A stretch of 64,000 nt of DNA from an uncultured Bacteroidota bacterium (lineage in GTDB: Bacteria > Bacteroidota > Bacteroidia > Chitinophagales > Chitinophagaceae): assembly GCA_903906365.1 (NCBI GenBank), contig CAIVKC010000057.1, forward strand, positions 124,001 to 188,000, written 5' to 3'. The translations under genes were made by a program, and so were the position numbers. Under the pieces are notes generated by a model, which had not been told where the DNA came from, searched no databases, and worked only from the letters and a program-made list of their open reading frames with translations. Below are positions 1 to 64,000 of this stretch, one piece after another; position 1 is the stretch's first letter, and each line of letters begins with the position of its first letter.

Positions 1-1257
1 TTCCATATGACTATGCGTATCAATGAAACCCGGAGCCAGAACCATGCCTCCTCCGTCAGTCACCGGCTCCCCGGGAAAGGCAGAGAGTTCTTGGGAAACG
101 GCCAGAATCCGGTCACCCCGGATCCGCACCGAAGTATTTCGGGCCGGGACTCCGGTTCCATCAATGAGCCGGACATGGGTGATGAGCCGGGTGGCGGGCA
201 GGGTAACGGCCAAACCCTGGAAAAGGGGAATGGCAAAGGCAGGGGGTATTGCTCCGCTGGTCAGCACAATCAGGGTCCTGCGATTTTTTACATCGCGGCA
301 GATGCTGTTTCTGAAGCCGTTCCAGGATCCGGTGTGGTCATATATTTCGCCGGGTTTTGAAATATTCCAGCCAAAACCATAGGGATAGGTACTTCCATCA
401 GTTAACCGGACCGGCTGGAAGGCCTGATCCAGGGTGGCTTTTTTTACCAGCTTCTCCGTATATAGGCTCTGCTCCCAGGTAAAGAGGTCTTCCACGGAGG
501 AATAGATGTTTCCGTCTCCGGTAACCCCGTCCACGGGGGTCAAATCCGACAGGGAGCGTATTTGATTGTCCTGCCGGAAACCGTAAACATGGTTGGCGGG
601 AACCACGGGCATATTTATGTGATAGAGGTAGGTATTGCGCAGGCCAAGCGGCCTGAAAATAGATTGCTCCAGAAATGCAGAGGCCGCCAGGTGCGTAACC
701 CGTTCCAGGATACAGCTCAGCAGGACATAATTGGTATTGCAGTATTTCCATTGCTGCCCGGGCAAAAAGACCGGGGGAGCCTTCAGGCGGACCAGCAATT
801 GTACCAGCCCTTCATTGGTAAGCGTATCCGTGGTTCTTCTGAACTGTTGGAAAAGATCAAAATACTCCGGCAGGCCGGAAGTATGGGTCAACAACTGTCG
901 TATATGGATCCCATCATATGGAAGTTCCGGAATGTATTTTTTGACCTCATCGTCCAAACCGATTTTTCCCTGCTCGCTCAGTATCAGAAAGGCCATACCG
1001 AAGAACTGCTTGGACACCGAAGCCAGGTTGAAGGCGGAGCTTGTTTTAAGCCGTTCCCCTGTACGGAAATCTGTGACACCCAGCGCCTTTTTATATAATA
1101 TCCTGCCATGCTCTGCATATAAAACGGTCCCGTTGAACTGATCGCTGCCATGAAGGGCCTCGATGATAGAATCCAGCTGCCGGACAAAGGGGGATATTTG
1201 TGCCTTGGACCCCGGGGAACCGAACAGGCAGCAAGCAATAAAGAGATATTTTTTCAT
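1..1257 (-). CDS. Serine hydrolase (beta-lactamase/class C-like) fused to the N-terminus of a D-aminoacylase-like amidohydrolase; truncated by the window edge
   Basis: Hand translation of the minus strand from ATG at 1257 is open to base 1: MKKYLFIACCLFGSPGSKAQISPFVRQLDS... with SxxK (NLASVSKQFFG), HTSGLPEYFD, YCN (WKYCNTNYVL) and HTGSWNGFRN, then RLIDGTGVPARNTSVRIRGDRILAVSQ...MVLAPGFIDTHSHME (amidohydrolase metal-binding DxHxH-type motif). Missing from the ORF track because the stop lies outside the window. Confidence 0.88.
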   Translation of the reverse strand, partial: MKKYLFIACCLFGSPGSKAQISPFVRQLDSIIEALHGSDQFNGTVLYAEHGRILYKKALGVTDFRTGERLKTSSAFNLASVSKQFFGMAFLILSEQGKIGLDDEVKKYIPELPYDGIHIRQLLTHTSGLPEYFDLFQQFRRTTDTLTNEGLVQLLVRLKAPPVFLPGQQWKYCNTNYVLLSCILERVTHLAASAFLEQSIFRPLGLRNTYLYHINMPVVPANHVYGFRQDNQIRSLSDLTPVDGVTGDGNIYSSVEDLFTWEQSLYTEKLVKKATLDQAFQPVRLTDGSTYPYGFGWNISKPGEIYDHTGSWNGFRNSICRDVKNRRTLIVLTSGAIPPAFAIPLFQGLAVTLPATRLITHVRLIDGTGVPARNTSVRIRGDRILAVSQELSAFPGEPVTDGGGMVLAPGFIDTHSHME

Positions 1258-1441
1258 GTGTAGCATATAAAATAAAAATAAACTATTTCGATCATGCAAT
1301 TGGACCCTTCCTGAAATTATTCAGGGCGCAGTCAATAGCTGTATGGCTGGCAGGGTTGGTAAGGAGGGCGTCCAGATCCCCCCGGTGTGACCAATCCCGC
1401 TCTCTGTCTGTCTGTCCCGGGGACTTTGAAGTTAAAGACGG

Positions 1442-2449
1442 TTATTTGGGAATGGCCCACACCGTTTTGAGATACAGATTACTGATCCATATATAATTAG
1501 ATGATGACCGGACGGCCCCGTCGGTCCTGGCCTGAGGGCCCTGGCTCCCCTGGCTTGCATAAATCCGGGTGACCCTGTTTAAGCGTGGGTCAATGCACTG
1601 CAGCGGCCTGGAGGGATTGGTTGAAACCACCCATATCCTACCCCCGCCGGCTGCGATATCCCCTCCCCCGCCGGGAGCCTGCACATCGATGGTGGCCGTG
1701 ACCTGCCGGGTACCCGGGTCAATCCGGGTAACGGTACCCGCACCCTGGTCCAGCGTCCACACCGCCCCTTCACCGGCTGCCAAAAACCGCGGGTTCTTGC
1801 CAACGGCTATGGAACCGGTCAACAGGTTGCTTTTCAGGTCTACCCTTTGAACCTGGTTATGCACGCGGTCGGAAACCCAGATTGCGCCAAATCCGACGCA
1901 GAGCGCGGCCGAACCCGGGGACACTTTAATGCGGGCTTCCACGCGGTTGGTCCCGGGGTTTATCCTGGAAAGGACGCCAGCGGAATCAGAAAGTATCCAA
2001 ACTGACCCGCCCCCGGCAGCCAGGCTGGTTTCCCCGGAAACATCAGAGAGACCGGTAGGTATTTTTGCCAGCAACTGCCCCGTGTTCTCTTGGAGTTTGT
2101 ACAGGCATCGTTCCGAACAACTGATGACCCATAATGCTCCAAATCCGCTGACAGGCGCGCCGCAGGCGTCCTTCACAAAGATCTTAAGAACAGGCGTGTC
2201 GGCAGAGGCGGAGATTTTTTCGATGCCGCTGTTCCCGTTATCTATGAACCAGGCATCATCCCCTGAGGTGCATAGAAAATCCGGAGAGGCTGTTACATGG
2301 ATGATACGTGCTGAAATGCGATCCAGGTCCAGCCTGTCAATGGCGGATTGTCCCCGGGCCCCCGTGACCGGACCGCAAAGCATCGTCACCAGCACAACCC
2401 ATGACCGTCGGCGTAACTTTCCCCTGAGGGCATTCTGATAATCATTCAT
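1442..2449 (-). CDS. Exported beta-propeller (YVTN/virginiamycin B lyase-like) protein
   Basis: Repeated blades such as 'GGGSVWILSDSAGVLSRINPGTNRVEARIKV', 'GEGAVWTLDQGAGTVTRIDPGTRQVTATIDV'; N-terminal signal-like segment. Confidence 0.65.
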   Translation of the reverse strand: MNDYQNALRGKLRRRSWVVLVTMLCGPVTGARGQSAIDRLDLDRISARIIHVTASPDFLCTSGDDAWFIDNGNSGIEKISASADTPVLKIFVKDACGAPVSGFGALWVISCSERCLYKLQENTGQLLAKIPTGLSDVSGETSLAAGGGSVWILSDSAGVLSRINPGTNRVEARIKVSPGSAALCVGFGAIWVSDRVHNQVQRVDLKSNLLTGSIAVGKNPRFLAAGEGAVWTLDQGAGTVTRIDPGTRQVTATIDVQAPGGGGDIAAGGGRIWVVSTNPSRPLQCIDPRLNRVTRIYASQGSQGPQARTDGAVRSSSNYIWISNLYLKTVWAIPK

Positions 2450-2452
2450 GTT

Positions 2453-3286
2453 TTATAAATGGTTGAGTAGTTCAAACCCTTTGTATGCGCTGAGGTGCAT
2501 GATGGTAGCATGGTTCTCACCGGGAAATGGGACATACCAGGCCTGAACCCGGGAGGAGGGCTGCTTTTTGAGCAGGGCAAATAACCGGTTCATATCCTGC
2601 TGCATGCGCCTGCCTTCGCTGCCGGCAGAGAGATAGACCTTCCGGCCGCCGGAGGCCGCCTGACCGAGATGTTTTTGGGCATAATCAATCAGGGATTCAT
2701 GGTCCCACCAAAGGCTCGGACTCACTATTAAATAATTATTGAACAGGCCGGGGTCTTTCAGCAGGATTTCCAGGGCAAGCAGTCCACCCAGGGATTCCCC
2801 CACCAGGGTAGCCTGTGAATTTGTCCGGTAGTGCTGGCGGATATAGGGCTTAAGTTCCTCCCGGATGAAGGAAATAAAACGGGCCGAGCCCCCGCTTGTC
2901 GGGCAGGCCTGCAGGTCCTCCTTATACCGGGAGGGATAGGTAAAATCCCTTCTCCTGTCCCGGTTGGCTATTCCAACCACAATGGAGGGTGGAAGCCTGT
3001 TCACCCAGGGGAAATTCAGGAACTGGACTATACCGCAGATATGAATAAAATCTTCATCCACCGAACCGTCAAGCAAATAAATGACCGGATAGGTGGTCGC
3101 TGAATCAGGACTATAGCCCGGCGGCAAATAGATATTGAGCTGCCTGGTTTGGTCCAGGGACCGGGATGGCAGGGTGTCTACCCTGCCCAGCGTAATATAA
3201 GCCTGGCCGGCGCCTGGCTGCTGGGCCGCGAGCGGAAAACCAAGGGTAATAAGCGCCAGTATACATAAAAGAAAGGTCTTCATCAT
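2453..3286 (-). CDS. Alpha/beta hydrolase, esterase (IroE/Fes/esterase D-like)
   Basis: Signal peptide; 'YPVIYLLDGSVDEDFIHI', 'PPSIVVGIANRDRRRDFTYP', nucleophile elbow 'GESLGG', late His in 'GENHATIMHLS'. Confidence 0.8.
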   Translation of the reverse strand: MMKTFLLCILALITLGFPLAAQQPGAGQAYITLGRVDTLPSRSLDQTRQLNIYLPPGYSPDSATTYPVIYLLDGSVDEDFIHICGIVQFLNFPWVNRLPPSIVVGIANRDRRRDFTYPSRYKEDLQACPTSGGSARFISFIREELKPYIRQHYRTNSQATLVGESLGGLLALEILLKDPGLFNNYLIVSPSLWWDHESLIDYAQKHLGQAASGGRKVYLSAGSEGRRMQQDMNRLFALLKKQPSSRVQAWYVPFPGENHATIMHLSAYKGFELLNHL

Positions 3287-3332
3287 GAGGAAAGCTTTTT
3301 TACAGGGAATTCATTTATTTATAATCCAATTT

Positions 3333-5807
3333 TCATAACAGGTCCAGGTGGTTAATGCCGGGTTGCAGGGGGTAAGACTTTGCCTTCCATAGCAGGCGAC
3401 CGGTTACCTTCTTGGGAAGGGTGATGGAGATCTTCCAGCGGCCCTTTTCCAGCTGGTATCCGGCCTGTATCTCACCTGCCGGATGCGGGATGCTGCCGCT
3501 GATATGGGAAATGCTTCCGAGGTGGGGTTCTATTTTTACCCTCTTAAACCCTGGGGCATCGCTGTCAATTCCCAACACCAGCCGAAAAAATTCAATGTTC
3601 GGGCTGGCACCCCATGCGTGGCAATCGGAACGGGATTCGCTGATGTTGGGCATTTCAGCCCAGGTAGTCAAACCCAGGGCGATGTTTTTTTCCCACGCCC
3701 CGAGCCAGGAAAGGTACTCATTTCCCAGGCCGGCCTTGCTGCAGGCCAGGTGCAGGTAATATTTGAAATAGATGGATGCCGGTGCCAGGCTGCTGTCGGC
3801 AAGGATACGCCTGGCCAGGGCGGTAGCCTGCCTTCCCTTGACGGTTCCCGTGAGGATGGCCAGTGCATTGGCATGCTGGGAAAACACCTCCTTTTCATCG
3901 GTATCGGCCATCAATTGCCTGGAGCCATCCCAATATCTGTTCAGGATGATCCGTTGCAAGGACTGCGCCTGGCTGGCATACTGCGCGGCATAGGCCGCGG
4001 AGCCCAGGCTGGCCTCCAGGTCAGCGGCCAGCTGCAGCGCCCAGAGCAACTGCAGGTCCAGCACAGAAGAGGTGCCGTCCTTTCCGCAGGGTGCAGTCCC
4101 GTTAGACCATCCCGGTTGGTTATCCACCCAGTCGGTAAACAACCAGTAGGGAACATTTTTTAACCTGCCGTCAGATTGCTGGTATTTCCGGAAAAACCAC
4201 AGCACATTGCGAACCCCCTGCAGCTTTTCAGCAACAAAGGCCGGGTCACCCCGGTACCTATAAAAATCATGCAGCATACCGATATACCAGAGGGAGAACG
4301 TGGGTATCTGCTGTGGAGAAAAAGAAGGATGCCTGCTTAGGGTAATCCCCTCTGCCATCCTGGAATGATCCATCTGGTTGAGGGCATTTCGGACGAGCCG
4401 GTCGTCCCCGCTGTTGTAAAAACTGACCAGCGCCTGGATACGGCTGTCCCCGATATACTGCAGTTGCTCATAATAGGGACAGTCCATATAAGTTTCCATG
4501 GCGCATAACCTGGCCGTATGCCAGCCAATACCGAGCATGGTATTGATCAGGGGATGATCCGAGATCAGAGAAGCTTTCAGCGTGAAGGGGTAGCCGGTAA
4601 ATGTGCTGTAGCAGTCTTCCAGTTCAAGGGCTTCCCCGGCCGTGTTGATAACAAGTTCCACATAGCGGAAGGTACGCCAGGACAGGGTAGTGAATTGCTG
4701 ATGGCTTGCCCCGCTGGAGAGGATGCTGTCTTTTCTGCCCAAAAGATATTTCCCCGCTACCTGGTCCCTGTTTCCCTTAGGCAGATATCCGCTCTTGGAG
4801 GGGGAATCCATGAACAGGGACTCGGCGTACCGCAGGGATATTTGCGCATTCCGGCCCCCGCTAAAAAATAGGGTAAGGTAGGCATTGGTCAGGCTGGACT
4901 GGTCAAGCAGCAATACGGCATGGGTAGCAGCCGGAATGACAAAGGAGGCCGGCTTTCCGGGGAAGGCAGCCGGAGGCTGAACGCCGGAACTGGATCGCAG
5001 GGATGGGAATCGCTGCCTTTGCAATTCCATCTGCGGCAGGCTGGAGGGCACCAGCATCCAGCCATTGATATCTCCCTGGCCTTTGGGCAGGGCGCCGCCC
5101 CATCCAAGGGTAGCGGCTGCAGGCCAAGCACTGTCATCAAATTCAGGAGAAGCCCAGCCCTGTATATCCAAATTCATGTCCCTGAACTCCCCGGGGCCGG
5201 CAACATAGTAAACCGGATATCCGATACCTGTCAGGGGTTTATAGGACAGGTTTTGCTGGCATTTCCAGGAAGGGTTCGTATTGAGGGCAGAATCCCCGGG
5301 CTGGTCAGCCTGCAGCAAAAACCCGGTACGGTTGGAAATCTGCCCCTCCGGACGGTATTGCCCGTCGTTCCAGACCAGGGCTGAGAGTGTATTATTGCCT
5401 TGTTTCAGGTAGGGAGCCAGGTCCACTGTCTCATAATTCCAAAAATTCAGATCGCTTCGCGCAGGACCCATGGAGACAAGGCTGTCGTTAACCCATAGTT
5501 TGTATCGGTTATCACCGGAAACATGCACGATACAACCGGAGGGTCTGACCAAATACCTGACCGTCTTTCGAAAATGATATATGCCGTATCCCTGCGGGGC
5601 AATCCCCGGGGGAGCGATCCAACTCGCATGCCACTGCCTGCTGAGCAAAAGGGGATTGGGGGGCTGGGCCTGACCCAAACTGAACCCGAGCAAAATAAGG
5701 ACCAGGAGGAGCAGGCCCTTGAGACGAGGGAGAAAACGCATATTCATCCTGTAAGTTTTGGTTGGTTTTGATCCCATGAATTTCCTGGTAATTTTCGGAT
5801 CGCCCAA
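3333..5807 (-). CDS. Alpha-L-rhamnosidase (GH78-like) family protein
   Basis: 824 aa; 'WHASWIAPPG...YGIYHFRKTV', 'YMDCPYYEQLQYIGDSRIQALVSFYNSGDDRLVRNAL', '(alpha/alpha)6' style C-terminal half and terminal 'GSIPHPAGEIQAGYQLEKGRWKISITLP'. Confidence 0.85.
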   Translation of the reverse strand: MGDPKITRKFMGSKPTKTYRMNMRFLPRLKGLLLLVLILLGFSLGQAQPPNPLLLSRQWHASWIAPPGIAPQGYGIYHFRKTVRYLVRPSGCIVHVSGDNRYKLWVNDSLVSMGPARSDLNFWNYETVDLAPYLKQGNNTLSALVWNDGQYRPEGQISNRTGFLLQADQPGDSALNTNPSWKCQQNLSYKPLTGIGYPVYYVAGPGEFRDMNLDIQGWASPEFDDSAWPAAATLGWGGALPKGQGDINGWMLVPSSLPQMELQRQRFPSLRSSSGVQPPAAFPGKPASFVIPAATHAVLLLDQSSLTNAYLTLFFSGGRNAQISLRYAESLFMDSPSKSGYLPKGNRDQVAGKYLLGRKDSILSSGASHQQFTTLSWRTFRYVELVINTAGEALELEDCYSTFTGYPFTLKASLISDHPLINTMLGIGWHTARLCAMETYMDCPYYEQLQYIGDSRIQALVSFYNSGDDRLVRNALNQMDHSRMAEGITLSRHPSFSPQQIPTFSLWYIGMLHDFYRYRGDPAFVAEKLQGVRNVLWFFRKYQQSDGRLKNVPYWLFTDWVDNQPGWSNGTAPCGKDGTSSVLDLQLLWALQLAADLEASLGSAAYAAQYASQAQSLQRIILNRYWDGSRQLMADTDEKEVFSQHANALAILTGTVKGRQATALARRILADSSLAPASIYFKYYLHLACSKAGLGNEYLSWLGAWEKNIALGLTTWAEMPNISESRSDCHAWGASPNIEFFRLVLGIDSDAPGFKRVKIEPHLGSISHISGSIPHPAGEIQAGYQLEKGRWKISITLPKKVTGRLLWKAKSYPLQPGINHLDLL

Positions 5808-5954
5808 CTAAACCTTTCCACCCTGGATGGGCAGAATGAATATAATAGAGAGGGAGGCCTGCTTTGGGGGATGAACTCATCAGACAGGCCCGCAGCTGCG
5901 GCCCCCCCGGCCAGGCCAGTTAGGGATTCCCCATGGGGTGACACCGGCCCGTGC

Positions 5955-6641
5955 CTAGAGGAGTTGCAGGCGCAGCAGTTTTACGGCCCTGGCTTTTTGA
6001 TTTCGGACGGTATTTTCACTGAGCCCGAGTTTTTTTGCGATCTGTTTATTTTTCAGGCCCTGCAGGAATGACATCCTGAATATCCTGCCGGACCGGTCGG
6101 GAAGTTGTTCGATCTGCATGTACATTTTTTCCAGCAGGTGCTTTTGGAAATCGTCCGGCCCTTCGACAAAGGCAGACTGGTCATGTTCGGTTTGGCTTGC
6201 CAGAAACCGGTGTTTCTGATTAACCATTTTGTCCCTTTTGAGCTGGTTGAGTGCGTGGTTTTTTACGGTTACCTGCAGAAATATCTTAATAGCAGGAATA
6301 CCCTGGAAGCGCTTGTCTGCCTTCCATAGTTTGTAAAAGGCGTCTGCGGTGAGATCGGCAGCCAGCGCATGATCTCCGAAACGGAGCGCGAAATAATAGA
6401 CATGTGAATAAAGACGCCGGTAACAAAGCGTGAATGCCTGTTCATTGTTTTCATTGAACCGGCGCAGGAAATCATTCAGTGAATCCTCCAGGCCGAATTC
6501 TCTTGGGCCCGTTTTCAGATAGCCGGCATGCCCGATCTCCCCAGGTGGTGGTGTTGTAAGCATATGAGACTTGATTGGGTAATAATAATGGGTCCCTAAA
6601 ATGCCCCCTGCGACGGCAGTTCCAGGAAAGGGTCTGTCCAA
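5955..6641 (-). CDS. RNA polymerase ECF-type sigma-70 factor (start may be internal, e.g. 6563)
   Basis: 'NEQAFTLCYRRLYSHVYYFALRFGDHALAADLTADAFYKLWK' (sigma region 2) and 'QGLKNKQIAKKLGLSENTVRNQKARAVKLLR' (region 4 HTH). Confidence 0.85.
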   Translation of the reverse strand: MDRPFPGTAVAGGILGTHYYYPIKSHMLTTPPPGEIGHAGYLKTGPREFGLEDSLNDFLRRFNENNEQAFTLCYRRLYSHVYYFALRFGDHALAADLTADAFYKLWKADKRFQGIPAIKIFLQVTVKNHALNQLKRDKMVNQKHRFLASQTEHDQSAFVEGPDDFQKHLLEKMYMQIEQLPDRSGRIFRMSFLQGLKNKQIAKKLGLSENTVRNQKARAVKLLRLQLL

Positions 6642-6774
6642 AGCGCTTTTACCGGGGGCTTATTCCCAAGAGAAAACCCATAGGAAAAAAGCCATGACGG
6701 CTGCAGGAAAAGGCAATTTCATTTCAAAAATAGGGAAATAATTTAAAAAGCCATCTATTAGGTGTAACTTATAA

Positions 6775-7089
6775 GTGGTAACTATTATAGCGGCGATTCT
6801 TTTATTTTATCAAATGAAAAAAGGGGCATCAAAAGACCCGTCAGAGCAATCAGGCGCTTCACCCGAAGAAGCAGCGCAGCTTAAAAAGCTGGGTAAGCGC
6901 ATCAAGCAACTCAGGCTATCCAAGGGATATTCCAGCTATGAGTACTTTGCCTATGATCATGATATTTCAAGGGCTCAGTTTGGCCGCTATGAACAGGGAC
7001 AGGATCTGCGTTTCAGCAGCCTGGTCAGGGTAGTGCGGGCCTTTGATATGACCCTGGCAGAATTTTTCAGTGAGGGGTTCGACCTTTAG
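6775..7089 (+). CDS. XRE-family helix-turn-helix regulator (start may be 6814)
   Basis: 'LGKRIKQLRLSKGYSSYEYFAYDHDISRAQFGRYEQGQDLRFSSLVRVVRAFDMTLAEFF' matches the Cro/C1 HTH layout. Confidence 0.75.
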   Translation: MVTIIAAILLFYQMKKGASKDPSEQSGASPEEAAQLKKLGKRIKQLRLSKGYSSYEYFAYDHDISRAQFGRYEQGQDLRFSSLVRVVRAFDMTLAEFFSEGFDL

Positions 7090-7464
7090 CAGGATAATTG
7101 CCGCCAGCAATTCCTGTCAGGAGGCATCATCCCCTGGACAGGGGATGCGAATATGGGATGGTTTTAATTACCTGTCAATGACAGGCCAAGGTCCAAAAGC
7201 GGCGATAAGGCAGAAAGCCCTGTCATCTGCTGTCCCCGATATCCAGGACACAGGCCCGGGTTACATTTTTTTTGGAGTGGCTGATTTTTCCCCGGATTAA
7301 AATATACACCTACTTCCGGCTTTCTTTTCCAACAGGGGGCTCCCGTAGCAATATAACTTCTTGTAATGATGCGATGGGGTCAGGGTATCTCCCATCCTCT
7401 CATGGAATGAAAAAACCGATTCATCACTAAAAAAAAGTCGCCCTGTTTTCCTTATTCAAAAAAA

Positions 7465-8178
7465 CTATTTATGATGCATGTACCAGGGTTGGCAAATCAT
7501 GGTAAGACTTACGTATACTCGACTTAGCTTATCCTCCGGGGCATTCATTAAAACCTGATTGTTGTTAGTTCTCCAATCATGGGAACTGAAACTTCCTGTA
7601 TAACCTGCCTGCAGGCCAATAGAACTGTGTGGCATGGCGGGGTTCCTGAAGGCTACCCCCAGTCCGAGCCGGTAGTTGAAAAAGAAGTTTTTCAGCTCCA
7701 GCGGACGCACATTGTTTTGTACGGCGGAAGACCCGAGCAGGTTATTAAAATCCACTCCTGAATTGTCCTGGAAAAACCTGGCCTGGTAGCTCTCCAGCCC
7801 AAGCCCTACCAGGGGGTAGAGAAGCACCCTGTCTCCGCGCAGGAGGTTGTATCCTGCATCGGCATGCAGGCCGAGGAATCTGATGGTACTGCTTTCTTTG
7901 TCATGATTTGCGCCCATACTGCTTCCGGCGCTAAAACCACCCGATGAGATGACCCGCTTTTTTTCCTTGAACCATCCCATATCCAGATTGGCCGTGTAAC
8001 TGGGCAACCCTTTATACTGGGGAAAATTGGCAATCCGGCCGTTGAGGCCGTTAAATTTCTGAAAGCCTCCCCCTATCCCCTGGGACATCTGGGGAATAAA
8101 CGCTTCCCATTTGTCCATCTGGGCCTGAGAAAAAAGGGTGCAGCAGCAGCAAAGGGCCAATAAAAAACGAAATCTCAT
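7465..8178 (-). CDS. Outer-membrane beta-barrel-like secreted protein
   Basis: Signal peptide MRFRFLLALCCCCTLFSQAQ; alternating aromatic strands; 'YRLGLGVAFRNPAMPHSSIGLQAGYTGSF'. Confidence 0.6.
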   Translation of the reverse strand: MRFRFLLALCCCCTLFSQAQMDKWEAFIPQMSQGIGGGFQKFNGLNGRIANFPQYKGLPSYTANLDMGWFKEKKRVISSGGFSAGSSMGANHDKESSTIRFLGLHADAGYNLLRGDRVLLYPLVGLGLESYQARFFQDNSGVDFNNLLGSSAVQNNVRPLELKNFFFNYRLGLGVAFRNPAMPHSSIGLQAGYTGSFSSHDWRTNNNQVLMNAPEDKLSRVYVSLTMICQPWYMHHK

Positions 8179-9140
8179 ATAGTAGGTTTTTTATATTAAC
8201 AAAGAGATCTTTAAAAGGTTTGGGGTTCTGTCCGTGAATGGAAGTGCAAGCACGGTCTGCTCCCTGTTTTTGGTCTTCCAGGCGGTCCACCCGCCGGTAT
8301 TCAAACAGCGCGTTACAGGGAGGCCGTTTTTGCAGCGAGCAATGGGTAGCGCAGCATTTGACTAAAGAATCCAGGAAAAACCGGAGGCTCTTTTGAAGTA
8401 ATGAGCAGACTTTCGGATCAGTTCGGATGATTGACTGGTAGAATCGTTTGTCCATATCCTCCCCTCCCTGCCAACTGAAATTACCCGCCTGCGCGCGGCC
8501 ACCCTCTGGAGCCGCGGACGCTACCCCGCTGAGTCCCGGCATCGACCTCGGAACTTACCAATACCGGGCATAGAAAGCGCCCAGGTATCTCTGTGAGGAT
8601 TCGCTTGGGCTAAAGCTGGCCCCTGATAAGGACGGGCAAATAACTCGCAGTTTTACCGACACCCGGCGGATCCTAGCTGATTTACAGCCGCTACCTTTTT
8701 GTTACTATTCCATGAATACAGGATGGATGTTCACCAGGCTGATCCCCGGTCATGGGCGGGCTTGCTTTTCCGGCATGAATGCCATGCCCTTGACTGCCAG
8801 GGGCGCCGCCTCCTTTGATTAGCCAGCGAATGGGACCTTCCTTATGTATAGAAAAAAGTACGCTGAATCTGGAATTCCTTACCGGCGCTCCCCTACCCGG
8901 GAAAGCGGACTCCTGAATCATGTTAGTGGCCCGTTCCTTCTGGCGGCTGGCAGCTTCACTCCACTGCCGGGGGTATGATACTTACCAGAACCCATTTAAT
9001 GCATGGACCGGTTCATCCGTCCGGAACCCGGCGTGGAGGCTTCCATACCGGCTGGCTGGAGGGAAAACCAAGATAACCAGTCGTATCCTTTCATCAGCCC
9101 CTGTTATCTATTCAAGTACGAGGGAGGCAAAAAAGCGCTT

Positions 9141-9974
9141 TCAGCGCACGATTGCAAGACCTGGTTGCCTGCGTACCTCCCCGTAAAACCGAAACGAACT
9201 ATCGCCCAGCAGATGCATCATGGCGGCACCAGTCCAGTCGGCATCCAAATAATAATTATCCTGATAATCATAAAAAACGGAGGGATCCTTTTCCATTTTA
9301 TTTCCGGGAACGTACAAGCGAATGTTTCCATCCGCCATGACCCTTAGCAGTACAATCTGCCACCAGGAGTTCAATTCAACGGCATCTCTGCCAGGGGGTA
9401 TATTAAAAACATTGTTTTTAACATTGAGCACATATAGGGAGTTTGTCAATTTACGCAGCACCGCATTGTTGCCCAGATCAAACCGAAGGGTGTCCATTTT
9501 TGGGGCCACCAGGGTGTCGTTTTCAATGATATACGGGTAGCCATTTTCAAGGTATCCCTGGGCATCCACCTTAAAAATCGCGGTTTTTCTCAACAGATAA
9601 TTGGGAAGGGTATCTATCTTCATTTTTACTGAATCATATTGCGAGCGGCTAAGACTCCGGTAAGAAAAGGGAGCGATATCATAGCCTCCCGAAGGATTTG
9701 GATGAGGCCAAACCCCACGGACTATTTTGTCGGTATCCTGGGCAATCAGGCAGCCATACTGCCTGGAAATAAAATAATGCTGGTCATTGACCGAATCCAG
9801 CCATTGTCCACGGAGTTCAACAGGGAAATCCGGCATGGATGGTTTATCGAGGGGAAGGGGATGGGAAAAATTATAAGTATTGCAAGCTGTGGCAACAAGG
9901 AGGGCGGCAATGGCTAAGATCGCTTTGGGTGTCATGGACTGCATGTCAACAAATAATGAATGCAATGTTAGCAC
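9141..9974 (-). CDS. Hypothetical lipoprotein
   Basis: Lipobox-like 'ALLVATACNTYNF' following internal Met; good coding character to the stop. Confidence 0.6.
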   Translation of the reverse strand: MLTLHSLFVDMQSMTPKAILAIAALLVATACNTYNFSHPLPLDKPSMPDFPVELRGQWLDSVNDQHYFISRQYGCLIAQDTDKIVRGVWPHPNPSGGYDIAPFSYRSLSRSQYDSVKMKIDTLPNYLLRKTAIFKVDAQGYLENGYPYIIENDTLVAPKMDTLRFDLGNNAVLRKLTNSLYVLNVKNNVFNIPPGRDAVELNSWWQIVLLRVMADGNIRLYVPGNKMEKDPSVFYDYQDNYYLDADWTGAAMMHLLGDSSFRFYGEVRRQPGLAIVR

Positions 9975-10527
9975 CCTATTACCTACATGCCATTGATTTA
10001 AATCATTATCCGGTCTGACTTTGATAGCGATGCTGGCCCTGGGAAACAGTGAGCTTCGGATTGGGCCGGATCAGATGGGACTCCCATTGGCACAGGGAAT
10101 GGATCAGCGATGGCAAATCACTTTTGTTACTAAGTGCTTATTATCTCACTATGTTTTCCTGATTGTTCATACTGCCGGTAACCCGTTGGCTATCTTTCCC
10201 TTTGCAGGAGCACTTACCGGCTCATCGGTTCTGACCGCTCAAAGCATCCCATGCTGCGTGGCCCTCCCTGGTTTACCAAAACCATGTCAGCCTGCCTTCA
10301 GGTACCGCTAATTCCCTATAAGGCTTGGCTGTCCGTTCTCCCGGGGCCCACCCTGGCCATATAGCCCCTTTATGCATGGCACTGTTGGGTATTTTTGATA
10401 ATTTCATGCGGGCCACGGACCTAAGAAAAGGAAGGCCGCCATCTGCGTCCTGAGCAGGGATTCAGATATCCCTGATTGCAAAGGGGCCTGTAAGCTACCG
10501 GCTGATTGCCATATAAAAATAAATAGA

Positions 10528-11136
10528 ATGAACCCCATGCCTGTTAGTATGAAAAGGATATTTCTGTTGATTACTTTTATATCCATCACATCCTCCTTAC
10601 TGGCCGCAGAAATAGTGGATGGTTACCTAATTAGCCTGTCTAACGATACGGTACGTTGCAAGATAAAAGTACCCAAGGGCTTTGACCTGTTTCATAGCTT
10701 TACCGACCTGTTTGTAAAGGTTTCCATCATGGATAGTGCCGGTAAGACCCAGACTTACAAGGCCAAAAACCAGGATATTAATGGGTTTGGGTTCATCCTT
10801 GACAGCAATAGATATGACTATGCACTGAAGAGAACCGATGATTATGGGGCGGCTTCCTTTTTATTAATAAAAGAAACGGGGAAGAAATTGAATTTGTATT
10901 ACAGCTATTACTATGTCTCAGTAAACGGGGGAGCATCCTACAGAACGGATGTTTATTTATTGGAGGATGCTGGAAAGCGGATTGTCAGGGTCTCAGGCGG
11001 ATTATTTTCTGCTTACAAGAAAAAAATCAGGGAATTTCTCAAAGAGAGCCCGGAATTGTTGTCCATATTCGAAAGAAAAGTCAGCAGCATCAGTGACATA
11101 CCTGACTTTGTACGGGAAGCAAATCAGTTATTGTAA
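10528..11136 (+). CDS. Hypothetical secreted protein
   Basis: Signal peptide MKRIFLLITFISITSSLLAAE, 'VDGYLISLSNDTVRCKIKVPKGF'. Confidence 0.6.
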   Translation: MNPMPVSMKRIFLLITFISITSSLLAAEIVDGYLISLSNDTVRCKIKVPKGFDLFHSFTDLFVKVSIMDSAGKTQTYKAKNQDINGFGFILDSNRYDYALKRTDDYGAASFLLIKETGKKLNLYYSYYYVSVNGGASYRTDVYLLEDAGKRIVRVSGGLFSAYKKKIREFLKESPELLSIFERKVSSISDIPDFVREANQLL

Positions 11137-11313
11137 AAAAGCCTGCTGCCCGCTGCAGGGTCTTCCCGTGCAAGCCCCTGTTATGCCCCCCATTTTTCCC
11201 CATCCTAAAACACCCATGATTCAATCATGCTGTTATTAAATCATCTGAAAAACCCATGGGGTTCCCAACCGGCAGACCCTGCCTGGGATCATCGGGTGAT
11301 GGAAAAACAAAGG

Positions 11314-11353
11314 CCTAAAAAAAATGAAACCCTTACAATTGTAAGGGTTTCAT
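11314..11353 (-). terminator. Rho-independent terminator of the tmRNA gene
   Basis: 30-bp perfect palindrome ATGAAACCCTTACAATTGTAAGGGTTTCAT (11324-11353) followed on the minus strand by TTTTTTT. Confidence 0.85.
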
Positions 11354-11382
11354 AATAATTCCTGTGGAGGTGAGGGGAGTCG

Positions 11383-11637
11383 CTTTGTCATCGGAATTAA
11401 CCCGGGCTTTACCCAGGATTGGTTCCTTCGCTGATTTTCATCAGTCATGGACTATATCATCACCCGTTCCGGGTGCCGGAGGCTGTGGGCTCACCGTAGT
11501 GTCCCTAGTCTCTGAACCTTCTCTGGTCTTCCCCAGAGCTCGGCTGCTGATTGGCATATGTCCCTCCAGGACACGAAGCGTTCCAGCAATTCTTCCGGTT
11601 TTTAATCTGATATTCCTATCAGATGGGTCCAACTCCG
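11383..11637 (-). other. Group I self-splicing intron (255 nt, no ORF) inserted in the tmRNA T-loop
   Basis: Minus strand contains canonical P/Q/R/S-type elements: AATTGCTGGAA, AATCAGCAGCCGAGC, GTTCAGAGACTAG, GATATAGTCC. P1: exon GGGTT pairs with GACCC with terminal U.G; P10: intron GGAGTTG pairs with 3' exon CGACTCC; intron ends in omega-G; excision restores TTCGACT T-loop. Confidence 0.93.
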
Positions 11638-11864
11638 AACCCCTGTCCAAACATATTCCCCAAAAGCTTTCTACATGCTTATCCTGGTATTGATTGTCGG
11701 GAGATGACAGGAACCGGGCAAACCGATCATCTCCTTAGCTGTATGGTCTTAGGCAACAGTCACAGCCTTCCGTTGCAGCGTCCCGTATTTCTTTATGAGT
11801 CGGCGGTGCAGCTTGGTAACAGGAAAACCCGCTATCACGGCCCTAATGACTATCTAATCACTGA

Positions 11865-11894
11865 TTAGGCAGCCATGGCATACGAAGTATTGCC
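11865..11894 (-). CDS. tmRNA proteolysis tag reading frame (GNTSYAMAA)
   Basis: Codons GGC AAT ACT TCG TAT GCC ATG GCT GCC TAA in the mRNA-like region of ssrA; ends in AMAA as in typical tags. Confidence 0.8.
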   Translation of the reverse strand, partial: GNTSYAMAA

Positions 11895-12063
11895 ATTTGA
11901 ATGTTGAATATTCAGATTTACGTGCTAATTATCCAACGCACGGCATGCTTACACTCTCAAAGATCTATGCTGTCAAAACCAGGCACCCCCAGTTTATATA
12001 AGCCCGATGGTTCCGCTGATCTGGTGTATGCCACCTGAAACGAAACCAACTGCAAATTTACGA

Positions 12064-13455
12064 TTATCTGCCTTTACCCCATCCAAACCAGTCATTTAAA
12101 TTTGCGTACAACACCAGGGCCAGCAGCAGGACCATACCCACAATCTGGGCATATTCCAGGAATTTCTGGTTTGGTTTCCGGCCGGTGACCATCTCTACGA
12201 GGGTGAAAAGGACATGCCCCCCGTCCAGGGCAGGTATCGGCAATAAATTCATGAAAGCCAATGCAATAGAGAAAAATGCCGTCACCATCCAGAAAGATTG
12301 CCAGTCCCATACGGAAGGGAAAATGGAGCCCATGCTCTTGAAACCACCTACCCCTTTATAAGCCTCTGTTTTCGGGGAGAACATCTTTTTGAACTGGTCA
12401 ATATAGGATCCCAGGTTTTTTACGGCCAGGCCCAGGCCCGCTGGAAAGGATTCAAAAAAACCATAACTCTTACGCTGGATTTTCAGGAAGCCCATGGAAT
12501 CCAGGCTTTCAAAATCCTCGAATTTGAAAAAACCCAGGTTGGCATCCTTACTGACCAGGGCATGAAGGGTATCTATTTGGTGGTTTCTTTCCACCGCCAG
12601 GCGAATGTATTCGCCCCGCCGGTTGGCTATGGCCCGCTTATACTCATCAAAATAGGTTACCGGTAGGGAATCAACCCCGACGATTTTATCATATCGCTTT
12701 AGACCGGCCCTGGCCGCGTTGGAAGTATCGGGGATAACAAAGGCAATGGCAGGGATCCTGGGGGTAAATAAGGCCAGTCCGCCTCTTTTCTTTTCAACCA
12801 GTTTGCCAATCAGGTTAACCGGCAGGTTGATCACCTGTTTTTGCCCGTCCCTTTCCACTTCCACGGTTTCACCCAGGATCAGATTGGGCATGATGTCCTC
12901 GTAATAAACGATCGGATGGTTGTTAATGGCCAGTATTTTATCACCATCCTTAAAATGGAGATCATACATCAGGCTATCGGTGATGGAAATGCCATTTTTT
13001 ATGCTGTCAATTGGAATCTTGCGTTCCCCCCAGACAAACAGGATCATGGCATAGATCACAAAGGCCATAATTACATTTACGGTAACCCCGCCGATCATGA
13101 TGATCAGCCGCTGCCAGGCCGGCTTGCTCCTGAATTCCCAGGGTTCAGCCGGTTGACTGAGTTGTTCCTTATCCATGCTTTCATCTATCATGCCCGATAT
13201 CTTCACATATCCGCCCAGCGGAAGCCAGCCAATGCCATAGACCGTATCTCCGATTTTTTTCTTGATCAGGGCGAAATAGGGGTCGAAAAAGAGGAAGAAT
13301 TTCTCTACCCGGCACTTAAATAATTTGGCCGGAAGGTAATGGCCAAATTCATGCAAAATGACTATGATAGATAAGGATAGTATTAGTTGACCCGCTTTGA
13401 TACCCACCATTCCCCAGTTAATTGCTAATAATGTCATATGGTTGAATTCTAACAA
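12064..13455 (-). CDS. rseP: RIP (site-2) zinc metalloprotease
   Basis: 'ILHEFGHYLPAKLFKCRVEKFFLFFDP' HExxH; PDZ region; 'NLLPIPALDGGHVLFTLVEMVTGRKP'. Confidence 0.93.
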   Translation of the reverse strand: MLEFNHMTLLAINWGMVGIKAGQLILSLSIIVILHEFGHYLPAKLFKCRVEKFFLFFDPYFALIKKKIGDTVYGIGWLPLGGYVKISGMIDESMDKEQLSQPAEPWEFRSKPAWQRLIIMIGGVTVNVIMAFVIYAMILFVWGERKIPIDSIKNGISITDSLMYDLHFKDGDKILAINNHPIVYYEDIMPNLILGETVEVERDGQKQVINLPVNLIGKLVEKKRGGLALFTPRIPAIAFVIPDTSNAARAGLKRYDKIVGVDSLPVTYFDEYKRAIANRRGEYIRLAVERNHQIDTLHALVSKDANLGFFKFEDFESLDSMGFLKIQRKSYGFFESFPAGLGLAVKNLGSYIDQFKKMFSPKTEAYKGVGGFKSMGSIFPSVWDWQSFWMVTAFFSIALAFMNLLPIPALDGGHVLFTLVEMVTGRKPNQKFLEYAQIVGMVLLLALVLYANLNDWFGWGKGR

Positions 13456-13494
13456 ATAAGTACTTAAACGTTTATAACGGTTAATTATTTGATG

Positions 13495-14664
<1,170 letters not shown>

Positions 14665-14722
14665 GATCAGATTTAAATGATGGAATCTTAAAAATAACAA
14701 AAAACGAAAATCTGTCCCTTAT

Positions 14723-16246
14723 TTAATTTGAGAGCGGATTTTCAACAAAACGTTCCAGTTGTTCTGCCAGTTTGCGGTCGTTGCTCAAACGGGGAACCTT
14801 GTTTTGGCCTCCGAGCTTGCCAACAGACTTCATGTAATCAATAAAACCATTTCTTTTTACCGTGCGGATTCGAAGGGGCTGCAGAATATTTCCGTTGATC
14901 AAATCATCATAATAGATATTTTTGGCCCGCAGATTTTCATCCACTTTCATGGCAAAACGCTGCATATCAGCCGGGGAGTTTTCAAATTCGACAAACCACT
15001 CATGAAATGACTTGCCCTGGCCCTGCTGGATCATGGGAGCCACGGTAAATTCCGTAATATGAACGCCTTCTTCCTGGGCAGCCTTGATCAAACTGTATTC
15101 GACCTCTTCCCCAATGACATGTTCCCCGAAGGCAGATATAAAATGTTTGACACGGCCAGTTACAACGATCCGGTAGGGATCCAGCGATACAAACTTAACC
15201 GTATCGCCGATATTGTATCCCCAAAGTCCGGCATTGCTGCTTACCACCAGCGCATAATTCTCCCCGATGGCCACGTCCCGCAGCCCCAGGCGCCGGGGAT
15301 TGTCCAGTTGCAGGTCCGCGGCAGGTATGAATTCAAAGAAAATACCGCTGTTGGTATTGAGAAGCAGTCCTTCGGACTGCTGGGAATCCTGAAAGGCAAA
15401 AAAACCCTCGGAAGCCGGAAAGTTCTCTATGGCATCGATTTTTTTTCCAATACAGTCGAAGAGTTTGGCCTTATAGGGTTCAAAATTCACCCCGCCATGT
15501 ACTAGTACGGAAAAATTGGGGAATATGTCTTTAATGGGCTTGCCGGTCTGCTGTATCAGCCGGTCAAAATACATTTGCATCCAGGGCGGTATGCCACTGA
15601 TCAGGGTCATATCCTGGCGGACGGTTTCCGCCACGATCCTATCGAGCTTGGTTTCCCAGTCCTCTATGCAGTTTGTCTCGTAGCTGGGTAACTGGTTGGT
15701 CCGAAGGTAGCCTGGTATATGATGATTTACTATGCCGCTCAGTCTTCCGGTGGGAATCCCCCCTACCCGCTCCAGTTCCGGAGAACCGGACAAAAAGATC
15801 ATTTTGCCGTCGGGGAACTTATGATTGCCCGTTTCTGCCATATAGCATAGCAGCGCATTGCGTGCCGTATTGATATGGTTGGAAATGGAATCCTTGGAGA
15901 TGGGTATGTATTTAACCCCGCTGGTGGTGCCGGAGGTTTTGGCAAAATAGATCGGAAGCCCCTTCCAGAGAATATTATGTTTGCCTTCCTTGATCAGGTC
16001 AATATATCCCTTAAACTGCTCATAATCACGGACCGGTATGGCAGTTTTGAAGTCATCATGGGATTTGACCTGCTCCATCCGGTGTTCTTTGCCAAATACG
16101 GTCCCCGATCCGGTCTTCAGCAGGTCCCGGAATAGGGAATCCTGGTCTGAAACGGCGGTTGCCATCCCCCTGCGGATACTCTTATATATATAGGAAGCGA
16201 AAGGTTTCGCCAACATGGATTTGAACTTCATAGCTGTAACTCTCAA
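14723..16246 (-). CDS. GH3 auxin-responsive promoter family protein (acyl-adenylate-forming)
   Basis: 'YFAKTSGTTSGVKYIPIS', 'PSYETNCIEDWETKLDRIV', 'GLWGYNIGDTVKFVSLDPYRIVVTGRVKHFISAFGEHVIGEEVE'. Confidence 0.9.
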   Translation of the reverse strand: MRVTAMKFKSMLAKPFASYIYKSIRRGMATAVSDQDSLFRDLLKTGSGTVFGKEHRMEQVKSHDDFKTAIPVRDYEQFKGYIDLIKEGKHNILWKGLPIYFAKTSGTTSGVKYIPISKDSISNHINTARNALLCYMAETGNHKFPDGKMIFLSGSPELERVGGIPTGRLSGIVNHHIPGYLRTNQLPSYETNCIEDWETKLDRIVAETVRQDMTLISGIPPWMQMYFDRLIQQTGKPIKDIFPNFSVLVHGGVNFEPYKAKLFDCIGKKIDAIENFPASEGFFAFQDSQQSEGLLLNTNSGIFFEFIPAADLQLDNPRRLGLRDVAIGENYALVVSSNAGLWGYNIGDTVKFVSLDPYRIVVTGRVKHFISAFGEHVIGEEVEYSLIKAAQEEGVHITEFTVAPMIQQGQGKSFHEWFVEFENSPADMQRFAMKVDENLRAKNIYYDDLINGNILQPLRIRTVKRNGFIDYMKSVGKLGGQNKVPRLSNDRKLAEQLERFVENPLSN

Positions 16247-16519
16247 AAGTTGCTAACAAACCTAAGTCAAATTGGTCAATACCATCCCCGGGATACCGAC
16301 AAATGCTGTTAAATTTTATAAAAGGGCGGAGCACCCCAGCTCGGGTCTGCGTAAAATGGCCGGGATCCCGGGGGTCCGGGGACCTTCAAAAACCCCCACC
16401 TTGCCCCGGTGGAGGGCAAATGTAGGATTACTTACCCCCATTTTGGGTAAATTAGGGGTAAAATTGGCCACCGGGGTATTTTTTTTGAATTCTTACTTCT
16501 GATTTTCAGCTATTCCCCT

Positions 16520-16527
16520 TACCTTTG
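16520..16527 (+). promoter_or_regulatory. Candidate Bacteroidetes -7 element upstream of rplU
   Basis: TACCTTTG matches TAnnTTTG about 20 bp before the rplU ATG; no convincing -33 element at the usual spacing. Confidence 0.35.
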
Positions 16528-16548
16528 CAGCCCTAATATTGAATTACT

Positions 16549-16851
16549 ATGTTCGCAGTTGTAAAAATAGCCGGTCAGCAGTTCAGGGTCCAAAAGGACC
16601 AGACTTTATTTGTGCCCCATGTGGACGGCAATGCCGGTGACAAGGTGGAATTTGCCGAAGTACTTCTGGTCGATACCGATGGAACGCTTTCTGTGGGCAA
16701 AGATGTCAAGGCTGTCATTAAAGCCGAAATCGTATCGCATGTACAGGGAAATAAAGTGATCGCCTTTAAAATGAAAAGAAGGAAAGGTTTCCGTAAGAAA
16801 CATGGTCATCGCACCCACTACACAAAAATTAAAATAAACGAAATCGCATAA
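16549..16851 (+). CDS. rplU: 50S ribosomal protein L21
   Basis: 'MFAVVKIAGQQFRVQKDQTLFVPHVDGNAGDKVEFAEVLLVDTDG...KMKRRKGFRKKHGHRTHYTKIKI'. Confidence 0.97.
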   Translation: MFAVVKIAGQQFRVQKDQTLFVPHVDGNAGDKVEFAEVLLVDTDGTLSVGKDVKAVIKAEIVSHVQGNKVIAFKMKRRKGFRKKHGHRTHYTKIKINEIA

Positions 16852-16943
16852 ATCATTCTATTGCGTAACCAGGGGGTACCGGGCCTGCGAAGGTAGAAAC
16901 GGAACAACCCGAGGAAACACTGGAATTATAAAAAAAGAAAACC

Positions 16944-17210
16944 ATGGCACACAAAAAAGGTGAAGGAAGTGTAAAGAACGGACGCGACTCTCAGAGCAAA
17001 CGCCTGGGAGTAAAAATTTTTGGCGGCCAGCCTGCCGTCTCTGGCAACATCATCGTTCGCCAGCGTGGTACCGAATATCATCCTGGTAAGAATGTTGGAG
17101 TGGGAAGAGACTTTACATTGTTTGCATTGACGGATGGTGTAGTTGAATTTAAAAAAGGTAAAGGGGATAAAACCTCTGTTAGTGTAAATGCAGTTCAGGC
17201 AGGTAACTAA
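16944..17210 (+). CDS. rpmA: 50S ribosomal protein L27
   Basis: '[62 protein letters not shown]'. Confidence 0.97.
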
Positions 17211-17238
17211 AAAAAATTTGGAATAATTCAAAATATTT

Positions 17239-17269
17239 TTTGGATGTTCCAAAGAGTTTTTTATTTTTA
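17239..17269 (+). promoter_or_regulatory. Candidate promoter for the 32-aa basic peptide gene
   Basis: TTTG - 19 nt - TATTTTTA (consensus TTTG / TAnnTTTG, one mismatch), about 40 bp upstream of ATG 17311. Confidence 0.4.
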
Positions 17270-17310
17270 CTACCGTAAATTGATTTACTAACCAATTAAA
17301 TTCAAAAAAA

Positions 17311-17409
17311 ATGGCAACTGCAAAAAAAGCCGCTAAGAAAAAAGCTGCACCTAAAAAGAAAGCCGCTCCTAAAAAGAAAGCTGCTAAGAAAGCTGCAAAG
17401 AAGAAATAG
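17311..17409 (+). CDS. Small Lys/Ala-rich histone-H1-like basic peptide (32 aa)
   Basis: ATG..TAG encodes MATAKKAAKKKAAPKKKAAPKKKAAKKAAKKK; purine-rich region before ATG; followed by a terminator hairpin. Below the ORF-track length cutoff. Confidence 0.8.
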   Translation: MATAKKAAKKKAAPKKKAAPKKKAAKKAAKKK

Positions 17410-17436
17410 TAAATTTCTTAGATGGCAGAAAATATC

Positions 17437-17468
17437 AAGTCCCGGAGTAATCCGGGACTTTTCATTTT
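17437..17468 (+). terminator. Rho-independent terminator after the basic peptide
   Basis: AAGTCCCGG AGTAAT CCGGGACTT TTCATTTT. Confidence 0.8.
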
Positions 17469-17543
17469 ATATACCTTTACCCAGCGCTGCAGACAGGTTC
17501 GGCAGCCCGGAATGCCCGCTGCCACTCATTAATAATTCTTACC

Positions 17544-19232
17544 ATGGCTATTGACAATTACTTTATTGCAGACCAGTTCTCCCTGCTTTCCAAACTGATG
17601 GATATCCATGGGGAAAACGCATTTAAGACCAAGTCCTACAGTATAGCCGCCTTCACCATTGAGAAACTGCCGGAGCAACTCTCCGCCATGGACAAGGAAA
17701 AGATATTCTCTATAAAGGGTATTGGTGACGCCATTGGTAAAAAAATACTCGCCATCCTGGAGACCGGGGAACTTTCAGCATTGACTGAATTGATTCAAAA
17801 GACACCTCCCGGTGTGATAGAAATGCTTTCCATCAAAGGGATAGGGCCAAAAAAAATCGCCACCATTTGGAAGGAAATGGACATTGAATCCATTGGTGAA
17901 TTGCTATACGCCTGCAATGAGAACAGGCTGATGCTTTATAAAGGCTTTGGTGAAAAGACCCAAAAGAACATCAAGGAGACCATCGAGTTCTACCTAAGAA
18001 GCCAGGGAAGCTATTTGTATGCCGAGGCAGAACCCTACATGCAGGCCCTTACTGATAAACTAGGCACCGCATTTCCCACAAAGGCATTTGAAGCTACCGG
18101 AGAGTATAAAAGGCAGCAACCCATCATCAACCAGCTGGAACTGGTGACCACTGCCTCCGTGCAGGACATCCGGCATTTCATGGAGGCAAATGAATTTTCC
18201 ACCGACCTGCACGGGGATGATATCGTGGAATGCAGCCACAGCGGGGGAGTCCGTATTTTATTCCATTGCACCTCCCCGGATCATGTGCCATCCCGGCTTT
18301 TTGATACCGGCAGTTCCCAGGTATTCCGGGAACAGTGGGTCCAATCATACGGTGCCGTTTCTGCAAAAATATTTCCCTCTGAAGCGGACATCTTCCATCA
18401 AGCCGGCCTGCCGTTCATACCCTCCTATCTCAGGGATCTGCCGGACATTTTGCAAAGGGCAAAGCAGGGGCCGCTGCCCGCTGTGATTATGCCGGGTGAC
18501 ATCAGGGCCATCATACACAGCCACAGTAACTGGAGCGATGGATCCAACACCCTGGAGGAAATGGCTGCAGCATGCATCGAAAAAGGCTTTGAATACATGG
18601 TGATCTCCGACCACAGCAAGAGTGCCTTTTATGCCAACGGCCTGCAGGAGGAAAGAATCAGGCAACAGCACCTGCATATTGATGAACTCAATGACAGGCT
18701 CGCCCCCTTTAAAATATTCAAGAGCATTGAATGCGACATACTCAATGACGGCAGCCTCGATTATGCAAACGGAATCCTTTCCACCTTTGACCTGGTGATC
18801 GCTTCCATTCATTCCAACCTGAAGATGACCGAGGATAAGGCCATGGGCCGCCTGCTGAAAGCCATAGAAAATCCTTATACCACCATACTCGGGCATATGA
18901 CAGGGCGTCTGCTGCTCAGCAGGCCGGGTTACCCCGTAGACCACCACAAAATTATTGAAGCCTGTGCCCTGCATGAAGTGGTCATCGAACTAAACGCACA
19001 TCCAAGGAGGCTGGATATCGGCTGGGAATGGATTGAATATGCCCTGGAAAAAGGGGTGCTTATCTCCATCAACCCGGATGCCCACGCCACCGAAGGTTAC
19101 GGGGACACGCGGTTTGGGGTACTGGCCGGGCAAAAAGCGCTGCTCACCAAAGAAAGGAACCTGAGCAGCTTTACACTCCCGGCATTTGAAGCCTTCCTGA
19201 AGTCCAGAAAGAAATCCCGCGGGATATCCTGA
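17544..19232 (+). CDS. polX: PolX-like DNA polymerase/PHP-domain protein
   Basis: HhH repeats 'IFSIKGIGDAIGKKI', 'MLSIKGIGPKKIATIWKEM'; C-terminal PHP 'IIHSHSNWSDGSNTLEEMAAACIEKGFEYMVISDHS', 'LGHMTGRLLLSR'. Confidence 0.85.
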   Translation: MAIDNYFIADQFSLLSKLMDIHGENAFKTKSYSIAAFTIEKLPEQLSAMDKEKIFSIKGIGDAIGKKILAILETGELSALTELIQKTPPGVIEMLSIKGIGPKKIATIWKEMDIESIGELLYACNENRLMLYKGFGEKTQKNIKETIEFYLRSQGSYLYAEAEPYMQALTDKLGTAFPTKAFEATGEYKRQQPIINQLELVTTASVQDIRHFMEANEFSTDLHGDDIVECSHSGGVRILFHCTSPDHVPSRLFDTGSSQVFREQWVQSYGAVSAKIFPSEADIFHQAGLPFIPSYLRDLPDILQRAKQGPLPAVIMPGDIRAIIHSHSNWSDGSNTLEEMAAACIEKGFEYMVISDHSKSAFYANGLQEERIRQQHLHIDELNDRLAPFKIFKSIECDILNDGSLDYANGILSTFDLVIASIHSNLKMTEDKAMGRLLKAIENPYTTILGHMTGRLLLSRPGYPVDHHKIIEACALHEVVIELNAHPRRLDIGWEWIEYALEKGVLISINPDAHATEGYGDTRFGVLAGQKALLTKERNLSSFTLPAFEAFLKSRKKSRGIS

Positions 19233-19237
19233 ATACC

Positions 19238-22200
19238 TCAGTCATTTTCCCGCACGATGATGGGCAGTTCCACAAAAAAGGTGGAGCCTTCGCCGACCAC
19301 GGTTTCAAACCATATCTTTCCACGTGCCTGCTCCACAATGGTCTTGCTCATGGCCAGTCCCAGGCCTGTACCCGAGGATTTTGTCGTGAAATTGGGCATG
19401 AAAATCTTTGGCTGTGTTTGCAGGGGTATGCCTTCGCCGTTGTCAGTTACCTTCACTATGATTTGGGAACCATGGAGCTCCTCAAAGATACTGACCACTT
19501 TTTTCTCCCTGCCCTCACAGGCCTCCAGGGCATTCTGCAGCAGGTTGGTGAAAAGCCGGTTGAGCTGTGTTTTGTCCGCGAAAATCATGATCCGCTGGTG
19601 GACGGGCACCCATTTAAACAACATGTTCTCTGTTGTCTCATAGAGGGAGGTCAGCGAATACAACATCTCATGGAGATCAAAGACCTCATTGACCGGGTTA
19701 CCTATATTGGCAAACTGGGAAAAATCCGATGCGATTTTGGAGAGGTGATCAATCTGCTCGACCAGGGTCTTGGCTACGCTTGCCGTCATTTCCTTTACAT
19801 TGACCGAATTATTATCCACCGCTTTCTGCAGGTATTGGATGGAGAGCTTCATGGGGGTTAGCGGATTTTTAATCTCATGGGCCACCTGCCGGGCCATTTC
19901 ACGCCAGGCACCCTCCCTTTCGCTCTTTGCCAGGGCGGTGGCGCTTTCCTCCAGCTTTTTTACCATCTTGTTGTATTCCTTTACCAGACCGCCGATTTCG
20001 TCATCCCGCTTCCATTCAATTTCTTCATTGGTCTTGCCCAGGTTGATCTGTCTCATTTTCTCGGAGATCAGCGTAAAGGAGGAAGTGATCCGGTTGGTCA
20101 GGAAAACGGCAATGGTCCCCGCGATCAGGAAGATAAAGGCATTGAGGTTGATGATGGTGACCAGGAAATTGGAAATCTCCTGTTTGAGTTCGTCCTGGGT
20201 TCTAAAGGAAGGAATGTTCAGATAGGCGTAGGCACGGCCTGTTTCATTGCGAACGGGACAATAAATGCTCAAATAGGAAATTCGTCCCATCTGTTCCTTA
20301 TTGAAATATTCAATGGAATTGAGCTGATGCAGGTTATAGAAAGCCAGGGGATGCATTTTCTCCGATAGGATGCCCTTATTGTACACAAAGGGATTGGAGG
20401 ATATGATCAGATTGCCATCCAGATCATAGAGGTTTATATCGTTGCCGTGGATTTCAGCCACATTATCAATGAGCTTGCCCAGGCTCTCCTTGGATCCCAG
20501 GTTATAGTTTCCCGTGCTGTCATCAAAGCGAACATGCCGCAGCAGGATATTCTGTATTTCCTTGGTGACTATTTCCTTGGCCCGGCTGAGTTGCTCCTGG
20601 TTATTGCGGTCATAGCGGTTTACAAAAAAGATAATGGTCGCCACTCCAATAACGATGAAGGAAAACAGGCTGATAAAAATGATGGTGGTATGTATCTGGG
20701 AGCGGATATTGAATTGCAGGTATTGCTTTAGCCTGTCCCACTGGAGCCTGGAATTGATCATGACGGCTGCGATCCGGAACATGGCGACCAGGAACAGGAA
20801 CGCACTAAAAAGGTAAGCAAACAGGGTTATGGCTTCAATGGCGGAATTGTCCTTTTTGGCTATGACCACAATTTTATCCTCATCGATGCGGTGCCATAAT
20901 TCATCAAAGGATCCATTGCGGCGCTGGATGAAATCCAGTTTTGGAATCTGGTCTTCGGAAAGGTGGGTGGGAAAAGAGTAATTATTATAGTTTGAAATAA
21001 GCTCATTTTTATTGTAAATGGCGTAGGAGTAAACCGGGGAATATTCGGGCAGGTATTCCTTTTTTTGCTGGAAGAGTTCCGGTATCAGCAGGTCATCGCC
21101 CTTATAGTTTTTCAGTTCGGAAATAATGAAAAAATAGCCGATGATCAGGTGGGAGGAATCGGTAATGGTTTTCTTATAGAGATAGGTGAACTTATCGAAG
21201 GACTTTTCGTAATATTTCAGATCAGGGACACTGGTGGGTTTGCCCTGAATCTTGAATATGGTATTGAGGGTATCATAGGAGACTGACTCGTCATTGAAGA
21301 GGGGCTTTTCATCCGCACCATAGGTATATATCTTTGTATCATACCTGTCGCGGTAGGTGCTGAAACTCCTGTTGATGACGCTGTCCTTTAGATTGGCGTT
21401 TTGGTCCTTGTCCTTGAAGCGGTTGAAATTATTGTACAGGAAGTCATTGTCAAAGTAAGTAAGGGCAATGCTGAGTACTTTTTCACTGGATGGGTCCGCC
21501 TGCTCGGAAAGCCGCTCGGCCGTCCTTCTTCGCTGGGTCAGCTCGATTTTCCTGTTTTCTGCGATGACCACAGCGGATATGGATACAGAAAAAACGAACA
21601 GCCAGAACAACACTTCCGATATGTTGAGTCTGGCATTCAACCCTGAAAACAGGGTCCGCTGCATAAGCCATACATAAATCAGCAGCCAGATCAGGACAAA
21701 TACATCTAGTTCCACCACTGCGGTGCTGTGAATCAGGGTCAGTACCAGCAGCCCGACAAAGGCAATCATAACATAATCAATCAGGGAGTCTTCCCCGCTC
21801 AGCGGGCTGATCAGCCTCACAATGATCTGGGTGAAGAAAAAATAGCTTAATGCCAGCGACGCCAGAACGATAAAACCAACAAAGCTGTATACCGTCAGGC
21901 TGAAAAAGTTGGTTACATTAAAGGAGATTTTGGCATCTGCCACCAGGCTTTGGACGATATAGGCAAAAACGTAGGTCACACATACCACGATGGTAAACAC
22001 CAGGAAACGGATCAGCCAGTTGCGCCAGACCAGCCTTACCTGCCTGAGTGTATATTCCCGGGTCAGCCGCCTGACAAACAGGGTAATCCAGCAAAGAAGC
22101 AGCGCATTGATGAGCAGATCCCCCAGCGAACTGAGGATAAAATTGGCCGCGTAAATCCGCGGGTCAAACAATTCATATTGCCTCAGGTGCAATATGGAGG

Positions 22201-22999
22201 GAAACAGATAGATGATGGCGCGAAGCGGAATGAGCACCCCCAGCAAAAAAACGATGCCCCTGGCTGACCCGAACTTATCGGAAATCCACAACGCGATATT
22301 CTGTATCACAAAAAGCAGCAGCAGGATACCGGAAAGCAAAAAAATGACTGAAAGCCAGTTCTGGCCGACGGACACAGCACCCGGCTTTGGGTCGAGATAA
22401 AACAGGGTCTGTCCAAACCGGCTCTGAACGGGATAAATGGTCTTTGTCAGGGCAATCCGAAAACGCTCTTCTGCGGCAGGAAAATCAACGAATTCCGGCT
22501 TGAGGTTATCAATGGCAATATAGTACTGCATCCGCACCGGAATGAGGGCTACCGCCGACAGGTAATGCCGTCCGCCGGTATTGACCGTCCTTTTCACAAA
22601 TTCATACTGCCCGTTTCTCAGGTAGCAAAAATAATTGCCATCGGGTAGTTTGAGCAGGCTGTCCTCAGGGAGGGCCCGCTGGTTATTCCAGAACTTCAAT
22701 GTGAAAGCAGAGTCTGCCTGGTAAACCAGGAAGGTGAACTTCTTTTCAACCAGCGATTCCAGCTCCTCCCTGGAATAGGTCCGGTTGGAGAGGCGTATCA
22801 GCAGGCGGCTGTCCTGACTCAGATGTACAAATTCTTCCTCCCGATGCTGCAGAAAGGCCTGGATATTATTTCTAAGCAACCGGGCCGATGTGCTGGATCC
22901 CAAAAAAAAGTCGATGCAATAACTGGCCGCAAACAGCGTAAGGACCACCAGCAGGAGGTACCCGTTTTTTTTAAATAGACTTTGTAGAAATGACTTCAA
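19238..22999 (-). CDS. Very large (1253 aa) multi-transmembrane sensor histidine kinase with HAMP-like region
   Basis: 'EMARQVAHEIKNPLTPMKLSIQYLQ' H-box, 'LFTNLLQNALEA' N-box, 'VTDNGEGIP', 'TTKSSGTGLGLAMSKTIVEQARGKIWFET' G boxes; many hydrophobic segments N-terminally. Confidence 0.92.
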   Translation of the reverse strand: MKSFLQSLFKKNGYLLLVVLTLFAASYCIDFFLGSSTSARLLRNNIQAFLQHREEEFVHLSQDSRLLIRLSNRTYSREELESLVEKKFTFLVYQADSAFTLKFWNNQRALPEDSLLKLPDGNYFCYLRNGQYEFVKRTVNTGGRHYLSAVALIPVRMQYYIAIDNLKPEFVDFPAAEERFRIALTKTIYPVQSRFGQTLFYLDPKPGAVSVGQNWLSVIFLLSGILLLLFVIQNIALWISDKFGSARGIVFLLGVLIPLRAIIYLFPSILHLRQYELFDPRIYAANFILSSLGDLLINALLLCWITLFVRRLTREYTLRQVRLVWRNWLIRFLVFTIVVCVTYVFAYIVQSLVADAKISFNVTNFFSLTVYSFVGFIVLASLALSYFFFTQIIVRLISPLSGEDSLIDYVMIAFVGLLVLTLIHSTAVVELDVFVLIWLLIYVWLMQRTLFSGLNARLNISEVLFWLFVFSVSISAVVIAENRKIELTQRRRTAERLSEQADPSSEKVLSIALTYFDNDFLYNNFNRFKDKDQNANLKDSVINRSFSTYRDRYDTKIYTYGADEKPLFNDESVSYDTLNTIFKIQGKPTSVPDLKYYEKSFDKFTYLYKKTITDSSHLIIGYFFIISELKNYKGDDLLIPELFQQKKEYLPEYSPVYSYAIYNKNELISNYNNYSFPTHLSEDQIPKLDFIQRRNGSFDELWHRIDEDKIVVIAKKDNSAIEAITLFAYLFSAFLFLVAMFRIAAVMINSRLQWDRLKQYLQFNIRSQIHTTIIFISLFSFIVIGVATIIFFVNRYDRNNQEQLSRAKEIVTKEIQNILLRHVRFDDSTGNYNLGSKESLGKLIDNVAEIHGNDINLYDLDGNLIISSNPFVYNKGILSEKMHPLAFYNLHQLNSIEYFNKEQMGRISYLSIYCPVRNETGRAYAYLNIPSFRTQDELKQEISNFLVTIINLNAFIFLIAGTIAVFLTNRITSSFTLISEKMRQINLGKTNEEIEWKRDDEIGGLVKEYNKMVKKLEESATALAKSEREGAWREMARQVAHEIKNPLTPMKLSIQYLQKAVDNNSVNVKEMTASVAKTLVEQIDHLSKIASDFSQFANIGNPVNEVFDLHEMLYSLTSLYETTENMLFKWVPVHQRIMIFADKTQLNRLFTNLLQNALEACEGREKKVVSIFEELHGSQIIVKVTDNGEGIPLQTQPKIFMPNFTTKSSGTGLGLAMSKTIVEQARGKIWFETVVGEGSTFFVELPIIVREND

Positions 23000-23772
23000 T
23001 CCAGGGATTTTTGCTTTTTGATGGAATTCCAGATGGCATCCATTTGTTCGAGGTTCAAATCTGCTAAATTCTTCCCTTCTGCAAGGGCCTGCTTTTCCAT
23101 GAGGGTAAAACGGCTGATGAATTTTTTGTTGGTTCGCTCCAAGGAGCTCTCGGCATCAATCTGCAAAAACCGTGCATAATTAATCAGGGAGAACACCAGG
23201 TCCCCGAATTCCTCCTCTATATGGGACTTATCCCCTTGCCGTACCGCATCCTGCAACTCTTCCATTTCTTCGACTACCTTGTCCCAGACCTGGGCGGTGG
23301 TATCCCATTCAAAACCCACCTGCTTGGCTTTTTCCTGGAGGCGGATGGCTTTTACGGTGGCAGGCAGGGATACCGGCACCCCTCCAATAACGGATTTTTT
23401 TCCTTCCTTCAGCTTCAGTTTTTCCCAGTTTTGCTTGACCTCTTCCTCATTGCTGACCACCACATCCCCGTAAATATGGGGATGCCGGGATATGAGTTTT
23501 TCGCATATCCCGTCAATGGCTTCCGCCAGGGTAAACTGGCCTTGTTCCCTTGCAATGCGCGCGTAAAAAACGATATGGAGCAGAAGATCCCCCAGTTCTT
23601 CCCGGATACCTTTCCAGTCCTCATTGGTAATGGCATCTGCCAGTTCATACAATTCCTCAATGGTCAGGGTCCTTAAAGTCTGTATGGTCTGCTTTTTGTC
23701 CCAGGGGCATTTTTCCCTTAATTCATCCATGATGCCCACCAGTCTGTTAAATGATTCGCCTGCCTCATTCAT
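22996..23772 (-). CDS. mazG: Nucleoside triphosphate pyrophosphohydrolase
   Basis: 'MDELREKCPWDKKQTIQTLRTLTIEELYELADAI...IREELGDLLLHIVFYARIAREQGQF'; 4-nt overlap with the downstream kinase start. Confidence 0.94.
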   Translation of the reverse strand: MNEAGESFNRLVGIMDELREKCPWDKKQTIQTLRTLTIEELYELADAITNEDWKGIREELGDLLLHIVFYARIAREQGQFTLAEAIDGICEKLISRHPHIYGDVVVSNEEEVKQNWEKLKLKEGKKSVIGGVPVSLPATVKAIRLQEKAKQVGFEWDTTAQVWDKVVEEMEELQDAVRQGDKSHIEEEFGDLVFSLINYARFLQIDAESSLERTNKKFISRFTLMEKQALAEGKNLADLNLEQMDAIWNSIKKQKSLD

Positions 23773-23783
23773 AAAAAGTAAGT

Positions 23784-25034
23784 TTAATTAACCGAAATGG
23801 CCGAAACAGCCAGGAATATACCCATCAGCAATAGGTTTAAGAAAAACGCCAGGAAACCCACGATACCATATTTCAGGATGGTCTTGAAGCGGCCCTGTTT
23901 ATAGAAGCAGCGCATGGCTTTATAAAGGTAGACGAACATAAAGATCCAGATCCCAAAACTTAATATTCCCGCCGTCACATGCAGCCATGGCTGGGGGGAG
24001 ACATCCAGGAGTTTATTGAGCAGCAGCAGCACCATCAGGAAAATGAATGATGCACAATAGAGATGCAGGGTAAAAATCACGTGGTCCACATAATAATATT
24101 CCTTGCGGCGGATATATACCAGCTTGAGAATCAGGGCAAAGAAAGGCAACGAAAAAAAGAAAATCTTCGGGAACGAATGCATGAAGTTCTCCTTGAAATG
24201 CTCCATATACCCCTTCTTGTCTTTATGCCACTGCTCATTGACTGCTATGAGTTTTCTCTTGCCCATTTTTTTGAACCATCCGTCCCGCCGGGATTCAGGC
24301 AGGGTTTGCTGGACCGAATCGTAACTATGGACATCTTTGAATTTGCCAATACCGTCCCCCCCGTTGTTCTTTTGGGGACTGCCCAGATCCAAAGTGGGTT
24401 TCATCTGTTGGGTGATCGCCTTGGGTATTCCTTTGCTGGTAACGCTGTCAACCCCCTGCCTGATCAGGAGCAGGGTTATTTCCTCCGCCGAAAATGTGCG
24501 GGTGCTTGTGTCACCATAGGCCTTTTTGACAGCCGCTATTTTTGCATTGAGCTCATCGAGGTCGCTGGAAAGTTGATCGCGGTCACTGCTGTCGGAGAGG
24601 TTTTTGATCTCATTTTCCAGGGACATTTTTTGTTTTTGCCAGTCCTTGAGCCCGGCGCGGGTATTTTGCAAAGAATCTTCCCCCGATCCGTTGGTCCGGA
24701 GATTGAGGATTTTGTCAGGGCTCGCCAGGGAAAAAAACAACAGGAAAAAAAAGGCCGACGTGAACACATACATCCGGATTGGATTGAGGTAACTGGCCCT
24801 GCGGCCCTGCATGTATTCCAGGGAAAGAAATCCCGGCCTGGTTATCAGGAATTTGCCGGTGCTGAAAAATTTGCCGTCAAAGTGGGTGATGTCGTTGAAA
24901 AAATGGGTGACCAGGTGCCAGACCGTTTCTTTGGGCTCGAGATTTTCCTGTCCGCATTGGTGGCAGTATCTGCCTATGAGACTTGCCTGGCAATTCAAAC
25001 AGGTCTTTTCCTTTCTTTCCTTACTGTGAGACAC
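23784..25034 (-). CDS. DUF3667-like membrane protein with N-terminal zinc ribbon
   Basis: 'CLNCQASLIGRYCHQCGQENLEPKETVWHLVTHFFNDITHFDGKFFSTGKFLITRPGFLSLEYMQGRRASYLNPIRMYVF' plus C-terminal TM segments. Confidence 0.8.
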   Translation of the reverse strand: MSHSKERKEKTCLNCQASLIGRYCHQCGQENLEPKETVWHLVTHFFNDITHFDGKFFSTGKFLITRPGFLSLEYMQGRRASYLNPIRMYVFTSAFFFLLFFSLASPDKILNLRTNGSGEDSLQNTRAGLKDWQKQKMSLENEIKNLSDSSDRDQLSSDLDELNAKIAAVKKAYGDTSTRTFSAEEITLLLIRQGVDSVTSKGIPKAITQQMKPTLDLGSPQKNNGGDGIGKFKDVHSYDSVQQTLPESRRDGWFKKMGKRKLIAVNEQWHKDKKGYMEHFKENFMHSFPKIFFFSLPFFALILKLVYIRRKEYYYVDHVIFTLHLYCASFIFLMVLLLLNKLLDVSPQPWLHVTAGILSFGIWIFMFVYLYKAMRCFYKQGRFKTILKYGIVGFLAFFLNLLLMGIFLAVSAISVN

Positions 25035-25206
25035 GGTTTATTTTTAAATAAAAATAAGGAACCTGGCATCAAAAACGCGCAGGGACAGAAAAAATCGGGC
25101 CGATGGCCGGCCATTACCCTAACCTTCCCCGGACCGGCCCTTCATTTGTAGTATAGAAGCTGCTGATGTTTTATTACTTTTACCGCCAAATTCATAACAC
25201 CGAGCT

Positions 25207-26061
25207 ATGCAGATTTCCGCAAAACTGATTTTTTTATTCCTTTGCCTGGCTTTGGGCATGCAGGCTGCCAAAGCGCAGTTCTACTACAATGACATTGTAC
25301 TGACCAGGCAGGCCCGGGAAAAATGGAAAATTTACCAGCAGGCAAAGGTAAAATCGGTCAATATCATGAGTATGGATGCGGCCAATGAGCCGGCAGAAGG
25401 ATTTACCTGCGAGCAGCAAACAGGTCCCGATTATGCGGAAATTACCACCCATACCAAATCCTCCCTCACCTCCGAATCGTGGTCATTTGCCCATTATGAT
25501 GCCGCGGGATTCCTTCGAAGTAACCTGGACACCAGCGCCAACTTTCAATCCAATACAGCCTATACCTATGATGACCGGGGACTGCTGGTTTCGCTGACCA
25601 ACACTGCCGTATCGACCAATACCGATCTCAAAGATGTGGAGCTTCACCAGTGGGTCTATGACTCAAAAGGAAATGCCAGGTCCATGCTAAAAGTCAAGAA
25701 CGGACACGATTCTACCCTGGTCGAGTTTGTCAGGGAAGATAATGGTCAGATTGCGGAGGAACATGCCACCCGGAACGGACAAAAACTTCCTGTTATTTAT
25801 TATTATTATGATTCAGCCGGACAACTCACCGATATTGTGAGATACAATGAAAAAGCCAGGCGACTGCTGCCCGATAATATATTCGAATATGACGTCCATG
25901 GACAAGTGGCATCCATGCTGACGGTCCCACAGGATAACAAAGGATACCAGAAATACATTTACCAATACAATGAAAAAGGTCTGCGCATCAGGGAATCCTG
26001 CTACAACAAACAAAAGGAATTATTGGGAAAATTTGAGTATCAGTATACTTACAGGAAATAA
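25207..26061 (+). CDS. Secreted protein with YD/RHS-like repeats, function unknown
   Basis: Signal peptide; 'YTYDDRGLLVSLTN', 'WVYDSKGNARSM', 'YYYDSAGQLTDIVRYNEKAR', 'FEYDVHGQVASM', 'YQYNEKGLRIRES'. Confidence 0.65.
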   Translation: MQISAKLIFLFLCLALGMQAAKAQFYYNDIVLTRQAREKWKIYQQAKVKSVNIMSMDAANEPAEGFTCEQQTGPDYAEITTHTKSSLTSESWSFAHYDAAGFLRSNLDTSANFQSNTAYTYDDRGLLVSLTNTAVSTNTDLKDVELHQWVYDSKGNARSMLKVKNGHDSTLVEFVREDNGQIAEEHATRNGQKLPVIYYYYDSAGQLTDIVRYNEKARRLLPDNIFEYDVHGQVASMLTVPQDNKGYQKYIYQYNEKGLRIRESCYNKQKELLGKFEYQYTYRK

Positions 26062-26392
26062 CTTTTGTTTTCCTTCACATAGCAACGCGTAATTCCCCGT
26101 CTTTGGTTTTGCCATAATTACTCTAGTAGATTTACGATCATGATGGCAAAGTCTACTTAGTTTATCAACAAGTATTTAACATTCCCCGTTTTGGCAAAAA
26201 ATTTGTTTCTACTCAGCTGATTAATTTATTGTAGCATCAAAGCCCCAATCAGGCCCGTTCCACTGTATCACAAGATTGCTTAGTTGATTTTATCATTTAT
26301 TAATCAGGCAAAATATTTGTTTTTGGCAAGCATTTTGTTAAATTAGAAACTATATCCGAGCGTGAATTTTTGAAAATCCAATATCTGTATCT

Positions 26393-29300
26393 ATGAAAGG
26401 TTATTTCTACCCCAACCAAAGGAGTGTATTTACCTCATTGAGCCATCGGGCACTCCTTCTCCCCCTTATCTTCCAGCTATTTATTTCTAACACTTTTGCA
26501 GGCAATTCATTACATAACAATTTCAAATCTGATGTCAAGGTGGATACCACCATTTTTCCATTCGGGGAAAATGCAGGCTGGTATGGAACCCAGTATACGG
26601 ACCAGCAGATCTATGATCTGATGTATGCCGGCGGGGCGCGTTCGGCCAGAACGATTCTTTCCATTCAACAGTGGCAGCAGTTTGGCATTGCCCCCTTTGC
26701 CGCCAGGTTCAATTATCCCTATCAGTCAAAGGGTATGCGCAACAACGTTTTTACCCTGAGGATTGATCCCTATGGCGGAAATTATACCGGGCAGAGCACG
26801 CAATTGACCGCCGGCGGCAATCAGTCCTATTTACCTTCCTCACTGTATCTTCCCATATTTAATGCAGATGGTACTGTCAACCGTAATAATATATGGGCCG
26901 CGTTTTGTTCAGATGTAGTCAATGCCGTGAACGGATCCTTTCAGTATTACGAGATATACAATGAACCTGATTTCACTTATGACTGGTACGATAACCAGGT
27001 AGACTCATCTACGGGTAATCTTGCAGGTTGGGCCACTGTACAGCCGACGCCTGACCAGCTGCCCAATATGTACGACAGTATCAGCAACCTGGTGCAGATG
27101 CATAAAATTGCCTCCCTGGTCATAAAACATTTTCAGCCCAACGCCAAGATTGCCACAGGCGGTATCGGTTCCAAGTATTTCTACCGCTGGTTTTGTAAAT
27201 TAGGCGGAATGCAATGGACCGATATACTCTCCCTGCACATGTATCCCTATTATGACTGGACCTCTTATACTGACCAGTCCCCTGCAGGACCCGGCAACCA
27301 GCGTCACAGCGATATGCTGGTCCATGTGACGGATTCGCTCTATAAGGGCTTTGTGAATATAGGCGGGCAAAATGGCATTCCTTCCAGTTTTCCGCATATG
27401 ATCACCGAGGTCAATACGCCCCGGTGGACCTATGACTTTAACACTTCCGCCGGATCACAGAATAAAAGGTGGGGCAATGACCACGTTCAGCGGAATTTTT
27501 CCCTGAAAGGCATTTCCAAATTCATTCAGAACGGCTTTTCCCCTGTCATTTTTTTCCAGACCGGCGAAGCGGCCGATTCTGGCAATGTTTCTTCGGGGGT
27601 TGAATTTGACGCAGAAGGTATGTATAAAAACCTCACTACGGCCACCCCCACCACCGCCGTGCTGACCCCTTCGGGTCAGGCAATGAAAGTGATGCAGCAG
27701 TTGATGGGCAATTATGTACTGGATCCGGTGCAGCCGGCCTTTGGCTCCGGAATCGACGGAGTCCGGTTTGACAGTGCGGGCAACAAATTATATGTAATTT
27801 GGGCGAAGACAACCCTGGATACCCTGGAAACAGCCTCCGGCAGTTATACCCTCCCGGCCGGGCAGAACTTCAAGCAATATATCTGGAATGGCTCCCTGCT
27901 GGGTACGGTCAGCGGAACCATTGCACTCAATGGAGACCCCTATATCCTGGTGCAGTCCAGCGGCCCCATCACCACCAGTGTGGTGGCCAATGCAGGAAGC
28001 AACCAGACCATCACGCTGCCTGTCAATTCAGTGAACCTGAGCGGCGCTGCATCCACGGTTACCGGATCCACCATTTCATCCTATAGCTGGACCCAGACTT
28101 CCGGACCCGGCACTGCCAGTTTTTCTGCCGATACATCGGTAAAAACCACTGCCAACAACCTGGTGCAGGGAACCTATGTATTTTCCCTTCTGGTAAAAGA
28201 TAAGGCAGGGGACTCATCCCGGGCCTCAGTCACCATCACAGTCAATGCCATAGTCAACCTGCCTCCCGTGGTAAGTGCAGGAACGACCCAAACCATTACC
28301 CTGCCCACCAGTACTGTTAACTTAAAGGGAACCGCCACCGATTCCACCGGAACAATAGCCTCCTATGCCTGGTCGCAGAGCTCAGGACCGGCCGGGGCAA
28401 CCATCACCACCCCTACCGGACTGAGCAGTACGGTCACCGGATTAACGGCAGGCACCTATGTATTTGTCCTGAAGGTCACCGACAGTTATGGTTTATCAGC
28501 AACGGCGAGCGTTACCATCATTGTAAATCCGGCCGTTGTCTCCAATCCCGTTGCCAATGCTGGAGCAGATCAGGTTATTACCCTTCCGGTAAATACCGTC
28601 ACTCTTTCAGGAAGCGCTTCCACGGATCCGAACGGGACCATTGCAGGCTACAGCTGGTCGCAGGTCTCCGGCCCGGCCAATTCGGTTATTGCCAGCGCTT
28701 CGGCTGTTAGCACTGCCATCAACGGCCTGGCAAAAGGGGTCTATGTATTTAAACTCACGGTGACGGACACCAAGGGTGCCAGCTCTACAGATACCGTACA
28801 GGTGACTGTAAATGCCGCCCCGAACCAGCCACCGGTAGCCAATGCCGGAGCCAGCAGGACCATTACACTCCCCTCCAGTTCGGTTTCTCTGGACGGTACC
28901 AAATCCAGTGATCCGGATGGCACGATTGCCTCCTACAGCTGGGCCCAGGTATCCGGTCCTTCCACCGCTGTCATCACAGGCGCCGCAACAGCAACGCCGA
29001 CCCTTTCAGCCCTGGTTGCAGGACAGTATGTTTTCCAGCTAACCGTAACAGATAACAGCGGTGCCAGCTCCAGCGCACAGGTAAAAGTAATAGTGAACCC
29101 CGCTGCCAATATTGCCCCGACAGCCAATGCCGGGTCAGACCAATCCATTACATTGCCCCTCAGTGCCGTCACCCTGGACGGAACAGGGTCCATTGATCCG
29201 GATGGCACGATTTCTTCCTACAGCTGGACCCAGGTTTCCGGACCTGCCCAGGGAACCATTGTGAGTGCCTCATCAGCCACTACCGTGGTCAGCAGTCTGG

Positions 29301-31666
29301 TAAAAGGCACCTATGTATTCCGATTGACCGTCACCGATAACCTCGGCGCAACTGGTACGGATACGGTCAGTGTGGTGGTCAATGCCGCCCCGAACCAGCC
29401 TCCTGTGGCCAATGCAGGCACCAGCAAAACCATTACTTTACCCACCAGTTCAGTGAACCTGGACGGAACTAAATCATATGATCCGGATGGAACCATCGCC
29501 TCCTATAGCTGGACCCAGGTTTCAGGACCATCCAATGCCACCCTTGGTGGGGCCACCACGGCAACACCTTCGGTTTCTTCACTTTCAGCCGGACAGTACG
29601 TCTTCATGCTGACCGTGACCGATAACAGCGGAGCGACTTCCACTGCCCAGGTAAAGGTTACCGTCAATGCCGCAGCCAATATCAACCCCATCGCCAATGC
29701 AGGAGCCGGCCAGACCATCACCCTGCCGGTTGATTCTGTCACCCTCGATGGCAGTGCTTCCCTGCCGGGCAGCGGCACCCTTACCGCCTTCAGCTGGACC
29801 AAGATATCAGGCCCGGCCTCCTATTCCATCAGCCAAGCAACCGGTGTCACGACCCTGGTCAATGGTCTGGTACAGGGTAGCTATACCTTTCAGCTGACTG
29901 TTACCAACAGCACCGGTAATAAGGCTTCCGATACCGTAACCATTCTGGTAAATGCTGCTGCCAATAAGGCCCCGGTGGCCAATGCCGGTTCAGGCAAAAC
30001 CATTACCCTGCCTGTCAATACAGTCACCCTGGACGGCACCAAATCCTATGATCCTGATGGAACCATCGTTTCTTACAGTTGGATCCAGTTATCAGGCCCT
30101 GCTGCCTCCACCCTGACCGGCGGATCCAGCGCCTCACCCACCGCCAGCGCCCTGTTGGCCGGTCAGTATGTATTCCAACTGACTGTTACAGACAACAGCG
30201 GCGCCTCTTCCCGGGCGACCGTAAAAATTACCGTTCGCGGCCTGTCCAATATCGCTCCGGTGGCCAATGCAGGAGCCAATCAGTCCATCACCTTACCTGT
30301 AAATTCCGTTACCCTGGACGGAAGCGCCTCGGCAGATCCGGATGGTACCATCGTAAGCTATAGCTGGAGCAAGGTGTCAGGACCGGCACAGGGAACCCTG
30401 GTCAGCCCGACTGCGGCCACTACGGCAGCAAACAGTCTGGTGCAGGGAACCTATGTATTTGCTTTAACCGTCACTGACAACAGCGGGGCCAAAGGAACCG
30501 ACACGGTCACCGTAACCGTGATGGCGGCTGCCAACCAGCCTCCGGTGGCCAATGCAGGCAACAGCATCACCATATCGCTGCCGACCAATTCGGCCACCCT
30601 GAACGGATCCAAATCATCTGATCCCGATGGTACGATTGCCTCCTACAGCTGGATACAGTTGTCAGGGCCATCCACGGCCACCCTGACCAGTGGCAATACC
30701 TCAGCTCCCGTTGTATCGTCGCTGATTGCCGGTCAATACGTATTTCAGTTAAAAGTAACAGATAATAAAGGCGCCAGTTCCACAGCCAGCGTGAAAGTGA
30801 TTGTAAACGCCGCTGCGGTGGCCAACCTTCCGCCCGTGGCCAATGCAGGTGCCAACCAGAACATAACACTCCCGGCCAGTTCCGTTGTTCTGGATGGAAG
30901 TAAATCATATGATCCTGATGGCACCATCACTTCCTACAGCTGGTCCAAGGTTTCCGGCAACGGGGCTGTGGTCATTTCCAACAGCAGTACGGCCACCCCC
31001 ACCCTGTCAGGACTGACGGTGGGCATATATACCTTCCTGCTGACTGTCACCGATAACCAGGGTGCCTTCTCCAGTGCAGAAGTTACCATCACGGTCAACG
31101 CACAACCTGTGTCGGTGGTAAACCAGGCCCCGGTCGCCATTGCGGGCAGAGATACCACAATTGCCATACCTTCCAACAGTGTGGTACTTGACGGTAGCGC
31201 CTCCTATGACCCCGACGGCCAGATCGTATCCTACCAGTGGAAACAAATCAGCGGACCGGGAAGCGCCATTCTTTCCGCCCTCAACGCAGATGTATCTACG
31301 GTAACAACCCTGCTGGTAGGTGTTTACCAGTTCTCCCTGACGGTGACTGATAACAGCGGCGCCTCATCCAGTGATACGGTGAAAATAACGGTGGTGGATA
31401 ACCTGAGGTCTACAGAATCCATCCTGCTTTATCCCAATCCGGCCCAGTCGACGATCAACCTGAGGTTGTTCAGCGACTCTACCGGGGAGATGAAGATCAA
31501 TATTGTGGATGCCAATGGTCGTATCGTGGAATCCTGGAACATTGATAAAACCCAGAATTTTTTCCAGAAGTCCATGAATATTTCCAGGATCGCACATGGC
31601 ATGTATACCCTGCAGGTCGTTATGGGGGTAAACAAACAAATGATTTCAAAATTCCTCAAACAATAA
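26393..31666 (+). CDS. Secreted 1757-aa protein: N-terminal GH clan-A-like domain, 12 PKD/REJ-like repeats, C-terminal type IX sorting domain
   Basis: Catalytic-type motifs 'YYEIYNEPDFTYDW' and 'HMITEVNTPRWTYD'; 12 units of 'VANAGxxxTITLPxxSVxLDGxxSxDPDGTIxSYSWxQxSGP...GxYVFxLTVTDNxGAxSxxxVxVxVN'; C-term 'LLYPNPAQSTINLRLF...GMYTLQVVMGVNKQMISKFLKQ'. Confidence 0.88.
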   Translation: MKGYFYPNQRSVFTSLSHRALLLPLIFQLFISNTFAGNSLHNNFKSDVKVDTTIFPFGENAGWYGTQYTDQQIYDLMYAGGARSARTILSIQQWQQFGIAPFAARFNYPYQSKGMRNNVFTLRIDPYGGNYTGQSTQLTAGGNQSYLPSSLYLPIFNADGTVNRNNIWAAFCSDVVNAVNGSFQYYEIYNEPDFTYDWYDNQVDSSTGNLAGWATVQPTPDQLPNMYDSISNLVQMHKIASLVIKHFQPNAKIATGGIGSKYFYRWFCKLGGMQWTDILSLHMYPYYDWTSYTDQSPAGPGNQRHSDMLVHVTDSLYKGFVNIGGQNGIPSSFPHMITEVNTPRWTYDFNTSAGSQNKRWGNDHVQRNFSLKGISKFIQNGFSPVIFFQTGEAADSGNVSSGVEFDAEGMYKNLTTATPTTAVLTPSGQAMKVMQQLMGNYVLDPVQPAFGSGIDGVRFDSAGNKLYVIWAKTTLDTLETASGSYTLPAGQNFKQYIWNGSLLGTVSGTIALNGDPYILVQSSGPITTSVVANAGSNQTITLPVNSVNLSGAASTVTGSTISSYSWTQTSGPGTASFSADTSVKTTANNLVQGTYVFSLLVKDKAGDSSRASVTITVNAIVNLPPVVSAGTTQTITLPTSTVNLKGTATDSTGTIASYAWSQSSGPAGATITTPTGLSSTVTGLTAGTYVFVLKVTDSYGLSATASVTIIVNPAVVSNPVANAGADQVITLPVNTVTLSGSASTDPNGTIAGYSWSQVSGPANSVIASASAVSTAINGLAKGVYVFKLTVTDTKGASSTDTVQVTVNAAPNQPPVANAGASRTITLPSSSVSLDGTKSSDPDGTIASYSWAQVSGPSTAVITGAATATPTLSALVAGQYVFQLTVTDNSGASSSAQVKVIVNPAANIAPTANAGSDQSITLPLSAVTLDGTGSIDPDGTISSYSWTQVSGPAQGTIVSASSATTVVSSLVKGTYVFRLTVTDNLGATGTDTVSVVVNAAPNQPPVANAGTSKTITLPTSSVNLDGTKSYDPDGTIASYSWTQVSGPSNATLGGATTATPSVSSLSAGQYVFMLTVTDNSGATSTAQVKVTVNAAANINPIANAGAGQTITLPVDSVTLDGSASLPGSGTLTAFSWTKISGPASYSISQATGVTTLVNGLVQGSYTFQLTVTNSTGNKASDTVTILVNAAANKAPVANAGSGKTITLPVNTVTLDGTKSYDPDGTIVSYSWIQLSGPAASTLTGGSSASPTASALLAGQYVFQLTVTDNSGASSRATVKITVRGLSNIAPVANAGANQSITLPVNSVTLDGSASADPDGTIVSYSWSKVSGPAQGTLVSPTAATTAANSLVQGTYVFALTVTDNSGAKGTDTVTVTVMAAANQPPVANAGNSITISLPTNSATLNGSKSSDPDGTIASYSWIQLSGPSTATLTSGNTSAPVVSSLIAGQYVFQLKVTDNKGASSTASVKVIVNAAAVANLPPVANAGANQNITLPASSVVLDGSKSYDPDGTITSYSWSKVSGNGAVVISNSSTATPTLSGLTVGIYTFLLTVTDNQGAFSSAEVTITVNAQPVSVVNQAPVAIAGRDTTIAIPSNSVVLDGSASYDPDGQIVSYQWKQISGPGSAILSALNADVSTVTTLLVGVYQFSLTVTDNSGASSSDTVKITVVDNLRSTESILLYPNPAQSTINLRLFSDSTGEMKINIVDANGRIVESWNIDKTQNFFQKSMNISRIAHGMYTLQVVMGVNKQMISKFLKQ
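27979..31395 (+). repeat. Twelve tandem PKD/REJ-like coding repeats (about 285 nt each)
   Basis: Repeat starts recognisable by 'VANAG..ITLP' at the protein level; alternating sequence types (see findings). Confidence 0.9.
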
Positions 31667-31681
31667 GACCAGCCCTGCTGC

Positions 31682-31719
31682 AAAAAAAGGAGTGACCGAG
31701 GAGTCACTCCTTTTTTTTT
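31682..31719 (+). terminator. Rho-independent terminator after the PKD protein
   Basis: AGGAGTGAC CGAGGA GTCACTCCT followed by a long T run. Confidence 0.85.
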
Positions 31720-32593
31720 GCAGTCAATGGCCAGCCCATTGCCCGGGAAGACAAATGAATATCAGGCCCGGAAAATGACGTATTATACCGCTAATAGCAA
31801 CAGAGAGCCTTGCCTAACACCAAAACCAGGCAGGGTCTGAATACTGGCGGAGTGGCCCCTTACCTGAATCGGTCCAACCGTTGGGTTCCTTACTTGCCCA
31901 AACATGGCCATGCAGCTGGAATTCCATCCATTCAATCCCTGGCAACCGGCCTGGTCTTTGCCCGGGTCTATCGGGGAGAGCATCTATTCCCCCAGCGGCC
32001 AGAACTCAGAGGAACCAACAAAGGAGGAAGGGAACCACTTATTGAAATAACCCAGGCTCCATTTTATCCTGGAATGTTTCGGGAGGCCATGCCCGATATC
32101 ATCGAGGCTTTTTTTCCGTCCGGCAATAACAATTTGGCGGTCCCCGAAAAAACTACCCCTATTTACCTATTTTTCAGGATACTTAGAGAGCAGGATCTGG
32201 GTATAGGCATTATACACATTTATCCAAATGGCCTTCCTGCGTTTATCTGAATGGGTTTGTCTGTAAATTTCCTCCCGGGATGTATGATCTAGTAACCCGG
32301 AGCGTGAATAGGTAGGTTCCTTTGTATTGGCAGCCCGTTATAATGGCCGGGACGTTTCAATAAGATTCAGGCCTTGACCAATTAATTTTGCCTGCTCTGC
32401 GGCCTTCACCCCCAGAGAAGTAAGCAAAATAAGAAGAATATTTAAATGAGTAATTTTAACCCTATAGTATATAGGGCAGCCTGGAATTCCTGGTTTTGGC
32501 CTTTCAGGCAAAATACTTCCCTTTACCTGATTATTTCGATTGGTTTGTGCACGGGTCCTCCTGCCAAAACAATTCAAATTTAATGACAAGCTT

Positions 32594-33388
32594 ATGAATA
32601 GATTCCGCAATAAGACCGTCTGGATAACGGGTGCTTCCTCCGGCATAGGGGAAGCCCTTGCCTATGCCTTTGCCAGGGAAGGTGCCCGGCTTATGCTTTC
32701 TGCCAGGCGCATGGAAGACCTTGAACGGGTCAGAAATCAATGCCCGGCTCAGGCAGTGGTGGAATTACTGGCCATGGATCTGGCTGAAGCCCCTGAAATA
32801 AACAGCCAGGTTGCCGCTGTGCTGGATAAGATGGGTGATCTGGATATCCTGGTCAACAATGCGGGCATCTCCCAGCGCAGTATGGCCGTCGAAACGGATA
32901 TGCGGGTATACAGAGAGATCATGGAGGTTAATTTCTTTGGTACCATAGCCCTCACCAGGGCGGTGTTGCCCCATTTTATACAAAAGAATGGGGGGCAGTT
33001 CATCAATATCAGCAGTGTGGCAGGGAAAATGGGTCTGCCGATGCGGACAGCCTATTGTGCCTCCAAACATGCGCTGGAAGGTTTTTTCAGCTCCTTAAGA
33101 ACGGAGATATGGAAAACCAACATAAGAGTCCTGATGGTTCAGCCGGCAGCGGTGAAGACGGGTATCTCTGAACACGCACTGCAGGGAGATGGCTCCCTGT
33201 TTGGTAAAAAGGACCGCGTTATAGAAAAGGGCATGGAGCCGGCCAATCTCGCTGAATGTATTTTGAATGCAGCCCATCGCGGCAAAAAGTCCCTCGTTGC
33301 CGGAGCCGGCCTGCAGAAATGGGTTTTATGGATGAACCGGATCGCGCCTTCTGTTGTTTTCAATGCCGTTAAAAATTATAGGCCCTAA
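32594..33388 (+). CDS. Short-chain dehydrogenase/reductase (SDR)
   Basis: 'KTVWITGASSGIGEALAYAFAREGARLMLSARR', 'DILVNNAGISQRS', 'AYCASKHALEGFFSSLRTE'. Confidence 0.92.
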   Translation: MNRFRNKTVWITGASSGIGEALAYAFAREGARLMLSARRMEDLERVRNQCPAQAVVELLAMDLAEAPEINSQVAAVLDKMGDLDILVNNAGISQRSMAVETDMRVYREIMEVNFFGTIALTRAVLPHFIQKNGGQFINISSVAGKMGLPMRTAYCASKHALEGFFSSLRTEIWKTNIRVLMVQPAAVKTGISEHALQGDGSLFGKKDRVIEKGMEPANLAECILNAAHRGKKSLVAGAGLQKWVLWMNRIAPSVVFNAVKNYRP

Positions 33389-33442
33389 TGGTTTTTGATC
33401 CCCACAGGATCATATTTATTTAATCAGATAAAATTCAAACCC

Positions 33443-34267
33443 ATGGAGCAAATCCTGGAAAAAGTCAATGAAGCTACCCGGTTCCTGCAAGACAGGGGAT
33501 TTCTGGATGCAGGAACAGGCATCGTTCTGGGCACGGGCCTGGGTGCTTTCGTCCATGAAATGGAGGTGATTCAAACCATTCCCTATCATATGATTCCTCA
33601 TTTCCCCCTTTCCACCGTCGAGTTCCACAAAGGGCAACTCATCCTGGGCACAGTGGGCTATAAGCGGGTACTGGCCATGCAGGGCAGGTTTCATTATTAC
33701 GAGGGTTACAGCATGCAGCAAATTACCTTTCCCGTTCGGGTAATGAAGGCGCTGGGTATCCGGCAATTGCTGTTGAGCAATGCGGCCGGGGGGATCCATA
33801 CCGGGTTCAAAAAGACAGACCTGGTACTCATTGATGACCACATCAATCTGCTGCCGGAAAATCCGCTGCGGGGAGCCCATCAGCCCGAACTGGGAGAGCG
33901 CTTTGTGGACATGAGCAGTCCCTATGATCCGGGCCTGAATGCTATTTTCTCCCGTGCGGCCGAAGAATTAGAGATTCCCTTAAAAAAAGGGGTTTACGTC
34001 TCGGTCATGGGACCCAACCTGGAAACAAGGGCAGAATACCGGTACCTGAGACTCTTGGGAGCCGATATGGTAGGCATGAGTACCGTGCCGGAAGTTATTG
34101 TTGCCAATCAAATCGGTCTTCCCTGCGCTGCCGTAAGTGTGATAACGGACCAATGCGATCCGGACCATCTGCAGCCGGTCAACATCCGTGAAATCATAGA
34201 GGTGGCTGGCAGGGCGGATACTGTCCTGACTAAATTATTTGGTCGGGTAATCCGGGAATTGTCCTAA
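33443..34267 (+). CDS. punA: Purine nucleoside phosphorylase
   Basis: 'GIVLGTGLGAF', 'HKGQLILGTVGYKRVLAMQGRFHYYEGYSMQQITFPVRVMKALGI', 'LLLSNAAGGI', 'MGPNLETRAEYRYLRLLGADMVGMSTVPEVI'. Confidence 0.94.
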   Translation: MEQILEKVNEATRFLQDRGFLDAGTGIVLGTGLGAFVHEMEVIQTIPYHMIPHFPLSTVEFHKGQLILGTVGYKRVLAMQGRFHYYEGYSMQQITFPVRVMKALGIRQLLLSNAAGGIHTGFKKTDLVLIDDHINLLPENPLRGAHQPELGERFVDMSSPYDPGLNAIFSRAAEELEIPLKKGVYVSVMGPNLETRAEYRYLRLLGADMVGMSTVPEVIVANQIGLPCAAVSVITDQCDPDHLQPVNIREIIEVAGRADTVLTKLFGRVIRELS

Positions 34268-34283
34268 CCTAACTCACAATTAA

Positions 34284-34775
34284 ACGTCCTTAAAAGGCTC
34301 CATTTATTTTGTATTGTTTTCCGGACTGCAGCTGCCTGGCCTCGCCCGGTCGGCCCCTGCTCAGGGCATAATTATTACCCAGGGAAAATGGCAGGATATC
34401 CCGGGAAAATCAAATCTCTAGAAAAAACCCGAGTTTGTCGACATCTAAGCGGTATGGTGTGGCCCCTGCCGGGCCATGGCCAAAAAGGTGTTTACCCGGC
34501 AGCCCGTGGCCAGTTATTTTAATACCTACTTCATTAATTTTATGGTGGATGCAAAAAAAGGGGAAGGCATCCAGCTGGCAGAAAAATACCAGGTAACCAG
34601 CTTTCCCACCTATTTGTTTATAGACGGAGGTGGTACGCTCATCCAAACAATGGAAGGAGCCCTGACAGAGAAGGCCTTCCTGAGGCATCCCGAAAAGCTT
34701 TTTCCAAATACCACCAATAAACCTCTGTCCCAAAACCTGCAGCCTCCCCTTCGAGGGGAGGCTGCAGGTTTATAG
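34284..34775 (+). pseudogene. Thioredoxin-fold exported protein interrupted by two in-frame stop codons
   Basis: One continuous frame reads LKGSIYFVLFSGLQLPGLARSAPAQGIIITQGKWQDIPGKSNL*KKPEFVDI*AVWCGPCRAMAKKVFTRQPVASYFNTYF...LAEKYQVTSFPTYLFIDGGGTL; stops TAG 34419-34421 and TAA 34446-34448; WCGPC motif kept; no ATG at the 5' end. Confidence 0.8.
34733..34771. terminator. 18-bp perfect inverted repeat; candidate bidirectional terminator between the Trx pseudogene and susD
   Basis: AAACCTGCAGCCTCCCCT TCG AGGGGAGGCTGCAGGTTT, lying between convergent reading frames. Confidence 0.6.
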
Positions 34776-34795
34776 GGGCTCGTCGGCAAACTGGG

Positions 34796-36097
34796 TTATT
34801 GTTCGGAAACCGGCAACGGAAAGGCAGACCATACATCATCTCCTGGCCTGTCTATGGGCAATTGGCCAAGCAGGTTATAGCGCCGCATATCCACCCAGCG
34901 GTGTCCTTCGCAAAACAGGGAATATCTTCGCTGGCTGAGCATTTCAGTAATCAGGTCGGACTGGGTGATCGCCCCGTTATAGGCTGACAGGTGGTGGCCC
35001 TGACGAATCACATTAAGGGCAGTTACCGCATCGGCCAGGTCGTTTTTCTGAATAGTCGCCTCTGCATAAATCAGGATCAATTCTTCATTTCTGATCAGTG
35101 GGATAGGCGCAGTGCTCGATGTATAGACCCAGACATCCCGGTTACTGGACAGCCCGTTTAAGGATGCCACGGTATTGCGCAGGGTGGCCTTCCCGATCCT
35201 GTCATCACCTGTTTCAAGATCAGCGGCATAAGAAGGATGGGCCAGGCGAACTTCGCCGTTTTGGTTTTGGGGAATGAAAAAAGTATTAAGCTGGTCTCCG
35301 GAACCGGTCCCAAATACATGGTTTACCCCCAGGTTGAAATCCTTATTCAAACCAAAGAAGGATTCATTCAGGGCGGAGAGTGCACCATCCCAGTTCTGCT
35401 GATACACGGCCACCCTGGCGGCCAGTGCCCGGTTGAACTGGGTCAGCCCGGCTGCATCCGAAAAGCCCCCGAAACCAGCCAGGGAAAAAGCTATGGAAGC
35501 CTGGCTGAAATCGGTTTTGGCCGAATCCAGCAGGGAGGCTATGGCGGCGAGTCCCTGGGCATAGGTCACAAAGGGCCCCAGGTTGGCCGGGTCAGCCACA
35601 TCGATCCGAATCCCATTGGTATCGGTCAGGTTTAAATTCAGCAGCAGCTGATAGGCCTTGATGGTTCGGGCAAATCCAAGATAACCGCTCCGCTGAGAAG
35701 CTATAATCAGCGTGGAATGGCTGGCAGCCTCTGCCAGTATATTACAGTTCTTGACCACTGCGTACCTGGAAGCCCACGGGTTGGTTATGTAAAAATTACT
35801 GTTGCTCAATGTTGCCCCGCTGGCGCCCAGCAAATCGGTCACATACCTAGGTTCAGAACCGGAGAAATGGTACATTTCCCGGCCGATGATTCCGGCATCA
35901 TCCAGATAGAGGGCCAAATTGCTGCGCATGCCCGATTCCGTCCCGCTTACCAGGTTATTTAATTCGGATACGGTGGCATTGCCGGTGAATTGCTGGACCG
36001 TCGCACCATTGAGGTCTCCGTAATCCTTTTTGCAGGAGCCTGCCAGCAGGATGGAGAATATAGAAATCAGGGTATATAGAATTTGATATTTTTTCAT
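34796..36097 (-). CDS. SusD/RagB family nutrient-binding lipoprotein
   Basis: Lipobox 'FSILLAGSCKKDYGDLNG'; 'IPLIRNEELILIYAEATIQKNDLADAVTALNVIRQ', 'SQRRYSLFCEGHRWVDMRRYN'. Confidence 0.93.
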   Translation of the reverse strand: MKKYQILYTLISIFSILLAGSCKKDYGDLNGATVQQFTGNATVSELNNLVSGTESGMRSNLALYLDDAGIIGREMYHFSGSEPRYVTDLLGASGATLSNSNFYITNPWASRYAVVKNCNILAEAASHSTLIIASQRSGYLGFARTIKAYQLLLNLNLTDTNGIRIDVADPANLGPFVTYAQGLAAIASLLDSAKTDFSQASIAFSLAGFGGFSDAAGLTQFNRALAARVAVYQQNWDGALSALNESFFGLNKDFNLGVNHVFGTGSGDQLNTFFIPQNQNGEVRLAHPSYAADLETGDDRIGKATLRNTVASLNGLSSNRDVWVYTSSTAPIPLIRNEELILIYAEATIQKNDLADAVTALNVIRQGHHLSAYNGAITQSDLITEMLSQRRYSLFCEGHRWVDMRRYNLLGQLPIDRPGDDVWSAFPLPVSEQ

Positions 36098-36114
36098 TGT
36101 AGTATTTTTTTACT

Positions 36115-39063
36115 TTAAAAATCAAATGACACATGAAAATCAGCCCGTTTGGTAGCGGGATAAGGGTCCACATCCACCCCGCTGGAAAAACCGGTTCCGA
36201 AATTGGATACTTCCGGGTCATATGATTTGTATTTGGTCACCGTCCAGTAATTATTCAGCGAAACGCCTACCCGCATGCCCTTGACAAAGGCTACGGGCAG
36301 TTTAGATACCGTGTAATAGAGCCCGATCTCCCTGAGCCTCAGGTAGGAGGATGTCTGTACGAATTCGCGTGCGTCGGAGCCTACCTGCATGATGCGGTAC
36401 AGGCCATCGGGCACCCCCAGTTTATTGGTAACCCTGTCCCAATCGGCACTGGTTCCCCCGAAGTCATTTTCCAGGTTGGTCAGGTTGACGTTCTGCCCTC
36501 CCTTTTTCCAATGCAGCAGGAACCGGAGGCTCAGCTTGTGGTAAAAGGTAATTTCATTGTATGTATTCATTTGGAAAGTGGGTTCAGCATCTCCGAGTCT
36601 TCCCACCCCGGCCCCGTTGAGTCCCAGGATCTGGGTGGCGGATTTGCCTTGCTGGATCTGGTAGGTACCAAGTACGTATCCAAAGGACCCCTGAGGTACA
36701 GAGGGGATGGTCAGCCTGGTTACCAGTGAGCGGTTAAGCCAGAAATTCACCGAACTGTTCCAGGTGATGACCCGGGTCTGGACTGGCCTGGCGTTGAGAC
36801 CAAGCTCTACCCCCCTGTTGCGCAGGTTGCCCGCATTGACCCATTCGCTGGTGAATCCGGAAGAGGAAGGCAGGCTGCCCAGCATCAAAAAATCATTGAT
36901 GTTCTTGTTATAATAGGTAAGCACAAATCCCAGGCGTCCTTTCCAAACACTGAAATCAATTCCTGCTTCGAATTCTTCCTGTCTTTCAGGCTTGATGGCA
37001 GACTGCCCTTCCTGCGGGTTGACAATCAGACCCGGAAAACCTGTAATGTTGGAAATGGAGAAGGCGGTGAATTTGCTGCCATAGGCAGGTACATTATTGG
37101 CCTGTCCATAGGCTGCCCGGAGCTTGATGTCTTCAAAAAAGTTCCCTTTAACGAGGTTCATTTTGGTTAGGTTCCAGGAAATGCCAGCCTTGGGGTATAC
37201 GTAATATTTAGCCACGTCTCCGTTATTGGAAGACCGGTCAAAACGAAGGCCGCCGGTGAGGGTCAGTGCATCATGGATATTGGCTTCTTCCTGCAGGAAA
37301 ATCCCCTGGTTCTGGAACTTGTTTTTTAGCTGGACCGCATTGAGGGCGCCGGCCTGGTTCACATTGGACTGGCCAGCTATTACCTGGGTGGCCACATCCA
37401 GCAGATTATTGTAATCACCTGTTTCTCCCGTCAGTCCGGCCGAAGTCGTCAGGGTGAGATTCTCGGAGGGTGTCAGCGTATTGACCAGGGAAAAAATATA
37501 ATTGGTGTTCAGGTTCCTGGTTAAACCGACAATGGAAGTGCCCTTATTGACAGCCTGGAACTGCAGGTTGCTTGGGAAAAGGGCATTGGTTTCCAGGTTA
37601 TAGAAATCAATGCCTCCCCGGGCAATCAGCCTGGTGAGGCTCTTACCTCCTTTCTGGAGAACGGCATCCACATTGATGCCTGTCACCAAACGGTTAACCG
37701 ATTCATTGTTGCGCATCAGCGCCACGGTCTGCAACGGATTGGAGGCGGCAAAGGGGTTGTTGGGATAATTGCCGGTTGCGTCCGGGTGAAGCTGGGCAAA
37801 ACTGGGCGTGGAGGACAGGGCAATTCCCAGGGATACCCCCGCATTGTCATTTCCGGTCAGCCCTCGGTCGGCCGATGAATTGATGTAATTGGTGGAGATG
37901 CCTATTTTAATGTTGTCAGTGATGCGGTGATCAACATTTAATCGAAGGCTGCTGTTTCGGTATCCGGTATATTTTACGATACCACCCTCATCCTTTTGGG
38001 CGGCAGAAAAATAAAAACCGGTCCTGCCGTTGCCTCCGCTTATGGAGAGCACCGTGTTTCGGGCAAAACCGGTATTTCCAAAAACTTCCTTTTCATAATC
38101 ATAAATCTGTCCTTTGGACTGGGCATCGGTAAACTGCTGGCTCAATGCTGCACTGGTAGCACTGTCACTCGACAGGCTGGCTGCCCTGGCTGCCGTAAAC
38201 TGGCGCACCCCCAGCAGTTTTCTCACTTTGATAAATCCAAGATCCTGGGAGACTGTTATGTTGGTCTTTCCTTCCCTACCCCTCCTTGTGGTAATGATGA
38301 CAACCCCAGCCGCTGCCTTGGAACCATAAATGGCCGCAGCCGAAGCCCCTTTGAGGATCTCAATATTTTCGATGTCCTCGGCCCGCAAATCAGCGATACG
38401 ACTGGAAGGATTATCCTGATTGGATGTGGGTGAGCCGTTGGCAAGGGCCGAGGTTACCACATTGAGGCCCGATGAGGTGATGGAATTATCCACATAGACA
38501 CCATCCACCACATAAAGCGGTTGGGTATTGCCGTATACAGAGGTTACACCCCGGAGTTTAACAGAGATGCCGCCACCGGGCGCACCGGAATTGGCATTGA
38601 TATAGGCTCCGGAAATCTTTCCTTCCAGCGCTGCATCCAGGGTCTGGTCAGGCGCTACCCCATTTAATTCTCTGGCCGAAATGGTAGCTACCGCATTGGC
38701 GAGATTTCTTCTTTTGACAGAGGTCGCGAGCCCGGTCACTACAATTTCATCGAGGTGGGTGACATCCTCCTGCAGCTTGACCACGATTTCACCCGCTATG
38801 TCGTCGGCCCTAAGGGTGATCGTCTTAAACCCCGTATAACTCACTATGAGCAGCGCCTTGGAAGGCACGGCCAGTTTAAAGCGTCCATCGGCATCCGTTG
38901 AAGTCCCCTGCCGGGTTTGGCTGATGACAATGCTGGCGCCTGCTACGGGGTTGCCGGAAGCATCCGTTATTTTCCCGGTTCGTAGTCTGTCCTGGGAAAG
39001 GAGCCTGCCGGGAAAAACAGCTAACCATAAAATCCCGATTATCAATAAAAATATTTTTCTCAT
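36115..39063 (-). CDS. SusC/RagA family TonB-linked outer membrane protein
   Basis: 'GKITDASGNPVAGASIVISQTRQGTSTDADGRFKLAVPSKALLIVSYTGFKT' (CarboxypepD_reg-like), plug 'IENIEILKGASAAAIYGSKAAAGVVIITTRRG', C-terminal barrel. Confidence 0.95.
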   Translation of the reverse strand: MRKIFLLIIGILWLAVFPGRLLSQDRLRTGKITDASGNPVAGASIVISQTRQGTSTDADGRFKLAVPSKALLIVSYTGFKTITLRADDIAGEIVVKLQEDVTHLDEIVVTGLATSVKRRNLANAVATISARELNGVAPDQTLDAALEGKISGAYINANSGAPGGGISVKLRGVTSVYGNTQPLYVVDGVYVDNSITSSGLNVVTSALANGSPTSNQDNPSSRIADLRAEDIENIEILKGASAAAIYGSKAAAGVVIITTRRGREGKTNITVSQDLGFIKVRKLLGVRQFTAARAASLSSDSATSAALSQQFTDAQSKGQIYDYEKEVFGNTGFARNTVLSISGGNGRTGFYFSAAQKDEGGIVKYTGYRNSSLRLNVDHRITDNIKIGISTNYINSSADRGLTGNDNAGVSLGIALSSTPSFAQLHPDATGNYPNNPFAASNPLQTVALMRNNESVNRLVTGINVDAVLQKGGKSLTRLIARGGIDFYNLETNALFPSNLQFQAVNKGTSIVGLTRNLNTNYIFSLVNTLTPSENLTLTTSAGLTGETGDYNNLLDVATQVIAGQSNVNQAGALNAVQLKNKFQNQGIFLQEEANIHDALTLTGGLRFDRSSNNGDVAKYYVYPKAGISWNLTKMNLVKGNFFEDIKLRAAYGQANNVPAYGSKFTAFSISNITGFPGLIVNPQEGQSAIKPERQEEFEAGIDFSVWKGRLGFVLTYYNKNINDFLMLGSLPSSSGFTSEWVNAGNLRNRGVELGLNARPVQTRVITWNSSVNFWLNRSLVTRLTIPSVPQGSFGYVLGTYQIQQGKSATQILGLNGAGVGRLGDAEPTFQMNTYNEITFYHKLSLRFLLHWKKGGQNVNLTNLENDFGGTSADWDRVTNKLGVPDGLYRIMQVGSDAREFVQTSSYLRLREIGLYYTVSKLPVAFVKGMRVGVSLNNYWTVTKYKSYDPEVSNFGTGFSSGVDVDPYPATKRADFHVSFDF

Positions 39064-39216
39064 GTTAAAAGTTTTGGATTTTTAATCTGTATATCAATGT
39101 TTTTTTTGGGTTACTTACCTTTTGGCTGGTCTGGCAGCCGGTTCCCCTGGCCGCATAAGCGCTTGCCAAAGACACTCCCGGGATATACCCGGTTCATTGG
39201 AAGCAAGCCTCCTTTA

Positions 39217-39798
39217 TCAAAGGGGTTTTACGGAAGGACCTGCAGGCTGGCTGGTCGAAAAAATATGCGGGCCATACCCATTTTCTGCTACCTGCTTTGC
39301 ACGTGGCGGATAACTGCCCAGGTCGGCAGGCGTGGTAGCGCCCAGACCGTCCACATAGCGGTTAAACATGCAAAAGGCAGCGGCAATCAGAACAGTATCA
39401 TGTATCTCCTTGTCAGTGGCTCCTTCCTTTCTGGAAAGCTCAATATCGGCAGGTTGTACGGCTTTGCCGCCCTGTTGCACCTTGGCTGCCACACGCAGCA
39501 GAGCCTTTAGTTTGGGAGAAATGGCAGCCTGATCATCCCCGGTTCTCACCTGATCGACCAGCTGTCGGTCACCGTCCAGGTAATAGCAGGCGATTTCAGC
39601 GTGGGAGTGCTGGCAGTAAAAGCAGTCATTGAGATAGGAGACATGGGCTGCAATGAGCTCACGCTCGGCAGCAAGCAGCCCGTCACTATGGTGCAGCAAC
39701 GCATTGGCAAGCAGACCCATCGGTTCTGCCGTATGGGGGCTGAAGGCCATCAGGCCCCGTATACCCGGCAAGTCATTTTGTATATCTATGTATGGCAT
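39217..39798 (-). CDS. AhpD/carboxymuconolactone decarboxylase-like (peroxidase-related) protein, paralog 1
   Basis: 'AERELIAAHVSYLNDCFYCQHSHAEIA' (CxxCxxxH), 'EIHDTVLIAAAFCMFNRYVDGLG'. Confidence 0.88.
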   Translation of the reverse strand: MPYIDIQNDLPGIRGLMAFSPHTAEPMGLLANALLHHSDGLLAAERELIAAHVSYLNDCFYCQHSHAEIACYYLDGDRQLVDQVRTGDDQAAISPKLKALLRVAAKVQQGGKAVQPADIELSRKEGATDKEIHDTVLIAAAFCMFNRYVDGLGATTPADLGSYPPRAKQVAENGYGPHIFSTSQPAGPSVKPL

Positions 39799-39851
39799 AT
39801 TTCAGGATGATTTAAGTTTTGGGATAATGATTGCCCTGTAAGTGTCAGTAC

Positions 39852-40931
39852 TTAAAGGACTAGCGATAATTTATCCAGTTTTGATTCAGCGAGCCTGGTT
39901 CCTTCAACGCGTGCCTTGATTTTGGCAAAGGCAATGATTCGGTCCGTGGAATCGTCATCTGTAAAAGGTGAAAAACCACAGTCATCGGTAGTTCCCAGCT
40001 GCTGGATGGGAATGACCTCAGCAGCTTGCCGTATGGTTTGAAATATCTCTTCCGGGGTTTCCACAAGCGGATGGTTGACATCGGTCACACCCAGAAAAAC
40101 AACCCTGTCAGGCGGGAGATTCTCCCGGATGGATGACAGCACGGATGGCTTGTCCTTTTCTGCGGCATAGGCCAGGTAGAACTGTCCGGCATTCAGATCA
40201 AAAAGAAGGGGCAGGAGATCGGCATAACTGATATCCTCGCTGTGTGTGGAATCATGGTCGCCCCCCGGACAGGAATGAATACCGATACGCCTTCTTTCGG
40301 AAGGGGAAAACCGGCTGATCACCTGGTTGTTCAGGTCGATAAAGGACCGGAGCAGGCCACCGCTCGGATCAAGCTTCAGGGAAAGCCTGGCTTCGGTAAA
40401 ATCAATCTGGACTTTATGGGCACCGGCATCGAAGCAGGAACGGATATCCTGTGCGGCTTCATCGACCAGGTCTTGTAGAAATTGATCCCGGCTATACCCT
40501 GCTATTCCTTCCTGCGGATAAAGCAGGCTGAGGGCAGAGGCGGAGATCACCGCCTGTTTGATGGGTAGCCTGGTGAACTTTTTAGCCCTGCTCACATAAG
40601 TGCCCGAATAAGTCTGATAACGGAAAGGACCCTGGGTAATACGGGGCAACTGCCTGGTATGGCCGTCCTTGAAGGGTATGACAACTCCGCCGGGATCAAG
40701 TCCGGGAAGCCCGCTTATGGGATAAGTAACAAAGCTGGGCTTTCCCTGTTCACCGTCGGTGAGGATGGTGGACCCTGTATGTTCCAGGGACTTGATGGTG
40801 TCCGAAACAGCACTTTCAACCAGCTGATCCAGATCCTCGGCATTGAGATGACCTGCCGCATGGGCTCTGAGCCCGATGATGAGTTCAAATGGTCTGGGTA
40901 TGCTGCCAATGGATTCAGTTTGAATATGCAT
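39852..40931 (-). CDS. MetE-like cobalamin-independent methionine synthase/UROD-fold protein (C-terminal catalytic domain only)
   Basis: 'ESIGSIPRP', 'TDGEQGKPSF', 'KVQIDFTEARLSL', Zn-ligand-like 'IGIHSCPGGDHDS' and 'GTTDDCGFSPF'; 359 aa, no N-terminal MetE half. Confidence 0.82.
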   Translation of the reverse strand: MHIQTESIGSIPRPFELIIGLRAHAAGHLNAEDLDQLVESAVSDTIKSLEHTGSTILTDGEQGKPSFVTYPISGLPGLDPGGVVIPFKDGHTRQLPRITQGPFRYQTYSGTYVSRAKKFTRLPIKQAVISASALSLLYPQEGIAGYSRDQFLQDLVDEAAQDIRSCFDAGAHKVQIDFTEARLSLKLDPSGGLLRSFIDLNNQVISRFSPSERRRIGIHSCPGGDHDSTHSEDISYADLLPLLFDLNAGQFYLAYAAEKDKPSVLSSIRENLPPDRVVFLGVTDVNHPLVETPEEIFQTIRQAAEVIPIQQLGTTDDCGFSPFTDDDSTDRIIAFAKIKARVEGTRLAESKLDKLSLVL

Positions 40932-40966
40932 GATTCCAAATTTTTAGGATAAATTAAACGGTTTGA

Positions 40967-41521
40967 TTATTTGTATTTATAAAGTTCAAAGTCAAGGTAC
41001 CCCTCAGCTGCCCGCTGGGAAGCACGGTTGATATAGTATTGCCTGTCAGGAGGGGCCTGGGTTCCCAGACCATCCACATATCTATTAAACATGCAGAATG
41101 CCGCAGCAATCAGCACCGTATCATGGATCTCCCGGTCAGTGGCACCCAGGGTCCGCGCATCGGTTATCTGGGAAATGGTTACATATTTTCCACCCTTTTG
41201 TACACTGCCCGCAATACGGAGCAGTGACTTTAGTTTGGCAGGGATATCAGCCGAGGCAAAATCCCCTTTGATACGGTCAATGCCTTCCATGTCACACTGC
41301 AGATAGTGGCCTGCCATTGCCCCGTGCACGTTGGAACAAAAAAAACAGTCGTTCAGGGCAGAAACATAGGTGGCGATTAGCTCCCTTTCACCCCTGGTCA
41401 GCGAATTGGCATTATCCCTAAGCAGGATCTCTGCCAGTTCATTAAGGGGCCCGGCCGTTTCAGGACTAAAGGCCATCAGTCCGCGTATTCCGGGTAAATC
41501 CGGCAAATCAATATGAGCCAT
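40967..41521 (-). CDS. AhpD/CMD-like protein, paralog 2
   Basis: 'GERELIATYVSALNDCFFCSNVHGAMA', 'EIHDTVLIAAAFCMFNRYVDGLG'. Confidence 0.88.
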   Translation of the reverse strand: MAHIDLPDLPGIRGLMAFSPETAGPLNELAEILLRDNANSLTRGERELIATYVSALNDCFFCSNVHGAMAGHYLQCDMEGIDRIKGDFASADIPAKLKSLLRIAGSVQKGGKYVTISQITDARTLGATDREIHDTVLIAAAFCMFNRYVDGLGTQAPPDRQYYINRASQRAAEGYLDFELYKYK

Positions 41522-41530
41522 ATATACAGG

Positions 41531-42079
41531 TTAGGGTTGTTTAACAGGAAGAACATAACCATATTCAGCCATTCGTTTGCCCATGTCTTCATAGGCCAAG
41601 GGATCCTCGGGCGTCCAACTGGCCAGGCCATCCACATAGCGGTTGAACATGCAAAAAGCAGCTGCAATCAGCACCGTATCATGGATTTCCCGGTCACTGG
41701 CACCCTGGTCCCTGGCGGCTGCTATATCCTCTGGCTTCACCTCCAGTCCCAGTACCTGAACCTTGCCTGCGATATGAAGGAGGCTTTTCAATTTGTCTGT
41801 TATGAAGGCCTGACCGGCGTCCCGCAATACCTCATTGACCAAGGATGCCCGGTCACCATAGAGGCATCTGGAGGCTGCCGCATGACTGTTCATGCAAAAA
41901 ATGCAGTGATTGCGGGAGGAAACATAAGCCGCAATCAGTTCTCTTTCGGCGGCAGGGATCGGGGATTCTCCCCGTAAAAGGACCTGCGCCAGTTCGTAGA
42001 GCGGTTTACCGGTTTCGGGCCGGAACATGACCAGGGATCTTATACCGGGAATACCTTCGGGAACCTGAATATGAGCCAT
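41531..42079 (-). CDS. AhpD/CMD-like protein, paralog 3
   Basis: Internal ATG at 42079 (MAHIQVPEGIPGIRSL); 'AERELIAAYVSSRNHCIFCMNSHAAAS', 'EIHDTVLIAAAFCMFNRYVDGLA'. Confidence 0.88.
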   Translation of the reverse strand: MAHIQVPEGIPGIRSLVMFRPETGKPLYELAQVLLRGESPIPAAERELIAAYVSSRNHCIFCMNSHAAASRCLYGDRASLVNEVLRDAGQAFITDKLKSLLHIAGKVQVLGLEVKPEDIAAARDQGASDREIHDTVLIAAAFCMFNRYVDGLASWTPEDPLAYEDMGKRMAEYGYVLPVKQP

Positions 42080-42095
42080 CGTATTAATTGTTTTT

Positions 42096-43382
42096 TTAAG
42101 TATTTGCCATCGGGACCTCTTCCGACAACCGGGTCCGCCAGGTCGCCGCCAGCCCGATGAGGAAAACAAAGGAGAAAATAAAAATGGCGTGGCCATAACC
42201 GCCCAGCCAAAAGACCAGCGCACCAATAAAGAAAACCACCGTGCCCGTAAAGAGCCGTCCGACATTGAAACAAAACCCGGTGGCAGCGGCCTTCACTTCG
42301 GTTGGGAAAAGTAGGGGTATATACAGGGCCAGGGCCCCCTGTGAAATCCCAAAGAAAAAGGCAAGGATGGCCAGTTCAATATAAACGGGCATTTTCAAAC
42401 TGACACTCAGCCTGAATATGGTAAAGCTCAGCAGGAAACAAACCGAAAAACAAAGCATCATGGTCCTTTTCAAACCGATGGCATTGACAATCCAGCCTGA
42501 AAAAAAACTGCCGCCCAGTCCACCCAAGGCCAAAATCATGAGGGTTAGTCCGCGCGACTGCTGCGCTCCGGAAGGAACTGCCAGTCCCTGGGCCCAGGTG
42601 GGCGCCCAGGAAAAGATAGCCCACAGCCCTATGAGCATGGAGCCGAATATGAGTGATCCATCGAACAGGTCCCTGCGGTAAACAGAATCAAAAAGGCTGC
42701 TTCGATCCCGTTGTTCATATTGAAGGCGCATCCCGGCTTTTTTCCATTCGGCCGGCTCACTAAGTGTAAATAAAGCAACCAGGGACAGTACGAGTGGTAC
42801 CACTCCCAGCAGAAATGCCTTGTGCCAGTCACTGACCAGGTTATTGACCGCTCCCGCCACAAAGAAACCCAGCGGAATCGCTACGGAGAGCATACCCAGG
42901 GCCACCGCACGTTTCTTAGCCGGATAGTATTCTGTTACCAGAATGGTAGTAGTTACCAGTACCCCGCCAATGCCAAAACCGGCCATGAAACGGAAGATAC
43001 TTACCAGCATCCAGGAGGGAGACCAGGCTGTCATCAATGTAAAGAGGGCGTAAGTGGCCGTGGACAGGACCACAGACCTGGCGCGGCCTGCCCTGTCCCC
43101 AATGAAACCCCAGGTCATTCCGCCAAACATCCATCCCAAAATAAACAGGGCATTGATGGCTGCGCCCACGGCATTCAATTTTTCCTCACCCGCCGTCCCC
43201 AGCAGATCACGGGCCACAACGGGCAGGTATACGCTCATGAGCATGGAAGATACCCCTCCAAACAGGGTGCTGATAAAGCAGACCAGAAAAATCCACCAGC
43301 GTTTGGATTGGGCCCCGGATAGGTCAACGGGTAGGCTGGCCCTGTGCAGGGGCTGATCAGTCAGGATGGTGCTAGGCTTCAT
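42096..43382 (-). CDS. Major facilitator superfamily transporter
   Basis: ATG at 43382 (MKPSTILTDQPLHR); 'FGGMTWGFIGDRAGRARSVVLSTATYALFTLMTA', 'FMAGFGIGGVLVTTTILVTEYYPAKKRAVALGML', 12-TM-like hydrophobicity. Confidence 0.92.
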   Translation of the reverse strand: MKPSTILTDQPLHRASLPVDLSGAQSKRWWIFLVCFISTLFGGVSSMLMSVYLPVVARDLLGTAGEEKLNAVGAAINALFILGWMFGGMTWGFIGDRAGRARSVVLSTATYALFTLMTAWSPSWMLVSIFRFMAGFGIGGVLVTTTILVTEYYPAKKRAVALGMLSVAIPLGFFVAGAVNNLVSDWHKAFLLGVVPLVLSLVALFTLSEPAEWKKAGMRLQYEQRDRSSLFDSVYRRDLFDGSLIFGSMLIGLWAIFSWAPTWAQGLAVPSGAQQSRGLTLMILALGGLGGSFFSGWIVNAIGLKRTMMLCFSVCFLLSFTIFRLSVSLKMPVYIELAILAFFFGISQGALALYIPLLFPTEVKAAATGFCFNVGRLFTGTVVFFIGALVFWLGGYGHAIFIFSFVFLIGLAATWRTRLSEEVPMANT

Positions 43383-43953
43383 GAATATCCGGTTTTTCTT
43401 TGAGGTGATCATATCCATGGGGCAGTCGCTGGTACCCATGATTGCGCAGCCGCTCTCCCAGTCCCTGGTAGAATGCCTTATTTTCCGGTGTTACCGTGGC
43501 CAGCCCGTCTACGTAGCGGTTATACATACAAAAAAGTGCAGCGATCAGCACCGTGTCATGAATTTCCACATCTGAGGCTCCGGCTAACCTGGCAGTGAGG
43601 ATATGGGCAGGTTGAACCTTTTTACCGCTTTCCTGCACCTGTGCAGCGATGTGAAGCAGGGCCTTAAGTTTGTCGGTCACCGGGGCACTGTCAATATCAC
43701 GTTTAACCTTTTCAGCGGTTAGGTCCTCTCCCATCAGCGCGCCAGCGGCGGCTGTGTGTGCGGCCGTACAAAAACGGCACTGGTTGCGGGAGGACACAAC
43801 GGTGGCGATGAGTTCCCGCTCTGCTTCGGAAAGACTGGAAGGGCCCCTTAACAGTATCTGGGTCAAGGCACGAATGGGAGCGGCGGTATCCTGCCGGTAT
43901 TCCAATAGCCCGGTTATACCAGGCAAATGGTCTTCAAGCGGTATGTATGGCAT
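43372..43953 (-). CDS. AhpD/CMD-like protein, paralog 4
   Basis: ATG at 43953 (MPYIPLEDHLPGITGL); 'AERELIATVVSSRNQCRFCTAAHTAAA', 'EIHDTVLIAALFCMYNRYVDGLA'. Stop overlaps the MFS start by about 11 nt. Confidence 0.88.
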   Translation of the reverse strand: MPYIPLEDHLPGITGLLEYRQDTAAPIRALTQILLRGPSSLSEAERELIATVVSSRNQCRFCTAAHTAAAGALMGEDLTAEKVKRDIDSAPVTDKLKALLHIAAQVQESGKKVQPAHILTARLAGASDVEIHDTVLIAALFCMYNRYVDGLATVTPENKAFYQGLGERLRNHGYQRLPHGYDHLKEKPDIHEA

Positions 43954-44076
43954 GTTGTGTTCAATGATGGATGGCAGGGCGGATATACGATGGACCGCTG
44001 ACAGGCCGCATGTATTTCCGCCCCTCAAATAAAATGCAGGGCTGGTTTACCCGCCGCTGGGGCAGGTAAGCGTAGT

Positions 44077-44640
44077 TCAGGAAATCGTTTCGGGGGGTTG
44101 GTTTGGTGCAGTACTATATACCGAAGGATAATTATCCGGCTGGAAATAAAAGGCGGAAACCAGCATCCTTTCGGGCCTTGCAAGCCGGAGGTCTTCTCCC
44201 GGCGCACATACATCGAGGATATTTTTAGCGGAAGTTATGCCATGGGAGCCGGCTTTTTTGCCCTGATCGGAGTGCTGCAGGTCGCTGACCAGTTTGAAAA
44301 AATCATCCCGGGCATTCTGTAAGCGGATGGCATTGCGGTTGGGTATACACATCAATTCAACGGTATCGTTGAATATGCGCCGTTTAACATACTTGTAAGG
44401 AACCCCTTTGATTTCGACTTCACCATCGACGCGCTCAAATGATTTTGAATTGGTGTAATAGGACAGATGGCCGGAGGGGATTTTCACACTAACCAGGTCC
44501 GCTTCCTCAAATGAATTGAGATCAAGTTGTGCTTCCAGACTGACATTGGACTGGTTTTGCAGCCAGGCGGCATAAAACCGGTATCCAACCCAGTTGAACA
44601 GGAGTATGGCCAGCAGCAGTATGGAGGCAACCTTTTTCAA
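44077..44640 (-). CDS. Hypothetical single-TM exported protein
   Basis: 'MKKVASILLLAILLFNWVGYRFYAAWLQNQSNVSLEAQLDLNSFEEADLVSVKIP' signal/TM plus coding-like composition. Confidence 0.65.
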   Translation of the reverse strand: MKKVASILLLAILLFNWVGYRFYAAWLQNQSNVSLEAQLDLNSFEEADLVSVKIPSGHLSYYTNSKSFERVDGEVEIKGVPYKYVKRRIFNDTVELMCIPNRNAIRLQNARDDFFKLVSDLQHSDQGKKAGSHGITSAKNILDVCAPGEDLRLARPERMLVSAFYFQPDNYPSVYSTAPNQPPETIS

Positions 44641-44915
44641 GACAGAACAAATTAGGGAATATTTTTTATTATGAAATCATATTTTTTTAAACAAGCTTTA
44701 TTTCCGGCATTCATAAATTGACCTGATAACCCGATCAGCCAAACTGGGTGTTCCTTTCTTTTGACAACTAACAAGGTAAAAAACCAAAGCGCCTGATTAT
44801 CAATTATCCCCCGGTATGATTCATTGCTTTACGGGAGCCATGCAGATTTACGACCTGCCCACATACCGGTTACTGTATAAACTGGGGACATTACAGTCTG
44901 TGCATGTCAGGACGT

Positions 44916-45671
44916 TTAAGGGCCTGTTACCGCAACGGTGAAACTGCAGGCAGAAGCATTGCCTCGCAGGGTGAATACATAGCTGCCTGCGGCCGCCGGT
45001 GTGCCTTTGGCATATAAGACCATCATCTGCAAGCCCTTATTGAAAAACTGCCCGGCAGCCGAAAAGCCAAATCCGTCGGAGCTGTTGGTGGATAGTGTGT
45101 ACTTGCCAGGAACCGATACATTGACCAAAAGAATGACCTGGTTGGATGAATCCAGTGGCATCCCTTTGAGGTAATTACCCGCTAGTACCGGATTGGTGCA
45201 GCTGCCCGGCGCACCCTGAACCGTGTAAACGGCAGGAGGGATCACGTAGATGCCTACCGGCACGAAAGCCTGACAGATGCTGCTGTCAAAAAAGATATTG
45301 AAGGTATTGGTCCCGGGAGACAGCGGAATCCCCTGGGCTATCAGACGCAGGCTTACCGATCCGGTATGGGTCAGATTGCCGCTGGCACTGAACCAATACC
45401 CGTTGACTGTATCGGTGGTAATAAGGTATTTGCCGGGATGGTTGATCCTCACATCCAGTTGCAGGTAATCGGAATCAGCCAGGGGTATGCCGGCAAGGTA
45501 GGTTCCGACCACAGTGATAGGCAGACAATTGCCCGCATTATCTTTATTCAGCGTACCGGTGGATACGGCTTCAAGATTTGTCTTTATTTCATTGCTGTAT
45601 TCCGGATGACAGGAACAAAGCAAAAGAAGGGAAAAAAAACACCCTAGGGAACCGGAAAAAACATGATTCAT
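44916..45671 (-). CDS. Hypothetical lipoprotein with two tandem Cys-bounded Ig-like repeats
   Basis: Lipobox 'FSLLLLCSC'; repeats 'CLPITVVGTYLAGIPL...NIFFDSSIC' and 'CTNPVLAGNYLKGMPL...TLRGNASAC'. Confidence 0.65.
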   Translation of the reverse strand: MNHVFSGSLGCFFSLLLLCSCHPEYSNEIKTNLEAVSTGTLNKDNAGNCLPITVVGTYLAGIPLADSDYLQLDVRINHPGKYLITTDTVNGYWFSASGNLTHTGSVSLRLIAQGIPLSPGTNTFNIFFDSSICQAFVPVGIYVIPPAVYTVQGAPGSCTNPVLAGNYLKGMPLDSSNQVILLVNVSVPGKYTLSTNSSDGFGFSAAGQFFNKGLQMMVLYAKGTPAAAGSYVFTLRGNASACSFTVAVTGP

Positions 45672-45956
45672 ACCACTCCATCCATTTGTGTAAAAATACT
45701 TTTTTTATCCAGCCGACGGCCAGTGTCATGGCACGGCCGCAAGGAGACGGTCACTTATTCAAGGGGGGTGTTTTAATCACTGTCTGATAATTAAGCGGTT
45801 AGAACTGAAGCTCTAAAAAAAAATCTTATACTCATAATATAAACATCTGATTCATTTATGCTTATTGGCTTAATTCATATCCATGGGGGGCCTGAAGGAC
45901 CATACTGTGGTGCCTAACGGGAAGAATCTTATTATATTTAAAGGAGTAAAACTACC

Positions 45957-46406
45957 ATGATGGAGACTTTCAAACCACGGGGCCCAGGGATCTGGTGCCT
46001 TTTTACCGGACTGTTATGGATGGCCTGCCAAAGCAGGGGGCATGACCCCAGGGGGGTAAGGGCTGCCATGGAGGAATATGACAGGCTAATACTGCATATG
46101 AATGTGGACTCCATTGCCATGCTCTATGCACCAGAGGGTGAACTGGGAGATATAGCCCGTGGACGGGATTCCATCCGTCATTTTCTTGCCCGTTTCCGCA
46201 ATATCCGGGTGCTTAGCCAGGCCTCCGGGTCCGATACCGTGCTGATCGGCGGCGATACGGCCTGGCAACTGGGCACTTACCACCAGCGGGATATCCTTCC
46301 TTCCGGGGACAGTGTATCGGTGCACGGCACTTTTAAGGCCCGCTGGGTGTGGATCTACCCGGGAGGATGGCATATTCGACGCATGGATACCAAGCCCATT
46401 CCCTGA
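45957..46406 (+). CDS. SnoaL/NTF2-like (DUF4440-type) exported protein
   Basis: 'MEEYDRLILHMNVDSIAMLYAPEGELGDIARGRDSIRHFL...GTFKARWVWIYPGGWHIRRMDTKP'. Confidence 0.65.
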   Translation: MMETFKPRGPGIWCLFTGLLWMACQSRGHDPRGVRAAMEEYDRLILHMNVDSIAMLYAPEGELGDIARGRDSIRHFLARFRNIRVLSQASGSDTVLIGGDTAWQLGTYHQRDILPSGDSVSVHGTFKARWVWIYPGGWHIRRMDTKPIP

Positions 46407-46435
46407 AGCCGGGAGACACCGGAAAGTCCCGCTGA

Positions 46436-46981
46436 TTACAATCTCATCCTCATCTCCAGGACATGGGCACTAAAGCCTGCTTTCTCATAGGCTTTCCTGG
46501 CCGGCTCGTTTTGCTGGTATACTTCGAGTCTCAGCTCATAAATCTCCTGGGAAACAGCCCATTCTTTGAGCCCATTCAGGATGGCGCGGTTTACCCCCAG
46601 CCCCCGGTAAGCCGGCTCAACGTACATAAATCCCAGATAGGCATACCTGTCAAGTTTGAGGTAGGGTTTGGCAGTTTCAATGCGCGCAAAGCCCGAGCCG
46701 ATCACCTGGTTTCCCAATTGGGCCACTAATACTTTGGTCAACGGGGATAGCAGCAGACTGCCCAGGTCATAGTAATGAATGGTACCTTCTCTCAGGGTAC
46801 TGTCAAATGGTCTTTCTGCGGCTACAATACCCTGCTCAAAACCCAGCAGGGTTTCCAGATCGCCCGGCACCGCAGTGCGGATCAGGAAGGGCTCTTTGTT
46901 TTCCATAATTAGTTTGTTTAAGTGGCTGAACTCCTGTGATCCTGATAAGTAAGTCAGCGATAACCAGGGACAGGAATACAA
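46436..46981 (-). CDS. GNAT family N-acetyltransferase
   Basis: 'AYLGFMYVEPAYRGLGVNRAILNGLKEWAVSQEIYELRLEVYQQNEPARKAYEKAGF'. Start may be internal (MENKEPFLIRTA). Confidence 0.9.
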   Translation of the reverse strand: MYSCPWLSLTYLSGSQEFSHLNKLIMENKEPFLIRTAVPGDLETLLGFEQGIVAAERPFDSTLREGTIHYYDLGSLLLSPLTKVLVAQLGNQVIGSGFARIETAKPYLKLDRYAYLGFMYVEPAYRGLGVNRAILNGLKEWAVSQEIYELRLEVYQQNEPARKAYEKAGFSAHVLEMRMRL

Positions 46982-46993
46982 ACAAATTCGCCA

Positions 46994-47827
46994 TTAAGGG
47001 CGTTTGGAATATTGTTCCAGCCGATCCCTTTCCTCCCTGGACAGGCTTTTCATTCCTTTGCGGTTTATCTTATCGAGGATTTTGTCTATTTCCAGTTGGC
47101 GCTTGTTTTTTTCCAGGTTGTATTTCTGGTCCAGGGTCAGGTTGTTATGGTGTTTTTTGAAAAAGAAATTGTCGATGAGTAAAAATTCCGGCCGGGTGAG
47201 GATGAGCCAGATAAAAACAATTGCCGGCACCAGGATAATGAGGATGGTTATATAATTATTTACCATGGCCGAGGGCTCCATGAGCAGGGCGATTAACATC
47301 CCAACCAGGGCTCCCCCCAGATGGGCCTCGTGACCTATATTGCTGTTGCGTGACTTAATACCATAGATGGAAAACAGGATATAGAGCAGTCCAAACAGCC
47401 ATCCGGGCAGGGAAATAGGAAGCAGAAAAAGACCGATACTCATTCCAGGATACAGGGCAATGGAAGCAAAAAGTACCCCGCCAATAGATCCGGAGGCGCC
47501 GACTGAACTATAATCGCCATGGTAGCGATGAATAAACAGGGACAAAAGTCCGCCCCCCACTAGGGCGCCAAAGTATATGAGCAAAAACTCAAGGGGGCCC
47601 AGGCGGCTGACAACCATTCCCCCCAGGCTGAACAGTACCATCATGTTGAAAATCAGGTGGAGCCAGTTGATATGCAGGAACCCCGTAGTGACCAGTCGCC
47701 TGTATTCTCTGTTTAGCAGGATCTTATCTACCTGGAACTTGTATCTGTCGTAAAACACCTGGTTGCTAAAGCCCTTGTAGGAAAAAACAAGGGTAATCAG
47801 GATCAGTAGCGGTACAATGATTTGCAT
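46994..47827 (-). CDS. Rhomboid family intramembrane serine protease
   Basis: 'FLHINWLHLIFNMMVLFSLG', catalytic 'GASGSIGGVLF', 'IGHEAHLGGALVGMLIAL'. Confidence 0.92.
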   Translation of the reverse strand: MQIIVPLLILITLVFSYKGFSNQVFYDRYKFQVDKILLNREYRRLVTTGFLHINWLHLIFNMMVLFSLGGMVVSRLGPLEFLLIYFGALVGGGLLSLFIHRYHGDYSSVGASGSIGGVLFASIALYPGMSIGLFLLPISLPGWLFGLLYILFSIYGIKSRNSNIGHEAHLGGALVGMLIALLMEPSAMVNNYITILIILVPAIVFIWLILTRPEFLLIDNFFFKKHHNNLTLDQKYNLEKNKRQLEIDKILDKINRKGMKSLSREERDRLEQYSKRP

Positions 47828-49306
47828 GGTTATTTTAAAAAATGGTGCACTAAAATTAAGGAATCCGCGACAACATCACCTGTCCTCAGTCGAATTTACC
47901 CCGATAGGCTAATAGGTTGTTCAGGGATATTTCTCCGGTTGAAAAATTGGCTTATAGGGATTGTCCAATTGAACGACACTCATCCGATGGCAATACCTTG
48001 GGATATAAGCAAATCTAAAGGGAGTGCTTTTATCCCACAACCCAACAAGCATGGTAAACAAAAAGAGACAGGGCAATACCAGGAAGGCGCGGCCCAGGGA
48101 TTAAGCAGTAAACAAATGGCGGGCAAGTATATATCAGCGAAAGTTCAATTATAAAACATCGTGCCAGTTTGCCCCGCCCTACTAATGCCCATGACCCTCG
48201 CGGAGATGAATTCATTTGGATTGCGCAACTATGTTTATTGAAACCATCTACAGCGCGCTCAATGAGGTATTTGGAGCGTATTTCGGGCTGAACTGCAGGC
48301 AATAGATCGGAGGATTTTGAAATGGCAATAACCTTGCCTCTCCAGGGACGGCTTATGGCATTTGCCATGCAATTAATCCGGAGGAATTATTCTTTTTCAT
48401 CAGCCAAAATGGACAGGGGGCATTGCAGCGTGCTGGGTATATCCATCGCATCGCCCCCTACTCCATTCACAAGGGTTATTCCCATAACCGGTGAAATGGG
48501 GGATCGGCCTGCCTATAAGTGCCTCATATATATTTTTTTAGTTCATTCTATGAAGCAGTTGCAACCATATCTATGGCCATTTCTGGACTGCTTCCTTGAA
48601 AAGGTTCACCAGGAGCAACCCCAGTACCCAATGTGGGTTTGGCTGGCTACCCGGGCCAACCCGCTTTAACCTCCGGCCATGGAAGAGGCTGTAAGCAAGT
48701 CTCTGTTAGGGTTTTTCCATTTCGCCAATGCTTTTTGCTATCCCATTTGTAGCCAATGAATTGCCAGCCAATAAACCGGCGCCTTATTTCCATTTTGCTA
48801 CACTGGGTTTAACCAGCAAGGATGCAGGTCCTTTGACCCTATAGACTTTACAGGGGTCAGAACATTTATTCAGCAGCTCACTAACCGGGCAAGTCAGTCG
48901 ATATCAGTTTGCGGATGACAACCCCATGTTTGCTTTTGCCAAGCTATCCCAAACTGCCGATCAAAAGCAGGCCCGGTAAGGAAAACAACCCGGTTTTTTC
49001 ATAGCTGTATATTTCCATTTCCAGTTATTTTCTCCATAGTCCGTTTGCGGTTATTGCCATATTAATTGGTTGATAATAATTACATCTAAATAGAAGGCAA
49101 AGGCATTACAAGCAACAATATTTGATATCCTTTTTTATTAATTAATTAAAGGGATTATGGGCAGCTGTTGCATTCCGATGAAATCCATGCCATTTGACTC
49201 TACTGTTTCCTGCTCAAAAGATATCGGAGGGATGCCGGCTTAGGTGAATCAAAGAGGGCAGAAAAATGAGGGCCTGCCGATTGACCGGGTTATACATCCT
49301 GGTGGC

Positions 49307-49936
49307 TTATTTGGGGCGGCCCGCAAGGGAAGGCGACCGCCGGTCTACATAAACCAGGAACCCAGGGCTGTGCTCAATGACCCGGTGCAGGTTATCGATC
49401 TGAAAGAGCATATTGCGCGAAGAAGAATCCCGCAGTTTCACCTTTCTTATGGCAAGGCTCCTTGCACAGACCATTTGATCGATGCCTGCACTGGCCAGCT
49501 TGATCAGGCTGTCCTGAATGGAATAAGACCCATTGTAAAAACGCCTTTCGGGGTTCCTTGTGTTACAGAACTGGTAGGAGCCATCCTGGCGAAATGCAAA
49601 CCAGGCCCCCGTATACTGGCCGTCATAACCCGCCTGTAGCAGCAGGGGGGACCGGTAGATATGGTTTAGACAATGATGGGTCACCGTGACCAGCAGCAAC
49701 AGCCCTACACCAGCCAGGCCGGGTAACAGGGACTTCAGGGAACGGGACCGCCGGAAGCGGGCTACTCCCATTACCAGGGTCCAGAAGAGGGTGATCAAAA
49801 AAATCGTTCCCAACAGGAACAGCAGGATCAGTGACCATACAAAAATGTCATCCCGGTATTTTAGATAGGCATAGTTAAATAAGAGTCCGGTCAATATTAC
49901 CGGGAGCCAACCAAGAAATGAGCGCCATTTTTCCAT
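49307..49936 (-). CDS. Hypothetical membrane protein
   Basis: Three hydrophobic segments near the N-terminus, then a soluble domain 'GQYTGAWFAFRQDGSYQFCNT..FYNGSYSIQDSLIKL'. Confidence 0.6.
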   Translation of the reverse strand: MEKWRSFLGWLPVILTGLLFNYAYLKYRDDIFVWSLILLFLLGTIFLITLFWTLVMGVARFRRSRSLKSLLPGLAGVGLLLLVTVTHHCLNHIYRSPLLLQAGYDGQYTGAWFAFRQDGSYQFCNTRNPERRFYNGSYSIQDSLIKLASAGIDQMVCARSLAIRKVKLRDSSSRNMLFQIDNLHRVIEHSPGFLVYVDRRSPSLAGRPK

Positions 49937-50395
49937 GCGTGAATTTGATGAAGACAGGTTAACATTCAGCTTGTAAATTTCGCCATTTCCTGGCCACGGT
50001 ATATTATGAAATGATTATGTTAGCACCCATTCATAACCCGGTCCGGGCGGATGCAATATTGATTATAATATTACCTGGCCCCTATCAAAGACCCTTCCCT
50101 GGCTGAGAGGAAGCCTGATTGAAATAAAAACTCAGGGAACAGGGAAATGCCCAATTCCCCCCTAGCCCATCTAATGTATAACGCTAAGACAGCTGCAAGC
50201 GCTTGTATAGCCCTTTTGGACCCCCCATCCCCTAAAAAACCCTTGCCCCCGCTTCTTCGTCCGGGGACATCCAGCATTACTATTTAACAAAGACATAAAT
50301 CCTTAGATTCATATTTGTTATCTTTAACAGACAAAGCTGGTTTCCCTTCCAGGACCAGGATAATTCCCAGCTTCAAACAAATATCCACGCCGCCA

Positions 50396-53300
50396 ATGCA
50401 AAGTCCTAGGAACACATTTTTAAGGTACGTAACCCATATCTGTTGGCTGCTTTTCTTTTTTTACGCCCAAACAGGCTATTGCCAACAGACCGGGAGCATC
50501 ATCACCGACAACGCTTCCCGGACCCACGGTAATACCTATGCGGTCGTAATCGGGATTTCCAAATACCAAAATACCGGGATTCCCCAGCTCCAATACGCAG
50601 ACCGGGATGCAAAAGTCTTTGCAGACTACCTGCGGTCCAAACCGGGAGGTTCTGTACCGGAGAGCCATATCCGCCTGCTGCTAAATGAACAGGCCGGCAT
50701 GGCCGCCATTTATGATGCGATGGACTGGCTGCGTGATTCAGCCCTCAGGGGTGATGTGGTGTATTTCTATTTTTCAGGCCACGGGGACGTTGAAAATGCG
50801 ACCATTTACAAGCTGGGCTTCCTGCTTTCCTATAATACCCCGCGGAACAATTACCTGAACAATGCCGTCCGGATTGAAGATCTGAATGATATAGCCAATA
50901 CGCTCAGCACGCAATCGGGTGCAAAAGTGATTTTAGTAACAGATGCCTGCCATTCAGGCAAACTGGCGGGCAGTGATTTCAGGGGAGCCTTCCTGGTGGG
51001 TGACCAGCTCAGGACCATTCAGGGCAATGAGATCAGGATGACATCCTGCGGCCCGGACCAGCTCTCTGCCGAAGACGAAGGCTGGGGTGGCGGCCGGGGT
51101 GCATTCTCCTATTACCTGGTCAATGGTCTGCAGGGAATGGCCGATCTCAATCACGACAGCATCATCACGGTGCAAGAAATCAAGCAATTCCTGGATTCTT
51201 CCCTTTCCAATGACCTGCTGTTGGCCCAAAAAAAAGTGCAGCAGCAACCGGAAATTCTTGGAAAAGATAATTTTGCCTTATCCAAAGTGGACCGCAATAC
51301 CCTGCTTGCGATGAAGCTGAGCCCGGCTCCGATTACCACCATGGGCGCTCCCATGAACCTGGGGGCCATGGCACCGCTAGCAAAACCGCCCCAGGCTTAT
51401 TTACTGGATGCCATCCAGGAAGGCAAACCGGAACTATTATATGATTTTCACGCCCTCAATCAATTGCCCACCGGACAGCTTCCCCTGGCCTTCCTGGACA
51501 GTATGCCCTATTCCCTGCGGGGAAAAGTCACACCTGCCTTATTGCATCAACTGAAGGCATCTCTTATGGAAAACCCGGATGCCTTGCAAAGATTCAGTAA
51601 TAAGATGGCCATCATACTCAGTGACCGGGGACAGGAGGCCATCAACCTCTACCTGGAAGGGGACGTGGCAGAACTGGAAAAAAGAAGGTATTATAATAAA
51701 TCTGACGGATACGATGGCTATCCCGATATGTTTTCTGTGGCCATGAAGCTGATTTCTCCGGGCAATTACATGCATCATTTACTTGAAATCAAGATGCACT
51801 ACTTTGCCGGAGTGGCTGCCAGGCTGAAAATGCCGGTTTCTCCCCATGCTGATTCCCTGCTGAAGGTTTCGCTCATGGAACAAACAGCAGCCCTGCAACT
51901 GGAACAGAATGCCGCTTATATTCAAAATGAAATGGGTATTCTGTTGTTTACAAAAAAAGACCTCGCCGGAGCGGAGAAATATTTTACCCGGGCCGGCCAG
52001 CTGGCACCCACCTGGGCCATTCCCCATGCCAATTTAGCCAGCCTATATGCAGAAATGAACCTTACCCGGGAAGGCTTTGTGCAGTCCTCCCTGGCCGACA
52101 GCCTGCAACCTGGTCTTCAGCTCACGGCCATGAGTAACGGTCTGCTGTATGAAAAAACAGGGAATTGGCTGCTGGCCGAAGAAGCCTACCGCAAAAGCAT
52201 TGAGATCAATTCCAGGCATTGTCTTCCTTTTGAAAGACTGGGCAGTATCTACCTGCATACCACTGAGTTTGCCCAGTCAGATTCCTTTTATTATGAAGCC
52301 GATAAACGAAAAAAAGGCTACCAATTCAATGGCAACAACTGGTTCATGAGGCCGATTGTCCTGTCCCTTGCAGAAGTCCCGAAAGTTTTTTGTGCGCTGG
52401 ATACCCTTCATTTTATTAAAGATGACCTGATTGCATTTTTTGCCTGGGGAATACAGAACTACGAGCATAAAGATTACTCCGGGGCATTACGGATATTTAA
52501 AACAGTTGTCGCATTGGACCCCAAAAACCCCCTGGTATTTCATTATCTGGGAAAAATTTACTTTGACAACCACCAATGGGAAAATGCCGAAGCCATGTTC
52601 GGGCTATCCAGGCGGTATTATATGGACCAGGCATCCCTACAAAAATACAAGGACTCCCTGGTAAAAGGAAGGACCTATCCATACGCCCATGATTGTCTGG
52701 AAGCAACGTTCCTGGCTTCCTCTTTTGGCCGCACAGAGGATCTTTTTTTTATGGGAACCCTTTACCAGTCTTGGGGGCACGACGATGAAGCGGTAAGCAG
52801 CTTTTCTTCAGCCATCCAGCAAAACCCAAGGGAGGTAGCCGGTTATTGCAAACTCTGGGCCCTGCTGGAATCCCTGGGCCGTTACCAGGAAGCCGAACAA
52901 GTGATCATTTCCTATGGGCATCAACCGGGGGGAAGTGAACTTTCACAGCAGGAACTGAACGCCTTTTACCGAAGGGCCGTCGCGCATTTCCCCCAGGATA
53001 GCTATTGGCCCTATCAACTGGGTCTACTGCTCTACAACAGATCGGAGGCTCCCTCCTTTACCAAATACCTGGACTCTGTCGTCTATTTCCCCCTGTTGGA
53101 CCGGGAAAAAATGGTGGATACTTTCACCTATCATCATCTCATAACTGACTCCAGCTTATTGATCAGCGATAAGAACGAGTCCGGAGCACCTTTATTCATC
53201 GAACTGGTATCCCTTCCTACCGGATTAAGCCATCCTGTCACTGTTCCGGGCACCGGGGAGTTGTTCCCACTGGCAGGCAGGATACTGACGCCCAGGTCAG

Positions 53301-54016
53301 ACGGACTTCAGTTTTTAAAACAGGCGGCTGATTTGATAGGCGATACGGCAGTAGTTGCTGATTTATATGCCAGGATTGGTCAGATTTATTTGTGGGCCGG
53401 TTCCCGTAGAATGGCATTGCCTTATCTCAAGCTTTCGGTAAACTGGATTCCCGGTAATGCATCCATAAGAATGAAACTGATTGAATCTGCCCGGGCCCTG
53501 TATAACAATAAGTTGGCCCTGGAGAACCTGGAATACCTCTATGATCACCGGCAGATCAGTTTCCCCGACCATGTCAATCTGGCCCATTTTTATATGTTGA
53601 GCAGTCAGTTCACCCGGTCTGCCCAATTGCTGGACGAAGTCGCATCGGTTTATCCTTTTCAGTTGGACCTGACTAAGGAGTTTTCGGCCAGACTACACCT
53701 GCTTTCCGGACAATACAGGGAGTCTTTGGACATGTACCGGCAATTACTGGTCCGCAGGCCAACAGATCCCGCAACGCTCTATAACCTGGCCCGTATAAAT
53801 GCCCATTTCGGCAACCGGTCAGAAGCCTTCCGCCTGCTGGAACTTTCCATGAAAAACGGCTTTCGTTATTCCTATGTTCTTTCCTTAGACCCCATGATGC
53901 AGTCCATTCGGGGAACAACGCAATGGGATTTGTTGTTGAAGCAATATCCCGCCAAGCAATATAACAGGCCAGGCCCCTTTGTCAAGCAGGATTATTTACC
54001 GAAGACAATTTTATAA
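50396..54016 (+). CDS. Exported caspase-fold (peptidase C14-like) protein with C-terminal TPR array
   Basis: 'NTYAVVIGISKYQNTGIPQLQYADRDAKVFADYL', His motif 'VVYFYFSGHGD', Cys motif 'ILVTDACHSGK'; TPR-like 'LAGAEKYFTRAGQLAPTWAIPHANLASLYAEM', 'HKDYSGALRIFKTVVALDPKNPLVFHYLGKIYF'. Start at MQSPRNTFLRYVTH chosen for its signal peptide. Confidence 0.87.
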   Translation: MQSPRNTFLRYVTHICWLLFFFYAQTGYCQQTGSIITDNASRTHGNTYAVVIGISKYQNTGIPQLQYADRDAKVFADYLRSKPGGSVPESHIRLLLNEQAGMAAIYDAMDWLRDSALRGDVVYFYFSGHGDVENATIYKLGFLLSYNTPRNNYLNNAVRIEDLNDIANTLSTQSGAKVILVTDACHSGKLAGSDFRGAFLVGDQLRTIQGNEIRMTSCGPDQLSAEDEGWGGGRGAFSYYLVNGLQGMADLNHDSIITVQEIKQFLDSSLSNDLLLAQKKVQQQPEILGKDNFALSKVDRNTLLAMKLSPAPITTMGAPMNLGAMAPLAKPPQAYLLDAIQEGKPELLYDFHALNQLPTGQLPLAFLDSMPYSLRGKVTPALLHQLKASLMENPDALQRFSNKMAIILSDRGQEAINLYLEGDVAELEKRRYYNKSDGYDGYPDMFSVAMKLISPGNYMHHLLEIKMHYFAGVAARLKMPVSPHADSLLKVSLMEQTAALQLEQNAAYIQNEMGILLFTKKDLAGAEKYFTRAGQLAPTWAIPHANLASLYAEMNLTREGFVQSSLADSLQPGLQLTAMSNGLLYEKTGNWLLAEEAYRKSIEINSRHCLPFERLGSIYLHTTEFAQSDSFYYEADKRKKGYQFNGNNWFMRPIVLSLAEVPKVFCALDTLHFIKDDLIAFFAWGIQNYEHKDYSGALRIFKTVVALDPKNPLVFHYLGKIYFDNHQWENAEAMFGLSRRYYMDQASLQKYKDSLVKGRTYPYAHDCLEATFLASSFGRTEDLFFMGTLYQSWGHDDEAVSSFSSAIQQNPREVAGYCKLWALLESLGRYQEAEQVIISYGHQPGGSELSQQELNAFYRRAVAHFPQDSYWPYQLGLLLYNRSEAPSFTKYLDSVVYFPLLDREKMVDTFTYHHLITDSSLLISDKNESGAPLFIELVSLPTGLSHPVTVPGTGELFPLAGRILTPRSDGLQFLKQAADLIGDTAVVADLYARIGQIYLWAGSRRMALPYLKLSVNWIPGNASIRMKLIESARALYNNKLALENLEYLYDHRQISFPDHVNLAHFYMLSSQFTRSAQLLDEVASVYPFQLDLTKEFSARLHLLSGQYRESLDMYRQLLVRRPTDPATLYNLARINAHFGNRSEAFRLLELSMKNGFRYSYVLSLDPMMQSIRGTTQWDLLLKQYPAKQYNRPGPFVKQDYLPKTIL

Positions 54017-55329
54017 ACAGGAAACTGCTGGCATATATTTTGGGGAATATAGGGCTTGTCGCAATAAGTATGCTGTGCCTTGGCGATGGTCTGGGTTTTG
54101 GTATCCTCCAGCAGCTGGTCCCAGGTCGGGCTGGTTTTAACCACACTGCAATAGCCCTGCAGGCTGGAAGTGAAAAAATAAGAAAAGAAGCCCCCAAAAT
54201 TATTGTTGCTGCTGGCCCGCTGGCTGCTGTCAGCGGCAGTCGCCATCAAGGACATGGGCGTAGAAGACAGGAAAAGGGCCCGGCAGTTATCCATACTCAG
54301 GTTCACCCCCGAACCTTTGGTAGGACTGATCTTACTGCCTGTTGCATTGGAAATTTCCGGTGGCGTATTACAACAGTCACTCATTACCAGGTTCAGCCTG
54401 GCTCCCTTATTCTTGATGGCTGTGAATATGTCTTCCAGATGCAATGACTGGGACAGGTAGTCATCCTGGGGCTTGGCACGCAGGTCTATATAGGGGAAAC
54501 GACGTTTATCGGAAGGCTTTCTGAAACCATGGCCAGAATAATAAAAAATGACAATATCATTAGCCCCGGGATGAAGCCCTGAAATGGCAGCCTGAACGGC
54601 TTTTTTATTGTAATTATTTCCGGCAATGACAGTAGGTATGACCGTTATCCCCATATAGGTTGCAATGCTGTTAAAGGTTTGTTGCGCCCTTGCCAGATCC
54701 CCCTGGCAGGAAGCTCCGATTTCCGGTTCATTGATATTGGCAACAATGATCAGAAACAGCCTTATCTTTTTTTCATCCGGGCTGAGACCACGGCCATTGC
54801 TTGCAAACAGGTTCATATAAAAATCCTCATCCTCACTAAAATACTGCCCCACCAGGCTCCTGCTCAGGGAACCATAGTCTATCCATTGGGCGGTAAACTG
54901 GGTAGACGGATCCATTTCCAGGGGGCTGGATACATCCCGTATCACCCCGGCAGGTTCCAGATACCCGCTGGTCTGGTTATAGCGGAAATAAAAAACAGGA
55001 GGGGTATACAGTCCCCTGCCCTCCCCCGTAATCAGGCGGGGATTAACGGGGGTGAAAAGCAGGCTGGAGGTATCCTCTTTTCCGTCCAGGTCAGCCACGG
55101 CGACCTCGGTCATATCGGTTTCCACCACCGTGGGTGAGGAACTGCCTGGCTGGGTGTAACGGACCCGCATTAAACCGCTGCCGTCGGCAAACCTGACAAA
55201 AAAAGCGTAATAGGTGGTGTTGTCCGGGCTGGCAGAAAAACGGTAGGAAAACTGGTAAACCGATTGACCATGAAGGGGAATGTAGCCACCCAGCAGGCCC
55301 AACATAAATAAAAATACCTGTACCCTCAT
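53992..55329 (-). CDS. Exported protein with C-terminal caspase-fold (C14-like) domain
   Basis: Signal peptide MRVQVFLFMLGLLGGYIPLHGQ; 'GANDIVIFYYSGHGFR', 'ARLNLVMSDCCNTPPE'. Confidence 0.83.
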   Translation of the reverse strand: MRVQVFLFMLGLLGGYIPLHGQSVYQFSYRFSASPDNTTYYAFFVRFADGSGLMRVRYTQPGSSSPTVVETDMTEVAVADLDGKEDTSSLLFTPVNPRLITGEGRGLYTPPVFYFRYNQTSGYLEPAGVIRDVSSPLEMDPSTQFTAQWIDYGSLSRSLVGQYFSEDEDFYMNLFASNGRGLSPDEKKIRLFLIIVANINEPEIGASCQGDLARAQQTFNSIATYMGITVIPTVIAGNNYNKKAVQAAISGLHPGANDIVIFYYSGHGFRKPSDKRRFPYIDLRAKPQDDYLSQSLHLEDIFTAIKNKGARLNLVMSDCCNTPPEISNATGSKISPTKGSGVNLSMDNCRALFLSSTPMSLMATAADSSQRASSNNNFGGFFSYFFTSSLQGYCSVVKTSPTWDQLLEDTKTQTIAKAQHTYCDKPYIPQNICQQFPVYKIVFGK

Positions 55330-55419
55330 CGCTGCTATTTTGGTTTTTAAAGCTAGTGGATTTATTGGTATTTTGCTCCATTTAATTACCCGATCTTTGG
55401 CCGGTTTCCTGCAGATTTC

Positions 55420-56922
55420 ATGGATACAGTAATTTTACACGCTATGCTCAAAAACAAGTACGTCCCGGGCGATGGGAGCATTCACCAAAAGCAGGGCGTT
55501 CCTATGTTCCTGATACTGCTGCTGGCTGCCCTTCTTCTCTGCTTACCTGCAGCCTACTGCCAGAAGGAACTTGCCGACAGCCTGACTCATAAACTCCTGA
55601 CCGAAAAAACAGATACAGGCAGGATCATCCTGTTAAACCAAATAGCCGCAGCCTGCCAGATCTTTAACCCAGACTCCTCGCTGGTCCTTTTGCAAAAATC
55701 CCTGGACCGGTCCAGGGCCCTTGGTTACCGCAACGGAGAAAATAAGGCCCTGAAGATCATGGCAAATACTTTTATCATGGTAGGAAACTACCCGCGTGCC
55801 CTGGAGCTGCACCTGCAATTGCTTAAATCCGAGGAAAAGGAAAATAATCTCTATGAAGTGGCGGAAGCCTATATCAGCATGGGATCTGTCTATGTCCTCC
55901 AGGAGCAGTACAGGGAAGGCCTTCAATACTACCTGAGGGCTGATTCCATCATCTCAGCCCAAAGGTTTGGGGATCTCAGGCTATACACCAGCCTGAATCT
56001 GGGGGATCTCTATGACCGGCTCAACATCCTAGACAGTTCCTTTAGCTATTTTTCCCAAGCCCTGCAATTGGCAGGGGACATGCATGACTCCTCCTTTATG
56101 GCCGCCTCAAAAGTCGGATTGGGTGATTGTTACCTCAAAATTGGCCGCTATGATACAGCGCTCCGTTATTTTCAGGAGGTATTGCCGAGTCTCAAAAAGG
56201 CAGGAGATGAAGACATGCTTTGCGAAACCACCCTTGATCTGGCCAAATTGTATGAAAGAAAACTAGTGGCTGACTCCGCAGCCTATTATGCGGGATGGTC
56301 CTTGGAGCTGGCTAAAAAAGACGGCTATCAATCCAGGCAGCTCGATGCCGTTCAATTCCTCAGCGACCACTACAAAAACCTGAAAAACATTGACAGTGCT
56401 TTCCTGTTTATGAACCAGGTGAAGGCCCTCAGCGATTCAATCGACAGCAGGGAAAAAATCAGGCAGATTCAAGTGCTATCCACCAATGAGAAATTGAGAG
56501 AACTGCAGGTGGAGGAAGCCAGGAAAAGGGCGGAAGAGGAACGCAGGCAGCAGCTTCAGCTGCTGTTGATAGGCGCAATTATACCCGGTATTTTTCTGGT
56601 AACCCTGCTGCTAAGCCGGATCAGGATTCATATCGGGTTCATCAAGTTGCTGGGGATCCTGTCCCTGCTGATCTTTTTTGAATACCTGACGCTACTGCTG
56701 CATCCCATCGTGGTGGAATTCACCCATCATACGCCCGTCTATGAAATTCTCATCTTCGTTGCCATCGCGGCCCTGCTCATACCGACCCACCACCGGGTTG
56801 AACATTGGTTTATCGGGCGGTTAACCCAAAGAAAGGCCAGCCACGGTAACCAAAACATCAAACTCAAGATTCAACAGCTCAAGGCAAAAAAGCCGGGCGA
56901 CCATCCTGAAACCGGCAGGTGA
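55420..56922 (+). CDS. Exported TPR protein with coiled coil and C-terminal transmembrane segments (no kinase domain)
   Basis: 'NYPRALELHLQLLKSEEKENNLYEVAEAYISMGSVYVLQEQYREGLQYYLRAD', coiled coil 'LRELQVEEARKRAEEERRQQLQ', three hydrophobic helices. Start may be internal (MFLILLLAALLLCLPAAYC). Confidence 0.75.
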   Translation: MDTVILHAMLKNKYVPGDGSIHQKQGVPMFLILLLAALLLCLPAAYCQKELADSLTHKLLTEKTDTGRIILLNQIAAACQIFNPDSSLVLLQKSLDRSRALGYRNGENKALKIMANTFIMVGNYPRALELHLQLLKSEEKENNLYEVAEAYISMGSVYVLQEQYREGLQYYLRADSIISAQRFGDLRLYTSLNLGDLYDRLNILDSSFSYFSQALQLAGDMHDSSFMAASKVGLGDCYLKIGRYDTALRYFQEVLPSLKKAGDEDMLCETTLDLAKLYERKLVADSAAYYAGWSLELAKKDGYQSRQLDAVQFLSDHYKNLKNIDSAFLFMNQVKALSDSIDSREKIRQIQVLSTNEKLRELQVEEARKRAEEERRQQLQLLLIGAIIPGIFLVTLLLSRIRIHIGFIKLLGILSLLIFFEYLTLLLHPIVVEFTHHTPVYEILIFVAIAALLIPTHHRVEHWFIGRLTQRKASHGNQNIKLKIQQLKAKKPGDHPETGR

Positions 56923-57012
56923 TGGTTTACCCGGGCCGGCCCCCTATTTCCGGCAGAATGAAAGCGTCCGTTCTGTCGAAAGCAATCCCCTGGGATTTCT
57001 TCAATAAAAAAG

Positions 57013-57050
57013 GGCGGGAAACAGGTCGGAATTCCCACCTGTTTCCCGCC
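57013..57050 (-). terminator. Rho-independent terminator (minus-strand gene ending 57079; may act in both directions)
   Basis: 14-bp perfect stem GGCGGGAAACAGGT ... ACCTGTTTCCCGCC; minus strand continues CTTTTTTATTG. Confidence 0.75.
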
Positions 57051-57078
57051 ACCATAAATGGGCCTTTCAATAATGTGT

Positions 57079-60000
57079 TTACTTATTTTTCACCTTCAGA
57101 CCCGCCAGGAAGAGTTGCTTACTTTCCTTGTCATCCAGCGGGGTGGTTACCAGGTAGAGGTTATGCAACCTGCCGTCGTTTACCGGTTCCAGTTTCCCAA
57201 ATGATAATACAGCAGGCGGCAAAACAGACTTACCCCCGGAGGCCTTAACAGCAGGGGCTTTCCAGGTGCCTTTGGCCAGGATTTTGCCTCCCGGGTCATC
57301 CAGGCGCAGTTCAAAGGCATAACCAAAATCGGTTCCTTTGGGCGCATAGATCATCAGGTCTGCCGCTTTCAGGCCGGTCAGGTCGATATGATCCAGACTG
57401 AACCACCCGAATCCTTTGGGGGTCACCATGCAGGAAGCATCATTGTAATCAGCCGATTCATATCCCTGTGTATTAGATAAATCTGAAAAAGGCAGCAGAC
57501 TGCTTCTCAAGGAGGCCGTGGCACTGGCAGTGAGCGGTTTGATACCCTCTCCCCCCTTATCTGTATAACTGGCTGATATCACCAGCACTGACTTGTTCTT
57601 ATTGGTAACCCCGGCAGCAGCCCGGATGGAGCCGGCAGCAGGAAGGGAAGGCTTCAGTACGGTTTTTTGACCCAGGGAAAGCACCCAGCGCACGATGGTA
57701 TTGAGATCAGCGGTCGGTATACCGGGATGGGCTGCCATCACGGTCTCACCCCATACGCCGCCACCGCCCTTACGGATCTTGCTGACCAGGGTCTGTGTGA
57801 TATCGGGAGTCTTGGCATATTTGGATGCGACGCTGGTAAAGGAAGGGCCGATGGAAGGTTCATCCACTTTATGACATGATTTACAGTCATAGGTCATCAT
57901 CAGGTTCTTGCCGGAAATGACGGCCGTGGCCTGCTGGTGGCCCAGGGTGGTGCCCGCCTTGTCGAGACCCTCCACATATTCTGAGGAAACATAGAGGCCA
58001 GCCATTTTCCTGGCAGCGGCCGTATCATCCTTATCCGTCACACTGACCGCGTATTTTACATCCTGATCCGGGAAATAAAAGCTCTTGTTTCCCATAATAT
58101 TGATACTGACAGAAGGCATTTCATTTCCTGCATAGACATGGAGCGCTTCACTTTTGGAAGTGGCTCCTTCGGGATCCCTGACATCCACGGTAATCATGTA
58201 ATCGCCTGGTTTCTGGTAGGTATAGGAAGCCTCGGGGTCGGCTGATTCCAGCGTTACGCCGTTTCCAAAGTTCCAGGTATAATGCAGGGTTTCATTTTCA
58301 GGGTCCTTGGCCTGTACTTTTGCGTGGACCACCATAGGAAGCCCGCCGGTTTCCCGGTCGATCTCTGCTTTCAGGATTTTTGGAGGCCGGTTTCCGGCGA
58401 TATAGTCAATGCGGACCAGGCCAGCATCGGGGTTTTTCATGAACCAGCCGTTGCCGTATTCCAGGATGTATATCCTGCCATCCGGACCCAGTTCCATATC
58501 AATGGGCGAATTGAATTTGGTGTGTTCCATGAAGGGCTCCATCCTGTCATAATCTCCGTTGGGAAGCATGGTGACAGGCTTGATGAACCCCCTGATCCAT
58601 TCATAGAAAAAGAATTTGCCATCATAGTAGGATGGATACCGGGTCTCTTTGGGAAAAAGATCGCTGTAGTATACCGGTCCTGCCATGGCTGCCCTTCCCC
58701 CGGTTCCAACGGATGGGAAATCGGGTGATTTGGCATAGGGATACCAAATAAAAGCAGGCTGGGCAGGCGGCAATTCGCGAAGACCGGTATTGTTACGGGA
58801 ATCATTGATGGGCTTTGCCGGATCAAAGGCATCCCCATGCTGGCCCGTTTCGTAGTTAAAGCTGCGGTAGGGGTAATTATTTCCCACAAAAAACGGCCAG
58901 CCGAAAAATCCCGCCTTGCGGGCCTGGTTGATTTCATCATACCCCCGGGGGCCCCTGGTATCCAGGCTGTCCTCGTTGGCGTCCGGCCCTACTTCACCCC
59001 AGTAAAGAAACCCGTTTTTCTGGTCCACCGAAATCCTGTAGGGATTTCTGTCACCCATGACATAGATTTCGGGTCTGGTTTTTTCCATGCCCTTGGGAAA
59101 AAGATTTCCCTGCGGAATATCATAGCTGCCATCTTCCTTCATGCGGATGCGCAGGATCTTTCCCCGCAGGTCATTGGAATTGCCTGCGCCACGCCGGTCA
59201 TCGTATTGTTCATGCCCGGGACGGTCGTCCAGCGGGGCATAGGAATTGGTCTGGAAGGGCTGTTTGGGTTCATTAAAGGGATTGGTATTATCCCCGGTGG
59301 AGACAAACAGGGACTTATCCGGTCCAAAGGCAATGGAGCCTCCGGTATGGCAGCAGATATTGCGCTGGCTGTAAAACTGGAGCACCACTTTTTCGGATTT
59401 GGGATCCAGGGTATCCTTTTCAAAAGTGAAACGGGACAACCGGTTGACGGAGGTATCATAGGGACTGTAGAAAACGTAGACCCAGTGATTCTTGTCAAAA
59501 TCAGGATCCGCCTTAATGCCCAGCAGGCCTTCTTCGGGATTAACTCCCGGTTTGTCCGATTTGAAAAACACGTTGAGAAAACCCACCTGCTTGACCTGTC
59601 CGGTGCTGCTCTTATAGAGCATGATCTCTCCCCGGCGCTGGGATATGAGGATATCCAGGTTGGGAAGGATCGTTAGTTCAGTAGGCTCAAAAAAGGTTCC
59701 TTCCACCAACTGGTTTTTGACAAACCTGTCTTCGCTGGGGGCAAATTCGCTGTGTGCCCGGGCGTAATCTGGTTTTGCATTGGTTCCGATGGCATATTGA
59801 ATGCCACCCAGGATATGCTTCAGGTAAAGGGAATCTGTGTAGGATTCTTCGGTATGCCCGAGCTCAGTGTAGAAAACACGGCCCCCGTCAAAATCATGGT
59901 ACCATGCCATGGGATGGCTCTCCCCGTTGACCCCGCCCTGGTAGCTTTTTTCATCAATGGTCATCAGGACATGAATGTCCTTACTGATCTTTTTAAAATT

Positions 60001-60513
60001 ATACCATTCATCGGTTCTGGTCCAGCTGTCCGGCAGACCCTGGGTGGACGGGTGGCTCTTATCGGTGACCATCAGTTTGGCCTGCTGGATATGGGGATGG
60101 CTCAGAAAATAGGCTCCGATCATGCGGCCATACCAGCCCCAGTCATATTCCGCATCAGCTGCTGCGTGGATGCCCACAAAACCGCCACCGGCTTGTATAT
60201 AGCGTTCCAGGGCTATTTCCTGGTTCCCGCTCAGCAGATCTCCGGTTGAATTCAAAAATACCAGGGCAGCATACCGTTTAAGGGTATCTTCCTCGAACAT
60301 GGCGGCATCGGTGGTGGTATCCACGTCAAAACTATTGGTAGCCCCCAGCGTCGCAATGGCCTTGAGACCGGCATCAATGGAGGAATGATGATAGCCCGCC
60401 GTTTTTGAAAAAAACAGTATCCTGGGTTTTGCACTGCGCTGGTTATGGCAGGAGGTCATTGTAAGAAAGGAAAATACGATGAGTAAGCAAGCGAACTGAT
60501 TTTTTTTCAGCAT
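57079..60513 (-). CDS. Lipoprotein fusion: ThuA-like + glucose/sorbosone dehydrogenase-like propeller + PKD + c-type cytochrome + CBM-like C-terminus
   Basis: 'MTSCHNQ' lipobox; 'GGGFVGIHAAADAEYDWGWYGRMIGAYFLSHP' (ThuA); 'EEGLLGIKADPDFDKNHWVYVFYSP' (GSDH); 'LHYTWNFGNGVTLESADPEASYTYQKPGDYMITVDVRDPEG' (PKD); 'MTYDCKSCHKVDEPSIGPSF' (CxxCH). Confidence 0.9.
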   Translation of the reverse strand: MLKKNQFACLLIVFSFLTMTSCHNQRSAKPRILFFSKTAGYHHSSIDAGLKAIATLGATNSFDVDTTTDAAMFEEDTLKRYAALVFLNSTGDLLSGNQEIALERYIQAGGGFVGIHAAADAEYDWGWYGRMIGAYFLSHPHIQQAKLMVTDKSHPSTQGLPDSWTRTDEWYNFKKISKDIHVLMTIDEKSYQGGVNGESHPMAWYHDFDGGRVFYTELGHTEESYTDSLYLKHILGGIQYAIGTNAKPDYARAHSEFAPSEDRFVKNQLVEGTFFEPTELTILPNLDILISQRRGEIMLYKSSTGQVKQVGFLNVFFKSDKPGVNPEEGLLGIKADPDFDKNHWVYVFYSPYDTSVNRLSRFTFEKDTLDPKSEKVVLQFYSQRNICCHTGGSIAFGPDKSLFVSTGDNTNPFNEPKQPFQTNSYAPLDDRPGHEQYDDRRGAGNSNDLRGKILRIRMKEDGSYDIPQGNLFPKGMEKTRPEIYVMGDRNPYRISVDQKNGFLYWGEVGPDANEDSLDTRGPRGYDEINQARKAGFFGWPFFVGNNYPYRSFNYETGQHGDAFDPAKPINDSRNNTGLRELPPAQPAFIWYPYAKSPDFPSVGTGGRAAMAGPVYYSDLFPKETRYPSYYDGKFFFYEWIRGFIKPVTMLPNGDYDRMEPFMEHTKFNSPIDMELGPDGRIYILEYGNGWFMKNPDAGLVRIDYIAGNRPPKILKAEIDRETGGLPMVVHAKVQAKDPENETLHYTWNFGNGVTLESADPEASYTYQKPGDYMITVDVRDPEGATSKSEALHVYAGNEMPSVSINIMGNKSFYFPDQDVKYAVSVTDKDDTAAARKMAGLYVSSEYVEGLDKAGTTLGHQQATAVISGKNLMMTYDCKSCHKVDEPSIGPSFTSVASKYAKTPDITQTLVSKIRKGGGGVWGETVMAAHPGIPTADLNTIVRWVLSLGQKTVLKPSLPAAGSIRAAAGVTNKNKSVLVISASYTDKGGEGIKPLTASATASLRSSLLPFSDLSNTQGYESADYNDASCMVTPKGFGWFSLDHIDLTGLKAADLMIYAPKGTDFGYAFELRLDDPGGKILAKGTWKAPAVKASGGKSVLPPAVLSFGKLEPVNDGRLHNLYLVTTPLDDKESKQLFLAGLKVKNK

Positions 60514-60772
60514 GGCAAAATGGATTGTTTTTTAGAGTATGTACAGAAAATGGATATATTAGTTACTGCCAAAATGATTTCCGTTACCTTTTACAGGCAG
60601 GCCCGGGCTTCTTTTTCATAAAAACGGTCGTCCATGCTATATCATCCTGCCATTATCATTGCCAGGACCCCAAAGCCTATAATGGATATCTCCAAGGACA
60701 CCGGGAATGCCGGTATTTCTTAAAACAGCCAGGCATCTTTTGAAGGATGGTCCACTGACCCTTTTTTTGGGG

Positions 60773-62185
60773 TCAATGGGCGGCCGCCTTTACCCCTGGC
60801 CGGGCAGGAATTCCGATAACTTTCAGCACCTGAAGGACACCCTGGGTAATGCGGTTTTCCACATCCTCTGCAAAAGGTCCCGGAAACCCGTAATAAATCA
60901 TACTGTCATCGGCCTCATAACCTCCTTCGCCTAAAATCCGCCTGGAGGGTATATAGCATTCTACCTCATTGCAATACCCTGCCACATAAAGATTTTCCGA
61001 GGCAAATCTTTTTTTGAAGGATAAGGAATAATCCACAACCACTTCGTCTCCCAGCGCAATGATGGTCAGGTCCCTGTTGAACCGGACAGCCTGTATGGGG
61101 TAGGAAAGCTGGTTAACCTGCCAACCCTTATTATAGGCCTGCAGCATCAGTTTGGCCCGCCGCTGCAGGTATTTATTGGTGCCGGTGATATCGCGCTGGT
61201 ACATGGCCAGGTCAAAAGGCCGGAATGTCAGTGGAATTCTTTGGTAGGCTGTCCGGATGGGCGCCCTGACTGGCTCCATCCTTGCCTGCAGGACCCGCTG
61301 AACTTCCTGGCCAAGGTTGTAGCCGTGATCCGCTGCCATTTTCAGGGTCCCCCGGGGAGAAGGGTTTTGGTCACCGGCGCAGCCCATCATGAAAAGGGCA
61401 ATGGCACCCGGATTGTTTTTTTCAATTTCCAGTTGGGCATAGCCTGCATAATCCCCATTGATCTGATGGTACTCATCCACCACCGTGGTATTATGACAAG
61501 CGTATCCAAACAGGACGGCCAGGATCTTTCCTTCCGGGCTGGCCACCCGCAGAACCGGGACATCATGATCAACCGGACCATTGGGATGTATTTGGTTGCG
61601 CCGGTTAATGGCAAAATCAACCTGACCATGACCACTGGACAAACTGGCCGGAACACGCGCTGACATGGCGGAATCGATGACTGCGATTAGCTTACCGGTC
61701 AGTTGTTGGCTGTAGGCAGAAACACGCTGCTGATCGGCCGGTTCCAGTTCATAAACCACATCCAGGCAGGGCCAGATTACCGGTCCGGTATGGGTATGGG
61801 ATGAATTGAAGATCAGCTGTGAGCGGGGGATATTGTATTTTTCCATGACTGAGTGGCAAACGTCCTCAATGATTTCCCTTGACAAACCCAATACATCTGC
61901 CGTCACAATGATGACCCTTTCTGCCGGGCTGCGCTCAATTACCAAAGCCTTAGCCCAGAGGGCCTGGGCAATTCCACTGGCAGGTTTCTCCCGGCTGGAA
62001 TATCCACTAAGCCAAATGGGAAGCGCTGGAGTAATATCCACCCTGGACACCCCCGCCAGCAGTACGGGGTCCTTCGAGCCGGGGCCGGCATGCTGGGCTG
62101 TGCCTGGCAGGGTCCCCCACAAAAGCAGGAAGCATAGAAAAAGGTATCTAGTCCAATTGGCAAGGTTGCTTTGGCAGGTTTGCAT
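60773..62185 (-). CDS. Neutral/alkaline non-lysosomal ceramidase-like protein
   Basis: 'LLAGVSRVDITPALPIWLSGYSSREKPASGIAQALWAKALVIE', 'IFNSSHTHTGP', 'LFGYACHNTTV', 'FMMGCAGDQNPSPRG'. Confidence 0.8.
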   Translation of the reverse strand: MQTCQSNLANWTRYLFLCFLLLWGTLPGTAQHAGPGSKDPVLLAGVSRVDITPALPIWLSGYSSREKPASGIAQALWAKALVIERSPAERVIIVTADVLGLSREIIEDVCHSVMEKYNIPRSQLIFNSSHTHTGPVIWPCLDVVYELEPADQQRVSAYSQQLTGKLIAVIDSAMSARVPASLSSGHGQVDFAINRRNQIHPNGPVDHDVPVLRVASPEGKILAVLFGYACHNTTVVDEYHQINGDYAGYAQLEIEKNNPGAIALFMMGCAGDQNPSPRGTLKMAADHGYNLGQEVQRVLQARMEPVRAPIRTAYQRIPLTFRPFDLAMYQRDITGTNKYLQRRAKLMLQAYNKGWQVNQLSYPIQAVRFNRDLTIIALGDEVVVDYSLSFKKRFASENLYVAGYCNEVECYIPSRRILGEGGYEADDSMIYYGFPGPFAEDVENRITQGVLQVLKVIGIPARPGVKAAAH

Positions 62186-62250
62186 GAGTGTTGGTTAAAA
62201 AAATGGAATGGTATTCTATAGCGTCCATGGTTGACCGGTGAGCCTGAAAC

Positions 62251-62280
62251 GAACAAGCCTTGAATTATCAAGGCTTGTTC
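62251..62280 (-). terminator. Candidate terminator hairpin downstream of the small lipoprotein gene
   Basis: 13-bp perfect stem GAACAAGCCTTGA ATTA TCAAGGCTTGTTC; weak T-tract. Confidence 0.5.
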
Positions 62281-62400
62281 AAATAAAACCTTTTCCCGGC
62301 TCCCCTGTGGTCGACAGAAAAAACCAGCCGATCTGACATCGGGCCGGCAACTGGGTCATCAGGGATGCCGCCCTTAAAAGGGCGATATCCCGCGATTCAT

Positions 62401-62637
62401 TTATTTATTGGGAAGCTTGATGGGCCTGGTTGCTGCCGTATCCATGGCTGCCTTGGTGGTATCTTTCATGGCAGCTTTGGTCGTGTCAGCCATAGCAGGC
62501 ATGGAATCTTTTTTGGGAGCAGCAACTTCTGTATCCGTCTTTTTTTCATCGGTGTTGTTGCAGGCCGATACAGAAAAAATGACAGCTACTGCACATACAA
62601 AAGCCGTGATGGTTAGTTTTGAATTTTTAAAAAGCAT
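62401..62637 (-). CDS. Small lipoprotein
   Basis: Lipobox 'VAVIFSVSACNNTDEKK'; imperfect 'TTKAAMKDTTKAAMDTAAT' repeats. Confidence 0.7.
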   Translation of the reverse strand: MLFKNSKLTITAFVCAVAVIFSVSACNNTDEKKTDTEVAAPKKDSMPAMADTTKAAMKDTTKAAMDTAATRPIKLPNK

Positions 62638-63234
62638 ATATGTTAGTTTTAAGTATAATATTACTAAAAAATCGCAAATATCCCCGATTGCGTTTTAAAT
62701 AATTATGGAATGGTGGAAAACCTCTGAGTTACGCACATAAATTGGCTTCCCGGACTGGTCAAAAGCTTAACTTCTGGGGAGCAACCGTTCAAAGTAATCC
62801 AGTATAGGGGAAAGCCGTTAGCATGAAACTTACCGATTGGTTTTCCCCATGCGATGTAAGAGGGATTACATGGCAACCAATAGCGGACTGATTATGGTGC
62901 TTCTTTGATGATCAGCGGGACCTGGACTTGGACAACCGCCCTTTATTGAAGAAGAGTGGAGATATAATATTATTCATCGCAGTGATATCCAACAGACTTT
63001 ACAGGTGTGCAAACAAGGGAATCGTCCACATCCGGGGAATCTGTACTTAGGATATGATCCCAGTCTTTGGGGTCAAAATTCCATTTGCCGGCAAAAGGAA
63101 GACCATTTGCTGGATTTTTGAAACTGGTGATGCGATGGGTAGTTAAAAGGTACTTCATCTTAACTAAACCGACCAATCACTATCGAGCGAGAATTTGAAA
63201 TCAGGCCAGTCTTTTTGTTGCCAGTTATATGCCA

Positions 63235-63308
63235 TGAGCCGATTAAATCAGATATCCGGCTCAAACATATGCAGAATCATGAGCCGAATAAGAGAATTAT
63301 TCGGCTCA
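63235..63308. repeat. Two 29-nt inverted repeats, TGAGCCG...CGGCTCA, 45 nt apart
   Basis: 63235-63263 TGAGCCGATTAAATCAGATATCCGGCTCA and 63280-63308 TGAGCCGAATAAGAGAATTATTCGGCTCA (12-bp perfect arms). Confidence 0.75.
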
Positions 63309-63424
63309 AGGCTAGCTCAATTTGATTAATTGACTTATTTCCAATAGGATAAGCAAACTCCAAGGCTTGCCCCTGGCTCAAATGATTAATTAACTATCGA
63401 AAAATAGGATTGCCCGAAAAAAAC

Positions 63425-63449
63425 AAAACCCGCTACTAGAGCGGATTTT
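63425..63449 (-). terminator. Terminator of the tRNA-Leu gene
   Basis: Hairpin AAAACCCGCT/AGCGGATTTT (one mismatch); minus strand continues GTTTTTTT. Confidence 0.65.
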
Positions 63450-63454
63450 GAAAG

Positions 63455-63540
63455 TACCCGGGATGGGAGTTGAACCCACACTCCCGTTGCGGGGAACAGG
63501 ATTTTAAGTCCTGCGTGTCTACCAGTTCCACCACCCGGGT
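63455..63540 (-). tRNA. tRNA-Leu(UAA)
   Basis: Minus strand ACCCGGGTGGTGGAACTGGTAGACACGCAGGACTTAAAATCCTG...GTGGGTTCAACTCCCATCCCGGGTA: acceptor ACCCGGG/CCCGGGT, anticodon TAA, class II variable arm. Confidence 0.95.
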
Positions 63541-63571
63541 ATACACTGATTTACCGAAGGCTAGAAACAAA

Positions 63572-63609
63572 AAATTCCATTCTTATATATGATATACAGA
63601 ATGGAATTT
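63572..63609 (-). terminator. Terminator of the tRNA-Gly gene
   Basis: 12-bp perfect stem AAATTCCATTCT/AGAATGGAATTT, then TTTTT on the minus strand. Confidence 0.75.
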
Positions 63610-63615
63610 CTCCTG

Positions 63616-63688
63616 AGCGGAAAACCGGGCTCGAACCGGCCACCTCGACCTTGGCAAGGTCGCGCTCTACCAAATGAGCTACTTCCGC
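63616..63688 (-). tRNA. tRNA-Gly(GCC)
   Basis: Minus strand GCGGAAGTAGCTCATTTGGTAGAGCGCGACCTTGCCAAGGTCGAGGTGGCCGGTTCGAGCCCGGTTTTCCGCT; anticodon GCC. Confidence 0.96.
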
Positions 63689-63795
63689 CTATGAATTAAT
63701 AAGACCTACCTGTTTTCACCTAACCACTCACTTCAAAAGAGCTTTACAGGGCAGCAAAAATAAGGAATACCTTGATTAAAGCAAAAAATATTCTG

Positions 63796-64000
63796 CTATT
63801 TATACTGAGGAGTATACAGTGTATTGGAGGGAACATTCACCTCCGGCTTGCCCTTATATCGGTGCGTATACAATCCATAGCATCCGCCCAGTATAAAGGC
63901 AATGATGCAAAATACTTCAAGATAAAAAAGGAAAACTGAGGAGTGCACCCAGTTATAGGCAAAATCCTTAATCTTCGGGTCCTTAAGCTCTTGTGATTGA
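63796..64000 (-). CDS. C-terminal fragment of a membrane protein running off the right edge
   Basis: Open minus-strand frame ...QSQELKDPKIKDFAYNWVHSSVFLFYLEVFCIIAFILGGCYGLYTHRYKGKPEVNVPSNTLYTPQYK*; one TM helix. Confidence 0.6.
   Translation of the reverse strand, partial: QSQELKDPKIKDFAYNWVHSSVFLFYLEVFCIIAFILGGCYGLYTHRYKGKPEVNVPSNTLYTPQYK

Follow-up and report, generated by a model that had tools for sequence, protein, structure and literature searches.

Group I introns in the T-loop of tmRNA form a described class. Mao et al. (2025, NAR Genom Bioinform; PMC11915505) reported 883 intron-bearing tmRNA genes with insertions at four T-loop subsites, namely position 7 (the main one), position 8 (Saprospiraceae), position 2 (Anaerolineae and one Myxococcota) and position 3, the last being reported solely from the class Bacteroidia. 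The separate subsites were taken as suggesting multiple founding events, and phage carriers of position-3 introns are not mentioned in the main text of that article. Here, we analyzed a window of 64,000 nucleotides from an uncultured Bacteroidota bacterium of the family Chitinophagaceae (contig CAIVKC010000057.1), in which the T-loop of ssrA is split, the break lying between U55 and C56. Reading the published numbering as internucleotide loop positions, this site corresponds to position 3; a different group I intron with a long P8, in the ssrA T-loop of L031 (genome G233; same order, another family), lies at position 8 and fits this numbering. Judged by its sequence, the window intron belongs to the published position-3 class, and the question raised in the initial annotation, whether this lineage is among the known cases, is thus answered by the 2025 report for the class Bacteroidia.

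The ssrA gene and its insertion site

The interrupted gene extends from 11990 to 11365 on the minus strand and matches the tmRNA covariance model RF00023 with 61.8 bits (Rfam cut-off 47). Its 353-nt 5' exon (11638..11990), which aligns colinearly with intron-free tmRNAs from the genus, contains the 5' strand of the acceptor stem (GGGGGTG) and the tag region and runs to the T-arm GGGGTT, ending as GGACAGGGGTT at 11638. The 3' exon, CGACTCCCCTCACCTCCA, from 11382 to 11365, consists of CGACT, CCCCT, CACCTCC and the discriminator A, as assigned by stem pairing. The tag reading frame (11865..11900, minus strand) translates as ...SNGNTSYAMAA*, ending in NTSYAMAA where the ARAGORN tags of genus relatives give GNTQYAMAA. 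When the intron is removed, the acceptor stem is paired at 7/7 positions with a G.U as third pair, as expected for an alanine acceptor, and the T-stem is paired at 5/5 positions flanking UUCGACU. The full CCA is absent from the 3' exon, as in many relatives. An intact SmpB is encoded in the same genome (194.8 bits) and, together with the tRNA-like ends and the tag frame, identifies the gene as a tmRNA (RF00023). ARAGORN called no tmRNA in either the spliced or the unspliced sequence, and, as it is also blind to some uninterrupted relatives such as L010, its result was left out of the evidence.

The insert occupies positions 11637-11383 of the minus strand, starts with CGGAGTTGGACCC and ends with GACAAAG. 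It separates nucleotides 2 and 3 of the T-loop, with the junction GGGGTT|CGACTCCCC and the spliced context GGGGUU|CGACU. The initial annotation had placed a 255-nt split of the T-loop at 11383-11637, with TTCGACT restored by excision, and both the location and the restored loop proved exact. tmRNA genes were searched in 40 genomes, comprising the source genome and relatives, 34 of which gave a match over the cut-off; wherever the T-loop was read among these 34, it was uninterrupted except in G000 and G038. The spliced sequence aligned end to end with 20 tmRNA loci of the genus, the best being L010 with 90.6% identity over 372 nt. Upstream of ssrA lies an rseP-like M50 protease gene (12064..13455, minus strand; Pfam PF02163), a neighbor common to at least 15 of the 20 genus loci by tblastn. 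Intron-minus ssrA genes are thus found within the genus in conserved synteny. Since the exons are colinear and the rseP neighbor is conserved, ssrA is the host's own gene. Its location within a prophage was ruled out, the neighbors being rseP, dxr, a GH3-family gene and an L21 gene, with the rseP surroundings kept in the genus. The empty site in genus relatives argues that the source species or its close kin acquired the intron recently.

Intron architecture and predicted splicing

The insert (11383..11637, minus strand) matches RF00028 over its full length (model 1-253) with 69.7 bits (cut-off, 50; E value, 1.3e-15), and this is the sole RF00028 match in the genome; the Intron_gpI and tmRNA models are therefore both over their cut-offs at this locus. 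Every helix named in the initial annotation was recovered on the minus strand: the P2 hairpin ATCTGATA-GGAA-TATCAGAT (11605..11624), P6 (CTCTGG/CCAGAG), the guanosine-binding helix P7 (GACTA/TAGTC, 11449..11510) and P9 (CTGAT/ATCAG), as well as the two pairings with the exons. P1 (11625..11642) joins exon GGGUU (11642-11638) to intron GACCC (11629-11625) and ends in a U.G at the 5' splice site, and P10 (11376..11635) joins intron GGAGUUG to 3' exon CGACUCC (11382-11376) over 7 bp. Further helices, unlisted there, are P3 (CCGGA/TCCGG), P4 (UUGCUG/CAGCAG), a short P5 and P8 (CACCC/GGGUG). The insert thus shows a P3-P9 core with the P3/P7 pseudoknot, a U.G in P1, a 3' G and P10, as expected of a group I intron. 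The segment GGGACACTACGGTGAGCCC, which separates P7 from P3', resembles a P7.1/P7.2 extension as in subgroup IA. In line with the initial annotation, no homing endonuclease gene was found in the window intron: its longest ATG ORF has 38 aa, and the 109-aa ORF that crosses it in antisense matched nothing in Pfam. The intron-borne endonuclease by which mobile (homing) group I introns are recognized is absent from this one.

In order to evaluate the helices, 21 position-3 introns (the window intron and 20 others) were aligned over P1-P9. The proposed helices are paired in 92.1% of cells, against only 31.6-45.1% when the partners are slid by 1-3 columns; both-sided changes occur at 28 of the 47 pairs, and the covariation score was equaled by 0/500 shuffles. 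Pairing reaches 98.1% of cells in P1, 99% in P7 and 100% in P2 and P3, with both-sided changes in 7/8 pairs of P2, 5/5 of P3, 5/6 of P6 and 3/6 of P4. P3, P4 and P6 alternate between dissimilar sequences while pairing is kept, P4 being for example UUGCUG/CAGCAG or UUCAGG/CCUGAG. P9 has a low score because the helix is out of register in this alignment. For P10, the mean run over 24 introns is 4.0 bp, versus 2.2 in shuffled loops (maximum of 2000 shuffles, 3.25), and the guide tracks changes of the 3' exon in related introns (CGAAUC with GAUUCG, CGAUUCC with GGAAUCG).

The group I intron claimed for the tmRNA T-loop is thus borne out by covariance-model matches, by covariation and by an empty site with synteny in the same genus. 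Very probably, this tmRNA gene, functional by its looks, has a precursor that is spliced by the compact ribozyme lodged in its T-loop. As we picture it, ssrA would be transcribed as a precursor with its tRNA-like T-loop split by the ribozyme, whose internal guide would form P1 with the five terminal bases of the 5' exon and P10 with the 3' exon. Using an external guanosine docked in P7, the ribozyme would cut after U55 and then join U55 to C56, restoring the loop UUCGACU. The mature tmRNA could next fold, accept alanine and work together with SmpB. From the sequence we infer that splicing occurs in the cell and in this order, and it would be sound to expect that ribosome rescue depends on ribozyme activity.

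The absence of an endonuclease gene would also suit an intron that no longer splices, ssrA being then a pseudogene and another rescue factor being in charge. This is very unlikely, since the core helices are all intact, conservation extends to the exons, the tag frame and the acceptor stem, SmpB is intact, and no second tmRNA over the cut-off is listed in the genome. Slightly less credible still is a real cut 1 or 2 nt downstream, at loop position 4 or 5. The initial annotation considered the boundaries fixed by P1 and P10; these two pairings stand, but the sequence leaves an ambiguity of 1-2 nt, because both the insert and the 3' exon begin with CG, so that a cut shifted by 1-2 nt yields an identical spliced product. 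A shifted cut would nevertheless abolish the U.G with which P1 ends at the splice site, and one shifted by 1 nt would in addition violate the terminal-G rule, whereas a U at -1 with a P1 U.G or U-A is present in all 21 aligned introns and a 3'-terminal G in most. The predicted splice site is set solely by these canonical rules, U at -1 and G at the 3' end. Finally, an assembly error or chimera can practically be dismissed, since independent homologs exist for the exons, the synteny and the intron, and completeness and contamination of the source genome are put at 99.94% and 0.02%.

Position-3 introns in other genomes and in phages

A strict DNA pattern combining the position-3 junction, the guide and the P element was scanned against 85,462 species genomes, among which the source genome of the window is possibly not included, and against IMG/VR. 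The species genomes gave six matches, two of them genuine position-3 introns: L065, from Prolixibacteraceae, and L066, from Bacteroidetes (PXTV01000167.1), the latter identical with the ssrA intron of G038, a genome of the same order as the window host. The other matches were set aside as position 7 (L062), uninterrupted (L063) or due to chance (L064 and L067). A third cellular position-3 intron, L097 (G370), was obtained by searching the class with Rfam. Bacteroidia also contain several dozen other group I introns (L033-L060, L098-L114), many adjoining or inside tRNA-Leu-like genes, others at further sites, and one (L058) in 23S rRNA.

In IMG/VR, the pattern matched 29 times, with both splice junctions resolved in 21 cases (among L069-L096; e.g., L088:7071-7291 and L081:1523-1743) and the remaining 8, devoid of a reliable 3' exon, left out of the count; the database being redundant and the pattern strict, such counts are not rates. 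When 19 viral contigs were scanned with Rfam, 15 were over the RF00028 cut-off (L076, L077, L087 and L095 were below) and 4 were also over that of RF00023, where split tmRNAs score low, as the window gene does. PHROGs detected a terminase large subunit on L086, a phage DNA polymerase on L079, helicases on L085 and a B-family polymerase on L095, a 355-kb record. The exons of L081 resemble tmRNA stretches of cultured Flavobacterium and Cellulophaga phages, the T-loop of Calle_1 being uninterrupted. The crAss-like phage cr128_1 (MT774392.1; L120, 1201-2530) contains an unannotated tmRNA with an 869-nt position-3 intron ending CTTCG|CGAATCCCTC. BLAST of the window intron gave no match in plasmids and only partial core matches in phages, the two examined adjoining DNA polymerase genes.

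Three observations on these phage sequences are reported in passing. The introns of L092 and L096 end in A (TATTTA|CGA) and not in the expected 3' G, which may point to another splice site or to an exception to the rule. A GOLLD RNA (328 bits, L096:9693-10107, minus strand) is located about 1.2 kb from the split tmRNA on the same phage contig. An unannotated tmRNA gene (58 bits) is present in Flavobacterium phage FpV4 (L117, 82361-82163) and in related F. psychrophilum phages.

Many of the phage introns carry an endonuclease gene. LAGLIDADG genes, assigned by the motif GFFDADGSI with Pfam run on two sense examples, lie on the sense strand in phage introns L077 and L089 and in the cellular intron L065, and on the antisense strand in eight phage introns (L075, L076, L081, L082, L085, L087, L090 and L094; 139-141 aa). 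As the latter are antisense to the tmRNA, they are untranslatable from the intron transcript and need their own promoter. Another type of antisense ORF, HNH-like by eye, occurs in L088 and cr128_1; that of cr128_1 (186 aa) has a zf-FCS zinc finger as its sole Pfam match. All these genes sit after P9; in their stead, the corresponding segment of the window intron (11384..11430, minus strand) has a hairpin, CCTGGG/CCCGGG.

Origin of the intron and comparison with known systems

In a tree including other introns of the class, the window intron falls in a 15-member tmRNA set (13 phage rows, L065 and the window) with 99/99 support. Branches with 100/100 support separate the tmRNA introns from 36/40 others, which led us to reject descent from the tRNA introns that are common in the class. 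In a tree of position-3 introns alone, the sister of the window intron is the phage row L088 (89/93), and the cellular introns of G038 and G370 fall among phage introns of a second type. Monophyly of the phage type-A introns by themselves is rejected by the AU test (p = 0.003, a somewhat flattering value since the type-A group was named after the first tree was seen). With a short alignment of about 210 columns, an unrooted tree and several open forks, the direction of transfer has to be inferred.

It is reasonably likely that position-3 introns are a phage-borne homing lineage that has moved repeatedly between phage tmRNA and host ssrA in Bacteroidota and has swapped endonucleases (LAGLIDADG on either strand, HNH-like), the window representing one recent endonuclease-less landing in a host. 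Its intron would then be an immigrant devoid of endonuclease, probably come from a phage, of a lineage living mainly in phage tmRNA genes. Inheritance within bacterial lineages, in which case phages would have taken the intron from hosts and the mixed tree would reflect their sampling of bacterial introns, is possible though rather unlikely. The unrooted, short tree would allow it, and a cellular intron occupies the same site in at least three further lineages of the class (L065, L066/L032 and L097). However, among the species of the genus that were checked, only the source species has the intron, the read loops of its relatives being uninterrupted; moreover, the rejection of a phage-only type-A clade places cell introns among phage ones, and the same pattern gave 21 resolved cases in viral contigs versus 2 in the species-genome collection.

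The intron class is already known, and a phage reservoir would be the new part: a literature search, with most subscription journals outside its coverage, returned no paper linking phage tmRNA with position-3 introns. The locus offers a clean natural case, in a class already described, of a core quality-control RNA predicted to mature only if a ribozyme works. Phage-carried tmRNA genes are a plausible vehicle that would explain same-loop ssrA introns in unrelated Bacteroidota, and concrete phage genomes are now at hand for testing phage spread, one of them deposited with its tmRNA unannotated.

With the position-3 introns of Mao et al. (2025), the window intron shares the U55|C56 site, the U at -1, the 3' G, the lack of an endonuclease gene and, very likely, a Bacteroidia host, and no structural difference was found; its length of 255 nt comes close to the average reported there (293 nt). 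The position-7 introns, mostly from Bacillota (Mao et al. 2025 and its reference 11), involve the same gene, loop and kind of ribozyme, but interrupt that loop four nucleotides closer to its 3' end. Some phages, e.g., Salmonella phage BPS17W1 and Pseudoalteromonas phage J2-1, have group I introns in their genes for DNA polymerase and ribonucleotide reductase; the core DNA of these introns is similar to that of related phage tmRNA introns, but they are sited in protein genes. The phage position-3 introns of IMG/VR and cr128_1 have the same site and core as the window intron, which is 74-77% identical to the nearest, whereas their host gene is phage-borne and many of them, 639-869 nt in length, carry LAGLIDADG or HNH-like genes after P9.
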